A stretch of 64,000 nt of DNA from Leptolyngbya subtilissima AS-A7 (lineage in GTDB: Bacteria > Cyanobacteriota > Cyanobacteriia > Phormidesmidales > Phormidesmidaceae): positions 186,001 to 250,000 of the forward strand of contig NZ_JAMPKY010000011.1 of the NCBI RefSeq assembly GCF_039962255.1, written 5' to 3'. Under the pieces are notes generated by a model. The model was not told the origin of the DNA and ran no database searches. It saw only the letters and a program-made list of their open reading frames with translations. Positions within the stretch are counted from its first letter, which is position 1. The number at the start of each line of letters is the position of its first letter. Positions 1 through 64,000 of this stretch are shown here, in pieces. Position numbers and translations under genes: made by a program.

Positions 1-1368
1 GAAACCATTCGCACCCATATTAGGCGGCTGCGGCGCAAGCTCAAGCAGGCCGGTGCCGACGATATGGTCGAGAACGTCTACGGCATGGGCTATCGCCTCA
101 GGCCTGCTCCACCGGCCGCCGAGCCAGAGTTGCCTCAGCCCGACCCCTCCCCAGAGCAGGCCAAAGCAGCGGCCGCCCGAGCCGCGGCGATCGCCGCCTT
201 TGACCAGTTTCGACCCATCCTTAGCGATCGCATGGCCACTCTGCGCCGGGCGGCGGCTGCCCTCAACCAGCCTCCTTTGCCCGAGGAGATGCGATCAATG
301 GCCCAAGGCGCTGCCCACAAGCTGGCCGGCTCCCTGGGCCTGTTTAGCCTGACCGAAGGCTCACACCTAGCCCGCCGCCTTGAAGACTGGCTCATGCAGC
401 CCGATGCAGCCCAGGGAGCCGAGTTTATCGCTCTAGTGGCTCAGCTCGATGCTCAGCTAGCCGCCGGCCCCAAGGAGATCTCCACGCCCCCCGTTGAGTC
501 ACGCATTGTGCCCTTGGCCGTGCCGCCGCGCCCCACAGATACCCGGTATCGGGTGCTGGCCGTTGATGACGACCCGTTAATTTTGGCTCAGCTCCAGCGC
601 CTGCTGCCCCCCTGGGGCCTCGACGTGGTGACGCTCGACGACCCCCGCCAGACCTGGGCTGCCTTGGAGGCCAGCCCTCCCGACCTGGTGCTGCTCGATT
701 TGGACATGCCCCATGTCAGGGGTGTGGAGCTCTGCCGGCAGCTGCGCCAGCAGGAGCGCTGGCAGACCCTGCCGATTTTATTTCTCACCGCCTGCCGCGA
801 GGCGGCTGCCGTCTACGAGCTTTACCAGGCGGGAGCCGACGACTATCTGCCCAAGCCCATTCTGGAGCCGGAGCTGGTCAACCGGCTGTTTCAGCGACTA
901 GAGCGGGGCCGCCTGCTGCAAACCCTAGCCGGCACCGACCCGCTCACCGGCCTGGCCAACCGCCGCAAGGGCACCATTGAATTCGACCTGCTGCTGCACC
1001 TGGCCCACCGCTCCCCGCAGCCCCTCAGTCTGGTGCTGCTGCACCTGAGCCCTGATCTGGCCTCAGTAAAGGACTTAATGGTGGCTCTGGCGGCGGTGCT
1101 GCCGACCCTGACGCGCCAAGGCGATGCGATCGCCCGCTGGGGATCGCAAGAAATTTTGATCGGAGCGCTGGCCCCTGCCTGGTCTTCCCCCCAGGATGCG
1201 CTGGGACCACCCCTGGCTCAGCTCTTAGCTGACCAGCTGCGCTCAAGCTCAGGCAGTCTAGATCTACCCCTGGGCTTGCTCTTGGGCGCAGCCACTTTCC
1301 CAACCGATGGCCATACCCTAGACCGCCTGTACCAAGAGGCGACCCACCGCCTAGCTCCCCTCGGATAG
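1..1368 (+). CDS. Response regulator, 3' part: winged helix - Hpt - REC - degenerate GGDEF
   Basis: The reading frame is open from base 1, so the N-terminus (expected first REC domain and most of the DNA-binding domain) lies outside the window. Visible residues 1-35 end an OmpR/PhoB winged helix (RTHIRRLRRKLK, then the VYGMGYRL wing). An Hpt domain follows with a phosphorylatable His in AAHKLAGSLG (codon at 316), then a second REC domain (acidic pocket VDDDP, phospho-acceptor in LLDLDMP, conserved Lys in LPKP). The C-terminus starts like a GGDEF domain (TDPLTGLANRR) but WGSQE stands where GGDEF belongs, so it should not make c-di-GMP. Multi-domain regulators of this type are known in cyanobacteria. 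It probably relays phosphate between Hpt and REC and binds DNA. The target genes are unknown. Confidence 0.88.
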   Translation, partial: ETIRTHIRRLRRKLKQAGADDMVENVYGMGYRLRPAPPAAEPELPQPDPSPEQAKAAAARAAAIAAFDQFRPILSDRMATLRRAAAALNQPPLPEEMRSMAQGAAHKLAGSLGLFSLTEGSHLARRLEDWLMQPDAAQGAEFIALVAQLDAQLAAGPKEISTPPVESRIVPLAVPPRPTDTRYRVLAVDDDPLILAQLQRLLPPWGLDVVTLDDPRQTWAALEASPPDLVLLDLDMPHVRGVELCRQLRQQERWQTLPILFLTACREAAAVYELYQAGADDYLPKPILEPELVNRLFQRLERGRLLQTLAGTDPLTGLANRRKGTIEFDLLLHLAHRSPQPLSLVLLHLSPDLASVKDLMVALAAVLPTLTRQGDAIARWGSQEILIGALAPAWSSPQDALGPPLAQLLADQLRSSSGSLDLPLGLLLGAATFPTDGHTLDRLYQEATHRLAPLG

Positions 1369-1456
1369 ACTGACCGAGAGCAGGCTCTGGGTGGGGTTTA
1401 GCCCCGCAGTGATCGAGTTCTGTATTTCGCAACCGGTATGCACCGGCATTTGTATC

Positions 1457-1834
1457 ATGGCCGCCAAACGCATTTTAATTATTGATGACGAAGCCGACGT
1501 GCGCGAGATTGCCAAGGTCAGCCTAGAAATCACCAAAAACTGGGAGGTTACAACCGCCGCCTCTGGGGAGGAGGGCGCGGCCTTGGCAGCCACCTATCGT
1601 CCCGACGCCATTTTGCTCGATGTGGTCATGCCCAAGGTTGACGGTCTCGCCACCCTGCTCAAACTCGGTGAAAATATTGAGACTCAGCACATTCCAGTGA
1701 TTTTACTGACGGCTACCCTGCGGCTGGCCACCCAACAATCCTTTGTGGCGGCGGGGGCACGGGCCGTGCTGATCAAGCCCTTTGATCCCGGCCTGTTAGG
1801 CGGACAAATTGAGTCTGTTTTGGGATGGCAGTAG
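1457..1834 (+). CDS. Single-domain response regulator (REC, CheY-like)
   Basis: About 125 residues, just one receiver domain: ILIIDDEADVRE supplies the acidic pocket, LLDVVMPKVDG the phospho-acceptor Asp, LLTAT the conserved Thr and LIKPFDP the Lys. The frame stays open back to 1391, but the ATG at 1457 starts directly at the first beta strand (MAAKRILIIDD) and is preferred. It has no output domain, so it should act by protein-protein contact or as a phosphate shuttle, possibly for the Hpt-containing regulator 88 bases upstream. A decayed copy of a very similar C-terminus (IIKPFDP) lies at about 20.2-20.4 kb. Confidence 0.9.
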   Translation: MAAKRILIIDDEADVREIAKVSLEITKNWEVTTAASGEEGAALAATYRPDAILLDVVMPKVDGLATLLKLGENIETQHIPVILLTATLRLATQQSFVAAGARAVLIKPFDPGLLGGQIESVLGWQ

Positions 1835-1920
1835 CGCCACTGTGAGAAGATTTAATGTGTTCACATAGCTGTCACTTTTGTTTTCTATTGTGAAGAAGAC
1901 GTCTTGCCAGCAGCCCCGCT

Positions 1921-2163
1921 ATGCTCCCCCTAATAGTGGTCGAGGAGTTCATCTCTTCCTTTAAATTCTGGAATCAGGGCATTCATGACGGCATGCTCTA
2001 CCGGAATGACTTTTACATTAGCTTGCAGCAGTTCCCCCTAGCTGACCGGCTCCAGGCCTACCGCCAAGCTACCCAGGAAAGTAACAAAGGATTTAAGGTG
2101 TGCATCACCGTGTCAAAGACCCACTACACCATCTGGGTCGAGATGCGATCGCAGACCGCCTAG
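1921..2163 (+). CDS. Small conserved-looking hypothetical protein (80 aa)
   Basis: An 80-residue open frame between two signalling genes, in the same direction as both. It is rich in aromatic residues (FKFWNQGIHDG, FYISLQQF, HYTIWVEM), has no signal peptide or membrane segment, and looks like a small alpha/beta protein. I do not recognise the family. Codon use and the tidy fit between neighbours (86 bases after one, 89 before the next) support a real gene. Its position suggests, but does not prove, a role with the two-component and c-di-GMP proteins around it. Confidence 0.6.
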   Translation: MLPLIVVEEFISSFKFWNQGIHDGMLYRNDFYISLQQFPLADRLQAYRQATQESNKGFKVCITVSKTHYTIWVEMRSQTA

Positions 2164-2252
2164 TCTCCTGGTACCCCCGCCCTGCTTGCTCCACCTAGCC
2201 TCGCCCCCAATGTCTCAACCCACTAACGTTTCTATAGCCTTAAGCATCTTCC

Positions 2253-3353
2253 ATGGCGTACTCCAACTCGGCTCAGCCCAGTGAGGATTTGTGTTCGATT
2301 GCCGACTGCTCAGCCCACCCCTTTGATGATGTCTCGCTGCTAATCTGTCACGAGCTACGCACTCCCCTCGCCTCAATTCAGGGGGCGCTTAAGCTTTTGG
2401 GGTATCAGCAGTCGGGGTCGCTCTCCGACGATGGTCAAAGGCTGCTGGCGATCGCCATCAACAACGCCGACCGCCTCAACCGGCTGGCCAACGCCCTGGA
2501 GAACCAGCCCACGCCCCTACTGACGCTGCTCTCAACGGCCGAGCTAGAGCTGCTTCAGCTCGAAAACGATCTGCACCAGGCGGTGGAGGAGCAGGCCATC
2601 CACCTGGCCTACCAGCCGATTGTGTCGATTGAGCACAACCGGATTATTGGCTTTGAGGCGCTGGCCCGATGGCAGCACAGCAGCCGGGGCATCATTTCGC
2701 CAGAGGTATTTATTCCCCTGGCCGAGAAGGCCGGTCTGATCGATACCCTGGGGTTGTTTTTGCTCGATCAGGCCTGCCAACAGCTGCACCAGTGGCAGGT
2801 GCAGTTTCCGGCGGTGGCTCCCCTCAGCGTCAGCGTCAATCTCTCGGCGGTGCAGCTGCGCCATCCCCAGCTGGTGGAGCACATTGGCCAAATTCTTGAG
2901 CGCCACCACATTGCCCCCCACAGCCTTAAGCTCGAAGTCACCGAGAGCGCGCTGATTGAAAACAAGGACTTAGCCCTCAGAGCTTTAGTCGAACTGCAAC
3001 AGCTGGGCATACAGCTCTACATCGACGATTTTGGCACGGGTTATTCTTCCTTGGGGCGGCTGCAAGACTTGCCCTTTGACACCCTCAAAATCGATCGCTC
3101 GTTTATCCGCAACAAAAACTGGGCGATGAGCGAGGCCATCTTTATGTTGGCCGAGCGGCTGCGGCTCGATGTGATTGTTGAAGGCGTAGAGACTCTCGAC
3201 GACTTGATCACCCTCAAAGAGCTGGGCTACAAGAAGATGCAGGGCTACTACTTCTCCCGGCCCATCGACGGCCAAGAGATTGCCTGCCTGCTGATGCGCC
3301 AGGTGCTGGATGGTCAACTGTCGTTTGCCCCTGAGCTAGCACGGGTCGCCTAG
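2253..3353 (+). CDS. HisKA-EAL protein: putative c-di-GMP phosphodiesterase with a kinase dimerisation domain
   Basis: 366 residues. Residues 25-85 match a histidine-kinase dimerisation/phospho-acceptor helix pair, with His33 in ICHELRTPLASIQG. No HATPase_c domain follows. Instead an EAL domain (about 103-350) starts directly. It keeps the EAL signature (135-137), the LEVTES acidic residues (E228), IDDFGTGYSS (D258, D259), the TLKIDRSF lysine and VEGVE (E310, E313), so it should hydrolyse c-di-GMP to pGpG in the cytoplasm. The HisKA part may be phosphorylated by a partner kinase or may serve only to dimerise. It lies between a single-REC gene and an FHA-GGDEF gene, so synthesis and breakdown of the messenger sit side by side. 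Confidence 0.88.
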   Translation: MAYSNSAQPSEDLCSIADCSAHPFDDVSLLICHELRTPLASIQGALKLLGYQQSGSLSDDGQRLLAIAINNADRLNRLANALENQPTPLLTLLSTAELELLQLENDLHQAVEEQAIHLAYQPIVSIEHNRIIGFEALARWQHSSRGIISPEVFIPLAEKAGLIDTLGLFLLDQACQQLHQWQVQFPAVAPLSVSVNLSAVQLRHPQLVEHIGQILERHHIAPHSLKLEVTESALIENKDLALRALVELQQLGIQLYIDDFGTGYSSLGRLQDLPFDTLKIDRSFIRNKNWAMSEAIFMLAERLRLDVIVEGVETLDDLITLKELGYKKMQGYYFSRPIDGQEIACLLMRQVLDGQLSFAPELARVA

Positions 3354-3408
3354 GCAACCTCGCTCCCCTCAACCGGCCGGGAAACGCGCTCTACAACTGG
3401 TGCCCTGT

Positions 3409-4686
3409 ATGATGACCCAAATTAAAGAGACTCCGTGCCAGGAGCGGGAGGATGACTGCCCCAATCTGGCCCTGCTGATCCAAGATGGTGAGCGCCGCCA
3501 GATTATGCCGCTGGGCAAGCGGTTTTACTCCATTGGCCGCGATCGCACCAAAGATATTCGCCTGGTGTCTGAGGGGGTCTCGGGCCACCACGCCAGCCTA
3601 GTGTGGCTCGACCACTGCTATGTGATTCACAGCGACGATGCTACAAACGGCCCCAGCTGTCAGCCGCTGACAATTAACGACACCCCGGTGCAAACTAGCC
3701 CCCTCCGCCCCGGCGATGCCATTGGCTTTTGCCATGGCGTACGCGCCCGGCTGATTACTGTGCGATCTGGGCTTCCGGTTGCTCCGCCTCTCTGTCTGCT
3801 GCCGCCGGCCCATACGATCGAGCCTGGTGCCGGCCTGCTGAATCACTTCCCTGACCTGATGCTGAAGTTTGATGCCAATGGCTCCATTCTCGATGTTAAG
3901 CCTTCTGTAGACCCCGACCTCAGTCGGTTGCCCATCGCGGCGGGCCAGTCGATTGTGAGCTGCTTTGAGTCGAGCTTTGCCGCTAAATTGTTTAGCTACG
4001 GTCAGATGGCCAGTCGCACTCAGTCGCTGCAATGCTTTGAGGCCGAGTTGACTGTAGAGCAGCAGAAGATTTTTTGCGAAGCCCGCCTGCTGCCCACCGA
4101 GCAAGGCCACCGAATTGCCATTATTCGCAATGTCACGGAGCGCAAGCGGCTGGAGCTGGAGTTGCGATCGGGGGCAATTCACGACACCCTAACTAGCCTG
4201 CCTAATCGCCGCTTTTTTATGGAAAAGGCGGCCCAGGCGATCGCCCTCAAACGCACCAGCGCCGCCTACAGTTTTGCGGTGTTGTTCATTGATCTAGACG
4301 ACTTTAAAGGAGTCAACGATAGCTTGGGCCATCGGGTGGGTGACCAGCTGCTGGTGGAAATTGCCCTTCAGCTCAAAGCCTGCCTCCGCCCCCAAGACAC
4401 CGTGGCCCGGCTGGGGGGTGACGAATTTGCCATCTTGCTGCACGAGGTTGCCTCGGGCGAAGCCGCCGTTGCGGTGGCCACCCGAATTCAGCAGGCGTTA
4501 GCCCTGCCGCTGCTGCGCGACCACCCGGAGGTGTGTTCGAGCGCCAGCATTGGTATTGCCCTAGGGACTGAGGGCGATGACAGTGTAGAGGCTATGCTCA
4601 ACCACGCCGATATGGCCATGTATCGGGCCAAAGCCCTAGGCGGGTCGCAGTACGCGGTGTTTGATCCAGCCATTGATCCCGCTTGA
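3409..4686 (+). CDS. FHA-PAS-GGDEF diguanylate cyclase
   Basis: An FHA domain lies at about residues 22-120 (FYSIGRDRTKDI, then GVSGHHASLVW, the Gly-Arg and Ser-x-x-His phosphothreonine-binding signature). A weak PAS-like region follows (about 145-255, ending in VTERKRLE), then a complete GGDEF domain (about 257-425) with ARLGGDEFAILL. An RxxD inhibitory site (RPQD) stands exactly five residues before GGDEF, so product feedback is expected. The enzyme should condense two GTP to c-di-GMP when FHA binds a phosphothreonine partner. Start: GTG 3400, ATG 3409 and ATG 3412 are all in frame; 3409 is my choice. Residue numbers refer to the 3400 start. It follows the EAL gene by 55 bases. Confidence 0.9.
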   Translation: MMTQIKETPCQEREDDCPNLALLIQDGERRQIMPLGKRFYSIGRDRTKDIRLVSEGVSGHHASLVWLDHCYVIHSDDATNGPSCQPLTINDTPVQTSPLRPGDAIGFCHGVRARLITVRSGLPVAPPLCLLPPAHTIEPGAGLLNHFPDLMLKFDANGSILDVKPSVDPDLSRLPIAAGQSIVSCFESSFAAKLFSYGQMASRTQSLQCFEAELTVEQQKIFCEARLLPTEQGHRIAIIRNVTERKRLELELRSGAIHDTLTSLPNRRFFMEKAAQAIALKRTSAAYSFAVLFIDLDDFKGVNDSLGHRVGDQLLVEIALQLKACLRPQDTVARLGGDEFAILLHEVASGEAAVAVATRIQQALALPLLRDHPEVCSSASIGIALGTEGDDSVEAMLNHADMAMYRAKALGGSQYAVFDPAIDPA

Positions 4687-4690
4687 CAGC

Positions 4691-4710
4691 GGCCAGTGAC
4701 AACGCTGGCC
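4691..4710. terminator. Short hairpin after the FHA-GGDEF gene
   Basis: A six-base stem (GGCCAG / CTGGCC) with an eight-base loop begins 4 bases after the stop of the FHA-GGDEF gene, in the gap between convergent genes. There is no clear T-run after it, so it is at best a weak or bidirectional terminator. Confidence 0.35.
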
Positions 4711-4838
4711 AGTAGGTAAGGGAGGCGATCGCCTGTGAAAGACCAGATTGACCTAACCTTCGCCGCTGCTCCCCATCGCACAACGAAAGGGAATGGCCTT
4801 GAACCCTTCACCTTGTACCCCACAGCTTTCACAAACCG

Positions 4839-5459
4839 CTAGGGATTTTCTTTGCCGTAGGCCTGCCAGGCTAGGTCGACTAGGCCGTTGACGATCGCAG
4901 CGGCAACTACAGGGCTGCCTTTGCGGCCGTTGATGGCCACATGGGGCACCATGGTGTCTTGCAGGCGGCCTTTGATCACAGCGGTTTCTATGAACCCGGC
5001 GGGGGTCGCGACCACCAGCGCCGGGCGCACCTTGTCGGCGTCGATCAGGTCGACCAGGGTAGACAGGGCCGCCTCTGAAGACCCGATGATAAAGATGCCT
5101 TCGGGGTAGCGCTGGGCTAGGGTTTCTACCCCCCACGAGGCCTGGCTTTTGCCCTTCTGAGGCCGGGTCAAGGCGTCCATGCTGCAATAGACTGGGTTGG
5201 CAAAGGTCTGCTGAATGCAGGGGGTAATGCCCACCTGCACCATGGGCACATCGACAACAATGGTGGTGCGGGCCGCCAGGGCTGCGGCCCCCGACTGCAG
5301 CGCCTGGTCAGAGAAATGAATGAGATCTTTGAAGGCAAAGTCGGCGGTGGCATAGATTACCCGGCGCACAATTTCGTATTCCGACGGCGAGAAGCTGTGG
5401 TCGCCAATTTCGGAGTCAATCACGCGCAGGCTTTGGGCATCGGTCACATGCCATTCCAT
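4839..5459 (-). CDS. cobH: Precorrin-8X methylmutase CobH/CbiC
   Basis: 206 residues, the usual family length. It catalyses the 1,5-methyl shift that converts precorrin-8X to hydrogenobyrinic acid (or the cobalt form) in cobalamin synthesis. Family features: an N-terminal SLRVIDSEIGDHSFSP, a RVIYATADF segment, VVDVPMVQVGI, YPEGIFIIGSSEAAL, the glycine-rich VATPAGFIE and INGRKGSPVVAAAIVN. The residue that I align with the catalytic His43 of Pseudomonas CobH is Tyr36 here. This may be normal for cyanobacterial homologues. The gene stands alone, convergent with the FHA-GGDEF gene, and no cobalamin riboswitch was seen upstream. Confidence 0.92.
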   Translation of the reverse strand: MEWHVTDAQSLRVIDSEIGDHSFSPSEYEIVRRVIYATADFAFKDLIHFSDQALQSGAAALAARTTIVVDVPMVQVGITPCIQQTFANPVYCSMDALTRPQKGKSQASWGVETLAQRYPEGIFIIGSSEAALSTLVDLIDADKVRPALVVATPAGFIETAVIKGRLQDTMVPHVAINGRKGSPVVAAAIVNGLVDLAWQAYGKENP

Positions 5460-5639
5460 AGGGGGCCGGTTAAGAGGGGTGGGTCAGTTTGCTGGGCTAA
5501 GTTTAGCCAGGTCTGGGGTGTAGCGCAACCAGCAGCGCGATCGCCACAGCTGGATCCCTCAAAGATTAGATCCCGAAGGCGCTGCGGACCACGTTCCTTA
5601 AACCCTACACCCTCGCCGCCGATTGTCCTGCTGTTGGGG

Positions 5640-6698
5640 TCAATGCCGGCCCAGAATAGTGCCCATGGCCGCTAACAGCCGCTCAACCTGGGGCGGCTCA
5701 ATCCAGTAGTGGGTGACGGCTCGCAGGCGGCGATCGCCATACCCGCCGATATGCAGTCCGTACTCAAGCTTCAGCGCTTTGATCAAGGCTTCTGGGGAAA
5801 TAGCAACTCCCTCAGCTAAGTCAAAAAACACCATATTGGTTTCAACCGCCGCTGGGTCAATTTCAATGCCTGGAATGGTCGCCAATCCCTGAGCTAGAGC
5901 CTGGGCGTTATCGTGATCGCTCTGCAATCGCTGGCTCATGGTCTTGAGGGCAATGATGCCTGCTGCAGCTAGCCCGCCGGCCTGGCGCATGCCACCGCCT
6001 AGCAGCTTGCGGTGGCGGCGGGCCTGGTGGATAAACGCCTCGCTGCCCACCAGCAGGGAACCCACTGGAGCGCATAGCCCCTTGCTGAGGCACACGCTCA
6101 CCGAATCGACATGGGCGGTAATGTCGGTGGGCTCGACCCCAAGAGCGGTGACGGCATTGAACAGTCGCGCTCCATCTAAATGCACCTTGAGATGATGCTC
6201 GTGGGCTAGGGTGCCGATCGCGGCAAAGTACTCGGGCTCGATCGCCGCGCCATTGTTGCCGCCGGAGCTGTTTTCGAGCAACACCAGGCGGCTGTGGGGC
6301 AGGTGTGGATTATCCACTCGAATTGCTGATTTGATCTGATCGATCGCCATGCGGCCTCGACTGTCGGTAGGCAGCGGTCGAGTGGTGATGCCGCCCAGCA
6401 CAGCGATGCCGCCCGCCTCCCAGCAGAAGGTGTGGGCGTCTTCGCCGAGGATGGCTTCGTCACCGCGCTGGGCGTGGGTGAGGGCGGCGATCAGGTTGCC
6501 CTGGGTGCCGCTGGTGACAAACAGCCCCGCCTCTTTGCCTAGCAGATTGGCGGCTAGGGCTTCTAGCTCGTTGACGGTGGGGTCTTCGCCGTAAACGTCA
6601 TCTCCCAGTTCGGCGGTGGCCATGGCCTCAACCATGGCGGGGGTGGGCCAGGTGACGGTGTCGGAGCGGAAGTCTGTGGCGGGGTGGATGGTGGACAT
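5640..6698 (-). CDS. ltaE: Low-specificity L-threonine aldolase
   Basis: 352 residues of a PLP fold-type I aldolase that splits L-threonine or allo-threonine into glycine and acetaldehyde. Diagnostic parts are the N-terminal DFRSDTVTWPTPAM, ELGDDVYGEDPTVNELE, the PLP-contact region SGTQGNLIA, the cofactor Asp in KVHLDGARLFNA, and the Schiff-base Lys in SVCLSKGLCAPVGS. HRKLLGGGMRQAG is also typical. The ATG at 6698 starts where homologues start. An upstream G/T-rich repeat tract (6700-6765) separates it from the DUF3124 lipoprotein gene. Confidence 0.93.
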   Translation of the reverse strand: MSTIHPATDFRSDTVTWPTPAMVEAMATAELGDDVYGEDPTVNELEALAANLLGKEAGLFVTSGTQGNLIAALTHAQRGDEAILGEDAHTFCWEAGGIAVLGGITTRPLPTDSRGRMAIDQIKSAIRVDNPHLPHSRLVLLENSSGGNNGAAIEPEYFAAIGTLAHEHHLKVHLDGARLFNAVTALGVEPTDITAHVDSVSVCLSKGLCAPVGSLLVGSEAFIHQARRHRKLLGGGMRQAGGLAAAGIIALKTMSQRLQSDHDNAQALAQGLATIPGIEIDPAAVETNMVFFDLAEGVAISPEALIKALKLEYGLHIGGYGDRRLRAVTHYWIEPPQVERLLAAMGTILGRH

Positions 6699-6699
6699 G

Positions 6700-6770
6700 G
6701 GAGGGGTAGGGGTAGGGGGTGGATGGGTGGGGGGTGGATGAGTGGTCGGGTAGAGGGTAGGGGACGGGGC
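6700..6770. repeat. Purine-rich simple repeat tract (GGGGTRG family)
   Basis: About 70 bases made almost only of GGGGTAGG, GGGGTGGATG and similar units directly upstream of the threonine aldolase start. It belongs to the same class of CTCCC/GGGAG tracts seen near gene ends at about 20.8, 25.0, 42.5 and 58.2 kb. It is noncoding; short proline-rich frames across it are artefacts of composition. Confidence 0.6.
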
Positions 6771-6809
6771 TTTCAGGATGGATACTTGTTTTGCACTGTG
6801 GGGTTTTCT

Positions 6810-7361
6810 TTAGGGCTGTAGTTCCTCGATGATGCGGGCGGGGCTGACGAAGGATAGGCCCTGCTGGGAGGCGGTGCTGATCATCACTGCTTCGATGACT
6901 GGGTTGCTGACGGGGGCAGCGGATTGCCAAGTGACGATGAAGTTAGCTCCTACCCCGCCTGCGACGTTGGTACGATCGACAACGACTTCGGTGGAGGCGA
7001 GGGGGGCGAGCTGAATGGGGGCATCAAGGTAGGTGACGAGGCGATCGCCTCCTGAGTTGTAGTAGTCCAGCGTGGTGATGGTGATGGGCTGGTTGCGATC
7101 GCTGTTGCGCAAACTCAGGGTCACGGTCAGTTGAAAGGTGCGATTGGCTTCGGAGTCAAAAATTTCGGAATACACCGGTACGTAGAGGGTTTGCCCCTGC
7201 ACCGCCGAGGCGGGAGTAGTGGCTAAGACGGTGACGCCGGGGCGATCGCTGAAGCGCTCCTGGGCAGAGAGCAGGGAGGCTGGGCTGGTTGCTGGGGTTT
7301 GGATTGCGCAGGCCGACAGCAGACTCAGGCTTAAACAAATCAGCGCTACTCTAAAGCTCAT
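6810..7361 (-). CDS. DUF3124 family lipoprotein
   Basis: About 183 residues from the ATG at 7361 (another ATG at 7364; the frame continues to 7412, which would bury the signal peptide). The N-terminus is a lipoprotein signal, MSFRVALICLSLSLLSAC, with Cys18 as the lipidated residue. The mature part carries the DUF3124 pattern: LYVPVYSEIF, TVTLSLRNSD, ITITTLDYYNSGG, LASTEVVVD, GGVGANFIVTW, PVIEAVMIST. The function of this family is not known; it should be an envelope-anchored beta-rich protein. It has its own small intergenic regions on both sides. Confidence 0.8.
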   Translation of the reverse strand: MSFRVALICLSLSLLSACAIQTPATSPASLLSAQERFSDRPGVTVLATTPASAVQGQTLYVPVYSEIFDSEANRTFQLTVTLSLRNSDRNQPITITTLDYYNSGGDRLVTYLDAPIQLAPLASTEVVVDRTNVAGGVGANFIVTWQSAAPVSNPVIEAVMISTASQQGLSFVSPARIIEELQP

Positions 7362-7427
7362 CATTAGACGGGTTCCTCTGATTAGTTGACCCACGCGCAC
7401 CGACAGTATCACTGGTTGCTCAGGCCG

Positions 7428-8063
7428 CTAGCTCGGCTCGGCGATCGCCACATACGCGCCCAGACCAATCATGGTGCAGCCTGATGTGAGGCGCTGACCG
7501 CGTCTAAAGCTGCCGCTCGTCCGCAGTCTCTGCCCCAGCGGTCCGGCGAAAGACGCCACAAAAACATCCACTGCCAGATTCAGAAAATCTGTAATCAAAC
7601 CCAGCACCAAAAACTGGGTAAAAATACTCCCGCTTTCAACATTGATGAACTGCGGAATAAAGGCCAAAAAAAACAGTGCCGTCTTCGGGTTGAACACCTC
7701 AGTAATCACGCCTTGATAAAACGCGCTGCCTCGACGGGGCAACGGTACAGCAGCATCAGCATTGACGAGTAGCATATCTCGACTCAACAGCGTGCGCAGC
7801 CCCAAATAAATGAGATAAGCAGCGCCGGCATATTTCACCAGGGTGAACGCCACAGTCGAGGTCATCAGCAGGCTAGAAATGCCGACAGCGGCGGCAAAAA
7901 CATGCACCAGCCCGCCGACAAACAGGCCCAGGGCCGATGAAATGCCCTCAGATTTGCCGCCGTTGAGGCTGCGAGCCAGCGTGTAGAGAATGCCCGGCCC
8001 TGGCGTAATGCTGAGAACAAAAGCGGCGGTAAAAAACAGACTAAGCGTTGCTACATCGGGCAT
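7428..8063 (-). CDS. LysE/RhtB family amino-acid exporter
   Basis: 211 residues with about six hydrophobic helices. Family signatures: the N-terminal SITPGPGILYTLARSL (the conserved G-P-G motif of LysE/RhtB), KYAGAAYLIYLGLRTL in the middle, and the NPKTALFFLAFIPQF motif after a short loop. It should export amino acids such as homoserine, threonine or lysine from the cytoplasm by proton exchange; the substrate cannot be read from the sequence. The threonine aldolase lies two genes downstream on the same strand, which fits but does not prove a threonine link. Confidence 0.88.
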   Translation of the reverse strand: MPDVATLSLFFTAAFVLSITPGPGILYTLARSLNGGKSEGISSALGLFVGGLVHVFAAAVGISSLLMTSTVAFTLVKYAGAAYLIYLGLRTLLSRDMLLVNADAAVPLPRRGSAFYQGVITEVFNPKTALFFLAFIPQFINVESGSIFTQFLVLGLITDFLNLAVDVFVASFAGPLGQRLRTSGSFRRGQRLTSGCTMIGLGAYVAIAEPS

Positions 8064-8145
8064 GTCAATCTCCGTTAGGTTGAAGTCTTCTATCTAATAT
8101 CCGCGGTTCTCCAATATCTACAATGGCGACCCAGCAGACTGTGCC

Positions 8146-9099
8146 CTACTCCCCAAACCGGGCGGTTCGGCGTTTGGTGCCAAACAGATGGGCGTAGACA
8201 AACGAAAACTCGCAGCCCGCAAAGAAAATTTGACAGGCCAAAAAGATCCACAGCATCAGAATCATCACGCTGCCGATCACGCCGTAGGAGACGAAGCGGC
8301 TGCCCAGGGTAATGACGCTGTTGCTGACCAGCCACTGCAAGCCCGCCAGCAGCAGAGTGGTGAGCAGGGCCCCGGGCCAGATGTCGCGCCAGGAAAGTTT
8401 GATTGAGGGCAGAATGCGGAACAGCCCGGTGATCGCAAAACCCAGCGCCAAGAATGACCAGCCTGCTTCCAAGCTTTTGCCCAAAATTGCTTCGTCAATG
8501 GTGAGGAAGTCAAAGGTGGCCTGAAAGGTGTTTACCAGGGTGAGAATGACCTTGATGACAATCTGCGACAGCAGCGAGGCCAACAGCAGTAGCGCTGTGG
8601 CGATCACTAGTACAAAGGCCGACAGTTTGTTGACAACAAAAAACAGCGCTATGCGGGCCGGCGACCCCGCTTCGCTGACGCGGCTGGGGGTTTCCCAGAT
8701 TTTGTTCACCGATCGCTTCAAAATCGCAAAGATGGTGCTGGCGGCAAACAGCAAGATGCCAAAGCCAATTAGTCCTGCCCCAACGCTATTTTCGTTGAGG
8801 GCGATGATGGTGTCTTTGATCAGATCGTGCACCTCGGGGGGCAGGTAGCGCACAATGATCTCCTGCATGGCGACCAAGGCCTCTGAATCGGGGCCAACCA
8901 GCGCCCCCACCACGCCGAGAATCACCAGCAGCAGCGGAAACAGCGAAAACAGCGCGTAGTACGACAGCGCCGCCGCCATGCCGGGAACATTGTCGCGATC
9001 CCACTTCAGCCAGGTTTGAATCAGCAGCTGGGCGGGTTTGGAGGGCAGCACCTGGGTGCGCAGATAGGGCAGCAGGCGCGATCGCACGTATTGCAGCAT
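8146..9099 (-). CDS. YihY/BrkB (UPF0761) family membrane protein
   Basis: About 317 residues starting at the ATG at 9099 (an in-frame codon at 9117 is possible). It has the YihY layout: a short N-terminus, then six membrane helices with NVPGMAAALSYYALFSLFPLLL, LIGFGILLFAASTIF, a long hydrophobic pair around VNKLSAFVLVIA, and the C-terminal GSRFVSYGVIGSVMILMLWIFL. Once annotated as ribonuclease BN, these proteins are now considered inner-membrane proteins of uncertain transport function. The first 26 or so codons and the upstream DNA occur again, in decayed form, at 14711-14855. Confidence 0.88.
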   Translation of the reverse strand: MLQYVRSRLLPYLRTQVLPSKPAQLLIQTWLKWDRDNVPGMAAALSYYALFSLFPLLLVILGVVGALVGPDSEALVAMQEIIVRYLPPEVHDLIKDTIIALNENSVGAGLIGFGILLFAASTIFAILKRSVNKIWETPSRVSEAGSPARIALFFVVNKLSAFVLVIATALLLLASLLSQIVIKVILTLVNTFQATFDFLTIDEAILGKSLEAGWSFLALGFAITGLFRILPSIKLSWRDIWPGALLTTLLLAGLQWLVSNSVITLGSRFVSYGVIGSVMILMLWIFLACQIFFAGCEFSFVYAHLFGTKRRTARFGE

Positions 9100-9212
9100 A
9101 GGTGACGGGCAGAGCAACCGAGGCTATTATCGCCTACCCCCAGAGCCGGTGCAGAAGAGAGCGATACATCTAGTAGTCTGCCAGGCCAAAGGTGACAGGT
9201 TAGAGAGGGCAT

Positions 9213-9267
9213 AGGGTTTAAGGGTGTCCAGTTCAAGGTAGGTCATGAACCGGACACCTTAAACCCT
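9213..9267. repeat. Imperfect 22-bp inverted repeat
   Basis: Arm 1 (9213-9235) begins AGGGTTTAAGG and arm 2 (9246-9267) ends CCTTAAACCCT. The arms differ by one mismatch and one missing base, and the loop is about 10 bases. It lies in the 213-base gap between the kinase stop and the yihY start, so RNA copied from the kinase gene would form a long hairpin here. The outer part (CCTTAAACCCTACACC) recurs at 5596-5613 and, with changes, at 4797-4820 and 42532-42547, so this is a member of a dispersed repeat rather than a simple terminator. Confidence 0.65.
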
Positions 9268-9312
9268 ACACCCCTAGCTGTTAGAGCTTGTCACAGTCAG
9301 CTTGGCTAAACA

Positions 9313-12300
9313 CTAACCGCCGGTTGCCGGTGGCGGCTGCACCAGCGTGGCGATCGCGCTCACCAGCAGGTCTGGTTCAATGGGTTTGGCTAGGTGCAGC
9401 TGAAAGCCAGCGGCCAGGGCATGCTGCTGATTGATCTCTCCCGCGTAGGCCGTCAGGGCGATCGCAGGAATATTGCCGCCCTGGTCGTGGCGTCTTTTGC
9501 GGATTTGCTGAATCAGCGCGTAGCCATTCATCTCCGGCATGCCGATGTCGCACAGTAGCAGGTCGGGCACAGACTGATTGAGCTGGCCGAGAGCTTGCAG
9601 GGCTGAGGCGGCAACGGCTACCTCGGCCCCCGCCTGGGTGAGAACGAAGGACGCCAACTCCCGCATGTCGGCCTCGTCGTCTACGACTAAGACCTGTAGC
9701 CCGGTTAAGTCGGTCGCTTTTTTTAACGGTTCAGCGGCAGAGGGTTGATCCTGCCCTTCTAGGTTGAGGGGCAGCAGCACCGTAAAGGTCGCGCCCAGGT
9801 TTTGTCCCGGACTGTCGGCCCACACCATCCCGCCGTGCAGTTCGGTGAGCTGGCGCACGATCGCCAGGCCCAAGCCGAGGCCGCCAAACTGTCGGGTGGT
9901 GGTGCCGTCTTCTTGACGGAAATAATCAAATACGTGGGGCAGAAAGTTGGGATGAATGCCTTTGCCGGTGTCTCTCACCTGAATTTGAGCATAGGCGTCA
10001 ACCTGCTCTAGGGTGATGGCGACTTGCCCACCCGCTGGGGTGAACTTGACCGCATTGGAGAGCAGGTTCCAAATCACTTGTTGGAGCCGGTTGGTGTCGC
10101 CTAAAACCTGGCCCGCGATCGCATTCAGCGTGGTTTGAATGCGAATCCGTTTGGCTTCCGCCGCCAGGCGCACGGTTTCAGTCGCCGCTTCAATGGTGGT
10201 GACGAGATTTACTGGGGCTACGGTCAAAGTCAGCTTGCCCTGCAAAATGCGGGAGACATCGAGCAGGTCTTCGATCAGCTGCGCCTGGAGTTTGGCGTTG
10301 CGCTCGATGGTTTCTAGGGCTTGGTCAGTTTTAGCGGCATCCAGCTGTCTGCTGCGCAATATTCTGGCCCAGCCCAAAATCGGATTTAGGGGTGACCTGA
10401 GCTCATGAGACAAGACGGCCAAGAATTCGTCTTTGATGCGGTTGGCGGCTTCGGCTTTGGTGCGATCGCGCTGGGCCGCCTGATAGAGCTGAGCATTTTC
10501 GATCGCCAATGAAGCTCGGTGCGCCAATTCTTCTGCGAGCTGCAAATCTGCGGTGGTGTAGCGGCGGCCCGACTCCGCCGAGATAAACGAGATCACGCCA
10601 ATGATGCGGTCCTGGGTGCGTAGCGGCACCGTCATCACCGAGCTAAAGCCCACCTGTCGCAAAATCTCTAAATGCTCAGGGTCTTTGGCGGCATGGACCA
10701 ACAGCTCATCGGGAATTTCAGGCACCAGGTCGGGTTGCCCAGTGCGCAGGGTCAGGGCGGCACCGCGCTCTGCATTGGTATCTAGGGGATACTTGTCTCG
10801 GATTTGGTGGGCCCATTCTAGCTTGGCCGGGTCAACGTGGGCCACGGCAATTTGGTCGATTGCGCCATTCTCTTCCACGATGTGAACGGTGCACCAGTCG
10901 GCCAATTTCGGTACGGTGAGCTGGGCAACTTTCTCTAGGGTCGTTTGGTAGTCGAGGGAAGAGGCCAGCACGGCGCTCGACTCAGCGAGATACTGCTGGG
11001 CGCGCTCTAGTTTGACGCGCTCTGTGACATCAATAACGTAGGCTAAAAGTCGTTCTACCCGCTGATTTGAATCAACCGTTGGCAAATAGTAAACGTCGTA
11101 ATAGCCGGGGCGGCGATCCTCATGGCCAGGGGCATTGAGGGGCAGGTTGGGCGAAATAAACGGCTGTCCCGTGGCATAGATCTGGCGAATAACCTCGACG
11201 ATGGCGGGGTCAGACGCACCAAATAGGTCTGCAACGGATTTACCCAGGTGATGGTCACGGGGCAACCCATTGATCCCAGCCATGGCGTCGTTGATGGCGA
11301 TAAATTGCTGCTCACCGTCTAAGAGCGCCAGCCCAATTGGGGAGGTGTCAACCAGGGTGGCCAGCTGCTGTTGGGCAGCTTCAGCCTGGGCCCGGGCTAG
11401 CCGTTCCCGCCCGAGCAGTTGTTCTCGCTCCTGCTCGGCTCGCTTACGATCAGTGACATCCATCACCAACGACAGGATAGAGGTCATCCGTCCCGACTCG
11501 TCTTTAAGGCTGGAGTTGTACCACTCGCAGTGAACCACGGCGCGATCTTTGGTGTAGTTGCGGTTGGAGGAAAAAATGTGGGACTCTTCACCGTAAACTA
11601 ACCGGCGGCAGGATTCAGTAACCGGTTCTAGATCGTCTTCATAGACAAGGGGGATCTCGGCTAGCGTTTTGCCCAGCATTTCGTCGGCCCGCCAACCCAG
11701 AATGCGCTCTGCACCCGCCGACCACCGAGTCACGCGAAAGTCTCGGTCCCACTCGATCACCGCCATGGGGGTGTTTTCAACGTGGAAATTGAGCTTCTGC
11801 AGCGCCTGATGCAGGGCCTCCTCTGCTTGCTTGCGCTCGGTAATGTCGATCACCGCTCCGAGCGACTGCTTAGGATGGCCTTGAATATCGTAGGAAAACT
11901 GCCCCCGAACCTCGACCCAGCGAGTGGAACCATCGGGCCAGCGCAGTCGATATTCGTGGTGGTAATCGGTGCGATCTCGAACCGCCTGCTGGAGCTTTGC
12001 CCTGGTCAAGGCTAGATCGTCGGGATGGACGCGATTGGCCCACATTTTGTAGCTCGGCTCGCATTCGTTGGGCTGGTAACCCAGGATGGTGAAATGCCCA
12101 GCCGACCAGCGGATGGTGCCAGTTTGCATGTCCCATTCCCAAGTGCCCATGCGGCCGATATTGAGGGCGAGCTGGAGCCGTGCTTCGCTTTCGCGCAGGT
12201 TCGCTTCGGCCCGCGATCGCTCTACGGCCAGCCAGGTTTTTTCGGCGATGCGCTCCATCAGGGCCACATCGTTTGCCGTCCAGGGGCGGGGTGCCGCATG

Positions 12301-14598
12301 GTGCAGCACCAGTAGGGCAACGAACCGCCCGCGCTTGACCAGGGGCACGCAGAGCAGCGATTGGGTTTCAATGGCGGCAAAAGCCGCCTCGCCAACGCCA
12401 GCGGTGCGGGGGTCGCGAGCGACATCGTCGACCACAACGGTTTTGCCCTGCTTTAACTGGGCAATGATCTCAGCCCCAAACGAATCCATGTGGTGCTTAC
12501 CCACAACACTGATGACGCCGTCGCAGTAGTCGCGATCGACGATCACATGTTCTTGGGCCTGATCAATTTCACCGTAGGCACAGCGCGTGACGTTGAATTG
12601 CTTGCCGGTGGCGTTGACGACCTGCCAAACAATTTCCTCTGGGTCTTGCAGGGTGCGAGCGGCATCGTTCAGTTCAATCAAAAATTTCTGCTGCTGTTCT
12701 TTGCGCTGTAACTCTGCGAGTAGGGCCTCGCGGTTGGCTTCGATTTGCTTGCGCTCGGTAATATTGATTGAAACCCCGGCCATGCGAACAGCTTGCCCAG
12801 ATTCATTGAGATAAATCTGTCCCTGACCCTTGAGCCAGCGCACCTCACCGTCGGGAGCGACCACGCGATATTCTTGGGCAAAAGTCTGGTTTCCCTCCAG
12901 GGCCTCTACGGTCGCTTGCCTGAGCAGTGGACGATCCTCTGGGTGAATGAGGGCCCGAAATGCCTCTGTGGTGCCGACTTGCATGCCCCAAATTTCTTCG
13001 GCATTAGGAGAACACACGACCTGATCCGTTTCTAGATCCACATCCCAGGCCACCATTTGGGCCGATGAGAGGGCTAGCTGTAAGCGTTCTTCGGCCTGCC
13101 GCAGGTTCGCCTCAATCTGCTTGAGACGGGTCACATCCTGAAACATGCCAATGCCGATCGCCGGATGCCCATACATGGCGGGCAATATTTCTCCCCAGCA
13201 AAGGGTGGCCCGCACGCCGTCAGGGGTATGCCAGTTCATCTCATAGTTCTGTAACTGCTCCCCACGGGCAACTAGCACGGCTGGCATTTGTTCAGTGGCA
13301 ATGCGATCGCCCTGAGCATCGGTGCAGTAATAGGCGCTGGCGTATTCCTCTAGAGATTTGTTTTTAGGTAGATCACCGCCGGCTAACTCATTCGCTATTC
13401 GGTTAGCAAAAATCACTTTTGCGGTTTCTGGTTCAATAAAAACGGTCGGCGTTGGCATTGAATCGAGAACGGCTTCTAACCATTTTTGCTGGTTTTCGAG
13501 GTGTTCCGCCTGCTGCCTGAGGAGCTTTTCGGTTTGCTGGCGTTCGGTAATGTCTTGAAACACTACGGCGGCCGCCAAAATTTGCCCTTGCCCATCTAAA
13601 ATTGGGGCGGCATTCACTGTAATTACGGTCCGTTGACCATCGTCCTGGCGAAGCTCCATCTCCTCGTCGGTGACGACTTCGCCGGTTCTCAGCGATCGCG
13701 GCAGGGGAAATTCATGGGGCTCATATTTTTGCCCATCGGGGCGAAACGCTTCAAAGGGAGTGATGGGTACATAGGCTTCTAGTTCGTAGGACTGCTCGTA
13801 GCTACAGCCCAAAATTTGTTTCGCCTGCTCATTGGCTAGGATCAATTTGTTAGACCCGGCCTCAGCAATCAGCACGCCCGCCGGCATCTGCCGCAGCACC
13901 GCTTCAAACTGGGCATGTTCTGTTTCCAAATCGCGGAGCAGTCGCTCCCGTTCTACCTCGGCCTGCTTGCGATCGGTCACATCTCGAAAGTAAACCGCGA
14001 TTCCTTCAGCGGACGGATAGGCTTTGACCTCCAGGCAGCGTTGAAGGGGCTCGCCAAACTCTTCCCAAGCCACCGGAATTTGCTCTGCGATTGCCCGGTG
14101 CATGGCCTCGTAGGCCACCCCACCCACTAGCTCCGGAAAAACGTCGTTCCAAACCTGTTTGCCAATCAAATCTTCAGGGGCTTTGTGCAGAATTTGGGCC
14201 GCGGCCTGGTTGACGTAGGTGTAGTGCCACTGGCGGTCAAAGGCCACAAACGCGTCGGTGATGCTTTCTAAAATAGCTGCGACTTTGTGCTCTGTCGCCT
14301 GCTCGACTGGGCCTGGCGTATGGGCTAACCGCGCTTCTAGCGCCTGGTTCTGCTGCTGTAGCTCAAGTAGTTGGTTTTGCAGCCGTACAACTTGAGCATT
14401 GTCTCCAGGGTCGCAGACAGCATGCTCTGCCTCTAAGCTGCGGGCAAACTGCTCGATTACTTCAGAGCGAGAAGTTTTCTGTTGTTGGGCCGTTTGCTCG
14501 AGCGATCGCCAAGCCGTGTGGGTTAGAGATAGGCTGACTCGATGCTTGGTCTCTCGCTCCCAATTGTTCACAAACTTCCCGCTCGCGTTGCGTTTCAT
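9313..14598 (-). CDS. Giant hybrid sensor histidine kinase (RHH-like segment, about 7 PAS, 2 GAF, HisKA, HATPase, REC)
   Basis: 1,761 residues from the ATG at 14598 (an in-frame ATG at 14634 adds 12). Numbers here count from 14634. Residues 30-70 resemble a ribbon-helix-helix fold (RVSLSLT strand, two helices ending RSEVIEQFARSLE), then a coiled coil (80-105). PAS-like repeats lie near 120-225, 240-368, 385-505, 515-630, 820-935, 945-1065 and 1090-1206, each closing with a DITERKQ-type motif. GAF-like domains lie near 655-805 and 1230-1385. HisKA has His1410 (LSHELRSPLNPIL); HATPase_c has the N box (NLLSNAVKF), RDTGKGI and GGLGLGLAIV; the final REC has Asp1696 and Lys1750. There is no membrane segment, so it senses cytoplasmic ligands. 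All catalytic motifs look intact. No partner regulator is adjacent. Confidence 0.92.
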   Translation of the reverse strand: MKRNASGKFVNNWERETKHRVSLSLTHTAWRSLEQTAQQQKTSRSEVIEQFARSLEAEHAVCDPGDNAQVVRLQNQLLELQQQNQALEARLAHTPGPVEQATEHKVAAILESITDAFVAFDRQWHYTYVNQAAAQILHKAPEDLIGKQVWNDVFPELVGGVAYEAMHRAIAEQIPVAWEEFGEPLQRCLEVKAYPSAEGIAVYFRDVTDRKQAEVERERLLRDLETEHAQFEAVLRQMPAGVLIAEAGSNKLILANEQAKQILGCSYEQSYELEAYVPITPFEAFRPDGQKYEPHEFPLPRSLRTGEVVTDEEMELRQDDGQRTVITVNAAPILDGQGQILAAAVVFQDITERQQTEKLLRQQAEHLENQQKWLEAVLDSMPTPTVFIEPETAKVIFANRIANELAGGDLPKNKSLEEYASAYYCTDAQGDRIATEQMPAVLVARGEQLQNYEMNWHTPDGVRATLCWGEILPAMYGHPAIGIGMFQDVTRLKQIEANLRQAEERLQLALSSAQMVAWDVDLETDQVVCSPNAEEIWGMQVGTTEAFRALIHPEDRPLLRQATVEALEGNQTFAQEYRVVAPDGEVRWLKGQGQIYLNESGQAVRMAGVSINITERKQIEANREALLAELQRKEQQQKFLIELNDAARTLQDPEEIVWQVVNATGKQFNVTRCAYGEIDQAQEHVIVDRDYCDGVISVVGKHHMDSFGAEIIAQLKQGKTVVVDDVARDPRTAGVGEAAFAAIETQSLLCVPLVKRGRFVALLVLHHAAPRPWTANDVALMERIAEKTWLAVERSRAEANLRESEARLQLALNIGRMGTWEWDMQTGTIRWSAGHFTILGYQPNECEPSYKMWANRVHPDDLALTRAKLQQAVRDRTDYHHEYRLRWPDGSTRWVEVRGQFSYDIQGHPKQSLGAVIDITERKQAEEALHQALQKLNFHVENTPMAVIEWDRDFRVTRWSAGAERILGWRADEMLGKTLAEIPLVYEDDLEPVTESCRRLVYGEESHIFSSNRNYTKDRAVVHCEWYNSSLKDESGRMTSILSLVMDVTDRKRAEQEREQLLGRERLARAQAEAAQQQLATLVDTSPIGLALLDGEQQFIAINDAMAGINGLPRDHHLGKSVADLFGASDPAIVEVIRQIYATGQPFISPNLPLNAPGHEDRRPGYYDVYYLPTVDSNQRVERLLAYVIDVTERVKLERAQQYLAESSAVLASSLDYQTTLEKVAQLTVPKLADWCTVHIVEENGAIDQIAVAHVDPAKLEWAHQIRDKYPLDTNAERGAALTLRTGQPDLVPEIPDELLVHAAKDPEHLEILRQVGFSSVMTVPLRTQDRIIGVISFISAESGRRYTTADLQLAEELAHRASLAIENAQLYQAAQRDRTKAEAANRIKDEFLAVLSHELRSPLNPILGWARILRSRQLDAAKTDQALETIERNAKLQAQLIEDLLDVSRILQGKLTLTVAPVNLVTTIEAATETVRLAAEAKRIRIQTTLNAIAGQVLGDTNRLQQVIWNLLSNAVKFTPAGGQVAITLEQVDAYAQIQVRDTGKGIHPNFLPHVFDYFRQEDGTTTRQFGGLGLGLAIVRQLTELHGGMVWADSPGQNLGATFTVLLPLNLEGQDQPSAAEPLKKATDLTGLQVLVVDDEADMRELASFVLTQAGAEVAVAASALQALGQLNQSVPDLLLCDIGMPEMNGYALIQQIRKRRHDQGGNIPAIALTAYAGEINQQHALAAGFQLHLAKPIEPDLLVSAIATLVQPPPATGG

Positions 14599-14710
14599 GG
14601 AGGATGGAGCCGTATACATAAACGGTAAATCCATTCAACCCGACTTTGGCAAGGATATAAATCATCCTTTAGATAGACGTTTAACTTAAAGAGGTTTGCA
14701 CGGGGTTGTA

Positions 14711-14855
14711 TTCAGCAGTTGGACGGGTTGGCGGAGAGCACTCTGAGGTGCAGGTAGGGGAGAGTGTGATCGCACCTATTGCAGCGTAGGTGACAGGGCT
14801 AAAGAGTCCGAAGGTATCATCGCCCATTCTTGGAGAAGGTGCAGAAAAAGTTGGC
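14711..14855 (-). pseudogene. Decayed copy of the yihY 5' end and upstream region
   Basis: Aligned by eye with 9021-9160, this segment matches over about 140 bases: shared blocks include GATCGCAC, TATTGCAGC, TAGGTGAC and GGTGCAGAA in the same order and spacing, at roughly 70 percent identity. It covers the first 26 or so codons of yihY and its upstream region. The start ATG has become ACG, codon 4 is a TAG stop and there is a frameshift, so it cannot be expressed. Both copies lie in the same orientation and bracket the giant kinase gene. The rest of the 14599-14975 gap holds nothing I recognise. Confidence 0.65.
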
Positions 14856-14975
14856 ACGACCAGTTGCCTAATCCTGATACAAAGTTGATCAACCGGGATA
14901 GCGTTCCAGTTGGCAGTTGCTAGTAGCCTTTTTTGCAACATTGACCGACTTCACCAGTCCGCTTCAACTGAGTTG

Positions 14976-15620
14976 TTACGTCGCGATCGCTTTCTTAACA
15001 GCCGTTGCTGTCATCATTCCCCACAACCAATCAATTTTGTATTTCTCAATTGAAACTTTAGCTAATCCTTCATCTTGGAGCATTCTTTGGCATTCACTTG
15101 TGCCATACGTCCTAAAATGAGCGCGATTGAAAAGGCGTAGAAAAATATCGCAAATACGACATGTCAGATAATCGTCGCACCAGTCTGTAATCACTAGATG
15201 CCCATTAGGCCCTAGAACTCGCTTTACTTCTTGGATGGCCTGATAAGGATGACGAAAGTAATGAAACGCATTGGTTGAGATCACCAAATCAAAACTCTCG
15301 TTTGGAAATGGAATATTATCTGCACTACCGATTCGCAACTCAACTGACTTCGGTAATTTCTGTCGAGCTACATTTAACATCTCTGCGGAAGGATCTAATC
15401 CGATAATCTCTGTTTCTGGATTTAGGCGCAAAAGGCACTGAATTAACGTTCCTGTTCCACAACCCAGATCTAAGATGCGCTCATGAGAATTGAGCTCTAA
15501 ACGATGCATGGTCTCTTGAACAGTGGCATCAACATAAAATGACCAACGGCGATCGTACCAAGGCGCAAGACGGGCGTATTCCTTCTGAACAGGATCAGCG
15601 TGCATGTCCTTTACCTCCAA
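14976..15620 (-). CDS. Class I SAM-dependent methyltransferase (Methyltransf_11 type)
   Basis: 214 residues. Motif I is ILDLGCGTGTLIQ, the acidic ribose-binding residue follows in IIGLDPSAEML, then IPFPNESFDLVISTNAFHY (motif for SAM adenine and strand 4) and VLGPNGHLVITDW. These are typical of UbiE-like small-molecule methyltransferases; the substrate is unknown. The C-terminal half (FLRLFNRAHFRTYG, LLQDEGL-type helix) probably covers the substrate site. Base composition is clearly richer in A+T than the neighbours, which suggests recent acquisition. It faces away from the solute-binding protein gene across a 240-base gap. Confidence 0.88.
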   Translation of the reverse strand: MEVKDMHADPVQKEYARLAPWYDRRWSFYVDATVQETMHRLELNSHERILDLGCGTGTLIQCLLRLNPETEIIGLDPSAEMLNVARQKLPKSVELRIGSADNIPFPNESFDLVISTNAFHYFRHPYQAIQEVKRVLGPNGHLVITDWCDDYLTCRICDIFLRLFNRAHFRTYGTSECQRMLQDEGLAKVSIEKYKIDWLWGMMTATAVKKAIAT

Positions 15621-15689
15621 CTAAATTACGAAAGATGTAGATCAAGTCCTTACGTTAAACCGACTGGGGCAAGCCCTGTGGGAAAATAG

Positions 15690-15717
15690 GCCCCCTACCT
15701 TTCAAAGGTTAGGGGGC
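15690..15717. promoter_or_regulatory. Stem-loop in the divergent intergenic region
   Basis: GCCCCCTACCTT pairs with AAGGTTAGGGGGC (one bulged T), giving a stem of about 12 pairs with a very small loop. A second palindrome, ATGCCCC-CAT-GGGGCAT, lies at 15785-15801. Both are between the methyltransferase and the solute-binding protein gene, upstream of both starts. They could be the terminator of a small RNA, a 5' leader hairpin of the binding-protein operon, or a repeat. No T-run follows. Confidence 0.45.
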
Positions 15718-15861
15718 TGTTGCCGCTCAGGGGTTAAGCCTTCAGACTCCATCCTTCACTGACCTCCTGTCTAGGCTCTGCAATATGCCCCCATGGGGCA
15801 TGCCTAAGGAAACAGCCGGTGCATCTCTCAATGGTTCCTGTTCCTTATAATCGTTGCCGTG

Positions 15862-17280
15862 ATGCCAAAGCTATTGGCTCAGTCTATAGGTGCGCTTCGC
15901 CGCCGTCGGTTTATGCAGCTGGCAGCGGCAGCGGGGATGGCGAGCTTAACCACCTGCCGACCGTCGGCTCGACCTCCTACAGATGGAGCGGCGATCGAGT
16001 CGGGCCAGAATTTTGACTGGCGTCAGTTTGCGGGTAATCAGATCGGGTTGCTACTGGATGATCACCCCTGGACCACGGGCCTACTGCCCTACCTGCCCGA
16101 CTTTGAGGCCCTGACCGGCATCACCCTAAAGCCGCGCACGGTGGCGGAACCAGCCTATTTTGCGGAGATGGAGGCCCTGTTGCGGGCTGACCCTGTGCCG
16201 ATGGATGTCTTCTTTTTACCAATGGATTCCACGGCCTACCGGCTGTGGGAAGACGATCTGCTGCTACCGCTGACGCCGCTGCTCAACAACCCCAAGCTGA
16301 CGGCGGCTAACTACAACCTGTTTGACTTTCCTGAGGGGTTTCGGCTGGCGGCCATGTATCCGCCAGACAGCAGCAGCCCCCAGCTGTTTGGCATTCCCGC
16401 CACCTTTGAGGCGTACATTTTGTTTTACAACAAGCGCCTGGTGAATCAGTTTTTGGCGGGTCAGGTGCCCCAAACTATGGTTGAGCTGGTGCAGGCCGCG
16501 AACCAGATCAACGAGAGCGGGCAGGCTATTGGGGCAGTGATGCGTGGGGTTAAATCGGACGTCATTATCGATACGGTAGCGGGGATTGTGCTCAACGGCT
16601 GGGGAGCCGAGCCCACCCCGCTGCCCTTTAACCTCTGGTTCGACGGCGACTGGCAACAGCCTAGCCTCACCGATCCTCGCATTGTTGAGGGGTTGACCAC
16701 CTACGCCCAGCTGATGCAGGCGGGGCCAGCCAACATCAAACAGATGAACTGGCCCGAGGCTACCCAGCTCTTTCAGGCGGGGAAAGCGGCGTTTTACATC
16801 GATGCCAGTCTGTTTGGGCCTGTCTTTGAGCGGCGTGACACTTCTGCGATCGCCGGTCAGGTGGGCTACACCGTGCTGCCCCGGGTTCACCAACAGAGCC
16901 TGACCGGTCACTGGCTTTGGGGGCTCGGCATTCCCCGGCTGTCTAGTCACCCCCAAGCCGCCTGGCTGTTTATTCAATGGGCCACCAGCCCGGAGATGGA
17001 AGCCAAAATTGCTGTGGCCACGGGTGGGGCACCCCGATTTTCGAGCTGGTTGACGCCGTCGGTCTACACCGAGGCGATCAACTTTGACTATGCTCTAGCC
17101 GTACAGACCGCCATGCAAACCTCGCGCCCGACAGCGGTGCTGCACCCCCGCTGGAACCAGGTTGCCCTGGCGATCGCGGCCACCATTCACGATATCTACG
17201 ATGGGGTAGAGCCAGCCTTGGCCGCCGACCAGCTCCAGTCCACCGTGAGGCAGCTGATGGCGAGTGAGGGCCCGCCATGA
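15862..17280 (+). CDS. Extracellular solute-binding lipoprotein (family 1 type, Tat-like signal)
   Basis: 472 residues from the ATG at 15862 (a GTG at 15859 is adjacent). The N-terminus reads RRRRFMQLAAAAG then SLTTC, a twin-arginine lipoprotein signal. The mature protein has the layout of sugar-type ABC binding proteins: LLPYLPDFEALTGI, MDVFFLPMDSTAY, FGIPATFEAYILFYNKRLV, FQAGKAAFYID, WLWGLGIPRLSSHPQAAWLFIQWATSPEME. It should bind a small ligand outside the cytoplasmic membrane. No permease or ATPase gene is nearby. Instead its stop codon overlaps the start of a membrane GGDEF-EAL receptor (ATGA), so it most likely presents the ligand to that receptor. Confidence 0.88.
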   Translation: MPKLLAQSIGALRRRRFMQLAAAAGMASLTTCRPSARPPTDGAAIESGQNFDWRQFAGNQIGLLLDDHPWTTGLLPYLPDFEALTGITLKPRTVAEPAYFAEMEALLRADPVPMDVFFLPMDSTAYRLWEDDLLLPLTPLLNNPKLTAANYNLFDFPEGFRLAAMYPPDSSSPQLFGIPATFEAYILFYNKRLVNQFLAGQVPQTMVELVQAANQINESGQAIGAVMRGVKSDVIIDTVAGIVLNGWGAEPTPLPFNLWFDGDWQQPSLTDPRIVEGLTTYAQLMQAGPANIKQMNWPEATQLFQAGKAAFYIDASLFGPVFERRDTSAIAGQVGYTVLPRVHQQSLTGHWLWGLGIPRLSSHPQAAWLFIQWATSPEMEAKIAVATGGAPRFSSWLTPSVYTEAINFDYALAVQTAMQTSRPTAVLHPRWNQVALAIAATIHDIYDGVEPALAADQLQSTVRQLMASEGPP

Positions 17281-20189
17281 TCGGTCGTCTGCGGTGGTTT
17301 AGAACCATTCGGGCTCAGCTAATGCTGGGGTTTGGCATTATTTTGCTGCTGCACGGCATCAGCGCCGCCATTGGCTACGGCAGCTTGCAGCGGCTCCGCT
17401 TGCGCAGCCAGGCCACCCTCGACAACGCCGCTCAGCTGCGCGAGCTCAGCCTAGAACTAAAAACCAACTTTTTGCTGGCTCGCCAGGCTGAGGAGGCCTA
17501 TTTTGATACCTGGCAAGGGGGCAACATCGACGCTAATGCCCGGGTGCATGTTCAAACCAACCAGGACTATTTGGCCCAGGCCCGCCAGAACTTAGCCGCT
17601 CTGAGGGAATTGGAAGCCCAAAACCCCGAGCTGGCCGAAGAATTTGCCCTACTGGACTCGCTGTTCGACAACTACGAATCGGCCTTTGAAACTACCACTC
17701 GCCGCATCGCGGAGGATAGCCTGAACCATGAGGTTCACCGACAGCTAAAGGATTTGCTCGCCATCCTACCCGACAGCCAGCGCGCAGAGATCACGACTTT
17801 GCGCATGCTGGTGTGGCAGCTGATGGCTCAGCAGCAGACCTACCTAAATACCCAAGACCCTGCCTATCTCGACGATCTGCAATCGAGTCTAGACCAGCTA
17901 TCTGCCGCCCTAAAGCAGCTACCGTTGGAGTCGTTAGACCCTGAGGCCCGGGCGCTGATGCAAACCTACCGGATCTCCCTCAATGCCCTGCTGTTTCTCG
18001 ATCAGCAGGTGCAGGTCAACCGCATCATTGCGGCCAATATCAACCAGGACATTAACGAGATTATTCAAACCGTTAGCGATCGCTCAGCAGCCCGCGCCGC
18101 TGCGGCCCGCCTAGAGTTAGACAACACTGCCAATCAAAGCAGCGCGGCCCTGCTGGCTACGGCCTTAACGGCCCTGGCCCTGGCGATCTGGGCCAGTGTT
18201 GTGCTGGGGCGGCGGATTATCACCCCCCTAACGCTGATGGCGATCGCCGCCGAGCGCATTGCCCAGCAAGATCTAAGCCAGCCCCTGCAACTCACCGGAG
18301 ACAACGAATTTACGGCGGTGGCTCAAGCGTTTAACCACATGGTGAACCAGCTGCGGCAAACCCTAGACACCCTAGAGCAACGGATCGACGAACGCACTGT
18401 GGCTCTGGCCACCGCGAATCAGACGCTACAGCAGCAAACCTACTCGCTAGAGATTGCTCTGCAAAAACTGCGCCACAGCGAGGCTAACTATCGCCTGCTG
18501 GTCGACCATCTCCACGCTGGGGTGATTGTCCACGCTCCCGACACCACCGTTGTCATGTGCAACCAGATGGCGGTGCAGCTGCTGGGGAGGCCGATGGAAG
18601 ACATGGTGGGCCAGCGGACTGACAATCCCCCCTGGACGATTGTGGATGAAACCGGCGCGGCGTTAACGCTCGATCACTATCCAGTGACGCAGGTGCTCGC
18701 CAGCCAACGCCCTCTGCAAAACCGCGTATTGGGTATCCGTCGCCTCCAGGCCCCAGACTGCACCTGGGTCTTAGTCAATGCATTTCCCACCTTTGACGAT
18801 GCCCAGCAGCTAACCCAGGTGGTGGTGACCTTTATCGACATCAGCGATCGCAAATTGGCTGAAGAAGAACTGCGCCATCAGGCCCTGCACGACGCCCTCA
18901 CCGGCCTACCCAACCGAGCCCTGTTTACTGAGCGATTAGAGCAGGCGGTGCAGCGGTTCAAACGCCACCCCGAGCAGCTGTTTGCGGTTTTGTTCATCGA
19001 CCTAGATCGTTTTAAGGTGATCAACGACAGCCTGGGTCACCTGGTGGGCGATCAGCTGCTGGTGCAAATTGCCCACATTCTGCAACGCCACGTCAGGGCC
19101 AGCGACACGGTCGCCCGCCTGGGGGGCGATGAGTTTGTTATTTTGCTGGAGCAAGTCACCAGCTTGAACGAAGCCATCCAGGTGGTGGAGCGCATTCAGA
19201 GAGATATCAAAGCGCCATTTAGGCTGACGGGCCACACGGTGTTTACCTCTGCCAGCTTGGGCATTACCCTGGCCAGCCCCAACTACATTCGAGGCGAAGA
19301 CATGCTGCGCGATGCGGATAACGCCATGTATCGAGCCAAGGCCCAGGGGCAATCCTCTGGCTACGAAATCTTCAGCCCGGCGATGCACACTAGCGCGATC
19401 GAGCTATTTGAGTTAGAAACCCATCTACGCCAAGCTTTGGAGCGCCAAGACTTCATTCTTCACTATCAGCCCATTGTCAGCCTGCGCGATCGGCAGCTAC
19501 TAGGGTTTGAGGCGCTGGTGCGGTGGGTGCATCCCCAGCGCGGGCTAATTGCCCCCGGCGAATTTATTCCCCTGGCGGAGGAAACGGGGCTGATTATTCC
19601 CTTGAGCCAGTGGATTTTTGAGACCGCCTGCCGCCAGATGGCCGATTGGTGTCACCGGTTCCCAACCGTCGAGGAGCTGAAGATGAATGTGAATGTGGCG
19701 GCGGCGCAGTTTGAGCGGCCCGAATTTTTTGAGCAGATCAAGGCTACTTTGGAGCGAACATCGTTGCCGGCCACCAACTTTGGTTTAGAGGTGACCGAAA
19801 GTCTGCTGCTGCTGAACGTGAAGGGCGTGCTGTCAACACTGTCGAACCTTCAGAAGCAGGGGGTTGATATCAAAATTGATGACTTCGGCACCGGCTATTC
19901 ATCCCTGAGCTATCTCAAACGCTTTCCCATCAATACCCTGAAGATTGACCAGTCGTTTGTTGAAAATATTGATGTTGACCACGACGATGTCAGCATCGTC
20001 AAAGCCATTATTCAAATCGCCAAGTCGCTGGGCATGACCGTGATCGCCGAAGGAGTCGAAACTGAGTTTCAAACCCGCCGACTGGAGCAGTTGGGCTGTG
20101 ACGCTATTCAGGGCTACTGGATTGCGCCGCCGCTGCCCCCCGACCAGGTGGAAGCATTTATTCAGCAGCCTAGCCATAGATCGACCTAA
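17277..20189 (+). CDS. Membrane receptor HAMP-PAS-GGDEF-EAL, bifunctional c-di-GMP enzyme
   Basis: 970 residues. A first membrane helix (about 14-36) leads into a helical periplasmic domain (37-286), which has no Cache-like strands and looks like a four-helix bundle. A second helix (289-311) is followed by HAMP (312-365), a coiled coil, PAS (400-525), GGDEF (530-695; ARLGGDEF at 616-620, with an RASD inhibitory site five residues before) and EAL (710-955; FEALVRW, IDDFGTGYSS, TLKIDQSF, AEGVE all present). Both catalytic domains look active, so the net direction must be set by the input. Translation is coupled to the binding protein through a 4-base overlap, which points to ligand sensing through that protein. 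Confidence 0.93.
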   Translation: MIGRLRWFRTIRAQLMLGFGIILLLHGISAAIGYGSLQRLRLRSQATLDNAAQLRELSLELKTNFLLARQAEEAYFDTWQGGNIDANARVHVQTNQDYLAQARQNLAALRELEAQNPELAEEFALLDSLFDNYESAFETTTRRIAEDSLNHEVHRQLKDLLAILPDSQRAEITTLRMLVWQLMAQQQTYLNTQDPAYLDDLQSSLDQLSAALKQLPLESLDPEARALMQTYRISLNALLFLDQQVQVNRIIAANINQDINEIIQTVSDRSAARAAAARLELDNTANQSSAALLATALTALALAIWASVVLGRRIITPLTLMAIAAERIAQQDLSQPLQLTGDNEFTAVAQAFNHMVNQLRQTLDTLEQRIDERTVALATANQTLQQQTYSLEIALQKLRHSEANYRLLVDHLHAGVIVHAPDTTVVMCNQMAVQLLGRPMEDMVGQRTDNPPWTIVDETGAALTLDHYPVTQVLASQRPLQNRVLGIRRLQAPDCTWVLVNAFPTFDDAQQLTQVVVTFIDISDRKLAEEELRHQALHDALTGLPNRALFTERLEQAVQRFKRHPEQLFAVLFIDLDRFKVINDSLGHLVGDQLLVQIAHILQRHVRASDTVARLGGDEFVILLEQVTSLNEAIQVVERIQRDIKAPFRLTGHTVFTSASLGITLASPNYIRGEDMLRDADNAMYRAKAQGQSSGYEIFSPAMHTSAIELFELETHLRQALERQDFILHYQPIVSLRDRQLLGFEALVRWVHPQRGLIAPGEFIPLAEETGLIIPLSQWIFETACRQMADWCHRFPTVEELKMNVNVAAAQFERPEFFEQIKATLERTSLPATNFGLEVTESLLLLNVKGVLSTLSNLQKQGVDIKIDDFGTGYSSLSYLKRFPINTLKIDQSFVENIDVDHDDVSIVKAIIQIAKSLGMTVIAEGVETEFQTRRLEQLGCDAIQGYWIAPPLPPDQVEAFIQQPSHRST

Positions 20190-20199
20190 ACAGTTGCTA

Positions 20200-20418
20200 T
20201 TCGCAGGGTGGATGGGGCTACCGGTTTCGAGCTGGCCAGCCGCTGGTCCCACGACCTGCGCCTGGCCAGCCGAAAAACTGGATGACATTAGCGCTATCGT
20301 GCTGGTACGCGCTCGCGCTCGCTTTACCGCCTTCCGGGTAGCCGGTCTGATCATCAAGCCCTTTGACCCGTTCACCCTGGCTCAGCAAATTGCTAACCTG
20401 CTCCATTGGGCGCTTTAG
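20200..20418 (+). pseudogene. Remnant of a REC (response regulator) domain
   Basis: The frame ending at the TAG at 20418 reads ...DISAIVLV...FRVAGLIIKPFDPFTLAQQIANLL, which matches the last third of a REC domain and closely resembles the end of the single-REC protein at 1457-1834 (LIKPFDPGLLGGQIESVL). The phospho-acceptor Asp and everything before it is missing, and the frame merges into the 3' end of the receptor gene. It is most likely a decayed REC gene that once followed the binding protein and receptor genes. Confidence 0.55.
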
Positions 20419-20606
20419 AATTGGTCACCAGCTGCATCTTCCGGTTACAACTGGTATAGCCATCGCCCGGACGGTTACGACATTCTGTATAACCCTCAGC
20501 CGCGATCGCTATCTGCCAGTGCGCCAACCCAGTTTTTGCCAGTAGCAGTGACTACTATTCGCGCAGTGGCCAACGCTATCCAGTACGTTTGCCAAGGGTC
20601 TGCTCT

Positions 20607-20807
20607 ATGTCGTCACCATCTCAGCCAGGCTGCCCCATCACCGATTTAGTTAGCCAGTTCATTCAGGCCCGCGCCATAACCAAGACCCAGTATCAGGAGC
20701 TAACCACCCTAGTACTGGCCGACGGCACCATTGATGAGAGCGAGCGCAAGCAGGTCAATCGCCTATTCGACGCAATTCAGCTCGGGCGAGTGAAGATTTT
20801 GGACTAG
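20607..20807 (+). CDS. Small conserved cyanobacterial protein (66 aa)
   Basis: 66 residues from the ATG at 20607; an in-frame ATG at 20589 adds six residues. It is soluble and helical, with ITKTQYQELTTLVLADGTIDESERKQVNRLFDAIQLGRVKILD. Small proteins with this kind of ending (DESER...I.RLFD..Q.G.I...D) are widespread in cyanobacteria but I know of no assigned function. The Asp/Glu-rich DGTIDESE stretch is reminiscent of an EF-hand loop, though a single short one. It is a monocistronic gene 190 bases after the REC remnant. Confidence 0.7.
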   Translation: MSSPSQPGCPITDLVSQFIQARAITKTQYQELTTLVLADGTIDESERKQVNRLFDAIQLGRVKILD

Positions 20808-20814
20808 GAAATGG

Positions 20815-20960
20815 GGTGACGGGGTAAGGGAGTGTTGGGGTGATGGGGTATTGGCAAAGCCTGACCAGAGGACTTAGGGATGACTCGCTCTAACTCCCCC
20901 ACTCCGTTACCCTCCTACTCCATTACTCTCCCACTCTCTTACTCCATCACTTCCCTACTC
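20815..20960. repeat. CTCCCACTC / GGGGTGAT simple-repeat tract
   Basis: The gap between the small + strand gene and the minus-strand thiO-thiG gene holds GGGGTGACGGGG-type units, then units of CTCCCACTC, CTCCTACTC and CTTACTCCAT. The two halves are roughly reverse complements of each other, so the tract can fold into a long imperfect hairpin between two convergent genes. It overlaps the last bases of thiO-thiG. Confidence 0.6.
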
Positions 20961-22937
20961 CGTCACCCGCCCCGTCAGCGGCGAGCTAGCACTGGCTACC
21001 CCCTGCACCGGAATCCGCCCGGCGCGGTAGGCCAGGCGACCGGCGAGGGTAGCTAGCCCCATGGCGCGACCCATGGCAATCGGGTTGACGGCTTTGGCGA
21101 TCGCGGTATTAATCAGCAGCGCATCGGCCCCCATTTCCATGGCTTCGGCGGCTTCGCTAGGGGCGCCAATGCCAGCATCTACTACGACTGGCACCTTGGC
21201 AGTTTCGATGATGATTTGAATATTAGCGGCGTTGCGAATGCCCTGGCCCGAGCCGATGGGTGACCCCAGCGGCATGACAGTGGCGCAGCCCGCCTCTTCT
21301 AACCGCTTAGCCAGCAGCGGGTCGGCGTTGATGTAGGGTAGCACCGCAAAGCCTTCTTTGACCAACTGTTCAGCGGCTTCCAGGGTGCCAATCGGGTCAG
21401 GCAGCAGATACTTGGCATCGGGAATGACTTCGAGCTTGACGAAGTTGTTGTCTTCTTGGCCTAGCAGTTTGGCCATTTCGCGGCCCAGGCGGGCGACCCG
21501 GATGGCTTCCTCGGCGGTTTTGCAACCAGCGGTGTTGGGCAGCATCCAGATCTTTGACCAGTCGAGGGCTTCGGCTAACCCCTGGTGACCGGGGGCGTTG
21601 GTCTGCACCCGCCGCACCGCTACGGTGACAATTTCGCAGCCGCTGGCGGCAATACTCTGGCGCATCACCTCAAAGTCGTCATACTTGCCGGTCCCGGTCA
21701 TCAGCCGAGACGAAAAGGTTCGCCCAGCGATGATCAGGGGTTGGTCGGTCAAGTCGTTTTCTAAGGACATAGCCCCCAATGGGGCGGGGGTAGGCGGGGC
21801 GACATTGGTAAAGGTCATAGCTTGAGGGGTAGGAGAAACAGCGGGAAGGTTAGGAAGGGTTGGCGGGGCGGTGTGGAAGCGCTGCCAAGAGAAGGCATCT
21901 AAGCGCGGGTCTGGCTTGCCCAGCACTGCCTGAGCCACTAGCTGAGCGGTAATGGGGGTGAGCAAAATGCCGTTGCGGTAGTGGCCGGTGGCTAGGGTGA
22001 GGTTGGCGGCGGGGCCAGGGCCAAGGATGGGCCACTCGTCGGGGGTAGCGGGGCGGTATCCCCACCAGGTTTCTTCAAGGGTGAAGTCGGCCAGCAGGGG
22101 CAGCAGGGCGATCGCATTGCCCACCAACTGATGCACTCCGCCCGCCGTATTGTGGGGCGCGAACCCAACGTCCTGGCTAGTGGCCCCCAGCACAATACGA
22201 CCATCCCGGCGGGGCACGATGTAGATGTCTTCGCCAAACAGTACCCGCTGTAGGGGTTGCGGTGTGCCATAGCCGAGGGGCACCCGCAGGCTCGCCATTT
22301 CGCCTTTCTTGGGAAATACCGGTAGGGGTAAGAGTTCGTGGGCCCAGGCTCCGGTAGCCAGCACCACCTGGTCAGCGCTAAAATCGCCTGCTTGGGCTGT
22401 GCAGACCTGCTCAACACGTCCCTGATAGTGGCGTAGGGCGATCGCTCCAGTGCCCTCGTGCAGAGTAACCCCCAGGTCAATCACCGCCGATCGCAGCGCC
22501 TGCACCAGCAGGCGGTTGTCCACCTGGCCTTCATCGGGGTGCCAAAATGCTCCCTGCACATCCCGTCCCAGGCCCGGCTGGTAGTAGGCCAAAGTTGTGG
22601 CATCCAGCCAGCTCTCGGTGGGTAGCTCTGGTGCCGTGCGGCGCGGGGCCAAAATGCCGCAGGGCCAATAGCCCGCCGACTGTCCGGTGAGTGCTTCTAA
22701 TTTATTCACCCAGCTGGGATACAGTGCCAGACTGGCGAGGGCGAGATCGAGCATCGGCCCTGGTGGTAACCCTTCTGCCTGGGGGGCTAGCATACCCGCA
22801 GCGGCGTGGCTGGCAGCCTGCTGAAAGTCGCGGCTGAGCACAGTGACGGTCGCCCCCTGCTGTCGCAGCTCCAGGGCGATCGCCAAGCCAATAACCCCGC
22901 CGCCCACTACCAGGACGTCGCTTCCCTGATTTGCCAT
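20955..22937 (-). CDS. thiO-thiG: Fused glycine oxidase ThiO - thiazole synthase ThiG
   Basis: 660 residues, two enzymes in one chain. Residues 1-345 are ThiO: a dinucleotide-binding [17 protein letters not shown] start, [24 protein letters not shown] and the C-terminal [17 protein letters not shown]. It oxidises glycine to iminoglycine. Residues 395-655 are Thi[19 protein letters not shown], the Schiff-base Lys in [34 protein letters not shown] and [19 protein letters not shown]. ThiG condenses deoxyxylulose 5-phosphate, iminoglycine and ThiS thiocarboxylate into the thiazole of thiamine. The fusion, with a proline/threonine-rich linker (345-395), is known in cyanobacteria and channels the unstable imine. 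No TPP riboswitch was seen upstream. Confidence 0.95.
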
Positions 22938-23016
22938 GCCGTTTAACTTAAGTGCTCAGCCTCATTTTAGGCCACTGGAGGGCGCGACGCCGCGTCTCTA
23001 CCGCAGGAGAATGGGC

Positions 23017-23484
23017 CTACCACAGGGCTGGAATCGAGTCTAATTCGGGGTCGGTTGCCGGACGCTGGACCGCACCGGGCTGCACCAGGCCCGGCTGAAT
23101 GGGCGCAATGTCGCCGCTCGTAGCGGGATAGGTGGTCGCCGCCCCGGTGCGGGGAATCACGTTGCCGGAGGCAGGGGTTGTGCCGTTGGCTCCGGTCGTC
23201 CCTGTGTTGTTTGGTGAGATGGTGGGGCGATTGCTGCCTTGGTCGGTAAACGAGCTGTTGCCCGTGGCCGCAGTGCCGTTGGTGCCCACCTCGCTCTGGC
23301 GCTGTACCAATTGACCAGCCTGTTCGAGGGGCAGTGCGCCCAAACCATCGGCATTCTGAGCAGTTGTATTCTGTTGGCTAGCGAGCCGTTCTCTTTCGGG
23401 GCGATCGCCCGAGAGCCGACTGAGGCCGCTCATCAGCATCAACACAAGACCCGCCAAAACGCCACCGATAATAAAGCGATTCAT
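23017..23484 (-). CDS. Membrane-anchored low-complexity protein
   Basis: 155 residues from the ATG at 23484 (another ATG at 23496). One hydrophobic helix near the N-terminus (FIIGGVLAGLVLMLMSGL) is an uncleaved anchor or signal. The rest is disordered: rich in Thr, Asn, Gly, Pro and Gln, with NNTGTTGANGTTPASGN in the middle and no Cys. I do not recognise a family. The domain outside the membrane may span or contact the cell wall. It shares strand with the secreted protein gene upstream. Confidence 0.65.
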   Translation of the reverse strand: MNRFIIGGVLAGLVLMLMSGLSRLSGDRPERERLASQQNTTAQNADGLGALPLEQAGQLVQRQSEVGTNGTAATGNSSFTDQGSNRPTISPNNTGTTGANGTTPASGNVIPRTGAATTYPATSGDIAPIQPGLVQPGAVQRPATDPELDSIPALW

Positions 23485-23579
23485 AGCCTTCCTCACCCAT
23501 ACCTACGTTCTATGATTGCGTAGATTGACCCCGTTAACCCGATGGACGCAGCTCCTCGCCTGGCTTTGCCCTCTTAATG

Positions 23580-24152
23580 TTACGCCGGTTGAAGAATTAC
23601 GACCTCAATCCTGAGGTCATTAAAGTCGTCTAGGGAGTCTTGATCTTCAAAGTCAACCTCGTAGCGGTTGCCGTTGGTGTACCGAGTGCGTCTGACTTTC
23701 ACCCCAAAGCCATCGCGCCAGGGGCTTCTGGCCGTCAGACGATTGTCGCCGTCGAAATAGTAGGTAAACACATCTGCCTCGGGGGCAAAGCGATACCAGC
23801 GGGTGGGGTCGTTATCAGTAATTTCTGCCTTCAACTGTGACTCGGGGGGAAGCTGATTGATGGGGCGAGGGCCAGCATTTTCTTGATAGACCCGCAGCCG
23901 CTGCCGAAATAGAGCATTACCACCATGGATGCGATACCACACCTGGTGAGGAGTCGTAAGGTTATTGGTATAAACCGAGTAGGCGGTAGCGGTGGGCATG
24001 CTCAGCATCTCGTACTGCCGCACGACGCTACCGAGGGGCGGGGGAGAGCCAGCGCTTTGCTGGGCCGGGGCTCGTAACCCCAAGGGCCAGATCAGCATCA
24101 CGGTAACCGCGATCGCTAAAAACAAACTATTGACTATGCCGCGCCGTTTCAT
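23580..24152 (-). CDS. Secreted hypothetical protein, beta-rich
   Basis: 190 residues from the ATG at 24152. The open frame continues upstream to 24413 but that part overlaps the next gene and lacks sense; the chosen start gives a clean signal peptide, MKRRGIVNSLFLAIAVTVMLIWPLGL, with cleavage likely after APAQQSA. The mature part has alternating polar strands with many aromatics (HQVWYRIHGG, TRWYRFAPEADVFTYYFDGDN, DLRIEVVIL). The family is not recognised. It should be periplasmic or exported. Confidence 0.7.
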   Translation of the reverse strand: MKRRGIVNSLFLAIAVTVMLIWPLGLRAPAQQSAGSPPPLGSVVRQYEMLSMPTATAYSVYTNNLTTPHQVWYRIHGGNALFRQRLRVYQENAGPRPINQLPPESQLKAEITDNDPTRWYRFAPEADVFTYYFDGDNRLTARSPWRDGFGVKVRRTRYTNGNRYEVDFEDQDSLDDFNDLRIEVVILQPA

Positions 24153-24333
24153 GCTCTTAGCCACCCGAAGGAATTTGTCCAAAGAATACCCTAGATGGCT
24201 AGGCCGAGAACACTGACGAGCCAGCTTGAGCTGGCCAGTGTTGCTGGAAAATGGCCAGCCAGGACAGTCATCCCACAAGATTTTTCTGGCGAGAAAGTAA
24301 TCGGTCGGCAGGTGCGCTACCGTCCTGTGGGTC

Positions 24334-24969
24334 TCAAACGGTGCGGAGGGCCTCTTGCAGGGCCTGGAGGTCAGCCCCACAGATAATGGGCAAGTGGCGG
24401 GTGATTTTTTCAATCTCCCAATGCCACCATTGAACTTCTAGCAGGGCCTCAATGGTGGCTTCGTCGAAGCGGTAGCGAATCACCTGGGCGGGATTGCCGC
24501 CGACAACAGCGTAGGGAGGCACGGCCTTAGTCACCACCGACTGAGCCGCGATAATCGCCCCATCCCCCACCTGCACGCCGGGCATGAGGGTCGCGCCGTA
24601 GCCAATCCACACGTCGTGGCCGATGACGGTGTCGCCTTTGTGGGGCCATTCACTGGGCATGACCGACTCCCAGCCCTGGCCAAACACGGGAAAAGGGTAA
24701 TTGGTAAACCAGTCGGTGCGGTGGTTGCCGCCGTTCATGATGAATTTGACGTCGGAGGCAATAGAGCAGAATTTGCCGATGATCAGTTTGTCGCCGACAA
24801 AGTCGAAGTGGTAGAGCACGTTGCGCTCAAAGTTCTCAGGATTCTCAAAATCGTCGTAGTAGGTGTAGTCGCCGACGAGAATGTTGGGGTTAGTGATAAG
24901 GGTGTTGAGAAAGGCCGTGCGGGTGACGCCGGAGATGGGGTGGCGGGTGGTGGGGTTGGGTCCGTGCAT
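24334..24969 (-). CDS. Vat/CatB-like xenobiotic O-acetyltransferase (left-handed beta helix)
   Basis: 211 residues with the hexapeptide-repeat fold of streptogramin (Vat) and type B chloramphenicol acetyltransferases. Shared features: GPNP near the start, ITNPNILVGDYTYYDD, LIIGKFCSIASDVKFIMNGGNHRTD with the catalytic-type His in NHR, YPFPVFGQGW, GDTVIGHDVWIGYGATLMPGV, GDGAIIAAQSVVTKAVPPYAVVGGNPA and a C-terminal WWHW helix. The enzyme transfers acetyl from acetyl-CoA to a hydroxyl. Whether the natural substrate is an antibiotic is unknown; many chromosomal homologues in cyanobacteria have not been tested. The gene ends inside the frame of the upstream extension of the secreted protein. Confidence 0.87.
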   Translation of the reverse strand: MHGPNPTTRHPISGVTRTAFLNTLITNPNILVGDYTYYDDFENPENFERNVLYHFDFVGDKLIIGKFCSIASDVKFIMNGGNHRTDWFTNYPFPVFGQGWESVMPSEWPHKGDTVIGHDVWIGYGATLMPGVQVGDGAIIAAQSVVTKAVPPYAVVGGNPAQVIRYRFDEATIEALLEVQWWHWEIEKITRHLPIICGADLQALQEALRTV

Positions 24970-25080
24970 GGGAGGGAGATGGGGGAGGTGAGGAGGGTGG
25001 GGGAGGTGAGGAGGGTGGGGGAGTAGGAGAGTGGGAGGGTGAGGGAGAGTGGGAGGGTGAGGGAGATGGGGCGGAAAATA
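24968..25080. repeat. Tandem GGGAGGTGAGGAGGGT purine tract
   Basis: Directly upstream of the acetyltransferase start, units such as GGGGGAGGTGAGGAGGGT (two tandem copies from about 24982) and GAGTGGGAGGGTGAGGGA (two more from about 25027) form 110 bases of nearly pure purine on the + strand. Proline/serine-rich open frames on the other strand come from this composition and are not genes. The tract would sit in the leader of the acetyltransferase transcript. Confidence 0.7.
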
Positions 25081-25086
25081 GGGAGG

Positions 25087-25683
25087 TTATTTTTCGCCGA
25101 GGAAGAGGCCGCTTTCGGAGCAGACGCCGGCGAGGGGTTTGTCCCACACGTCTTTCGGCAAGCTAGGCAGGCGGGCGTATTCGAACACAATGCCCACGGT
25201 GGGAATGCTTTGCCAGGGGGGCTGGCTGAGCAGGCGATCGTAGTAGCCGCCGCCGTAGCCGAGGCGGTAGCCGCGCACGTCGCAGGCGACGGCGGGCACG
25301 AGGATGAGATCTACTAGGGAAAGGTCTACCTGGGGCGACCTGGGGTGGGGTTCAATAATGCCGTAGGAGCCTTTGCGCAGGGGCCAGCGGCTGTTGGCCG
25401 ACCAGTAGTGCCAGGTCAGCTGGTTTTTATCGACGCAGCGGGGCAGCCCCCAGTGGGGATGGTGCGCTGTTAGGGGGCTGAGGTCGGGCTCTTGGCGAAA
25501 GCTGGTGTAGGCCAGGATAATGCGGCACTGGCGAAAGTAGCTCCAGTTGAGCAGGTGGGCGCAGATGCGATCGCTCTTCTGCTTCCACAGCTGGGGGGGA
25601 ATGCTCTGGCGGGCGCTGATGAGGCGACGGCGCAGATCGGATTTGGCCTGATGGTTGAGATCGGAAGCAGAGGGTTGGGTCAC
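25087..25683 (-). CDS. 5-formyltetrahydrofolate cyclo-ligase
   Basis: 198 residues (GTG start). The enzyme uses ATP to convert 5-formyl-THF into 5,10-methenyl-THF, returning folate to one-carbon metabolism. Recognised by the N-terminal KSDLRRRLISARQSI, the nucleotide/folate region AYTSFRQEPDLSPL, GIIEPHPRSP, VPAVACDVRGYRLGYGGGYYDRLL (the family signature) and the C-terminal FEYARLPSLPKDVWDKPL. It lies 39 bases downstream of the pentapeptide membrane protein on the same strand. Confidence 0.93.
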   Translation of the reverse strand: MTQPSASDLNHQAKSDLRRRLISARQSIPPQLWKQKSDRICAHLLNWSYFRQCRIILAYTSFRQEPDLSPLTAHHPHWGLPRCVDKNQLTWHYWSANSRWPLRKGSYGIIEPHPRSPQVDLSLVDLILVPAVACDVRGYRLGYGGGYYDRLLSQPPWQSIPTVGIVFEYARLPSLPKDVWDKPLAGVCSESGLFLGEK

Positions 25684-25722
25684 GGGGGGCAGAAAACGGT
25701 CGGTGGATAGCCAACAGCGGCG

Positions 25723-27879
25723 CTAGAAATAAATCAGCAGGTTCAACCCTGGGATGGTGCGCGAGAGCGTCCACAGGAGCAGCGCTGTGTAGAGCAGACC
25801 CAACCCCCATTGATACCACACCAAAGCGGTAATCAGCCCCGGCACATGCTCGTCTCGTAATCGAATGTCATTAAAGCCAAATTTTAGCCAGTTGTTGAGA
25901 CTAAAGTCTAAATAATTGAGCCAGTTCCAGCGGCGATCGAGCAGCAGGTAAGTGTAGCGATCGCGAAAAAACGGAAACTTCGGAATTACCGGCAGGCGGG
26001 CGATCAAGAGCCGCAGCTGGCGCAGGCTGCCGTCTTCGACAAAATAGCTTTCTGCCATCAAGTCATGGTAGCGCCCCCGCTTGATCAACAGACCAATCAG
26101 CACGGCGGGCACCGGCACTAGCAGCATAAACAAAAAGCCCAGGGTGAGCAGCGGGTAGTCGGCGGAGCGCAGTAGGGCATTGAGCCCCAGCCCCAGCAGC
26201 AGGCTACAGCCTCCCCCCAGCCACAGCCCCTCCGCCAGCGGCGGCAGAATTGGGGTGGCCCGGCGGCGACGGTAGCGATCGACCAGCCAAAACATCAGCG
26301 CAAAGGTAGGAATCGCCACCAGCCCCAGACCAAAGGTGAGGCCAAAGCTGGTGCCGTAGCGGCTCAGCACCACCAGCGCCCCCAGCCACAGCCACTGCAA
26401 AGCCAGGGTGAATCGCCGGGTAATGGGGAAAGTGTCGCGGGCAAAGATGCGATCGCGCACCTTTAGATACGCTGCCAGGTCAACCCCCGGCACGCTCAGC
26501 ACCCCCTCAGTGCCAATAAAGGTCCGGATTTGGCGCTGGTTGACCACCGCTGCCGCCTGGGTTTCGGTAAAGCCCGCCCGCACCAGGGCCGCCACCGAAG
26601 CGGTGTTGACGTTGGTGCCCAGCAGCCGCTGCTGCCAGCTTTTTAGCCGTAGGCGCTCGGCGGTATAGGCAATCGAGTTAGCGTCGCTAATCTGCTCCTG
26701 ATTGCGAAAGTTGCGCTCCAGGTTGCGCAGCAGGGTCTCGTTACCCGCCAGCTGCGGCACCGAAAACACCCGACCAATTTTGCCGGGGGTGCCCAAGATC
26801 TGGGTTTGCTCCAGACTAAACTCCAGACCGGCTACGTTCAGGTAGGCCCCTGGCAGAAATATCGCATCTCCCAGATCGACCTCGCCACCGACCATGGCGT
26901 TGCGCAGGTTGACCGGCTCGCCAAAGCGGGTCTGACGCAGCACCAGCGGCGCGTCAAAGCGGGCTTCGGTAAAAAATAGCGCCTTGGCAAAGTAGCTGCG
27001 CACAAAGAAGGCGCTGCTCTGCCACACCGTGCGGGCAAAGTCGGCCACCCCCTGCCACTGCACTCGGCCAAAGTTTAGATCGCCCGCCAGCACCGCCCGA
27101 CTAAAGTTGGCATCGGCCTTAAACTCGGCTCCCTGAAAGGTGGCACCGCTGCGCAGCTGACTCTGATCAAACCGGGCTGGCTCAAAAAACAGGCTGCCCT
27201 TGGCCTGCAATCGCTGGCGAAAGTCGGCCCCCGAAAAATTTACCGCTTGGTTGAAGCGCGCCCCGCCCACAGAGAGCCCCTGCTTAAACACCGCCCCGCT
27301 AGCCAGCACTCGCCCCAAAAAGAACGTGTCGCCCCCCAGCACCTGGCCCGTGAAGCGGGTCTGCACCGCCACCAGCGGCGCTTTGAACAAATAAATTTGC
27401 TGGCTGCTGCCCTGCCCCTGAATCAGCAACGATTGGGAGAGCCGGCTGAGCTGAAGCAAGCGCTGGCGATCGCGCCTCAGTTGCGCCCGCCCAGCATCGC
27501 TCAGCAGCGGTGAGAGGTTGTCGCCATAGAGGGGTTCGCGCTGGCCTAGGCGCTGCAAGTCGAGATCGCCCTGCACTATGGCATAGCTGAGGTCGAGCGC
27601 TGGGGTCGTAGCCGGTTTTTGCAGCCCGCTGCTCAGCAGTCGGTAAAAGCTATCGGTCAGGGGGCTGTCCGGCCCTAGATCGATGGTGTAGTAGCGTAGG
27701 TCAATGGCAGGCCTGCCCTCCCGCTGCACTGGGGCCGCCAATCGCTGGCGCAACAGGTCCAATGTCAGAGGTGGGTGGCTATCAGCCGCCAGGGCCGGGA
27801 GCGGCTGAGCGATCGCCACTCCCGTCACCAAAACCACAAGTCCCAACCAGGCTATCCACCGCCGCCAGGGGTTAGGCAC
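25723..27879 (-). CDS. Secreted/membrane fusion: pentapeptide-like repeats, HhH domain, 5 membrane helices
   Basis: 718 residues. A cleavable signal (1-32, ending PALAA) precedes a domain with DLSYAIVQGDLDL, then degenerate pentapeptide repeats (about 170-350: ARFNQAVNFSGADF, ATFQGAEFKADANF, ARFDAPLVLRQTRF, VNLRNAMVGGEVDLGDAIF). Residues 422-478 look like a ComEA-type helix-hairpin-helix pair (VNTASVAALVRAGFTETQAAAVV, then LSVPGVDLAAYLKVRDRI). Four membrane helices (about 490-600) and one C-terminal helix (about 690-715) follow, with a cytoplasmic-looking loop between. The repeats and HhH would be outside the membrane if the signal is cleaved. I know of no function for this arrangement. It follows the M23 peptidase gene by only 6 bases, so the two are co-transcribed. 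Confidence 0.82.
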   Translation of the reverse strand: MPNPWRRWIAWLGLVVLVTGVAIAQPLPALAADSHPPLTLDLLRQRLAAPVQREGRPAIDLRYYTIDLGPDSPLTDSFYRLLSSGLQKPATTPALDLSYAIVQGDLDLQRLGQREPLYGDNLSPLLSDAGRAQLRRDRQRLLQLSRLSQSLLIQGQGSSQQIYLFKAPLVAVQTRFTGQVLGGDTFFLGRVLASGAVFKQGLSVGGARFNQAVNFSGADFRQRLQAKGSLFFEPARFDQSQLRSGATFQGAEFKADANFSRAVLAGDLNFGRVQWQGVADFARTVWQSSAFFVRSYFAKALFFTEARFDAPLVLRQTRFGEPVNLRNAMVGGEVDLGDAIFLPGAYLNVAGLEFSLEQTQILGTPGKIGRVFSVPQLAGNETLLRNLERNFRNQEQISDANSIAYTAERLRLKSWQQRLLGTNVNTASVAALVRAGFTETQAAAVVNQRQIRTFIGTEGVLSVPGVDLAAYLKVRDRIFARDTFPITRRFTLALQWLWLGALVVLSRYGTSFGLTFGLGLVAIPTFALMFWLVDRYRRRRATPILPPLAEGLWLGGGCSLLLGLGLNALLRSADYPLLTLGFLFMLLVPVPAVLIGLLIKRGRYHDLMAESYFVEDGSLRQLRLLIARLPVIPKFPFFRDRYTYLLLDRRWNWLNYLDFSLNNWLKFGFNDIRLRDEHVPGLITALVWYQWGLGLLYTALLLWTLSRTIPGLNLLIYF

Positions 27880-27885
27880 CGAACC

Positions 27886-28575
27886 CTACAGCGCCGCCTG
27901 CTGGCCAACATACATAGCCCGCAGCACCAGGGCTGGGTCAACCCAGTTGTCTTGATACTTTAAGGCCCAGTGCAGGTGCGGCCCGGTGGTGCGGCCCGTC
28001 ATGCCCACTCGGCCAATGCGCGCCCCCGCCGGAATGGCCTGGCCCGCCCGCAGCTGAATGCCGCCGTCGCGATCGACCATGACCTTGTTCTGGCCACTGC
28101 CCTCCACATGCCCCTGCATGTGGCAGTAGATGTGGGTCCATTCCCCCGATTTAATCGCCATGGAGGTGCCGCAGGCCCCGTCGCCTTCAACCCATAGCAC
28201 TTCGCCCGCCCACCAGTTGCGAATATAGCTGCCGTTGGGGGCTGCTAAGTCAAGGCCGTAATGAAAACGAGAGCCACCGTTGTAGGGGTCGCTGCGGTAG
28301 CCAAAGGGGGAGGTGTAGGTTTGGAAGTTCTCGACCGGAAACGAGGCTCGAGTCCAGAGCGCAGCGGTCAGGTCTTGAGCGTTGGCCACCGGTACCGAGC
28401 GGGGCACCGCTACTGAGATTAAGAAGGCTGTAGCCAACCCTAGCCCGAGCAAGGCTCTGCGGCGAGGTCTTTGCCTCCAACCGCTCGCCAAACTACGAAC
28501 TAAAGTCTTAACCACGCCGGGTTTGAATTGAGCAGCAGAAGTCAGTCTGGGGAGATTGCAGAGTCGCCAATTCAT
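27886..28575 (-). CDS. M23 family metallopeptidase
   Basis: 229 residues from the ATG at 28575 (a TTG at 28614 would add 13). A hydrophobic segment (LLGLGLATAFLISVAVP) after a basic stretch acts as signal or anchor. The catalytic LytM domain covers the C-terminal 140 residues: FGYRSDPYNGG, the zinc-binding HYGLDLAAP (H-x3-D), HIYCHM and GPHLHWAL (H-x-H). All metal ligands are present, so it should cut peptidoglycan cross-links in the periplasm. No LysM or SH3 targeting domain is visible. It is the first gene of a unit with the pentapeptide membrane protein 6 bases downstream. Confidence 0.9.
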   Translation of the reverse strand: MNWRLCNLPRLTSAAQFKPGVVKTLVRSLASGWRQRPRRRALLGLGLATAFLISVAVPRSVPVANAQDLTAALWTRASFPVENFQTYTSPFGYRSDPYNGGSRFHYGLDLAAPNGSYIRNWWAGEVLWVEGDGACGTSMAIKSGEWTHIYCHMQGHVEGSGQNKVMVDRDGGIQLRAGQAIPAGARIGRVGMTGRTTGPHLHWALKYQDNWVDPALVLRAMYVGQQAAL

Positions 28576-28614
28576 GGTGTAAATCGCGATCGGAGGAGCA
28601 GCGAACGTCGCCAA

Positions 28615-28982
28615 TTAGCTTATCCCAGATCTCAGAAGTGGGACACTTTTCAAATTGGATTTTTACTCACCCCCGAGAAATGGTGAGCGGTGCATGAATT
28701 AGCCTGTTTTATGCTGCCAAAATTTCGTTAGAGCGAAATTAAAGATTGCCGCAATATCCCCAGGCTGGGACCATAGGGAGAAGCCCTTCTATCCCCTGTC
28801 CATCGGCTTTCTGCCAGACTCAACCGTGAGCCAGCGCTACACTGGATGCCCCTTACCTGAGCTAGAAACGGGACAGGCCAAGTTGCAATAAGCTTTGTTG
28901 CAGCAAAGCTACATTGGTTGATGAAGTTCCTTGGGGAGATGCTGACGCCGAACTGACTATATGTCGGCGTTGGCTGAGGATT
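28615..28982. other. Gene-free stretch with two small hairpins
   Basis: 368 bases between the minus-strand aminotransferase-like gene and the M23 gene. No coding frame is convincing. AATTTCG-TTAGAG-CGAAATT (28721-28740) forms a 7-base stem. ACGCCGA at 28945 pairs with TCGGCGT at 28964 (12-base loop), 13 bases after the stop of the aminotransferase-like gene, and may act as a weak terminator. The promoter of the M23 operon should be in the 28576-28720 part, but I cannot name its boxes. Confidence 0.5.
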
Positions 28983-30305
28983 CTAGAGACAGTGGGCGAG
29001 TTTCTCAATTAGGCGATCGCATTCCTCAAGGGTGTTGTAGTGCACCATGCTGACCCGCACCACGCCCTGCTGGGGCAGCAACCCCAAGTCTTCGATTAGC
29101 CGCAGCGCATAGAAGTGGCCGTAGCGAATGCCAATGTTGTGGGCGTCGAGCTGGGGTGGAATTTGGTCGCTGTTCACCCCCTCCACCACAAAAGAAATGG
29201 TGGAAACGCGCTCCGTCGGGTCGGCGGTGTCTCGACCGATAATGCGAACTCCGGGCCGACTGTGTAAGAACGAGAGCAGCCGTTCGTTGAGCGCTCCTTC
29301 ATGCTTTTGAATCAGATCAAAGGCTTGGGCAATGGGGTCAGCATCACCAGGCTCGCCATGGTGCCGTGCCAGGGCTGCAAAATATTCGGTGATTGCCGTC
29401 AGGCTATAGCTCAGCTCGTAGCTGCTGCCCCCCGGCTGAAATTTGTAGGGTATCGCCGTGTCGTCGATGAAGTAGTGGTTGTAGCCAGGCAGGGCCAGCA
29501 GCAGCTCTTTTTTGCCGTAGAGCAGCGCCATGTGGGGGCCATACACCTTATAAAGGCTAAAGGTGTAGAAATCGACATCGAGAGCTTGCACGTCGATGCG
29601 ACGGTGGGGTGCAAAGGCGACCCCATCGACACAGAGCAGAGCCCCGTGGGCGTGGACGAGATCGGCGATCGCCCGCACCGGATGAATGCTGCCTAGAACA
29701 TTTGACGTGTGGGTGACGGCGACTAAGCGAGTTTGCGGTGTCAGCAGAGCTTCCAAATCCGCCAGATCGAGCTCAAAGGTAGTGGGGTTTACCTGCCAGA
29801 TTTTGACCACAATGCCCTCGCGCTCTAGCTCCACCCAGGGGCTAATGTTGGCCTCGTGGTCGGCATTGGTGACGATAATTTCATCGCCCGGTTCAAGGGT
29901 CGGGCGAAAGCACTGGGCCAGCATGCGCAACAGTGCCGAGGTACTGGGGCCGAGCACCACCTCTGCTGGGTCGGCGGCGTTGATCAGTGTGGCCATGGCC
30001 TTGGCCCCTGCCGCTACTCGCTCCGTCGCCAGCTGCGACACGGCGTAGCTAGCCCCTAGCTGCACGTTCGACTCGTAGAGAAATTCGGTGATGCGATCGA
30101 CCACGGGCTTGAGAATCTGCGCGCCGCCCGCATTGTCAAAAAACACCCAGTCGCTCGCCAGTGCGGGGAACTGCTGACGGACAAAGTTGAGATCGAGGGT
30201 GGCGGGGGGATTGTGGGTAAGGGGCAAGGTTGACTTATCCAAATGTTCTTGCAGGGCGGGTTTGACGCCATGGGAGACGTTCTGATCGCCTCTCAAGCTC
30301 CCCAA
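28983..30305 (-). CDS. Cysteine desulfurase-like class V aminotransferase lacking the catalytic Cys
   Basis: About 440 residues; the start is uncertain because only TTG/GTG codons are available upstream of LDLNFVRQQFPAL. The fold is that of SufS/NifS: VFFDNAGGAQILKPVV, TSALLRMLAQ, NADHEANISPWVEL, the cofactor Asp in LLCVDGVAFAPH and the PLP Lys in FSLYKVYGPHMALLYG. In SufS the active Cys sits in R-T-G-H-H-C; here the equivalent segment is RYGHFYALRL, with Tyr. This agrees with the VC1184-type subfamily of desulfurase-like proteins, whose reaction is not settled. Desulfuration by the usual persulfide route looks unlikely. Confidence 0.85.
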   Translation of the reverse strand: MGSLRGDQNVSHGVKPALQEHLDKSTLPLTHNPPATLDLNFVRQQFPALASDWVFFDNAGGAQILKPVVDRITEFLYESNVQLGASYAVSQLATERVAAGAKAMATLINAADPAEVVLGPSTSALLRMLAQCFRPTLEPGDEIIVTNADHEANISPWVELEREGIVVKIWQVNPTTFELDLADLEALLTPQTRLVAVTHTSNVLGSIHPVRAIADLVHAHGALLCVDGVAFAPHRRIDVQALDVDFYTFSLYKVYGPHMALLYGKKELLLALPGYNHYFIDDTAIPYKFQPGGSSYELSYSLTAITEYFAALARHHGEPGDADPIAQAFDLIQKHEGALNERLLSFLHSRPGVRIIGRDTADPTERVSTISFVVEGVNSDQIPPQLDAHNIGIRYGHFYALRLIEDLGLLPQQGVVRVSMVHYNTLEECDRLIEKLAHCL

Positions 30306-30540
30306 TTCTAAAGGGATCTACAGCGAGTGTGGGCTTGAGCACTCCCAGGCGTGAGGAATCGGTGACGAGCTGGGTGTACGGGCCTGCCGCAAGGAATTGT
30401 CTTTGACAAATTGAGGATGATACCCAACTAAATTCCAATTGCCTGGTGTCATGGGTGAGGCCGCGATCGCCAACCTCATTTGTTCCAGGTTCAAATCTGG
30501 CGACCTCCTATAAACCAACCCGCTCCGGTAATATTTTGGG

Positions 30541-33042
30541 ATGACTGAAACCCCATCCCTTCCCCAGATTCCGTCCCAAGCGTGGCAACGACCCCTCGGC
30601 CAGCCGTGGGAGCACCACTACATCGTGCGCTACGCCAGCAACCTCGACGATGGGCCCAACCACGGGGCTCCCCTAGGTGGACTGGGGGCGGGCTGTGTTG
30701 GGCGATCGCCTAACGGTGACTTCAACCTCTGGCACATGGATGGCGGCGAGCATGTGTTCCAGAGCTTCCCGGGGTGTCAGTTTAGCCTGTGGGAGCAGGG
30801 GGGCGGCAGAACCCAGACCTACGCCCTCAGCACCCAGCCGCCCGAGGATGGCAGTCTGTCGTCGTGGTCGTGGTATCCGGCATCGACCAAGGCCTGCACC
30901 ACGGGCAGCTACCACGCGCTGTATCCCCGGAGCTGGTACCGCTACGAGAATGTGTTTCGCGCCCATATCACCTGCGAACAGATTTCGCCTATCTGGCCCG
31001 ATAACTATAGAGAGGCTAGCTACCCGGTGGTTGCCTTTGAGTGGACGGCCCACAACCCCACCACGACACCCATCACCCTGAGCATCATGGTGAGCTGGCA
31101 AAACATGGTGGGCTGGTTCACCAATACGCAAAAATCGCCCGAGGTGCTGCTGCGCGATGACGGCAGCCCCTACTACGACTACGTACCCGCGATCGCCCAA
31201 AGCACCGGCAACTTCAACGAGTTCATTAACGCCGACGGTCTTAAGGCGCTCGTAATGAACGGAGCTTGGCAGGGTGAACCTAAAGAGGGCGATGGCCAGT
31301 GGTGCATCGCCGCGCTGGACGACTCCAATGTAGAAGTTTCCTATGATCTGCGCTGGAACCCGGCGGGCAACGGGCGCGACCTGTGGGATTCTTTCGCCAA
31401 ACTGGGGCGGCTGATGAATCTGCTGGATACCTCTCCGGCAGAGGCAGGCGAGCAGATCGGCTGTGCGATCGCCCTGCGCTTCACCCTGCAACCCGGCGAA
31501 ACACGCCAGATCCCCATTGCCCTAGCGTGGGATTTGCCCGTCACAGAATTTGCCGCTGGGGTAAACAACTACCGCCGCTATACCGATTTCTTTGGCACTG
31601 ATGGGCGGAATGCGAGGGCGATCGCTTTCGATGCTCTAACCGAGTACAAGACCTGGCAGCAGCAAATCACCGCTTGGCAGCAGCCGATTCTCGATCGGCC
31701 TGACCTGCCCGACTGGTTCAAAATGGCGCTGTTCAACGAACTGTACGACCTGGCCAGCGGCGGCACCCTGTGGAGCGCCGCTACTGAGGCCGACCCCGTG
31801 GGCCAGTTTGCGGTGCTGGAGTGCATCGACTACCGCTGGTACGAAAGCCTGGACGTGCGCCTCTACGGTGGTTTTGCCACCCTGTTGCTGTGGCCCGAGC
31901 TAGAGAAAGCCGTGCTGCGCGCCTTTGCCCGTGCCATCCCTGCCCAAGACGAGCGGCGGCGGATTATTGGCTACTACGTCACTATGGGGCTAGAAAATCC
32001 CCCCGCCATCCGTAAGCTGAAAGGGGCCACCCCCCACGACCTCGGTGCCCCCAACGAGCACCCCTGGGCGCAGACCAACTACACCAGCTACCAAGACTGC
32101 AACCTGTGGAAAGACCTGGGCAGCGACTTTGTGCTCCAGGTCTACCGCGCCTACCAATTCACGGGCGCGACGGATGTGGCCTTTCTCAAAGACTGCTGGC
32201 CCGCTGTGGTTGACACCTTACAATACCTGAAGCAGTTCGATCGCGACGGCGATGGCATTCCCGAAAACGAGGGTGCCCCCGACCAGACCTTCGACGATTG
32301 GCAGCTGAAGGGCATTAGCGCCTACTGCGGCGGGCTGTGGCTCGGGGCAATGGAGGCGGCGATCGCGATCGCCGAAATCCTCACCGCCGCTGGACTGGCC
32401 CCCGGCAACACCCCGATTCTGCTCAGTCAGTACCGCCGCTGGCTCGACAATGGCCTCAAGGCCTACCACCCCAAGCTGTGGAACGGCCGCTACTACCGCC
32501 TCGACACTGGCAGTGGCTCGGATGTGGTGATGGCCGACCAGCTTTGCGGCCAGTTTATGGTGCGCCACCTGGGCCTGCCTGACCTGGTGGAGGAGGAATT
32601 TACCCTGTCGGCCCTCGATGCCATCTACGACGCGTGTTTTGTGAAATTTAACCAGGTGGTCCAAAGCCAGGAACGGCCGCCCCAGCAAAAGTTTGAGGGG
32701 GCTCAGCTCGGCAACTTTAGCGCCGCGACGTTGAAGATGGCGATCGGTGCAGCGAATGGCGTGTTGCCAGACGGTTCTCCCGAAGACCCTGACAGCACCC
32801 ACCAGCAGGAGGTATGGACGGGCATCAACTTTGGTCTGGCGGCGTTCTTTGCCCAGATGGGGAAGACGGAAGAGGCTATGGCGATCGCTCAATCCGTCAT
32901 CCAGCAAATCTACGCCTACGGCCTACAATTTCGCACTCCAGAGGCGATCACCGCCCTGGGCACCTACCGCGCCTGCCACTACATGCGCCCTATGGCAATC
33001 TGGGGTTTGTACGATGTGTTAACCACGGGTCGGAATTTCTAG
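30541..33042 (+). CDS. GH116 family beta-glucosidase (GBA2-like)
   Basis: 833 residues. The N-terminal beta domain has GAPLGGLGAGCVGRSPNGDFNLWHMD, typical of GBA2-type enzymes, and the C-terminal (alpha/alpha)6 domain carries both catalytic acids: Glu400 in FNELYDLASGGTLW (nucleophile) and the Asp pair 585-586 in TFDDW (acid/base). Family members hydrolyse beta-glucosides, including glucosylceramide in animals; the cyanobacterial substrate is unknown. There is no signal peptide, so it works in the cytoplasm. It has a 235-base upstream gap and is followed by vapBC. Length and motifs are complete. Confidence 0.92.
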   Translation: MTETPSLPQIPSQAWQRPLGQPWEHHYIVRYASNLDDGPNHGAPLGGLGAGCVGRSPNGDFNLWHMDGGEHVFQSFPGCQFSLWEQGGGRTQTYALSTQPPEDGSLSSWSWYPASTKACTTGSYHALYPRSWYRYENVFRAHITCEQISPIWPDNYREASYPVVAFEWTAHNPTTTPITLSIMVSWQNMVGWFTNTQKSPEVLLRDDGSPYYDYVPAIAQSTGNFNEFINADGLKALVMNGAWQGEPKEGDGQWCIAALDDSNVEVSYDLRWNPAGNGRDLWDSFAKLGRLMNLLDTSPAEAGEQIGCAIALRFTLQPGETRQIPIALAWDLPVTEFAAGVNNYRRYTDFFGTDGRNARAIAFDALTEYKTWQQQITAWQQPILDRPDLPDWFKMALFNELYDLASGGTLWSAATEADPVGQFAVLECIDYRWYESLDVRLYGGFATLLLWPELEKAVLRAFARAIPAQDERRRIIGYYVTMGLENPPAIRKLKGATPHDLGAPNEHPWAQTNYTSYQDCNLWKDLGSDFVLQVYRAYQFTGATDVAFLKDCWPAVVDTLQYLKQFDRDGDGIPENEGAPDQTFDDWQLKGISAYCGGLWLGAMEAAIAIAEILTAAGLAPGNTPILLSQYRRWLDNGLKAYHPKLWNGRYYRLDTGSGSDVVMADQLCGQFMVRHLGLPDLVEEEFTLSALDAIYDACFVKFNQVVQSQERPPQQKFEGAQLGNFSAATLKMAIGAANGVLPDGSPEDPDSTHQQEVWTGINFGLAAFFAQMGKTEEAMAIAQSVIQQIYAYGLQFRTPEAITALGTYRACHYMRPMAIWGLYDVLTTGRNF

Positions 33043-33110
33043 GCCGGGCTAGGATAGAAGGCGACGCAACGGCTTTCCTGTTGGCTCGTTTTCATTTAGG
33101 TCTGTTCCCT

Positions 33111-33323
33111 ATGAAAATTACGCTCAATGTTGATGAAAAACTGCTTGAGGAGGCGCTGCAGCTCACGCAGCTCACCACCCAAGAAGAGTTATTGAGCCTT
33201 GCCTTACAGGAACTTGTCAAATCACGACGTAAGAAAAACTTGCTCGACCTAGCAGGGAAAATCCGTTTTTCTCCAGATTTTGACTATAAAGCTCTGCGCG
33301 AAACTCGTCATGTTGCTGATTGA
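33111..33323 (+). CDS. vapB: VapB-type antitoxin
   Basis: 70 residues from the ATG at 33111; the longer open frame upstream is an out-of-frame shadow of the glucosidase. MKITLNVDEKLLEEALQLT is a ribbon-helix-helix strand and first helix (VapB/DUF2191 type), followed by TQEELLSLALQELVKSRRKK and a C-terminal tail that should wrap the toxin. It overlaps the vapC start by 14 bases, the usual arrangement for coupled antitoxin and toxin. It should repress its own promoter, which would be in the 33043-33110 gap. Confidence 0.88.
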   Translation: MKITLNVDEKLLEEALQLTQLTTQEELLSLALQELVKSRRKKNLLDLAGKIRFSPDFDYKALRETRHVAD

Positions 33324-33678
33324 TACATCAGTGTGGATTGGTATCTTTCGCGATCGCAGTGGTCAAGTGCGCCAAAAGCTCGAAACCTTAATTGCCGCTC
33401 GTCAGGTCTTACTCAACCGATTCACTCAGCTTGCACTGCTTCAGGGCAGCTTAAACGAGCAAGAGTGGACAATTCTCTCGACTTATCTAGACGAACAGGA
33501 CTACGTTGAGCTGACAGCTTCCTCTTGGCAAGCCGCTGCCCGCATTTACTATGACCTACGCTGTCAGGGCCTGACCGTTCGCAGTCCAGTTGACTGTTGC
33601 ATCGCTCAATCTGCAATCGAAAACGATTTGCTTTTGGTTCACAATGATCGCGACTTTGAAACCATTGCCCAAGTTTAG
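33310..33678 (+). CDS. vapC: VapC-type PIN domain toxin, one active-site acid missing
   Basis: 122 residues from the ATG at 33310 (the frame extends to 33280 but LLIDTSVWI is the usual PIN start). PIN nucleases cut RNA with three or four acidic residues that bind Mg2+. Here Asp5 (LLIDTSVW), Asp95 (SPVDCCIA) and Asp113 (HNDRDF) are present, but the family's second acid, normally Glu in a (V/M)(L/A)ELLQG-like segment near residue 42, reads QLALLQG with Ala42. The toxin may therefore be weak or inactive. It overlaps vapB by 14 bases. Confidence 0.88.
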   Translation: MLLIDTSVWIGIFRDRSGQVRQKLETLIAARQVLLNRFTQLALLQGSLNEQEWTILSTYLDEQDYVELTASSWQAAARIYYDLRCQGLTVRSPVDCCIAQSAIENDLLLVHNDRDFETIAQV

Positions 33679-33832
33679 ATCGCTCCACAACCTTCGCTTT
33701 CAACCTTAAATCCTGTCTAACCCGAGACCTGCGCCTAAAGATGACCCGTAAAAGAAAATACACTTGAACTATATTTCTCGTCTTCCTTAACCTTATCCAT
33801 TTGTCCGTCCGCCTAGTACCTACTCCCCGCCC

Positions 33833-34705
33833 ATGCGCCCTGCTCCTCCCGATCGCAAACTGCCCGACCCGCTGCCGCCGCGCTATGTAGACCCCAGCGT
33901 TCCGGCTGAGCCTTGGCCTACATCAACCCCGCAACCTGTGCCGCAGCAGCCTCGTCGATCGCCCTTCCGTCCCATTCGCACGGTTTTCAACGCGTTGATT
34001 GGTGGCGCGGTGCTGGTGGGTATTGCAGCAGGGGTTGGGTTTTGGCGATCGGGCGATCGCTTTCTCGAAGGCGTGCGCATCATGCTGACCCCGGCCCCAG
34101 CAGAGCCGCAGGTGGATGTCCGATCCGTCGTCGTTCAGCAGCTGCGGGGGGCCAGCGAGCTGACCACGGCGATTTTTGCCATGGAGGCGGTGGTACCGAC
34201 CAAGAGCGATCGCACCTTGGCGGGCTACGTGATTGGTTCCACCAACCTTCTCTATATTGCCTACGGCGAAGTGCGGGCCGGTGTCGACCTAGCCGAACTT
34301 ACCGCTGCCAATGTCCAGGTGAGCGGGGAGAACTCAATTCAGATCACCCTGCCGCCGCCCAAGATTCTTGACAGCAAAATCGATCTCAGCAAATCAAACG
34401 TGTTTGACTACAGCCGCGGTTTTTTAGGCCTTGGCCCAGATACCGCCCCCGAGCTACAAGAAAAAGCTCAGCAGGAGGCGCTGGTCAAAATTGAAGAGGC
34501 CGCCTGTAGCGAGGGTCTGCTGGCCGAGGCCAACCGTCGCGCCGAAATCACGGTTGGTCAGCTCCTGGCCACTGCCGGCTTTGAAACCGTCACCGTCACC
34601 ACCCAGCCGCCGACTAATTCCGCCTGTGCAGCGCCTGCAAATAGCGATACAGTGTTACCGGGTTTACCAGTACCCAATTTGCCCCCTGAAGAACCTGGCC
34701 AATAA
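33833..34705 (+). CDS. DUF4230 membrane-anchored protein
   Basis: 290 residues. The N-terminal 45 residues are proline-rich and cytoplasmic, followed by one membrane helix (ALIGGAVLVGIAAGVGFW). The extracytoplasmic domain fits DUF4230: VVVQQLRGASELTTAIFAMEAVVP, TNLLYIAYGEVRAGVDLAEL, ITLPPPKILDSKIDLSKSNVFDY and EEAACSEGLLAEANRRAEITV. The family's function is unknown. It is the first gene of a compact + strand group: an 8-base gap to a GST gene, then 3 bases to glcE. Confidence 0.82.
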   Translation: MRPAPPDRKLPDPLPPRYVDPSVPAEPWPTSTPQPVPQQPRRSPFRPIRTVFNALIGGAVLVGIAAGVGFWRSGDRFLEGVRIMLTPAPAEPQVDVRSVVVQQLRGASELTTAIFAMEAVVPTKSDRTLAGYVIGSTNLLYIAYGEVRAGVDLAELTAANVQVSGENSIQITLPPPKILDSKIDLSKSNVFDYSRGFLGLGPDTAPELQEKAQQEALVKIEEAACSEGLLAEANRRAEITVGQLLATAGFETVTVTTQPPTNSACAAPANSDTVLPGLPVPNLPPEEPGQ

Positions 34706-34713
34706 GGATTCCC

Positions 34714-35514
34714 ATGCTAGAGCTGTACCAGTTTGAAGCCTCCTCTTTCGCCGAAAAGATTCGGCTGATTCTCGACTACAAGCAGGTGCCCTACCACAAG
34801 GTCGAAGTAACCCCCGGCGTAGGCCAGGTCGAAGTGTTTCAAATGTCGGGCCAGCGCCAGGTGCCGGTGCTCAAAGACGGTGAGCAGGTGATTCCCGACT
34901 CCACTGCGATCGCCCTGCACATCGAAAAAGCCTATCTCGACCGGCCCCTGATCCCTACCGAGCCCAAGCAAAAGGGTCTGTGCCTAGCGCTAGAGAGCTG
35001 GGCCGACGAGGCGATCGTGCCCAAAGCTCGCATTGTTATGGTCGGTGCTTTTAAGCAGCATCCCAACTTTCGCACGGCGTTATTGCCCAGCTTTACCCCC
35101 GCGCCCTTGCGCAGCCTGGTAGGTGCTCTACCCGGCGACTTGCTCAACCTAGTTGGTACAGGCGTCGGCTTTGGCCCCGACGACATTAAAGTCGCCACCG
35201 CTGGCCTGCGTCAGGATCTCGAAGCCCTGGTGCTGATGCTGCAAAACAGCCCCTACCTGCTGGGCGATCAACCCACCTTGGCCGACTTCGCCGTGGCCGC
35301 TGCCACCATGTACCTCAAGTTTCCCACCGCTCAATATGTCGATCTGCCTGAGGGCATCGGCGGTAAGGGTGTCCCCGGTATTGCCGATGTGCCCGAATAC
35401 AAAGCCTTCTTTGACTGGCGCGCTCGCCTGTATGCCGAGTTTCGCACCGCTCGCACCAATGTGCCCCCCGCCACCGGTTCGGCCAGCGGCCCCACCCCCA
35501 TCAGCATCGACTAG
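34714..35514 (+). CDS. Glutathione S-transferase family protein
   Basis: 266 residues. Thioredoxin-like N-terminal half: LYQFEASSFAEKIRLILDYKQVPY, then GQRQVPVLKDGEQVIPDSTAIALHIE, with the cis-Pro (VPV) and the D-S-T glutathione contact. The alpha-helical C-terminal half contains LLGDQPTLADFAVAAATMYL. It probably conjugates or reduces with glutathione, but the substrate is unknown. A Ser/Ala-rich stretch at 10-11 replaces a clear catalytic Cys. It lies between DUF4230 and glcE, with 8- and 3-base gaps. Confidence 0.88.
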   Translation: MLELYQFEASSFAEKIRLILDYKQVPYHKVEVTPGVGQVEVFQMSGQRQVPVLKDGEQVIPDSTAIALHIEKAYLDRPLIPTEPKQKGLCLALESWADEAIVPKARIVMVGAFKQHPNFRTALLPSFTPAPLRSLVGALPGDLLNLVGTGVGFGPDDIKVATAGLRQDLEALVLMLQNSPYLLGDQPTLADFAVAAATMYLKFPTAQYVDLPEGIGGKGVPGIADVPEYKAFFDWRARLYAEFRTARTNVPPATGSASGPTPISID

Positions 35515-35517
35515 GGT

Positions 35518-36786
35518 ATGGCTAACGTCGCTGATGCCTTAGGAGCCGTGGTCGGCAGCGACTGCATCCTCTCGCCCACCGCCCTCGATCTGCCGGAATA
35601 CCTGACGCCGCAGGCTATTGTCTGCCCCACCACCGAAGCCGAACTGGCGGCGGTGATGGCCTGCGCCCACAAGCATCGCTGGCGGGTGGTGCCCTGCGGC
35701 AGTGGCAGCAAACTGTCCTGGGGCGGTCTAGGTGCTGGGGTGGATCTCGTCGTGAGTACGGCCCGCCTCAACCAGGTGATCGACCACGCGGTGGGGGACA
35801 TGACCCTCACCGCCCAGGCAGGGACAAAACTAGCGGATCTGGCTCCCAGGCTAGCCACGCACAACCAGTTCCTCGCTGTGGACCCTGCCTATCCAGAGCG
35901 GGCGACTCTGGGGGGAATTGTGGCGACCGCCGACACCGGCAGCCTGCGCCAGCGCTACGGCGGCCTGCGGGATATGTTGATCGGTATTTCCTTTGTGCGC
36001 TTTGATGGGCAAGTAGCCAAGGCGGGCGGGCGCGTGGTCAAAAATGTCGCGGGCTATGACCTGATGAAGCTGCTCACCGGCTCCTACGGCACCCTGGGAG
36101 TGATTTCTCAGCTCACTTTTCGTCTCTATCCAGGCCAAGACACCTCTAAAACCGTAGTGGTTACTGGAGCGGCGGGGGAAATGGAAGCTTTGGTGAATGC
36201 TCTACGCCTATCGCCGTTGACCCCGGTAGCCCTCGATATCCTATCCCCTGCCCTAGCTAGCTATTTGGGCTATGGAGAATTTGCCTTGGTAGCTCGATTT
36301 CAATCTATTGCGCCGGGAGTAGACGAGCAGGTTGAGGCTCTCTTGGCTGTGGTGAGGCCAGCGCTATCTGCCCAGGTGTTGCAGGGCGCGGAGGATGAGC
36401 AAATTTGGGCAGGGGTCGGTGCTGCTCTCTTCCCTCAATCTGAGGAACAGAACGAGGCGATCGTGGCTAAAGTGGGTCTACCTCCAGCTAAGGTCGTGGC
36501 TTGGCTCGACCAACTGCCCTCGGGTAGCCTGGCGCGCATCCATGGCGGTAGCGGCATTGGCACAGTGCGCCTGGCAGCGGCTACGGCGGACATGGTGAAG
36601 GAATTGCGCAAGGGCTGCACCACTAACCAAGGCTATTTCACCCTGCTCGAAGCACCTCTTTCCCTGAAAAAATCAGTGGACGTGTGGGGTTACAGCAGCA
36701 ACGCTTTGAGCGTCATGCAAGCGATCAAGGCGCAGTTTGACCCCCACAACGGTCTTAGCCCAGGGCGCTTTGTGGGCGGCCTTTGA
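35518..36786 (+). CDS. glcE: GlcE-like FAD-binding subunit (glycolate dehydrogenase)
   Basis: 422 residues. FAD_binding_4 domain: CPTTEAELAAVMACAHKHRWRV, PCGSGSKLSWGG, ATLGGIVATADTGSLRQRYGGLRDMLIG, GGRVVKNVAGYDLMKLLTGSYGTLG. The C-terminal end (FDPHNGLSPGRFVGGL) is that of GlcE. In bacteria GlcD, GlcE and GlcF oxidise glycolate to glyoxylate, the first step in clearing the product of photorespiration. GlcF is not in this window, and a GlcD-like gene stands at 60.9 kb. It starts 3 bases after the GST stop. Confidence 0.88.
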   Translation: MANVADALGAVVGSDCILSPTALDLPEYLTPQAIVCPTTEAELAAVMACAHKHRWRVVPCGSGSKLSWGGLGAGVDLVVSTARLNQVIDHAVGDMTLTAQAGTKLADLAPRLATHNQFLAVDPAYPERATLGGIVATADTGSLRQRYGGLRDMLIGISFVRFDGQVAKAGGRVVKNVAGYDLMKLLTGSYGTLGVISQLTFRLYPGQDTSKTVVVTGAAGEMEALVNALRLSPLTPVALDILSPALASYLGYGEFALVARFQSIAPGVDEQVEALLAVVRPALSAQVLQGAEDEQIWAGVGAALFPQSEEQNEAIVAKVGLPPAKVVAWLDQLPSGSLARIHGGSGIGTVRLAAATADMVKELRKGCTTNQGYFTLLEAPLSLKKSVDVWGYSSNALSVMQAIKAQFDPHNGLSPGRFVGGL

Positions 36787-36834
36787 AGCAAATTGGCTGC
36801 CTCTATAATCTAAAGACTGTTGCTTACCCTCTCC

Positions 36835-37233
36835 ATGCCGGAAGCCAGCGTTCAGACATTGCGCGTTGCTGAGGTGGCGTTTCAGGCCTTTGCCCAAGGG
36901 CTAGCCAGTGGTGAATGGTCACCATTCTTAGACCAGCTCAGCGATGATTTTACCTTTTGGTTTCCAGCGGGTTCCTTTAAAGGCTTAAACCACGGAAAAG
37001 AAAAGGCGAAAGCATTTTTTGAACTGGTGTCTAGCCTGTTTCCGGAAGGTCTCACCCTGAACGTTATTCAAGTAGTCTCTAATTCGACAACGGTTATCTT
37101 TGAGGTCCGTTCATCAGGTTTAATGGCAGGGCATCCCTACGAAAATCAGGCTGCGATCGCCTTTGATGTTAGGGACGATAAAATTTGCGCTTACCGAGAG
37201 TATTTGGGCGTTGTGTTTCAGCTTAACCAATAG
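36835..37233 (+). CDS. NTF2-like/SnoaL-like protein
   Basis: About 132 residues from the ATG at 36835 (a TTG at 36820 is also in frame). It has the cone-shaped NTF2 pattern: an N-terminal helix (AEVAFQAFAQGLASGEW), LSDDFTFWFPAGSFKG, helix EKAKAFFELVSSL, and paired strands TVIFEVRSSG, AAIAFDVRDDKICAYREYLG. These proteins include isomerases, hydratases and simple binding proteins; the ligand cannot be predicted. It stands alone, 48 bases after glcE, and converges with the next gene. Confidence 0.78.
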   Translation: MPEASVQTLRVAEVAFQAFAQGLASGEWSPFLDQLSDDFTFWFPAGSFKGLNHGKEKAKAFFELVSSLFPEGLTLNVIQVVSNSTTVIFEVRSSGLMAGHPYENQAAIAFDVRDDKICAYREYLGVVFQLNQ

Positions 37234-37276
37234 TTTTAGTTGAGGCTTAAGCCATCTGAATTGTTTGTAAGCTGCC

Positions 37277-37951
37277 TTATCGCACGATTCTCAGCATTTT
37301 ATTGCCGCCTTTCTGAAACTCGTAGGCAACAGCCTCTATCTGGACGCTGTAACCTTTGCTGGAGAATTCCTCTAAGGCAATATCTAAATATGGACAGGGT
37401 TCACAGTTGAGTTGAATCAAAGGAAAAATCCGCACTTCGGACGCAACCCGCAGCAGCTCATGAATTGATGCGATATGGAAGTCAAGTGTCAGGTGCTCTG
37501 CATACAAAAACAATAAATGAGAGCATAGGCATAAATCAAATCGATCGTCGTCAAAATCTAAGCTTGGCAAAGCCTGGTGCAAATATCGGCCCTCAGCTTT
37601 TCCTAATTCATAATCTGATAAAAATTTCTCCATGGCGTTGAGACGAGCCTTGCCCAAATCATCAGCATCGCAAAAATTCTTCCAGACGTAGCGATCGGCA
37701 TTTTGCTTGACTTGAGAAATGATTGATTGGTAAGTGGCTCGCACCCGTTGCTCAATTTGCTCAGCCGAAAACTGATACACCGGGTCGATAGATATAACGG
37801 ATCGCGTGAGTTCTGTCATCTCAGCATTAAAGCTGGCTGGACCATCGCCACAGCCGAGAATTTTCAGAGTTAAATCTGCCTCTGACAGACTAAACATTGC
37901 CTTATATTCATCTAGCGTTCGGCCCCAGGGAACAATCTCGCTGAGTTTCAT
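37277..37951 (-). CDS. SAM-dependent methyltransferase-like protein
   Basis: 224 residues. LKILGCGDGPASFNAEM resembles a methyltransferase motif I, VISIDPVYQFS the following acidic strand and DDDRFDLCLCSHLLFLY strand 4 with its helix, ending in ELLRVASEVRIFPLIQL. The C-terminal part (SVQIEAVAYEFQKGGNKMLRIVR) is the usual last beta hairpin. Proteins like it are common in bacteria, with unknown substrates. The gene is visibly richer in A+T than its neighbours and stands alone, which hints at transfer. Confidence 0.78.
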   Translation of the reverse strand: MKLSEIVPWGRTLDEYKAMFSLSEADLTLKILGCGDGPASFNAEMTELTRSVISIDPVYQFSAEQIEQRVRATYQSIISQVKQNADRYVWKNFCDADDLGKARLNAMEKFLSDYELGKAEGRYLHQALPSLDFDDDRFDLCLCSHLLFLYAEHLTLDFHIASIHELLRVASEVRIFPLIQLNCEPCPYLDIALEEFSSKGYSVQIEAVAYEFQKGGNKMLRIVR

Positions 37952-38023
37952 GGGTGGAGAATCAGTCTCGAAACGGTAGTTCAGGGTGAGAAGCTAGTGT
38001 GCCATAGCAACCTGCACAACGGG

Positions 38024-38662
38024 TCAAACTGCTTTAGATTGCGCTAGCCAGGCTTGTACCGACGGTCGTTGCCACTGGTGCTCCACGTACTCTACCAGCG
38101 GTGCGGGCACGCGATCGCCATTAGCAACCAGCTGATTGAGCATGAGCGCCAAATCGGTGTCGGCAATGCACCACTGACCAAAGAGCGAAAGGCGATGGTC
38201 TTTAAGTAAAGCTTCTGCCGCTTGAAACAACGTCTCAACCGCGACTCGCGCTCCGTCTGACAGGGGCAGGTCGCAGGGCTGGTGGAAGATAACCGTTGTC
38301 GGTCGCTCGTCGCGAATGGATAGCAGATCGCTGCGCAACCAGGCCTGCACCTGTCGCGCTCTGGCCCTATCCCTAGGATTTTGTGGGTAAATGGCTGTGT
38401 ACGTGGGCGGCGGGAAACTCTCTTCTAAATATTCTGTGATGGCGGACGACTCTGACAGGGCAAACTCGCCATGCTCAAGGGTTGGCACTCGACCGGTGAG
38501 GGAGCGCTGCTGGTAATTGGCTTGTCGATTTTCCTGGGTGGCTAGGTCAATGCAGACTAGGTCGTGGGGGAGCCCCTTCTCTTGTAGGGCTACGAATGCA
38601 GATAGCGCGTAGGGACTGGTGAACTGAGCATCGACAAATAGCTTGGGGTCAGAATTGCCCAT
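38024..38662 (-). CDS. Glutathione S-transferase, YfcF-like
   Basis: 212 residues. N-terminal thioredoxin fold: LFVDAQFTSPYALSAFVALQEKGLPH, RSLTGRVPTLEHGEFALSESSAITEYLEE with the S-E-S-S-A glutathione contact. Helical C-terminal domain: RARARQVQAWLRSDLLSIRDERPT, then WCIADTDLALMLNQLV. The TIFHQP-like and RDERPTT segments point to the YfcF group (peroxidase and transferase activity in E. coli). It is a single gene with a 69-base gap to the next minus-strand gene. Confidence 0.88.
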   Translation of the reverse strand: MGNSDPKLFVDAQFTSPYALSAFVALQEKGLPHDLVCIDLATQENRQANYQQRSLTGRVPTLEHGEFALSESSAITEYLEESFPPPTYTAIYPQNPRDRARARQVQAWLRSDLLSIRDERPTTVIFHQPCDLPLSDGARVAVETLFQAAEALLKDHRLSLFGQWCIADTDLALMLNQLVANGDRVPAPLVEYVEHQWQRPSVQAWLAQSKAV

Positions 38663-38731
38663 GCTTTCCTCCGGGAGAGTTGATGGTATCGCTAAAACTG
38701 TAAGGTGCTAACCAGTTTCTTCCCCAGTAAT

Positions 38732-39532
38732 CTAGCGCTTCAAAATCCAGTTCACTAAGGGAATAGCGGCTTTAGCTGGGAGGGGCTGAATGGCAAAGCG
38801 AAAAGGCAGCAGCAGCATGATCGGTCGGCCCCCGCGGCCGCTAAAGGGTGTTAGCTGCACCACTAGGTCGAGGGAATAGTTACGGAGGGGCTCTTTGAGG
38901 TTGGCCATTTTGGGGATGTCGACCACTGGCGCAGCCTGCTGAAGCACCTGGTTGTCGGGGCTGCGATCGAAGCAGTCTTCGCTGACCACGACGGTGCTGA
39001 GATACTGGTTGGGGTTGACTGCGCTGGCTACCTGGGGCGCGGCCAGGTCGAGGCGCATGCCGGGGGTGTGGCGAATCACCCGACGAATTTCGTTGGTCAT
39101 GCGGCTGATGGAGCTGCGGTCCCAATCAATAGTCACCTGAACGGCCCGGCTTTGATTAACCACCTGCACCGTGAGCCCTTTTACGGGCTGGAGCGGGTGA
39201 GGCCCCTGGGGCAGCACCTGCACCGTAATTTGACCTTCGTCAGGTTCGTCTGGCTGGTCTTCCGTGGAGGCGAGGCTTCTGGGTTCGGGCACCACTAGGC
39301 TGAGGGCGACGGCCTTGCCCAAGGCTCCTTCTCCGGGCTGAAGCACGGTGGCGGCGGTTTCGGCAAAGCCCTGACGCACCAGCTGCGATCGCACGCTGCT
39401 CTCTAAACTAACGACGTCTGGCACCAGCACTACCTGGTCTTCGAGTTCTTCCTCAATCGACAGTGCCATCTTATAGACCACATAGCCCATGCAGATGAAG
39501 TACACCGTCAGAATCAGGATGTCGATCTCCAT
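38732..39532 (-). CDS. Conserved-looking membrane-anchored protein of unknown function
   Basis: 266 residues. One N-terminal membrane helix (ILILTVYFICMGYVVYKMAL) is followed by an acidic linker and a globular part: QLVRQGFAETAATVLQPGEGA, GLTVQVVNQSRAVQVTIDWDRSSI, MRLDLAAPQVASAVNPNQYLSTVVVSED, and a last strand pair GRPIMLLLPFRFAI. The 'strand-rich with N-terminal anchor' layout and a long regular frame support a real gene. I do not recognise the family. The bulk should lie on one side of the cytoplasmic or thylakoid membrane. Confidence 0.75.
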   Translation of the reverse strand: MEIDILILTVYFICMGYVVYKMALSIEEELEDQVVLVPDVVSLESSVRSQLVRQGFAETAATVLQPGEGALGKAVALSLVVPEPRSLASTEDQPDEPDEGQITVQVLPQGPHPLQPVKGLTVQVVNQSRAVQVTIDWDRSSISRMTNEIRRVIRHTPGMRLDLAAPQVASAVNPNQYLSTVVVSEDCFDRSPDNQVLQQAAPVVDIPKMANLKEPLRNYSLDLVVQLTPFSGRGGRPIMLLLPFRFAIQPLPAKAAIPLVNWILKR

Positions 39533-39699
39533 GGGGGCCGGTAAGAAGGGAAACGTTGGACGGTAAAGGAATAGGGACGATTTTTAACTGGCGATCGCAA
39601 AGCGTCCCCAGTTAAAGCCTTAACGGCTTCAAACATCGCTCAAGGGTAGCATCGATGGCTGCCTTGCAAGCAGCGAGAACGCCCTGGTTTACCAGCGCC

Positions 39700-40314
39700 C
39701 TACGCTGGCAGCGCAAAGGCGCTTTGCTTCACCAGCTGAAATGGCCCCATCAGAGGTCCCCAAGTGGGTTTGTCAGTATCGGGGTCAACGCCCCGATCCT
39801 CCAGGTACAGCACCATGGGGCTGTTGGCTGCGGGCGACTCGGGGCCCAGATCAAACTTGAGCCGCACGTAGGTGGTGATGCCGTTGGCGGTAAAGCTGCA
39901 CAGGCTATTCCCCGGCAAGCGAGCGCTAAAGGTTTGGCTGGCCGGCTGATACTCAATCGCCACTCCACAGGTGGGCAGAGCAATTAGATCGGCGCGGGTG
40001 AGGGAGGCGAGGCGATCGGGTTGGGTAGCTGCACCACTGTAGGCGATCGGGTCGGGCAGCGCATAATATTGGCCCCAGAGCTGACCGTCGCGGGTGGTAA
40101 GGTGCAAAATGCGCTGGCGATAGGGCGGGTTCCCCGAGGCCACACTGATTTGCTCAATAAAAAAGCTGTACCCTTCACCAAATAGGGCAATGGGTAGCGG
40201 CCGTTGCCACAGCCGCAGATGCAAAAACCAGGTTGGGTCTGCCAGAGATTGCTGACGATTGTCAAACTCTCCAGCCATGTGGGTGGCCAGCTGATGCAGC
40301 AGGGCCTCGCTCAT
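39700..40314 (-). CDS. CpcT/CpeT family phycobiliprotein lyase
   Basis: 204 residues. Family features: LATHMAGEFDNRQQSLADPTWFLHLRLWQRPLP, YSFFIEQISVASGNPPYRQRILHL, LPTCGVAIEY and SLCSFTANGITTYVRLKFDL followed by YLEDRGVDPDTDKPTWGP. CpcT attaches phycocyanobilin to Cys-153 of phycocyanin beta; CpeT homologues act on phycoerythrin. Which phycobiliprotein is served here cannot be read from the sequence. The gene is 64 bases downstream of the RTX protein gene and not near phycobilisome genes. Confidence 0.9.
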   Translation of the reverse strand: MSEALLHQLATHMAGEFDNRQQSLADPTWFLHLRLWQRPLPIALFGEGYSFFIEQISVASGNPPYRQRILHLTTRDGQLWGQYYALPDPIAYSGAATQPDRLASLTRADLIALPTCGVAIEYQPASQTFSARLPGNSLCSFTANGITTYVRLKFDLGPESPAANSPMVLYLEDRGVDPDTDKPTWGPLMGPFQLVKQSAFALPA

Positions 40315-40378
40315 AACATTACCGCGATCTCTCTAGCCCCGATGCTACCGGAAAGTGGGGCAACTGGTGCGGCTAGAC

Positions 40379-41419
40379 CTACTTCAGTATGGGCAACCCG
40401 ACAGGTGGGGTGAAGGTGAGGTTAGCGGGGGTGATGGTGTCGGCCTCAACCCCCAGCAAAATGGCCTCGGTGGTGGTCTGACCCAAGGGCGTGCTCACCT
40501 GCACATGGGTATCGGCCCCCACCTGCACAAATTCCAAAAGGCTTAGTAGATCTCTACCGACAAACGGAGACTGAGCTGCAATCAGGCTAAAGTCAAGCAA
40601 GTCTCCCTCGGCGGCGTTAAAGTCAACCAAGGTATCTGGCGGGGTCGTAGCGCCGGTAGCAGCTAGCGTGTTGAGCCTAAAAATATCGGCACCGCTACCG
40701 CCTACCAGCACGTTGGCGCCACCCCCGCCGTCAAGCACATCGTTGCCGGGGCCGCCCATCAGCAGGTCATCCCCCTCGCCGCCCTCCATCGTGTCATTGC
40801 CCGCCCCACCAAACAGGCCATCGTCACCGGCCCCACCCACCAACGTATCGTTGCCGAGACCGCCAAAGGCCAGATTTTGGCCTGCTCCTGTCAAAACCAG
40901 GTCGTCGCCGTTCAGGCCAAAGACGGCGTCATTGGCAGTGGTGCCAATAAGAAAGTTTTTGCCGTTGCTGCCCTGCACTAGGGTGAAAACTTGGTTGGTG
41001 GCGGGTTGCTCAGTTCCAACTGGGGGAGCTAGGGGCTCGGCGGCAAAGAGTCCGTCTATGGTGGTGGGGAAAAGGTCTGGTGAGGCAGTAACTGGAGACC
41101 GGGTGCCATTGGATAGGTCAACTTCGTAGAGGGCGGGGGTGCCGTTGCTGGTTTGACCATAGAAAAAGAAATTGTCTACCGTTGCCAAGGTCGTGTCGGC
41201 AGAAACCTGCGCCTGAGGCACTGCGTCGATTGCCAAGGCCGTTCCAGCGATCGCTTCGCCTAGACCTGCTATCGGGGAAGGCGCTATGGGTGTGGTCGCG
41301 ACCTCTACGATAGGAACTGCCGTCTCGCCGGGCACCTCGGTGGGGGCAGCGGGCTCTTCTAGAATGACGGGCTCTATTGCAGGGACGGTTTTAGGCGGGG
41401 GGACAAAGAGGTCAGACAT
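40379..41419 (-). CDS. RTX calcium-binding repeat protein
   Basis: 346 residues. The N-terminal 80 are rich in Val, Pro, Ala and Glu and lack a Sec signal. Residues about 170-255 hold roughly eight RTX nonapeptides (GGLGNDTLV, GGAGDDGLF, GGAGNDTME, GGEGDDLLM, GGPGNDVLD and so on), which fold into a Ca2+-filled parallel beta roll outside the cell. The C-terminus (DTLVDFNAAEGDLLDFSLIA) is the cap often used by type I secretion. No catalytic domain is visible, so a surface or adhesion role is likely. No secretion genes are adjacent. Confidence 0.87.
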   Translation of the reverse strand: MSDLFVPPPKTVPAIEPVILEEPAAPTEVPGETAVPIVEVATTPIAPSPIAGLGEAIAGTALAIDAVPQAQVSADTTLATVDNFFFYGQTSNGTPALYEVDLSNGTRSPVTASPDLFPTTIDGLFAAEPLAPPVGTEQPATNQVFTLVQGSNGKNFLIGTTANDAVFGLNGDDLVLTGAGQNLAFGGLGNDTLVGGAGDDGLFGGAGNDTMEGGEGDDLLMGGPGNDVLDGGGGANVLVGGSGADIFRLNTLAATGATTPPDTLVDFNAAEGDLLDFSLIAAQSPFVGRDLLSLLEFVQVGADTHVQVSTPLGQTTTEAILLGVEADTITPANLTFTPPVGLPILK

Positions 41420-41613
41420 AGGAGCACGGGCAAAAACAACAGCAGAGGGTGAAGCTAGGGCTGTAAATTCGAGCGAAGCGCGATCGCTGGGCGCTGGGTT
41501 CTATTCCACATTCTGGCGTGGGGGCTAAAATCCGGAAAAAATGGCTTGGTATCGATACGAACAATTCAAGCGATCGCCCCAGTGGTCAAGATTCCGTAAA
41601 ATTACGGTGAATC

Positions 41614-42462
41614 CTAGGCTACATTGCTGGGGTCTACCGATACCCACTTCTCGAATGGGCCGAAAAACTGAGCCAGGGTAATTAGGTGAATCTTGCTTGC
41701 CGGTGTAGCGTTCATAGAGTGTCCACGAAGGGGAATCGCGCGATCCGCCGCTGTGTTGTAACCCCAGTCGGCCAAAAACAGCCCCACATCGCCTAGATCG
41801 GGCTGGGCCTGCACCGCTTGTAGCGCGTTCACTCGGTCTTCCACAAACCAGAGGTTGGCTCCCGGTTGAACGGCTTTAATCTGCCGCAGCGTCTCGTACT
41901 TGGGCCGTTTGACCTCTTTACCCAGAATCCGATGGATTGGCTCGGGACCTAGGGGGCCATTGCCGGGCAGCACAACGCCGCTCTTGGCCAGCAGCTGCTG
42001 AATAAACCGGCCTTCCTTAGTTGAAACAATGACTAACTCTACCCCTGCTGCTATCGCCTGCTGGAGGCGATCGATCACGCCGGGGTAGAAGCGCTGGTAG
42101 CTCAGCCAGTCCTCAACATCGGTTTGAATCCAGCGATCGCGCACCCCATCCACCGCTTTGCCAATGGTGGCAGGCTCGACCCCCGCCTGGGCCAGCAACT
42201 GCGGCACGAGTTCAGCCCAGCGATCGAGAATATCGCCATCGGCCACCCCAGACATCAGTCCGTAGAGCACCAGCGGCATTTCCCACCCCGTTTCGACCAC
42301 AGGTCGCAGCGGATAGAAGCGCTCCGCCAGCCCCTCCGGCGGTACCCCCGCGCCCGGTTCAAACACCTCGCTGTAGGCCCGCCAGGCCGTTTGAAAATAC
42401 TCCCGCAGCCCGTCGCAGACCACGCCATCAAAATCGAGCGCCAGAATATCGGGGCCAGCCAT
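41614..42462 (-). CDS. HAD superfamily hydrolase
   Basis: 282 residues. Motif I is LALDFDGVVCDG with the nucleophile and acid/base Asp pair, motif II is VELVIVSTKE (Thr), and motif III lies in NLWFVEDRVNALQAV. The cap domain is a helical insert between motifs I and II. Such phosphatases act on small phosphate esters; phosphoglycolate-like substrates are possible but not shown. The gene follows the Rieske oxygenase by 102 bases on the same strand. Confidence 0.87.
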   Translation of the reverse strand: MAGPDILALDFDGVVCDGLREYFQTAWRAYSEVFEPGAGVPPEGLAERFYPLRPVVETGWEMPLVLYGLMSGVADGDILDRWAELVPQLLAQAGVEPATIGKAVDGVRDRWIQTDVEDWLSYQRFYPGVIDRLQQAIAAGVELVIVSTKEGRFIQQLLAKSGVVLPGNGPLGPEPIHRILGKEVKRPKYETLRQIKAVQPGANLWFVEDRVNALQAVQAQPDLGDVGLFLADWGYNTAADRAIPLRGHSMNATPASKIHLITLAQFFGPFEKWVSVDPSNVA

Positions 42463-42519
42463 AGGGGTAAGGGATTTGTAGGGATTTACGGTACAAGGTA
42501 CAGGTTACAGGGCCACATC

Positions 42520-42590
42520 CTAAACCCCAAACCTTAAACCCTTCACCGTCCACCCATTCACCCCCTACTCCCCCACTCCCCCACTTCCCT
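42520..42590. repeat. AAACCTTAAACCC and CTCCCCCACTCCC repeat tract
   Basis: The gap between the Rieske oxygenase and HAD genes holds AAACCTTAAACCCTTCACC, related to motifs at 5.6 and 9.26 kb, followed by CCCCCTACTCCCCCACTCCCCCAC. The CTCCC part runs into the last codons of the Rieske oxygenase gene, so its C-terminus (GSGGVGE) may come from the repeat. Confidence 0.55.
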
Positions 42591-43707
42591 CCGCCTGCTG
42601 CCCAATCAACTGCTGCACCGCCGTCAGGGCTCGGTTCAGTTCCGGGCCTCGATAGGTGGGGTGCTGCTCAAAGGCCTGCTGCTCTTGCTCCAGCATCAGC
42701 ACGTCTTCGCGCACCAGCCGTCGCAGCACAAAGCTCGCCGAGTTGGTAAAGGCCCGTTTAACAAACCGCCGCATGGCTAGCGGGGTTTTGTGCAGCTTCG
42801 GAAATCGCTCTAGGGAAGTAAAGTGCAGCAGGTAGGCGCGGGTGTGGGTCTCGCTCACCGGGCAAAACAGGCAATAAATGACGAAGTCATCGCCCAGGGT
42901 CGATCGCCAGTGGGGGTAATAGTAATAGACATCCAGCGGCTCGGGGTGCAGCTGACGCAGGGCCGGAATGACGAGCTGGCTGGCTGACCAAATTTTGTCG
43001 ATGCGGTAGTAGCTCTCGGCGTCGTAATGGGCATGGACGTGGGTCTCGTCAGCCGCTAGCTCGACCAGCACCGGGTTGGCCCATACCTGGGCACCGCCGT
43101 GCAGGTGACCGTGGTACATGTCCATTAAATTCTCAATTAAGAATGAGTAATGGGCCTGCACGTCGATGGTGGTCAGCGAGCCGATGAAGTTGAGATGCTC
43201 CCACTCGGGCACGCCCATCGGGTCAACCTGATCCGCCAGAGCCGCTTCACCAGAAAACAGCCAGATAAAGCCGTCCCGCTCTTGCACAGGGTACTGCCGC
43301 AGCTGGCAGGTGGGCAGCTTTTGCTGGGGCTCTAGGTAGGGCACGTGGGCGCAGCTGCCGTCGGGGGCAAACTGCCAGCCGTGGTAGGCGCAAGCAATGT
43401 TGTTGCCCTCAACCGTGCCCTCGCTGAGTTTGACTTGGCGGTGGGGGCAGCGGTCTTCGACAGCGATGGGGGTGCCAGTGCGATCACGATATAGCACAAT
43501 CGGCTGGTGCCACAGGTTCACCGCTAGGGGCTGAGTGCCCAGTTCCTTGCTCTGGGCCACCACGTACCAGTGGTTGAGGTTAATTCCCAGTTGTCGCAGG
43601 GGGCGTTTCGGGGTCGATGTCACCTCTGAATCTGAGGAATTCTGGCTGCTGCCCGGCTCAGGCTGTTCGAGGGTTGTGATCGTTGCTTCTCTTTCTAATC
43701 CGTCCAT
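42565..43707 (-). CDS. Rieske-type oxygenase (PaO/VanA-like); possible CruH-like partner
   Basis: 380 residues. Rieske ligands C87-x-H89 (RCPHRQ) and C106-x2-H109 (CAYHGWQ) hold a [2Fe-2S] cluster. The mononuclear iron site is in FLIENLMDMYHGHLHGG, with the conserved N-x-x-D-x-x-H pattern. This is a typical terminal oxygenase with electrons supplied by a reductase elsewhere. It lies 51 bases downstream of the CrtU/CruE-like enzyme on the same strand, so both probably act in one pathway, which by comparison with synechoxanthin synthesis could be oxidation of an aromatic carotenoid end group. That link is an inference. Pheophorbide or other ring oxygenation is an alternative. Confidence 0.85.
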   Translation of the reverse strand: MDGLEREATITTLEQPEPGSSQNSSDSEVTSTPKRPLRQLGINLNHWYVVAQSKELGTQPLAVNLWHQPIVLYRDRTGTPIAVEDRCPHRQVKLSEGTVEGNNIACAYHGWQFAPDGSCAHVPYLEPQQKLPTCQLRQYPVQERDGFIWLFSGEAALADQVDPMGVPEWEHLNFIGSLTTIDVQAHYSFLIENLMDMYHGHLHGGAQVWANPVLVELAADETHVHAHYDAESYYRIDKIWSASQLVIPALRQLHPEPLDVYYYYPHWRSTLGDDFVIYCLFCPVSETHTRAYLLHFTSLERFPKLHKTPLAMRRFVKRAFTNSASFVLRRLVREDVLMLEQEQQAFEQHPTYRGPELNRALTAVQQLIGQQAEGSGGVGE

Positions 43708-43758
43708 CTCACACCTGTCCTATCGCTGCAAATCATCTGCCTATGCCGAGGATGACCC

Positions 43759-45714
43759 CTAAATCTTCAGCACTCCTTCGGGATTGACCGAAAGAATGGG
43801 GCGGCGCTGCACCCCTTCACGCTGCAAAATGGCGTTGGCTGCCAGCAACCCGCTGCTCACCGCCCGCTCCATCAGGCCGCAGGGGAAGGGCATGCGCACC
43901 CAGTCGCCGGCAAACAGCAGGTTATCGACGGCAGTGGCGGTTTGGGGGCGATTGGGAAAGCTACCGGGGGGAAACCCGGCAAAATTCTTTTGGTTCACCA
44001 ACTGGCGGTGCAGCACGGTTGCGCCCTTTAGCTCAGGCACAATCTCGTATAGCTCGGCCTCAAAGGTGTCGAGAATATCGGCCTGGGTGGGAAATTCTTT
44101 CTCCTTATAGCAGTAGGCGTGCAGCTCGACGACGCTGCCCCCAGTGCGCTCACCCCAGGCAATGTAGTCGTCTTGAATGCGGTGGTAGAGGGTAATGCTG
44201 TCGGTGAGTCGGTAACCCGAGAGCGAGGTAAACCAGCTGTGCTGCCAGTCAAAGTCGCGATCGAGCCAGAAGCGGCCCACGGCAAAGGGATCAGCCACCT
44301 GGAGCTGATCGATCTGGGAGACTAGGGTGGGTTCTACCTCGCCGTCGGATAGCGAAAATAGCGCTTTGATGCCGGGAATGTCGGCGGCCATGACGTAGTA
44401 GTCGGCGGTGAGGTCGTGGGCGACATTGGGGATGCCATCGACGTTGGCGGCGATTAGCTGGATGCGATCGCTCTCTCGCTGCAAGACCTCAAACGTTGTC
44501 AGATTTTCCCGCGCAGGGCCGGCCAACACTGCGCCGTCGCTTGCGTAGGCGGCCCCGTGGCAGGGGCAAAGGTAGCCCTCAGTCGTCGTGGTTACCTGGC
44601 GCTGCACGCTACAGCCCTGGTGGGTGCAGGTCAGCGATAGCGCGGTCTTGGCCCCTGGGGCAACGGAGTAGACGCTGTCGCCGGCGCCGAAATATTCCAT
44701 TTGGTCTGAACTCAGCAGGGGGTTGCGATCGACCCAGAAGGGCACTGGGTTAACGGCAACGCTGCCTTTTTGATAAGTCACCCCAGATATCTTGCCTTCT
44801 TGCCAGCCCACCTGGCTGACGGTCACACCGGTCAGCACCTGGCCGCCGTTGGCTTGGATAGCCTCAACCATGGGGTCGACCAGCGATCGCCCCATGTCTT
44901 GACGGGTACCGTTGAAGGCCAGCCCCTCAGGGTTGCCAAAGAAGTAGAAGTGAAAGAACTGCATCAGTTCCCCGGCGCTCAACACATCGGGAGAGTTGAG
45001 GCTTGACTTGGCGAAGGGCAAAAAGTAGAGGTCGTAGAGTCCGCGCGGGAAGTCGTTGCCCACCCACTCGGTTACCGACATTTGATCGAGGCGCTCGTAG
45101 GTTTGAGGATTACGGAAGCCGGTGATCTCGCGAAACACCTGGAGATGCTTGAGGTGGGTGAGGTTGATGCCCCACTCCAGCCGGTTGGAGGAGGAGATCG
45201 CCAGATCGACGATATTCCACGGAAACGCCGAATTGCTGGGGCGAAAGACTTCGGGGTCGTAGTGGTTTTTGTAAACCAATGAATAGTAGTCGAGGGACTT
45301 GAAATTCTGCTGAATGCTTAGCTCGTCAACCAGGCTAAACAGGTTGTAGTACTGCGGGAAAAAGCCGTGGAAGCCGTGCTCCATCATGAAGGAGTCGTCG
45401 CCTACCTGGATCGGCCAGCTGGCGATTTTGCCACCCAGCTGGGGCGATCGCTCTAGCAGCGTCACCGCTACGCCGCGCTGGCTGAGCTCGTAGGCGGCCG
45501 CCAGCCCTGCTAGGCCACCGCCAATCACCACCGCTGTAGTAGGCTTGCTGACCTGGGCGGGCAGTTCGAGGCGATCGCGCTGAAACACCGTGGGCTGGGG
45601 TTTGCTCAGGCGCGAATAGCTCAGTAGTGCTGCTATCCCCCCAACGCCAAACAGCTTGAGGACGTTGCGACGGGCCAGGGTTTGGGCAAACAGCCCCTCT
45701 AAGGATTGACTCAT
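43759..45714 (-). CDS. FAD-dependent desaturase with an inserted Rieske domain (CrtU/CruE-like)
   Basis: 651 residues. A Tat-like N-terminus (ARRNVLKLFGVGGIAALL) is followed by AVVIGGGLAGLAAAYELSQRG (FAD) and LLERSPQLGGKIASW. The middle carries a complete Rieske [2Fe-2S] insert (C363-x-H365 in CTHQGC, C383-P-C-H386 in CPCHG). The C-terminus has LLFAGDWVRMPFPCGLMERAVSSG, as in phytoene-desaturase and CrtU proteins. CrtU/CruE aromatises beta-ionone rings by desaturation and methyl shift. Start is the ATG at 45714. The family assignment rests on overall layout and the Rieske neighbour, so an alternative amine-oxidase role cannot be ruled out. Confidence 0.84.
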   Translation of the reverse strand: MSQSLEGLFAQTLARRNVLKLFGVGGIAALLSYSRLSKPQPTVFQRDRLELPAQVSKPTTAVVIGGGLAGLAAAYELSQRGVAVTLLERSPQLGGKIASWPIQVGDDSFMMEHGFHGFFPQYYNLFSLVDELSIQQNFKSLDYYSLVYKNHYDPEVFRPSNSAFPWNIVDLAISSSNRLEWGINLTHLKHLQVFREITGFRNPQTYERLDQMSVTEWVGNDFPRGLYDLYFLPFAKSSLNSPDVLSAGELMQFFHFYFFGNPEGLAFNGTRQDMGRSLVDPMVEAIQANGGQVLTGVTVSQVGWQEGKISGVTYQKGSVAVNPVPFWVDRNPLLSSDQMEYFGAGDSVYSVAPGAKTALSLTCTHQGCSVQRQVTTTTEGYLCPCHGAAYASDGAVLAGPARENLTTFEVLQRESDRIQLIAANVDGIPNVAHDLTADYYVMAADIPGIKALFSLSDGEVEPTLVSQIDQLQVADPFAVGRFWLDRDFDWQHSWFTSLSGYRLTDSITLYHRIQDDYIAWGERTGGSVVELHAYCYKEKEFPTQADILDTFEAELYEIVPELKGATVLHRQLVNQKNFAGFPPGSFPNRPQTATAVDNLLFAGDWVRMPFPCGLMERAVSSGLLAANAILQREGVQRRPILSVNPEGVLKI

Positions 45715-45875
45715 CTGAAGTTGTAGGCGTTGCTTGGGTCAAACTCGCTTGGGGGTGTTCCCCTAGGTGTGTGGAGAGCGACTTGGGCATTAACGGTAAC
45801 ACAGTCTCTCGGCCAGGAGAGGGGCATGTGGCGCTCCCGGTCAGAGGAGGCTGCAACCCGCGTGAAACCTGTTAA

Positions 45876-45906
45876 AGACTGTAGTATTAAGTTGCCTTTA
45901 CAGTCT
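45876..45906. promoter_or_regulatory. 8-bp inverted repeat upstream of the ABC permease gene
   Basis: AGACTGTA (45876-45883) and TACAGTCT (45899-45906) are exact reverse complements separated by 15 bases, and the second arm ends 10 bases before the ATG of the permease. Such spacing suits a dimeric repressor or a leader hairpin. It also faces the minus-strand CruE-like gene about 170 bases away. Confidence 0.4.
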
Positions 45907-45916
45907 ACTCATCCTG

Positions 45917-46690
45917 ATGAAATACGCGCGAGAAACCCTGGCGGTTGCCCAGCGAATCTTAGTCGAGCTGTGGCGGCGACGGCGCAGTCTGGTTTTTTGG
46001 GCAATTTTCCCGGTTATTCTGCTAATTCTGAACAGTTTAATTTTGCAAGAGCGGTTGCAGATTACCTTGGCCGAGGCCTACACCCAGGCGGCTCCCTCGA
46101 CCCTGGTGGGGGCGGCGCTGTTCTTTAGCGGGCTGGGGGGCAGCGTGGCTACGGTAGTCTCAGAGCGGGAGCAGAAGACGCTAAAGCGCCTGTTTTTGTC
46201 GCCCCTGAGCGGGGTGTCGTATTTTTTAGGCATTTGCCTAGCCTACGGGGTGATTGGGCTGGCTCAGGCGGCCTTGGTCTATGCGATCGCCCTCTCCCAG
46301 GGGGCCACCCTCGACGGCAACCCCTTCGCCAACCTGCTAATTGTGGTGCTTAGCATTGCCGCCTACGTGGGGGTGGGGTTTGTGTTGGGCACCCAGCTGG
46401 CCCGCCGCACCGAAGACGTCAACGCCCTAATTGCGGCTTTTGGCATTCCGCTGATGATTTTGGGGGGCACCTTTTTGCCCACGGCGTTTTTTCCGGATTC
46501 CCTGGCCCAGCTCACTCGGTACAACCCCATCTACCACATGATCGAAGCCCTCTCGGGGGTGGTAGTCGAGGGCAGTACTCTATCAGAGGTGGGTGAGCAT
46601 GTGGAGTTTTTGGGGCTGTTTGCGATCGCCATGGTGGTCGCCGGCTGGCTGGCCTACCGTCGTATGGTGCAGGTTGAGCGTCAGCTCTAG
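45917..46690 (+). CDS. ABC-2 type transporter permease
   Basis: 257 residues with six membrane helices and the ABC-2 pattern: LVFWAIFPVILLILNSLIL near the start, VVSEREQKTLKRLFLSPLSG (the coupling-helix region that touches the ATPase), then LIAAFGIPLMILGGTFLPTAFFPDSLAQLTRYNPIYHMIEAL. It would export a drug, lipid or peptide with an ATPase subunit that is not encoded here, so it must pair with an ATPase gene elsewhere or with a duplicated one. An 8-bp inverted repeat precedes its start. Confidence 0.88.
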   Translation: MKYARETLAVAQRILVELWRRRRSLVFWAIFPVILLILNSLILQERLQITLAEAYTQAAPSTLVGAALFFSGLGGSVATVVSEREQKTLKRLFLSPLSGVSYFLGICLAYGVIGLAQAALVYAIALSQGATLDGNPFANLLIVVLSIAAYVGVGFVLGTQLARRTEDVNALIAAFGIPLMILGGTFLPTAFFPDSLAQLTRYNPIYHMIEALSGVVVEGSTLSEVGEHVEFLGLFAIAMVVAGWLAYRRMVQVERQL

Positions 46691-46785
46691 GGGTTGCTAG
46701 GCGCACTCCGCTTCCCTGGCTGAAACGATACAGTGGTAAATATGCCTGCCCAGTCCTACAGTTGCCAAACGCATTGCGCCCCTTC

Positions 46786-47547
46786 GTGAGTTCCAATTAT
46801 CCAGTTTTAGCGGTTACGCACCAGCCCACCTCAAACCCCGGTCGGGTGGGACAGGTGCTACAGGAGCTGGGATTTGATCTTGATATTCGCTGTCCGGCTG
46901 CCGGACAGCCATTGCCCACCACCCTAGAACACCACAGCGGTACGGTGGTATTTGGTGGCCCCATGAGCGCCAACGACGAGCATCTAGACTTTATTGGCCA
47001 AGAGCTCGACTGGATTGCCCTCGCCCTCGCCGCCGAAAAACCCTACCTGGGCATTTGCCTAGGAGCACAGCTGCTGGCTCGCGCCCTGGGTGCCTCCGTC
47101 ACGCCCCACCCCACAGGCCAGCGCGAAATCGGCTACTACCCCATTCTGCCGACCCCAGCAGGCCAAGGGGTGTTTCCCGGTCCGCTGATAGTTTATCAGT
47201 GGCATCAGGAGGGGTTTACGCTGCCGGTGGGCAGCCAGCTGCTGGCCACTGGCACCACCTTTCCGCACCAGGCTTTTGGCTACGGCAAGCGGGCCTACGG
47301 GTTGCAGTTTCATCCCGAAATTACCCCTACTATGGTCAACCATTGGACGACCGAAGGAGCCGACCAGCTGTCTTACCCCGGTGCCCAGGGGCGGGCCTAC
47401 CACCTGAGCCAGCATCGCCTCTACGGCGCCGCAGTGGAGCACTGGCTGCGGCAGTTTTTGGCGGACTGGTTGGGGATCACCACCCAGTCCGAGATTCCAG
47501 GGGGGCAGTACCGTCCTATTCATCGCAGCGCCCAAGGGATTGTCTAA
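46786..47547 (+). CDS. Class I glutamine amidotransferase-like protein
   Basis: About 254 residues from the GTG at 46786 (a TTG at 46762 is in frame). The triad is intact: Cys in PYLGICLGAQLLA, His and Glu in YGLQFHPEITP. GGPMSANDEHLDF fits GMP-synthase-like single-domain amidotransferases of the GuaA-N type, such as YfeJ or gamma-glutamyl hydrolase relatives. The ammonia acceptor is unknown; no synthase domain is attached. It sits 96 bases after the ABC permease and 76 before the reductase gene. Confidence 0.87.
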   Translation: MSSNYPVLAVTHQPTSNPGRVGQVLQELGFDLDIRCPAAGQPLPTTLEHHSGTVVFGGPMSANDEHLDFIGQELDWIALALAAEKPYLGICLGAQLLARALGASVTPHPTGQREIGYYPILPTPAGQGVFPGPLIVYQWHQEGFTLPVGSQLLATGTTFPHQAFGYGKRAYGLQFHPEITPTMVNHWTTEGADQLSYPGAQGRAYHLSQHRLYGAAVEHWLRQFLADWLGITTQSEIPGGQYRPIHRSAQGIV

Positions 47548-47623
47548 CGTTTACGGTTGTGGCCCACAAGCTATGGCCGCAACTGGCTAAATCGTTCCAT
47601 TTTCAAGCAGGAGGACAGCGCAG

Positions 47624-48529
47624 GTGAATATTGGGGTAATTGGCACCGGGTTAATGGGGTCGCCCATGGCCCTCAGGCTGCTGTCGGCAGGCCACAAAGT
47701 TTGGGTCTACAACCGCACTCCAGAACGGCTCATACCTCTAGAGCTGGCGGGGGCAAAGGTCTGTGCCACGCCCCTAGCGCTAATTCAGAACGTGGAAGCC
47801 GTTATCTTTATGGTCACCAATGGGGAGGCAGTGCGATCGCTGCTTGAATCCATGGGTTTGGGCGATCGCGAAGCGTCCTCAGCGGAGAATCGCTCATCGC
47901 CCCTCGCCCACAAAGCCATCATTCAAATGGGCACCATTGCCCCTACCGAAAGTCAGCAGCTCGGCCAAATGGTGGCCCAAGCCGGGGGCACCTACCTGGA
48001 GGCCCCAGTCCTAGGCAGCATTTCCGAAGCTAAAAACGGCAAGCTGATCATCATGGCCGGAGCTGAAAACGAGGCTTATCAACGCTGGCAGCCTCTGCTG
48101 CAATGCCTGGGCACTACCCTCTACCATGTCGGCCCCGTGGGCAGCGCCGCCACCCTCAAGCTGACCATGAACCAGCTGATTGGCTCGCTCACCGCCGCCT
48201 TTGCCCAAAGCCTGGGGCTGGTGCAGTCGGCCGGTATCGATGTCGATACTTTCATGGCGGTGTTGCGCCAGAGCGCCCTCTACGCCCCCACCTTCGACAA
48301 AAAACTGCACCGCATGCAGACTCGGCAGTTTGCCGACCCCAACTTCCCGACTAAACATCTGCTAAAAGACATGGGGCTGTTTGTGTCCGCCGCTAAGGCT
48401 GCTGGACTCTCCCCCTTCCCTGCCGAAAGTGTGCGTCAGCTGGTCGAGCAGGCCGTGCAGGCCGGTTTTGACGACGATGACTACGCTGCCCTATTCAATA
48501 TCGTCAGCCCCTTACCCAAACCGGAATAG
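47624..48529 (+). CDS. NAD(P)-dependent 3-hydroxyisobutyrate dehydrogenase/GLYR-like reductase
   Basis: 301 residues with a GTG start preceded by an AGGAGG-like site (AGGAGGACAGCGCAG). The Rossmann motif MNIGVIGTGLMGSPMALRLL is diagnostic, followed by VYNRTPERL (Arg favours NADP), APVLGSISEAKNGKLIIMAGAE, the catalytic Lys in LKLTMNQLIGSL and the C-terminal TKHLLKDMGLFVSAA. Such enzymes reduce glyoxylate or succinic semialdehyde, or oxidise 3-hydroxyisobutyrate. Glyoxylate reduction would fit photorespiration, but the substrate is not fixed by sequence. Confidence 0.9.
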   Translation: MNIGVIGTGLMGSPMALRLLSAGHKVWVYNRTPERLIPLELAGAKVCATPLALIQNVEAVIFMVTNGEAVRSLLESMGLGDREASSAENRSSPLAHKAIIQMGTIAPTESQQLGQMVAQAGGTYLEAPVLGSISEAKNGKLIIMAGAENEAYQRWQPLLQCLGTTLYHVGPVGSAATLKLTMNQLIGSLTAAFAQSLGLVQSAGIDVDTFMAVLRQSALYAPTFDKKLHRMQTRQFADPNFPTKHLLKDMGLFVSAAKAAGLSPFPAESVRQLVEQAVQAGFDDDDYAALFNIVSPLPKPE

Positions 48530-48676
48530 GGTAGGTCTTCGAGGAAAACTCGGCCGTCTCTGTCCGAGGAACCTGGGTTCGAAACCAAGCGGTATGCCGC
48601 TGCGCGCTCCGTCGGGATGGTCTGCATCACCTCGAAATGCTATTGCAAATGTTCATTGGATTAGGACAGACTCGAC

Positions 48677-48705
48677 GTAGGGGCATTGCAGCGCAATGCC
48701 CCTAC
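48677..48705. repeat. Perfect 13-bp palindrome, GTAGGGGCATTGC family
   Basis: GTAGGGGCATTGC, a 3-base loop (AGC), then GCAATGCCCCTAC. Palindromic repeats with GTAGGGGCA...TGCCCCTAC are common in cyanobacterial intergenic DNA and are thought to be REP/MITE-like. This is the only complete one I see; it is 147 bases after the reductase gene. Confidence 0.75.
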
Positions 48706-49296
48706 CAGGGGATTGCGCCTGTCAAGGTGTCCTGACTAAATCAACTGCTGCAATATGCCTCTAGCCCGTCAAGCCTGAGTAGACAGCTCCAAATGCCAAG
48801 ATTTAAGCCTAGCGGGCATTTTTTACTCTTCTATTTTCGTTCTTTTGCTAAATGCACCATTGCGCCATCCCGATTTTTGCTAAGGGCAGTGGCTGAGAGC
48901 CTAAGCACAGTAGCCATAGCTATGCTTAAAGCCAACTTCAGTAGGCAAACTTCCCTACGACGAGAGTTTGGTCAAAATTGTTCGGAAGTTTGACAAATGT
49001 TACAGGTTTCAACATTCCGTAAAGCTACATCCGAGTTTTTATGTTATTTTTGGGCATCTTTTATCACAGCCAACGGTGACAACTACTGAAGCGTTGCCTT
49101 GTGAAAATTAAGGATCGAGAGGTAATTATCTCTCAGTAACCCCACAATGGCGGTGAGTCTCTTCCATTGCGAGAGGGAGCACCTATCGGCGGCGATGTGA
49201 TAAAAGTTCAGTTAATCCATCGTGAAATTGATGTTGCCACGGATGCATCCTTGTGTAAAATCGTGGGCAATATCTGCAAACCCTAGCCCCCCCTTG

Positions 49297-49305
49297 AGGA
49301 GGTGA
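49297..49305 (+). promoter_or_regulatory. Very strong Shine-Dalgarno site of the DUF2949 gene
   Basis: AGGAGGTGA is fully complementary to the 3' end of 16S rRNA and lies 7 bases before the ATG at 49313. No other gene in the window has so complete a site, which fixes the start and suggests high translation. Confidence 0.8.
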
Positions 49306-49312
49306 GACTTAT

Positions 49313-49504
49313 ATGACGGTGAGCACTCAACCCAATCTCATTCGGTTTCTACAGGACGAATTAGCCATTTCGACGGCCTCAATTCAAGTCGCTTTAAAGC
49401 ACAGCGAGCAAGACCCTGGCCCGTTACCCATGATTCTGTGGCAGTACGGCTTGATAACCCTAGAGCAACTAGAGCAGATCTATGACTGGATGGAAGCGGC
49501 ATAA
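49313..49504 (+). CDS. DUF2949 family protein
   Basis: 63 residues. LIRFLQDELAISTASIQVALKHSEQDPGPLPMILWQYGLITLEQLEQIYDWMEAA agrees with DUF2949, a small helical family found in cyanobacteria; the PMILWQYGL motif is its hallmark. The function is unknown. The N-terminus is cytoplasmic, with no membrane segment. Its leader is long (about 290 bases of AT-rich DNA) and its ribosome-binding site is near perfect, both hinting at post-transcriptional control. Confidence 0.85.
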   Translation: MTVSTQPNLIRFLQDELAISTASIQVALKHSEQDPGPLPMILWQYGLITLEQLEQIYDWMEAA

Positions 49505-49603
49505 GCCAAAGGCACCCCTGCCTAAATGTTGAGAGGCGTAGCATTAGCTGCGCCTCTTGCCGTTTTTGGGGGCGCTTCTAGAAATTCACTCGAATACCAG
49601 GAG

Positions 49604-49983
49604 CTACAGGTCAGCTACAGCCACCTCCCATGCCAGCAGCAGGTCGGGCAGTGTCAGGCGATCGCCATCTGTCAAAAGAATTGCCTCATCCCCAGCTCGA
49701 TACACCTCTACACACCGAGCTTCAGGATTAACGAGAATGCCCACCTACGTACCCAGGGCCAGAAAATCTTGGATTTTGCTCCGCAGATTCGTCAGTTTGT
49801 CCGTTGGCGATTTCACTTCGACCATCAAGTCGGGGGTAAGTTCCGCGAAGGACCGAGGGCTATGCTACCGCCGCCCAGCTTTGATGAATGAAACACTGGG
49901 ACGCGGGTATCAGCGTTAGGCAGCATAGAACCAGTGCCTCGACCGAGTTGATGGGGTTCTAATTCGTGAGCCGTTAGCGTCAT
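49604..49983 (-). pseudogene. Broken Uma2 family nuclease gene
   Basis: Read from 49983 downwards, the first frame gives LPNADTRVPVFHSSKLGG (compare LPNGDTRVPDVSF of Uma2), then a frameshift near 49835 leads to FAELTPDLMVEVKSPTDKL, an intact Uma2 core with the D-x-x-V-E-V-K nuclease residues. A TAG stop interrupts the frame near 49746 before GILVNPEARCVEVYRAG and the LPDLLLAWEVAVADL ending. At least one frameshift, one in-frame stop and an N-terminal deletion make it nonfunctional. Uma2 genes are often numerous in cyanobacteria and many are decaying. Confidence 0.8.
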
Positions 49984-50025
49984 GGACTTAACCCTCACAG
50001 CACAGGTGTTGTTCGATCATGATCA

Positions 50026-51153
50026 TCAGCCTAATTGCTCTAAAACGTCGCGGATTGCTAGAGCAGTAGCAGGGGCAAGGAGCACGCCATTGCGGTAGTG
50101 GCCGGTTGCCAGCCAAATATTGCTGTAGCCCGTCAAAGATTGGATAACTGGAGCAGCCTGGCCCTGGGGCCGGGGACGGAGGCCAGACCAGCGATGGGTA
50201 ATCTTGCCTGCTGCTAGAGCTGGGCAGTAGGCTACTGCACTGGCTAATACCTCATCTAGCCGCTCGGCCTCAGGCTTGATGGTCAGGACTTCGTCTAATC
50301 CGGTATCGGGTGGAAACTCTACCGTGGCTCCAACCCAATAGTCGCCGTTGCCTAGAGGCACTAGGTGGATGTCGTTGCCGTTGACCACGGGCTGAAAGTC
50401 GAGATTGCCTAAGGGTTCTTCTAGGTGGAGACGGAGAGCTTGGCCCAGCACGGGACCAATGGAGGTTGGTTGGTGGAGAGTTTGCGTGAGAGGGAGAGTG
50501 CCTAAACCCGCTGAGAGAACGATCGCATCCGTTGCAAAGCTCTGACTCGGTGTATGCACAGCGGTACAGCGACGGTCTTCCTGGAGTGAAGCCTCCACCG
50601 CAGCCCCATCAAACCCCACCACGGGCTGGCCAAAGTGGAACTCAGCCCCGTTCGCCTGGGCACCGTCTACCAGCGCCAGCGTGAGATCGGTAGGATTGAC
50701 CTGGAAATCTTGGGGCGAGTAGATGCCAGCGACGACTCCAGTGGTGTTGAGGTGGGGACAGCGATCGCTCACCTGCTCCGGTTCCCACAACTCCAGCTCA
50801 TACCCCTGTTGGTGGCGAATTGCCTGAAGCGATCCCCACCGAGGCAAGTCCTCCGCCGCAAAACACAGGCTGAGAATGCCCTGGGTATTGTGCTGAATCG
50901 TTCGCCCTGTCAACGCTTCCAGTTCTGGAATTAGGGTGTGATAGCGCTTCAAGCTGCGCTCTCGCAGTTGCCAATTGCGGCCTTTCACCTTGTGGCTAAT
51001 CACCGCCATGCCCACTCCCAGAGCGGCAGCGGTGGAACCCTGGGCTGGGGCCGTCTGATCGATCACCGTGACCTGAACCCCTTGGCAGAGGCTCAGCTCG
51101 TAGGCGATCGCGGCCCCTACAACGCCGCAGCCAATGATGGTGATGTGCTTCAA
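50026..51153 (-). CDS. ThiO-like FAD-dependent amino acid oxidase
   Basis: 375 residues. ITIIGCGVVGAAIAYELS binds FAD, QGSTAAALGVGMAVISHK and VGATVEFPPDTGLDEV follow, and [21 protein letters not shown] closes the fold exactly as in ThiO. It is a paralogue of the ThiO half of the fused enzyme at 21-23 kb, but with no ThiG part. It could oxidise glycine or other small amino acids; the exact substrate is unknown. It begins 21 bases after psbQ ends, so the two are probably co-transcribed. Confidence 0.86.
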   Translation of the reverse strand: MKHITIIGCGVVGAAIAYELSLCQGVQVTVIDQTAPAQGSTAAALGVGMAVISHKVKGRNWQLRERSLKRYHTLIPELEALTGRTIQHNTQGILSLCFAAEDLPRWGSLQAIRHQQGYELELWEPEQVSDRCPHLNTTGVVAGIYSPQDFQVNPTDLTLALVDGAQANGAEFHFGQPVVGFDGAAVEASLQEDRRCTAVHTPSQSFATDAIVLSAGLGTLPLTQTLHQPTSIGPVLGQALRLHLEEPLGNLDFQPVVNGNDIHLVPLGNGDYWVGATVEFPPDTGLDEVLTIKPEAERLDEVLASAVAYCPALAAGKITHRWSGLRPRPQGQAAPVIQSLTGYSNIWLATGHYRNGVLLAPATALAIRDVLEQLG

Positions 51154-51174
51154 GGGAGGGTGAGCTGAGTCGGT

Positions 51175-51621
51175 CTATTGAAACGTCGGCACCAGACTCA
51201 GGAATGCGTCAAAGTCATCTAGAGCATTGCGATACTCTTGACCGGCAATCACCTGCTGGTTGTTAGCTGCGGCCTCGTCTAGGCGCTCTAGGTGAGTGTA
51301 AATCTCTTTGGCAAGAGACTGGGCTTGGGGTTTGTCTTTGGTTAGCAGTGTGCCCGCCAGCCGGTTGACCCGCGTCCGCATTTCGCCCATGGGGCCGTGG
51401 ATGAAGCTCTGCACGTTTACCCAGTCTTTCTGTTGAATGTAGCCCTGAAGCTCGGGGAAGCGATCGCGCAGCTCGGCCACAGCAGGGGTATACAGCTCCA
51501 CCTGCTGCAATAGCTCTGGGGTATAGGTCGTCGGTATCTTGGCCGCTGGGCCACCGCAGGCCACCAGACAGGAGGCCACTACCGCTAGCAAAATTCCCAA
51601 AAGAGGTCTGAAGCGTCCCAT
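51175..51621 (-). CDS. psbQ: Photosystem II lipoprotein PsbQ
   Basis: 148 residues. Signal peptide ending LVAC, with Cys22 lipidated. The mature part is the four-helix bundle of cyanobacterial PsbQ: TYTPELLQQVELYTPAVAELRDRFPELQGYIQQKDW, SFIHGPMGEMRTRVNRLAGTLL, AQSLAKEIYTHLERLDEAA and YRNALDDFDAFLSLVP. It binds on the lumenal face of photosystem II and stabilises the oxygen-evolving complex. The gene lies 91 bases downstream of folP and just ahead of the ThiO-like oxidase gene. Confidence 0.92.
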   Translation of the reverse strand: MGRFRPLLGILLAVVASCLVACGGPAAKIPTTYTPELLQQVELYTPAVAELRDRFPELQGYIQQKDWVNVQSFIHGPMGEMRTRVNRLAGTLLTKDKPQAQSLAKEIYTHLERLDEAAANNQQVIAGQEYRNALDDFDAFLSLVPTFQ

Positions 51622-51712
51622 AGTTAACCTTTGCGCTCTCTACATCAGTCGTCTGTATTTTACGCCGCTATGGGCTTCTTACAAACCTATTAAACTCTGC
51701 CATGGGTGGGGT

Positions 51713-52591
51713 TTAATAGGTTCCTCGCCATACCGCGTCAGCCACTCGGCAGACATCATGCATCTCCGCCCCATCGTGGACACGGATGATATCAGCCCCA
51801 CCAGCGATCGCCGCACAGCAAGCCGCCGCCGTGCCCCACACCCGCTGCTGGGGGTCGGGCTGGTCTAAAATCCAACCAATAAAGCTCTTGCGGGAGGGAC
51901 CCACCAGCAGCGGCCGCCCCAGATCGCGGAACCGACTGAGCTGCCGCAGCAGTTCTAGGCTTTGGGCAGAGGTTTTGGCAAAGCCTAGACCAGGGTCAAC
52001 GGCAATTTTGCTGGGTTTAACGCCAACGGCGATCGCCGCTTCGATCTGGTGCTGCAAAAACTCGTGAATCTCGCCCACCAGATCGTGGTAGTCGGTGCGC
52101 TGCTGCATGGTTATTGGAGTGCCCCGCAGGTGCATAATCATGATCGGAACACCTAGGTCAGCCACCGTCGAGAGCATGCCATTGTCGTAGGTGCCCGCTG
52201 AAATGTCGTTGACAATGTCGGCCCCAGCCTTGACTGCCGCTCGCGCCACCGACGACCGGGTAGTATCCACCGAGATAATCGCTTGGGCTAGGGTGTCGTC
52301 GTCATCGCGACGGATGGCCTCAATCACCGGAATCACCCGTTCCAGCTCTTCGGTACGGGAGATCGACTCGGCGCCAGGCCGGGTAGACTGACCGCCAATG
52401 TCGAGAATATCGGTGCCATGGTGCACCAGATGGCGCGCCTGAGCCACAGCTCGCTCAACGGTGTTAAACTGGCCGCCGTCGCTAAAACTGTCGGGGGTGA
52501 CGTTGAGCACCCCCATCAGGTAGGTGCGGCTGCCCCAGGTCAAGGTGCGATCGCGAATTTTCCAGGGAGACGGCACCGTAAGCACAGACAT
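51713..52591 (-). CDS. folP: Dihydropteroate synthase
   Basis: 292 residues. All DHPS motifs are present: MGVLNVTPDSFSDGGQF (pABA/PPi loop), LDIGGQSTRPGAE, SVDTTRSSVARAAVKAGADIVNDISAG, DPGLGFAKT and VGPSRKSFIG. It joins 4-aminobenzoate with hydroxymethyl-dihydropterin pyrophosphate in folate synthesis. The start at 52591 fits homologue length. Together with the formyl-THF cyclo-ligase gene at 25 kb it shows that folate metabolism is spread over the window. Confidence 0.95.
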   Translation of the reverse strand: MSVLTVPSPWKIRDRTLTWGSRTYLMGVLNVTPDSFSDGGQFNTVERAVAQARHLVHHGTDILDIGGQSTRPGAESISRTEELERVIPVIEAIRRDDDDTLAQAIISVDTTRSSVARAAVKAGADIVNDISAGTYDNGMLSTVADLGVPIMIMHLRGTPITMQQRTDYHDLVGEIHEFLQHQIEAAIAVGVKPSKIAVDPGLGFAKTSAQSLELLRQLSRFRDLGRPLLVGPSRKSFIGWILDQPDPQQRVWGTAAACCAAIAGGADIIRVHDGAEMHDVCRVADAVWRGTY

Positions 52592-52707
52592 GATAATTAC
52601 TCAGCTAGACCTCTGCCTAGCTTAGACGAATTAGGGGGTTGGGCGTTGGGTTTTGGGTCAGGGGTATAGGGCTTGGCCTACACCCTATACCGTGCACCCT
52701 GAACCCT

Positions 52708-53430
52708 CTACAACACCTTCTCTAAGAACTGCTGGGCACGATCGCTCTTTGGGGCGCTAAAGAATACATCGGGCGGTGCGTCTTCCACCAGGTAGCCACC
52801 GTCGAGAAACAGCACCCGGTTAGCCACCTCGCGGGCAAAGCCCATCTCGTGGGTCACAATCGCCATGGTGATGCCCGTTCTAACCAGTGCCTTCATCACA
52901 TCCAGCACTTCTTTAACCATTTCGGGGTCAAGGGCGCTGGTGGGCTCGTCAAACAGCATCACATCGGGCTCCATGGCCAGGGCGCGGGCGATCGCCACCC
53001 GCTGCTTTTGCCCACCCGACAGCCGCGAGGGATACTGGTCGGCCTTCTCCGAAAGGCCCACTTTGTCTAACAGATCCATGGCAATTTTGCTGGCGTCAGC
53101 CTTCGAGAGCCCCCGCACCTTCATCGGTGCGTAGGTGAGGTTGCCCATCACCGTTTTGTGGGGAAACAGGTTGAAGTGCTGAAACACCATGCCCACGTTC
53201 TGGCGCACCTTAAGAATGTCGCACTTAGGCGACGTGATGTCGACGCCACCGACAAAGATGTGTCCGGCTGTGGGCACCTCTAGTAGATTGATGCAGCGCA
53301 GCAGGGTCGACTTACCCGATCCTGAGGGGCCGATAATGGCTACCACTTCTCCACTGTCTACTTCGGTAGAAATATCCTTCAGCACCTCCAGCGGCCCAAA
53401 GGATTTAACCAAATGTTCGATTCTAATCAC
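52708..53430 (-). CDS. Polar amino acid ABC transporter ATP-binding protein (GlnQ-type)
   Basis: About 240 residues from the GTG at 53430, which has a GGAGG site 10 bases upstream (a TTG at 53451 is also in frame). Walker [14 protein letters not shown], the Q loop FQHFNLFPH, the [15 protein letters not shown] signature, Walker [15 protein letters not shown] and the H loop [10 protein letters not shown] are intact. It energises uptake of a polar amino acid, with the permease gene overlapping its start by 8 bases. Confidence 0.93.
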
Positions 53431-54082
53431 TGCGGCGCATCCTCCGCTCAAGAACGTTAGCAGCCTGGGTCAGCCCCATTACCATGACGTAATAAATTAC
53501 CCCTACCACCAGCAGCGGCTCAAAGTAGAGGAAGGTTTGCCCCGCCACCACCTGGGCCCGCCGCATCAGGTCTAATACTCCAATGGTAGACACCAGGGCC
53601 GAATCTTTTAGTAGCGCAATGGTCTCATTCACCAGGGCGGGCAGAATGTTTTTAAAGGCCTGGGGCAAAATAATGTCGAGCATCATTGGCCTGTATGGCA
53701 CCCCGAGAGACATGGAAGCCTCCCGCTGCCCTTTATCCACTGCCATAATGCCGGCCCGAATGGTCTCAGAACTGTAGGCCGCCGAGTTGAGCGAAAAGGT
53801 AAACACCCCCGCCTCGATCGGCGTAATCTTATAGCCAATTAGCTGGGGGGTGGCAAAGTACACCAGCGCCAGCTGCAAAATCAGCGGCGTACCCCGAAAA
53901 ATTGAGGTGTAAAACTCCGCAAACCACCGCAGCGGCTTGATGTTGGAAATCTTGAGCAGCGATAGCAGAGTGCCTAGGGTAAACCCAAATAGGGCTGACA
54001 GCACCGTGAAGCGCAGGGTAACTAGAATGCCATTCAGGATGAAGGGCAGCGATGGAATAATTTGGCCGAAGTCTAAGTTCAT
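53423..54082 (-). CDS. Polar amino acid ABC transporter permease
   Basis: 219 residues with five membrane helices. It carries the HisM-type signature: [19 protein letters not shown] and the EAA loop [25 protein letters not shown], then [33 protein letters not shown]. Only one permease gene is present, so it probably works as a homodimer. The gene is second of three on the minus strand: binding protein, permease, ATPase. Confidence 0.93.
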
Positions 54083-54105
54083 AGGGTTAGGGTGATAGGG
54101 CTCAA

Positions 54106-54921
54106 CTACTCAGCCCTGTCGCCAAACCACTTGACGATCAGCTCTTCCATCATGCCGCTCGACTCCATTTCGGCCAGCACTCGATCAAATTCGCTCACCA
54201 ACTCAGAATCTTTGGGAAATGCGATCGCAGAACCCGCTGGCCCCTCTTCGGGAATTTCTACCGCTTCCAGGTCGGGGTTGTTGGCCAAAAAGCCCTCGGC
54301 CACGGTGTCTTCGATGATGGCGGCATCGATGCGGCCTGACTTGAGTTCTTGAACGATTTCGTTGATGCGGTTTAGGGGCGACAACTTCACGTTGGGCACG
54401 GTCTCTACCAGCTCGTTAGCTAGCTCCTCCTGAATGGAGCCCAGCTGCACACCCACGGTTTTGCCGCTTAGGTCTTCGGGAGACGCGATTCCACCCCCCG
54501 ACTGAAACACGATAGTCTGCTTGGCGTCGTAGTAAATCTCAGAAAAATCGACGTTTTGCTTGCGCTCTTCGGTAGGGGTCATGCCCGCCATGACAAAGTC
54601 GGCCCGTCCCGCCTGTAACGCCGGAATCAGGCCGTTAAAGTCAATGTTGGTAATCTCCAGCTCATAGCCCAGCTCTTCAGCAATGTGACGGGCAATATCG
54701 ACGTCAAAGCCGACGATTTCTTCAGCACCGCCAGCGGTTTCGACAAACTCGTAGGGAGGGTAATCAGCGGAGGTCGCCATGGTCAAAACGCCACTGCCCG
54801 CCTGGTCATCCCCAGCTGCCCCGTCGCCTCCAGCAGATTGGCCGCCCCCGCAAGCTGTAGTAAGACCCACAGTAGCCAGAGCAACAGCGGCAGTGGATGC
54901 CAAAAACCAGCGTCGTTTCAT
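54106..54921 (-). CDS. Amino acid-binding lipoprotein of the ABC transporter
   Basis: 271 residues. MKRRWFLASTAAVALATVGLTTAC is a lipoprotein signal with Cys24, followed by a Gly/Ala/Asp-rich linker. The SBP_bac_3 domain has LTMATSADYPPYEF, VGFDVDIARHIAEELGYEL, FNGLIPALQAGRADFVMAGMTPTEERKQNVDFSEIYY (a strong family signature) and LSGKTVGVQLGSIQEELA. Substrate is probably glutamine, glutamate or a basic amino acid; it cannot be fixed. It is 23 bases ahead of the permease gene and the likely first gene of the operon. Confidence 0.93.
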   Translation of the reverse strand: MKRRWFLASTAAVALATVGLTTACGGGQSAGGDGAAGDDQAGSGVLTMATSADYPPYEFVETAGGAEEIVGFDVDIARHIAEELGYELEITNIDFNGLIPALQAGRADFVMAGMTPTEERKQNVDFSEIYYDAKQTIVFQSGGGIASPEDLSGKTVGVQLGSIQEELANELVETVPNVKLSPLNRINEIVQELKSGRIDAAIIEDTVAEGFLANNPDLEAVEIPEEGPAGSAIAFPKDSELVSEFDRVLAEMESSGMMEELIVKWFGDRAE

Positions 54922-55117
54922 GGTCTTTCCTCACAAACTTCTCGGGGCGATGGGGCTGGGTTGCCCTGTTAGCAGCAACACTGTAGAACAGGGGTGCGAT
55001 TTTTAACCAGCACCCGACGATGGATATCTATACAGCCCCAAAGTGAACTTAATATAGTCTGCAGAGAAAAAATCCCACTAGAAGTAGGAAAAACTACCGT
55101 TTTGCCAAGTCTTGCTC

Positions 55118-55387
55118 CTAGGGAGCGACATCCTTAGGCAAAAAATGATCGCCCAACTGGTTGGTTGACCACTGATATTCAACGTCGATTTTGACCTGTC
55201 TGCAGGTTTCTTCGAGCTGGCGCTGCTGCGACAGAGCCTTGCGCAGGGCAACGATCAACTCCTGCACCTGCACCCGAATCTGAGGATTTTGGTAGGCCAC
55301 CGACATAGTTTGCTGCTCTAGCAGTCGTAGCAGCAGTTCGTAGTGAATATGTGAAGGGAGTGGGAGCGGTTTGCCTAGATTTGCCAT
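55118..55387 (-). CDS. Small cyanobacterial protein, probable DUF5340
   Basis: 89 residues. KPLPLPSHIHYELLLRLLEQQTMSVAYQNPQIRVQVQELIVALRKALSQQRQLEETCR matches my memory of DUF5340, a short helical cyanobacterial family; the end, VEYQWSTNQLGDH, is also typical. No membrane segment and no known function. The gene lies 61 bases after trpC on the same strand, so it may be the last gene of that unit. Confidence 0.72.
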   Translation of the reverse strand: MANLGKPLPLPSHIHYELLLRLLEQQTMSVAYQNPQIRVQVQELIVALRKALSQQRQLEETCRQVKIDVEYQWSTNQLGDHFLPKDVAP

Positions 55388-55447
55388 TGCGGTGCCCCAG
55401 GGTGAGATCTGTTGATTAAACCAGGAAGTCGTTAAAGACTTCAGTAT

Positions 55448-56341
55448 CTAGCCCGTGTTTTTTTCATAAAGCTGGTCAATGGCCAGCCCTGGGTCGGGTT
55501 GCCGAATCAGCGACTCGCCCACCAGCACAGCCCCCACTCCGGCCGCCGTTACCGCCTGCAGGTCGGCTGGGGTGTGAATGCCCGACTCGCTGACCACCAG
55601 GGCATTGCTAGCGGCAAGGGCCTCGTGCCGCGCCGCGATCAGCTCAGCGGTGGTCTCTAGGCGGGTGGTAAAGGTTTCTAGATCGCGGTTGTTAATGCCA
55701 ATCAGCGCCAGATTTGGCACCGCCAGCACCCGATCCAACTCCTCCAGGGTGTGAACTTCAACCAGCACCGCCATCCCCAACGCTTTAGCAATCTGTGCAA
55801 AGTAAACCAGATCTTGGTCAGAGAGAATGGCGACAATCAGCAGCACCGCGTCGGCCCCCTTAGACCGCGCCAGATACATTTGGTAAGGGTAGATGATGAA
55901 CTCTTTACACAGCAGTGGCAGGTCAACCACTTCCCGAATCTGGGTTAGGTAGTCAAAGTCTCCCTGAAAGAAGGTTTTGTCGGTGAGCACCGAAAGGCAG
56001 GTGGCCCCGTGAGCGGCGTAGGTTTGAGCGATCGCCACCGGGTCAAAGTCAGGCCGCATCACCCCCTGGCTGGGAGAGGCCTTTTTTACCTCAGCAATCA
56101 GCGCTGGAGTAGTGCGGCCGGCGCGCAGAGCGGCAACAAAGTCGCGGGGCGGGGGGGCATCGAGCACCTGCCGCTGTAAATCGGCTAGGGGTAGGCGCTC
56201 CCGCAGCTGAGCAACCTCTGTCTCCTTTTGCCAAACAATTTCTTCTAATATATTTCGCGGTTCAGCATCGTCCACTTTAATTTGATACTGCAAGTGTTTA
56301 ACCGCAACAGCGGGGTTGGGAGGGCGGCGGCGAATCTTCAT
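55448..56341 (-). CDS. trpC: Indole-3-glycerol phosphate synthase
   Basis: 297 residues, a TIM barrel that closes the pyrrole ring in tryptophan synthesis. Motifs: [22 protein letters not shown] (the catalytic Lys in EVKKASPS), [75 protein letters not shown] and [16 protein letters not shown]. The N-terminal 35 residues are an extension common in cyanobacteria. It is downstream of lpdA, separated by a MITE-like element. Confidence 0.95.
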
Positions 56342-56372
56342 CTTTGGAATTTATATTGGCGATTTTGAACGT

Positions 56373-56556
56373 TAGGGTGGGCATTGCCCACCCCTGTTTG
56401 GGCTAATTACCAGTTTCTAAATTGTAGGGTGGACATCACCGCCGTCGCTTGAGCGCACCATCAAACCGTCAAGTCACTGCCCGGTCGATGGAGCTATTCT
56501 TGCCCCTAGGCCTACCCCCTAAAACTGGGGCAGGCGGTGGGCAATGCCCACCCTAC
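56373..56556. mobile_element. MITE-like element with 20-bp terminal inverted repeats
   Basis: The left end, TAGGGTGGGCATTGCCCACC (56373-56392), matches the reverse complement of the right end (56536-56555, GGTGGGCAATGCCCACCCTA), and each end is itself a small palindrome around GGGCATTGCCC. The 184 bases code for nothing. A third, partial copy (GTAGGGTGGACATC) lies inside at about 56425. Such nonautonomous elements with GTAGGGTGGGCATT ends are common in cyanobacteria. It fills the gap between the trpC and lpdA genes and ends 5 bases before the lpdA stop. Confidence 0.75.
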
Positions 56557-56560
56557 GCAT

Positions 56561-57997
56561 TTAGGCCGACACTACTACCGCCCGTTTAAAGGCTTCGTCG
56601 AGCACTTCCGAGAGGGTGGGGTGGGTGTGAACGCAGAACGACAGTTCAGTTACGGTCTGGCCGTTGGCGATCGCATTGGCTGCTTCCTGAATCAGATCCG
56701 CCGCGTGCATACCAATGATGTGGGCACCGAGAATTTCGCCGGTGTCTTTGCGGTAGATCACCTTGGCTAGCCCATCGCCCTCACCCTCGGCTAGAGCCTT
56801 AGAGTTGCCCTTAAAGTAGGTCTTCACGGTGTCGATGGCAAAGCCTTCGGCCTCGGCTAGGGTCTTAGCGGCGGGTTCCGTCAACCCCACAAAGCTGACC
56901 TCGGGGTGGGTAAAGGCCGCCGCCGGAATGCTGAGGTAGTTGATCTGGCGCGGTTCGCCGCAGATGGTTTCTACTGTGAGAATTCCCTGGGCTGAGGCGG
57001 CGTGGGCCAGCATCATTTTGCCGGTGGCGTCACCGATCGCCCACAGGTGGGGCACCGGCTGGCCATCCCGCAGCACTTGCAGATGGTCGTCCACCGGAAT
57101 GAAGCCGCGGCGATCGGCCTCGACGCCGACCTTTTCTAAGCCCAAATCTTTGGTCGCCGGGATGCGCCCAGTGGCCACTAGGCAAGCGTCAACCTCCAAG
57201 GTTTCGACCACTTCGCGGGTTTCGCGATTGGCCAGCTCGATCACCACCGGGGTGCCAGGGATGACTTTCTGGGCAATCACTCCAGCGCGGGTTTCGATGT
57301 CGCGGGGGGCAATCAGCACCCGCTGGGCAATCTTGGCGATGTCGGGGTCGAAGGTGGGCATCAGCTGATCCAGCGCTTCGATGATGGTGACTTCGCAGCC
57401 TAGGGCAGTATAGACATCCGAAAACTCCAGGCCGATGTAGCCGCTGCCGATAATGGCGATCCAGTCGGGCAGCCAGTCGAGCTTCAGGGCTTCGTCGCTG
57501 GTGAAGACGGTTTTGCCGTCGGTCTCAATGCCGGGGGGCACAAAGGGCACCGAGCCGGGAGACAGAATGATGTCTTTGGCCGTCACAATTTTTTCGCCAT
57601 CGGGGGTGGCGATCGCCGCTTTCTGCTCCCCCGCCAGCCGCGCCCAGCCCTTGATGATGTCAACTCCTAGCCGGGTGAGGCTGTTGGTCATGTCGCCCTG
57701 GATCTTGCTGACCAAGTTTTTGGCGTGGTCGGCGATGGCTTCGCGATCGTAGGTGACATTGCCGACCGAAATGCCTAGGGACTTGAGGTGGTGTTCGTTG
57801 CGCAGCTCTCGCACGCGGCCCGACGCTGCCAGCAGCGCCTTGGAGGGAATGCATCCTCGGTTTACGCAGGTGCCTCCCATCACATCAGCTTCAACAATAG
57901 CCGTCTTTAACCCCCGCTTCACCGCGTGCAGGGCGGCCCCGTGACCCCCTACCCCAGCGCCAATAATCAGCAGGTCGTAATCAAATGCGTCGCTCAC
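56561..57997 (-). CDS. lpdA: Dihydrolipoyl dehydrogenase
   Basis: 478 residues. [21 protein letters not shown] binds FAD, the redox pair is [16 protein letters not shown] (Cys44, Cys49), [19 protein letters not shown] binds NAD, and the active base is in [17 protein letters not shown]. It reoxidises lipoyl groups of pyruvate dehydrogenase or the glycine cleavage system. The order trpC, lpdA, SpoU methyltransferase, then tRNA-Leu and murA resembles a neighbourhood found in other cyanobacteria, from memory. Confidence 0.95.
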
Positions 57998-58227
57998 AGC
58001 AGGCTCCTGAACAGGTAATCCAATAATCTAAACAGGGTTGATTCAAGCTAAGTCGTAGGAGGATTCTGCCCTTAGCCTAGCGGCAAATGTGGGCCAGAGA
58101 CAGGGGTCGTAGAGTATGGATGCTACGACAAACAAAGTTTCTTTTCATTCTTGACCACCGAGAGCAATCAGACAAGCCGGGGAGGGTGATGGGGTAGATG
58201 GGTATTCAAGTGGTTGGGTGATCAAGC
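57998..58227. other. Intergenic region between the SpoU methyltransferase and lpdA
   Basis: 230 bases on the upstream side of lpdA. They should contain its promoter, but no boxes are convincing. The part near 58180-58230 again contains the GGGGAGGGTGATGGGG / CTCCCACTTCCC type of repeat that ends in the 3' codons of the methyltransferase gene. Confidence 0.4.
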
Positions 58228-59028
58228 TTACTCTCCCACTTCCCTACTCTCCCACTCCCGCTGTCGCCGTGCCTCGTAGAGCAGCAGTGCCGCCGAAACC
58301 CCTACGTTGAGAGACTCTACGGCTCCGGCCATGGGGATGCGCACCTGCACTGTGGCCTGACGCTGAAGGTCGGCTGACAGCCCGGCCCCCTCATTGCCCA
58401 GCACAATCACCGTGGGTTTGGTGAAATCTACGGCCCAGTAGTCTGTGGTGGCGTAGGAGCTAGTGGCCACCAACTGCACCCCAGCCTGATTCCAGTTTGT
58501 CAACAAGGAATTCAAATCATCCACTACCGCCAGGGGCAGCCGAAACCACTGGCCCGCTGAAGCTCGCAGCACCCTGGGATGGTCGGGGGCCACGCTGTCG
58601 GCGCTCAACCACAGACCATCGACCCCAGCCGCTACCGCCGTGCGAATAACCGTGCCCAAATTGCCGGGATCTTGAAGGGTTTCTACCACTAGCCCAATAC
58701 CTTCGAGCTCAGGTTTGGGCAGGTGCAGGAGTTGGGGTGCGATCGCCACTACCCCATCGGGATGCTGGGTCGTCGCCATGCCCTCTAAAACAGCGTCAGA
58801 CACCGGCTCGACCCGCTCGGCCCGCTGCTCTAGTTCCAGCATTAAATCGGGGTGGGCTTGCTGCCAAGCAGGGGTGTAGCAGGCGATTTCAATCGGATAG
58901 TGGGTGGCGAGGGCTTCCTGAATTAGGTGGGTGCCCTCTAAAAGAAATTGGCCCTGCGATCGCCGCGCCTTGGCCTGGTGTAGCTTCCTAAAAAGTTTAA
59001 CCAGGGGATTTTGCAGGCTCGTAAGCAT
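58228..59028 (-). CDS. TrmH/SpoU family RNA 2'-O-methyltransferase
   Basis: 266 residues. N-terminal RNA-binding part LQNPLVKLFRKLHQAKARRSQGQFLLEGTHLIQEAL, then the knotted SPOUT domain: LVVETLQDPGNLGTVIRTAVAAGVDGLWLS, VIVLGNEGAGLSADLQ, VRIPMAGAVESLNVGVSAALLLYEARRQ (all three SpoU motifs). It methylates ribose in rRNA or tRNA; the position is not known. The C-terminal EWESREVGE is encoded by the repeat tract, so the true end may differ among relatives. The tRNA-Leu gene is 48 bases upstream on the same strand. Confidence 0.93.
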   Translation of the reverse strand: MLTSLQNPLVKLFRKLHQAKARRSQGQFLLEGTHLIQEALATHYPIEIACYTPAWQQAHPDLMLELEQRAERVEPVSDAVLEGMATTQHPDGVVAIAPQLLHLPKPELEGIGLVVETLQDPGNLGTVIRTAVAAGVDGLWLSADSVAPDHPRVLRASAGQWFRLPLAVVDDLNSLLTNWNQAGVQLVATSSYATTDYWAVDFTKPTVIVLGNEGAGLSADLQRQATVQVRIPMAGAVESLNVGVSAALLLYEARRQREWESREVGE

Positions 59029-59076
59029 GACGTAATCCCCTGGTTAATCGTTTGACTGTCGCCGTCGACTATGAGA

Positions 59077-59160
59077 TGCGGAACCCGGGACTTGAACCCG
59101 GAAGTTATTGCTAACACTAGGACCTGAACCTAGCGCGTCTACCAATTCCGCCAGTTCCGC
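59077..59160 (-). tRNA. trnL-CAG: tRNA-Leu (CAG anticodon)
   Basis: 84 bases. Acceptor stem GCGGAAC pairs with GTTCCGC, followed by discriminator A; the D arm has TGGTAGACGC; the anticodon stem CTAGG/CCTAG encloses TTCAGGT, so the anticodon is CAG, reading CUG. A long variable arm (TGTTAGCAATAAC) is as expected for a class II tRNA, and the T arm is CCGGGTTCAAGTCCCGG. The 3' CCA is not encoded (TCT follows). Confidence 0.95.
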
Positions 59161-59351
59161 TGGCCGGGCGTTATTACCGCCGCGATTTGTAATCATGCAC
59201 TGAGTTTGTGTCGAAGTCAAGCGTGTAAAAAAAGATTTCGCGATTTTAAGCGAATCAGCTATCCTGATGTGGCCAAGCCCGGCAAATAAGTCTTGACTAC
59301 TGTGGCGAAATTGATGATTTCGAGTAGGATCTAGACGAAATTTGGGAAAAG

Positions 59352-60719
59352 GTGGAGTTATCAGTCGTGGAGGACACCGCTATCGTTACGTCCATTGGTT
59401 TACCTAACCCTGTAGCCGCTGCCGAAGCGGATGGTGCTGTCCTTGAAATTACCGGCGGTACTCCCCTAAGAGGCCAAGCCACCATCAGCGGAGCCAAAAA
59501 TTCTGCCCTGGTGGTGATGGCCGGTACCCTGCTCTGCTCACAGCCCTGCCGCATTCGCAATATTCCTCACCTGATGGATATTGAGCGGATGGGGGAGGTG
59601 CTCACCGCCCTCGGGGTAGGCCTGAAGCGCGAAGACGATGCCCTGGTGGTAGACGCCACCACCATTGCCCATACCAAAGCGCCCTACGACGTGGTTAGCC
59701 GTCTGCGAGCTAGCTTCTTTGTCATCGGCCCGCTGCTGGCCCGCATGGGGGTAGCGCGCATTCCTCTGCCCGGCGGCTGCGCGATCGGAGCTCGCCCAGT
59801 GGAGCTGCACGTGCGCGGGCTTCAGGCTATGGGTGCCGATGTGCACATTGAGCACGGCACCGTGCACGCCTATGTACCCGGCAGCGGTGGACGCTTGCAA
59901 GGGGCCAAAATTTATCTCGACTACCCCAGCGTGGGAGCCACCGAAACCCTGATGATGGCGGCTACCCTGGCTGACGGCGAAACCATTATTGAAAACGCTG
60001 CCCAGGAGCCTGAAGTCACCGACTTGGCCAACTTCTGCCGAGCCATGGGGGCACGGATTCGTGGCGCGGGCACCAACACTATCACTATCGTTGGGGTGCC
60101 CAGCCTGCACAGCACTGACTATGGCATCATTCCCGATCGCATTGAGGCCGGCACCCTGCTGGTGGCCGGGGCCATCACCCGCTCTGAGATCAGCCTATAC
60201 CCGGTAATTCCTGAGCATCTCACCGCCGTGATTGCCAAGCTCCAAGAAATTGGCGGGCAGGTCGTGGTCGATGGCCCCAGTCGCGTGCGCTACGTGCCCT
60301 CCCATACCATTGCCCCCACCGACATTCAAACCGGGCCGTTTCCGGGCTTTCCCACCGATATGCAGGCCCAGTTTATGGCCTTGATGGCGGTCTGCGAAGG
60401 CAGTAGCCTGATCACCGAAACGGTGTTTGAAAATCGCCTGCGCCACGTGGCCGAACTCAACCGCATGGGGGCTGATATTCGGCTCAATGGCAACTGCGCC
60501 ATTATTAAGGGCGTTCATCAGCTCTCGGGGGCTCCGGTGCTGGCCACCGACCTGCGAGCTTCGGCTGCTCTAGTGCTGGCCGGTTTAGCGGCCAAGGGCA
60601 CCACCACCATCCAGGGTCTGCACCACCTCGATCGCGGCTATGACGACCTCGAGGGTAAGCTCCGACTGCTGGGAGCCAACCTGCGTCGCTATAACGACGG
60701 CTCCGTTCCCGCTATTTAG
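59352..60719 (+). CDS. murA: UDP-N-acetylglucosamine 1-carboxyvinyltransferase
   Basis: 455 residues from a GTG at 59352 (a second GTG at 59367 is in frame). It transfers enolpyruvate to UDP-GlcNAc, the first committed step of peptidoglycan synthesis. Conserved features: [13 protein letters not shown] (Lys49, Asn50), [15 protein letters not shown] (catalytic Cys143, so it should be fosfomycin-sensitive), [32 protein letters not shown] and [17 protein letters not shown]. The N-terminal 27 residues are an extra tail. It is divergent from the tRNA-Leu gene. Confidence 0.95.
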
Positions 60720-60750
60720 CGCTAGGCGCTGACGGCGATCGCATAGGGGG

Positions 60751-60785
60751 CCAGGGTAGGAAGCTGCCCTGGCCCTTTGCTTTTA
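60751..60785 (+). terminator. Rho-independent terminator after murA
   Basis: GGCCAGGG (60751-60758) and CCCTGGCC (60769-60776) form an eight-pair GC-rich stem with a 10-base loop, followed by CTTTGCTTTT. It starts 32 bases after the murA stop. This is the clearest terminator in the window. Confidence 0.75.
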
Positions 60786-60885
60786 GGGCGATAGTTGGAG
60801 CGGCGATCGCACTCTTTTATACAGATCAGCCGCCCAACCGGCACCTTACACTAGCAACAGCAATCTTTTACCGGTTGACTCGTCT

Positions 60886-62277
60886 ATGACCCTGGCTCGC
60901 CCTGCTACCGACTGGGATGCTATAGCCCAAGCTTTTGGGGCGATCGAAACGATTCGCGACCCCAACCAGCGCGAAAAACTCTCCAAGGACTACTACTATT
61001 TCAGCCCAGTGTTGCAAGGGCAGCTGGCCGACCTAGTAGCCGATTTGATCGTGCGTCCTACCAACGAGGCAGAAGTGCTGGCGGTGGCCAAGGTCTGTGT
61101 TGAGGCGCGGGTGCCCGTCACCGTGCGAGGGGCAGGCACCGGCAATTACGGCCAGTGCATTCCTTTAGAGGGCGGGGTAGTGCTCGACCTGAGCAAAATG
61201 AACGCGGTGAAGCGGGTCGAGCCAGGGGTGGCCTGGGTAGAGCCGGGGGCTAAACTCTCAGCGATCGACAAAGTCACCCGCGAAACCGGCTGGGAACTGC
61301 GGATGTATCCCTCTACCTACCGCACGGCAACCATTGGCGGGTTTATTGGCGGCGGCAGCGGCGGCATTGGGTCGATTAGCTATGGGCAATTACGCGATCG
61401 CGGCAACCTCAACGCCGTACGCGTGGTCACCTTTGACGATAATCCTCGCGTCATTGAGCTGCGGGGCGACGAGGTACAGAAGGTTAACCACGCCTACGGC
61501 ACTAACGGCATTATCACCGAGCTAGAAATTCCCTTGGGGCCAGCCTACCCCTGGTCCGAGGTGATTGTGGCCTTCGACGACTTTATGACCGCTGCTCACT
61601 TTGGCCAAGCCTTGGGCGATGCTGACGGGCTGATCAAAAAGCTGATCAGCATTCACGCCTGGCCAATTCCCAGCTATTTTGCGTCTCTGAAACCCTACCT
61701 GCCCCAGGGCAAAGCGGCGGCGCTGCTGATGGTGGCCGAGCCTTCCTTGAAACTATTCGCGGAACTGGTGCAGGAATTTGGCGGCACCATCACCTACAGC
61801 AAATCGGCCCAGGAGGCCAGCAAAGGCGCACCTCTGGCGGAGTTCACCTGGAACCACACCACCCTCCACGCCCGCAGCGTTGACCCATCGCTTACCTATT
61901 TGCAAACCCTGTTTCCCTACGATCCCAAGTTGGAACGGGTGCAGCACTTCTATGAGCACTTTGGCGACGAGGTGATCATGCACCTGGAATACCTGCGCAT
62001 GGGGGGCAACACGATTCCGGCGGCGCTGCAGATTGTGCGTTACTCGACCCCCGAGCGGCTGGCGGAAGTTATTCGCTACCACGAAGACAACGGGGCGCTG
62101 ATCGCCAACCCCCACACCTACCTGCTTGAAGACGGCGGTATGAAAAAGGTAGATGCGGTGCAGGTGAACTTTAAAGCTGAGGTTGACCCCTACGGGCTGC
62201 TCAACCCCGGTAAAATGCGCGGCTGGCTAGAGCGAGGTAAGGCGTTGCCCCATGGTTCTTCCCCCGCATCCAACTAA
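60886..62277 (+). CDS. FAD-binding oxidase, GlcD/D-lactate dehydrogenase-like
   Basis: 463 residues. FAD_binding_4 domain: RPTNEAEVLAVAKVCVEARVPVTVRGAGTGNYGQC, then VEPGAKLSAIDKVT, TIGGFIGGGSGGIGSISYGQLRDRGNL and YGTNGIITELEI; the C-terminal half (PSLTYLQTLFPYD and DPYGLLNPGKMRGW) is that of GlcD-like alcohol acid oxidases. It oxidises D-2-hydroxy acids such as glycolate or D-lactate. With glcE at 35.5 kb it could be part of the glycolate system, though the two genes are 25 kb apart, so this is not secure. Confidence 0.86.
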   Translation: MTLARPATDWDAIAQAFGAIETIRDPNQREKLSKDYYYFSPVLQGQLADLVADLIVRPTNEAEVLAVAKVCVEARVPVTVRGAGTGNYGQCIPLEGGVVLDLSKMNAVKRVEPGVAWVEPGAKLSAIDKVTRETGWELRMYPSTYRTATIGGFIGGGSGGIGSISYGQLRDRGNLNAVRVVTFDDNPRVIELRGDEVQKVNHAYGTNGIITELEIPLGPAYPWSEVIVAFDDFMTAAHFGQALGDADGLIKKLISIHAWPIPSYFASLKPYLPQGKAAALLMVAEPSLKLFAELVQEFGGTITYSKSAQEASKGAPLAEFTWNHTTLHARSVDPSLTYLQTLFPYDPKLERVQHFYEHFGDEVIMHLEYLRMGGNTIPAALQIVRYSTPERLAEVIRYHEDNGALIANPHTYLLEDGGMKKVDAVQVNFKAEVDPYGLLNPGKMRGWLERGKALPHGSSPASN

Positions 62278-62323
62278 ACGTTTAGGGTTGTCTGCCGCCG
62301 CACAACTTTGCCGTTGGCTGTTT

Positions 62324-63145
62324 TTACCGACCTATTGCTTTCGAAAAATCGGTATTTTTTAAGTTCCCCTGGTCAAATTGAGCATTGGTTAAATTGGCCC
62401 CTCGAAACGAGGTGCCAATCAGCTGGCTGACCCCGTGGCCCACTGCCCGTAGCGAGCAGATGGCAAACCATACATAGACCAGCGACAAAGCGCCTAAGCA
62501 AACGCCCCAGATGTACTGTCTAGCGCTCAAATGGGCGATCGCCGCAGTCCATATTAAAAAGGAGAACCCATAGGCAGCAATTGCGCCCATGGCAGGAATG
62601 AAAACTCTCATGGGCTTCTTAGCCATCAAACTGAAGACGATCGCGAGGCTGGCTCCGGCAATTGCACCTGCGATCGCAGCCTTAAGATTTTGGTCAAAGT
62701 AGCTGCCAAGGTAGAAAAAGCCTGCCAATGCCGCCGAACAAACGCCAGATAGATACAGTCCTGCTCGACTAGCGCTGACATCCCGCCCGACTAAAGCGCG
62801 GCTCGCCGAACCAGTCCCTGCCACTCCTGCAAAGATGTGCAGCATGACGACAGACATCCAGGCCGATTGCTCTGGCGTCTGCCCCAAAGCGCCAAAAACC
62901 ATTTGGCTCAGCCCATAGGCAAGCGCTAAAGCAAACGCTCCAGCCACCATAAGCGGTAAAAACACTTGGCGACGGGTTTGTCCTGTTCGAGCGCGCTCAA
63001 AATTAGCCCCCACTAGTTGGGCCTGGCCAAAGTCACAGCCTCGAATATCAGAACCTCTAAAATCAGCACCACTTAGGTTTCTGCCCCTAAAGGAGCGGTT
63101 GCGTAAATCCCGATTGCTAAAATCGAGGGAATCCAAACCACCCAT
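62324..63145 (-). CDS. Membrane protein with pentapeptide repeats at both ends
   Basis: 273 residues. Residues 8-50 are pentapeptide repeats (LRNRSFRGRNLSGADFRGSDIRGCDFGQAQLVGANF), 62-220 form about six membrane helices, and the last 30 residues (SFRGANLTNAQFDQGNLKNTDFSKA) are pentapeptides again. The two repeat parts could stack into one beta helix around the membrane domain. Family members are usually longer, so it may be truncated at the C-terminus. The ATG at 63145 is only 9 bases from the GTG start of the divergent gene. Confidence 0.85.
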   Translation of the reverse strand: MGGLDSLDFSNRDLRNRSFRGRNLSGADFRGSDIRGCDFGQAQLVGANFERARTGQTRRQVFLPLMVAGAFALALAYGLSQMVFGALGQTPEQSAWMSVVMLHIFAGVAGTGSASRALVGRDVSASRAGLYLSGVCSAALAGFFYLGSYFDQNLKAAIAGAIAGASLAIVFSLMAKKPMRVFIPAMGAIAAYGFSFLIWTAAIAHLSARQYIWGVCLGALSLVYVWFAICSLRAVGHGVSQLIGTSFRGANLTNAQFDQGNLKNTDFSKAIGR

Positions 63146-63154
63146 ACGCTATCT

Positions 63155-64000
63155 GTGCTGAAACGAGTAAGACGACAATGGCAGTTAATAGTCGCAACAG
63201 TGCTGCTGCTGCCTTTGATTTTATATGCACAGCTCTGTTTTCAGCGCCCCCCTCAAACGCTTGCTCAGCAAACCCTTTTCCCCGGAATTAGCTATCAGCG
63301 GAGCGTGCATTCTTCTCCTCGCCCCTACATCCTGCATCTCATTACCCTTGATTTGACAACCCCTGGCATCCGAGCCTTCACTACTGCGGGCAGGCCTACA
63401 GAAAATCGGGGCGAGACCACGGCACGGACAACGTCAGAATTCTTGCAGGAATTTAACCTGCAGCTGGCAATCAATGCCAATTACTTCTATCCGTTTCGTG
63501 AAAAGGCTCCTTGGGACTTCTATCCCCACAGGGGCGATCGCGTCAACGTGGTAGGCCAAGCTATTGCCGATGGCACTGCCTATGCTTCTGCTGAGGCAGA
63601 TTGGCCAGCCCTCTGTATTTCCCCAGCTAATCGGGCCCAAATTTTGGAGACAGGCGAATGTCCTGTCGGTACTGCCCAGGCCGTTGCAGGCCGAGATCTG
63701 TTAATCCTTAATAACAACCCGGTTGCTCTTAGTGAGTCCGAGTCGGATCAGCCCTACTCTCGTACGGCAGTTGCTGTGAACAAGACGGGGGAGACGCTAT
63801 GGTTGGCCATCGTCGATGGTAAGCAGCCTTTTTACAGTGAGGGCATTACCCTGGCAGAGCTAACCGAAGTCTTCAAGCAGCTTGAGGTTGACACGGCGCT
63901 CTGTTTAGATGGTGGGGGTTCATCCACCTTAGTCGTCAAAACCGGGTCAAGGCCAACGGTTCTAAATGCTCCTATTCATACCAAAATTCCAATGCGGGAG
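63155..64000 (+). CDS. Phosphodiester glycosidase family protein (NAGPA-like), 5' part
   Basis: The frame is open from the GTG at 63155 to the end of the window (282 residues, no stop), so the C-terminus is missing. A basic, hydrophobic N-terminus (QLIVATVLLLPLILYAQLC) is a signal or anchor. Then come YQRSVHSSPRPYILHLITLDL, LQLAINANYFYP (the metal-site Asn-Ala-Asn-Tyr-Phe of NAGPA proteins), SRTAVAVNKTGETLWLAIVDG and LCLDGGGSSTLVV, the hallmark of this family. Such proteins remove N-acetylglucosamine from phosphodiesters or act on polysaccharides. It should be extracytoplasmic. Confidence 0.88.
   Translation, partial: MLKRVRRQWQLIVATVLLLPLILYAQLCFQRPPQTLAQQTLFPGISYQRSVHSSPRPYILHLITLDLTTPGIRAFTTAGRPTENRGETTARTTSEFLQEFNLQLAINANYFYPFREKAPWDFYPHRGDRVNVVGQAIADGTAYASAEADWPALCISPANRAQILETGECPVGTAQAVAGRDLLILNNNPVALSESESDQPYSRTAVAVNKTGETLWLAIVDGKQPFYSEGITLAELTEVFKQLEVDTALCLDGGGSSTLVVKTGSRPTVLNAPIHTKIPMRE

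Follow-up and report, generated by a model that had tools for sequence, protein, structure and literature searches.

Binding proteins that pass a signal to a membrane enzyme of c-di-GMP metabolism are known from the NspS-MbaA system of Vibrio and Sinorhizobium, in which the binding-protein gene overlaps the gene of its GGDEF-EAL partner, by 3 bp in S. meliloti and by 16 bp in V. cholerae (PMC9993111). Reports describe signalling through this pair as transport-independent (PMC9993111; a work cited in PMC8967002). Norspermidine-loaded NspS favours the cyclase activity of MbaA, and both characterised MbaA proteins carry an SGDEF motif without an RxxD site (PMC9993111). Receptors with other outputs also rely on binding proteins: TorS is switched by TorT, a binding protein, and the helical bimodular (HBM) receptor CtpL is reported to act via a binding protein (PMC6321045).

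Here we describe a cyanobacterial gene pair of this general kind, located in a 64,000-nucleotide stretch of the Leptolyngbya subtilissima AS-A7 genome (hereafter the window). A gene for a putative solute-binding lipoprotein of the type-1, carbohydrate-like class (15862-17280, forward strand, ATG start, 472 aa, SBP_bac_1/SBP_bac_8) is followed on the same strand by a receptor gene (17277-20189, 970 aa) that encodes a first transmembrane segment, a helical periplasmic part, a second transmembrane segment and HAMP, PAS, GGDEF and EAL domains. The two genes share an ATGA (17277-17280, forward strand), which supplies both the receptor start codon and the binding-protein stop codon. Open reading frames and Pfam matches thus bear out an earlier sequence-only reading, in which a 472-aa lipoprotein gene shares ATGA with the gene of a HAMP-PAS-GGDEF-EAL membrane protein. 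That reading had called the two genes "fused by overlap"; the overlap is real, but the reading frames differ and two separate proteins are encoded. It had also regarded the arrangement as less familiar, whereas NspS-MbaA had already established this kind (PMC9993111, PMC8967002). Among orthologous loci, the two genes overlap or lie no more than 5 bp apart in 28 of 28 entries examined (about 18 distinct genomes). Most junctions are ATGA and others are TAATG or TGATG; the exceptions are one lineage in which the genes share 10 bp and two in which they are separated by 2 and 5 bp. Promoter and terminator scans gave results at chance level.

The distribution of the two proteins was strictly concordant. 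Of 145 related genomes, 17 carry the binding protein and the identical 17 carry the receptor's periplasmic part, adjacent in each, while the other 128 contained neither and none was discordant, although these counts come from related genomes and do not represent independent events. The adjacency that the sequence-only reading had proposed to look for in sequenced cyanobacteria is therefore present in every carrier among them. Given the tight junctions and the exceptionless co-occurrence, the pairing is beyond chance. At the level of the genus, 13 genomes contain the two proteins together and 15, some of them incomplete, contain neither, which suggests joint gain or loss of the pair. Twelve of 12 loci from another collection also keep the pair (60-92% identity; several are from the same genomes). 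In a phylum-wide set of 386 genomes, the binding protein occurred in 2, and full-length matches to the receptor N-terminus were confined to those 2; the other receptor matches listed are restricted to the C-terminal portion of the query, for the most part TM2 and HAMP. One copy of the pair (L018:9980-14277) lies on a contig labelled Crocosphaera from a metagenome-assembled genome, outside the family, reflecting either transfer or a binning error.

Gene neighbours of the pair vary between lineages, and it is therefore not kept together by a larger conserved block. In relatives such as L009, L011, L012, L014 and L016, the receptor gene is followed by a cluster of about 4 kb that encodes a regulator, a kinase and a second regulator. 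A deletion scar occupies this position in the window (20190-20420), and fragments of the first and last regulator genes are all that is left in the window and in L020. On the reverse strand, two further genes were described from their sequences alone: one for a 1773-aa sensor histidine kinase (9313-14634), which seems to contain numerous PAS-like repeats, a GAF-like part and, at its C-terminus, a receiver, and one for a 660-aa product (20955-22937) that resembles a glycine oxidase (ThiO-like) joined to a thiazole synthase (ThiG-like).

By Pfam, the first protein of the pair is a type-1 (MalE-like) solute-binding protein, with matches to SBP_bac_1 (1.3e-23, 84.9 bits, gathering cut-off 26) and SBP_bac_8 (2e-19, 70.9 bits, gathering cut-off 27). 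Its signal region (residues 1-32; 15862-15957, forward strand) contains a twin-arginine motif at R14 R15 and a lipobox ending in Cys32, all of which are invariant in an alignment of 18 orthologues; we infer from these motifs that the protein is exported by the Tat pathway and lipidated. Its nearest solved relatives bind sorbitol, trehalose/maltose or sulfoquinovosyl-glycerol, and polyamine-binding proteins are not among them. The putative ligand is a small solute, most likely a sugar, a polyol or a sugar derivative. Structure prediction was poor for this protein (pLDDT 56). Both genes are under purifying selection: in pairwise comparisons against the window, dN/dS was 0.08-0.19 in the binding protein and 0.12-0.20 in the receptor's periplasmic domain.

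The receptor has two hydrophobic segments, at about residues 13-37 and 288-315, and significant Pfam matches to HAMP (3e-13), GGDEF (8e-50) and EAL (2e-76) in addition to PAS. On the forward strand, the HAMP domain (residues 309-361; 18201-18359) is followed by PAS (approximately residues 404-526; 18486-18854), by GGDEF (residues 536-693; 18882-19355) with its GGDEF motif and an RxxD inhibitory site, and by EAL (residues 716-952; 19422-20132) with the motifs EAL, ExTES, DDFGTGYSS and QGY. The catalytic motifs of both GGDEF and EAL are intact in the window and in 11 of 12 orthologues (L009-L020), a motif content that marks the receptor as a putative bifunctional diguanylate cyclase/phosphodiesterase. 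The exception is L010 (11404-13531), in which the receptor gene is broken by a stop after about 190 aa, with loss of the TM2/HAMP part, and the binding-protein gene is intact. At a further locus (G056:C1:6692696-6693646; L119, L105), the open frame of the receptor extends over only about 640 aa and may represent a truncation or a frameshift.

Between the membrane segments lies a periplasmic part of about residues 36-287 (17382-18137, forward strand; boundaries approximate), which the AF2 model predicts to be all-helical, with two probable stacked bundles that resemble those of McpS, TorS and PilJ in Foldseek and VIA-align comparisons. The AF2 model of residues 1-375, built on 17 sequences, reached a mean pLDDT of 79 and was helical throughout this region. 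The natural sensor domains that aligned over both bundles were McpS (Z 15.9), TorS, with or without TorT (Z 12.4-14.7), and PilJ (Z 12.2-12.7), each over 205-225 residues, where a Z near 13 is common by chance for helical bundles. The McpS/TorS-like fold of two stacked four-helix bundles is therefore probable but not proven, because the Foldseek E-values exceed 1e-3 and unrelated bundles reach similar Z, albeit over one bundle only. Searches of the receptor N-terminus against Pfam recovered no known sensor domain, HBM included, and only weak matches to 4HB_MCP_1 and CHASE3; in a PDB sequence search, significant matches were confined to the surroundings of TM2 and HAMP.

We next consider the origin of the binding protein. 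A maximum-likelihood tree of 55 sequences places the receptor-linked binding proteins in one clade with support of 100/100, nested among ABC-linked proteins, and binding proteins encoded beside kinases fall into two other groups; deep placements in this tree are unsure owing to long branches. Most relatives beyond the clade, at about 30% identity, adjoin MalFG-type permeases. The closest outside relatives found, which are not included in the tree, share 44-47% identity and come from Shinella, Ensifer and Aminobacter, where they are encoded in operons with two permeases and an ATPase, with SIS, ROK, GntR and choline-dehydrogenase-type genes as neighbours. These rhizobial proteins have no lipobox cysteine. 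The simplest reading is that a carbohydrate-type transport binding protein was recruited once for signalling and apparently gained its lipid anchor, since the closest outside relatives sit in sugar ABC operons and lack the lipobox cysteine, and the receptor-linked proteins form a single clade. About 105 alignment columns are invariant across the receptor-linked and ABC-linked contexts, which is compatible with a similar ligand class in both. The SIS and ROK neighbours of the rhizobial relatives are a weak pointer to a ligand derived from a sugar or an amino sugar, and the operon conserved around these proteins on rhizobial plasmids (L238, L239 and L240) offers a possible route to it.

The sequence-only reading had found no ABC permease or ATPase within 20 kb of the pair, and this can be extended: with 150 of 211 candidates scored, none was found within 30 kb, the nearest on the contig being about 33 kb past the pair in the downstream direction (window 52936-53983) and about 56 kb away in the upstream direction. 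No permease adjoins any examined member of the receptor-linked clade. The binding-protein gene consequently does not show the adjacency to cognate permease genes expected of an ABC importer. The same reading had named as a refutation the case that homologues of the lipoprotein mostly sit beside an ABC permease and ATPase. This is true outside the cyanobacterial clade, where the neighbours are MalFG-type permeases, and false inside it, where none was seen among the members examined; the contrast points to recruitment from a transporter and is no argument against signalling. Its description of the pair as a transporter-less ligand sensor appears well supported on the genomic side, by exclusive co-occurrence, the permease-free clade and intact GGDEF, I-site and EAL motifs, to which the probable McpS/TorS-like domain may be added.

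The lipoprotein might instead be an orphan transport subunit that feeds a distant permease and ATPase, with the receptor sensing something else and the gene overlap only balancing expression. Its fold and its descent from ABC binding proteins would fit such a role, as would the several other MalF-type permeases of the genome (28-34% identity to the rhizobial partner permease), one of which, C9:168807, has no type-1 binding protein listed beside it. We nevertheless consider this unlikely, as the lipoprotein is strictly co-inherited with the receptor and with no permease, and the best matching permeases adjoin other binding proteins. Binding proteins that serve both an importer and a receptor are established for chemoreceptors, and a dual role of this kind, in which the lipoprotein supplies a distant importer as well as the receptor and c-di-GMP output reports on transport, would have a parallel in PotD1 and MbaA of Vibrio. 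Both of these regulate dispersal in V. cholerae (PMC8079147), but none of the genomes examined shows co-inheritance of a permease with the lipoprotein, leaving a dual role only a slim chance. Barely credible, finally, is direct sensing by the receptor domain of a small ligand of its own, with the lipoprotein as a scavenger that buffers or delivers this ligand without docking: McpS, the best fold match, does bind its ligands directly (2yfa, 2yfb), but a scavenger would need neither strict co-inheritance nor gene overlap, and TorS and CtpL are helical domains that also take binding proteins (PMC6321045).

We therefore favour, with good confidence, a two-protein sensor in which an anchored lipoprotein binds a solute and docks on the receptor to set c-di-GMP levels, the lipoprotein being derived from an ABC system and recruited once. 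In this model, the Tat pathway would export the lipoprotein, a lipid anchor would hold it at the inner membrane, and it would bind a small solute. Either its liganded or its empty form would then dock on the helical periplasmic domain of a dimeric receptor, in the way that TorT engages TorS; docking is proposed because TorS takes its signal from TorT and CtpL is reported to act via a binding protein. Contact would shift the balance between diguanylate cyclase and phosphodiesterase activity through TM2, HAMP and PAS, as NspS does with MbaA. The ancestor of the lipoprotein would have been a solute-binding subunit in a MalFG-type ABC importer.

Relatives of the binding protein are also encoded beside sensor kinases, named here from their sequences and from matches to the window's own kinase. 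In Spirochaetaceae (L026:523-4870, L027:1-4120 and L041:3200-6654), the gene of such a relative overlaps, through a GTGA-type junction, that of a membrane LytS-like histidine kinase, which in L026 and L027 is followed by a gene for a LytTR-like regulator. In Pseudoalteromonas (L067, L073 and L086) and Thioploca (L082), it lies directly upstream of a hybrid histidine kinase gene, and the periplasmic part of these kinases is different and not obviously helical. No sensor domain shared with either group is claimed: profiles of the receptor N-terminus gave no significant match to the spirochaete kinases and matched the Pseudoalteromonas and Thioploca kinases in the HAMP region only. Since relatives overlap or adjoin kinase genes in both spirochaetes and gammaproteobacteria, this binding-protein family seems to have been recruited repeatedly as an exchangeable sensor input. 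Six other binding-protein regions of the L. subtilissima genome have no GGDEF, EAL or HAMP neighbour. Few of the receptors that set c-di-GMP have a known input, and the pair represents a tractable case: its ligand could be found by screening the soluble binding protein, and the response could be read as c-di-GMP.

Compared with known systems, the pair most resembles NspS-MbaA, with a binding-protein gene upstream of and overlapping that of a membrane HAMP-GGDEF-EAL receptor and without a transporter. As in MbaA, the receptor combines two transmembrane segments and a periplasmic part with HAMP, GGDEF and EAL; unlike MbaA, it has an added PAS domain and a canonical GGDEF motif with an RxxD I-site. 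Its partner is of carbohydrate type, in contrast to NspS, which is PotD-like and binds polyamines. BLASTP of the binding protein against E. coli PotD and Shinella NspS gave no significant match and its PotD profile score was negative, whereas the positive control, PotD against Shinella NspS, gave 2e-27. That similarity, together with an overlapping GGDEF-EAL gene and the listing of the genus in PMC9993111, identifies the Shinella pair as NspS-MbaA. The receptor resembles Shinella MbaA in GGDEF-EAL only, with no significant sequence match in the periplasmic part. The pair thus probably works like NspS-MbaA but lacks a defining feature of that family, the PotD/NspS similarity, and by sequence stands outside it; the canonical GGDEF with RxxD and the PAS domain are further differences. 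No published report of such a cyanobacterial pair was found in the open-access literature searched.

TorT-TorS, a sensor of trimethylamine N-oxide, likewise joins a binding protein to an all-helical periplasmic domain of two stacked bundles, a fold that is probable here, but the output of TorS is a histidine kinase instead of GGDEF-EAL. TorT also belongs to another binding-protein family. McpS and PilJ provide the best two-bundle fold matches and, with CtpL, a likeness to HBM receptors and the PilJ sensor, yet McpS and CtpL are chemoreceptors and not GGDEF-EAL enzymes, and the receptor has no Pfam HBM match. In XylFII-LytS and LuxP-LuxQ a binding protein drives a membrane sensor, as proposed here, but these have a histidine kinase output and other sensor folds. 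The sugar ABC operons on Shinella, Ensifer and Aminobacter plasmids encode the closest binding proteins, but as part of a complete transporter and without the lipobox cysteine. Taken together, the pair appears to be an independent counterpart of the Vibrio-type binding-protein/GGDEF-EAL pairs, which suggests that c-di-GMP control by a co-opted transport binding protein is not confined to the NspS-MbaA lineage. We lean towards an independent origin outside the polyamine NspS-MbaA lineage, in which a cyanobacterial GGDEF-EAL receptor with a TorS/McpS-like helical domain acquired, in a single event, a carbohydrate-type ABC binding protein that became a lipoprotein; sugars or sugar derivatives outside the cell would then act on c-di-GMP with no transport step.
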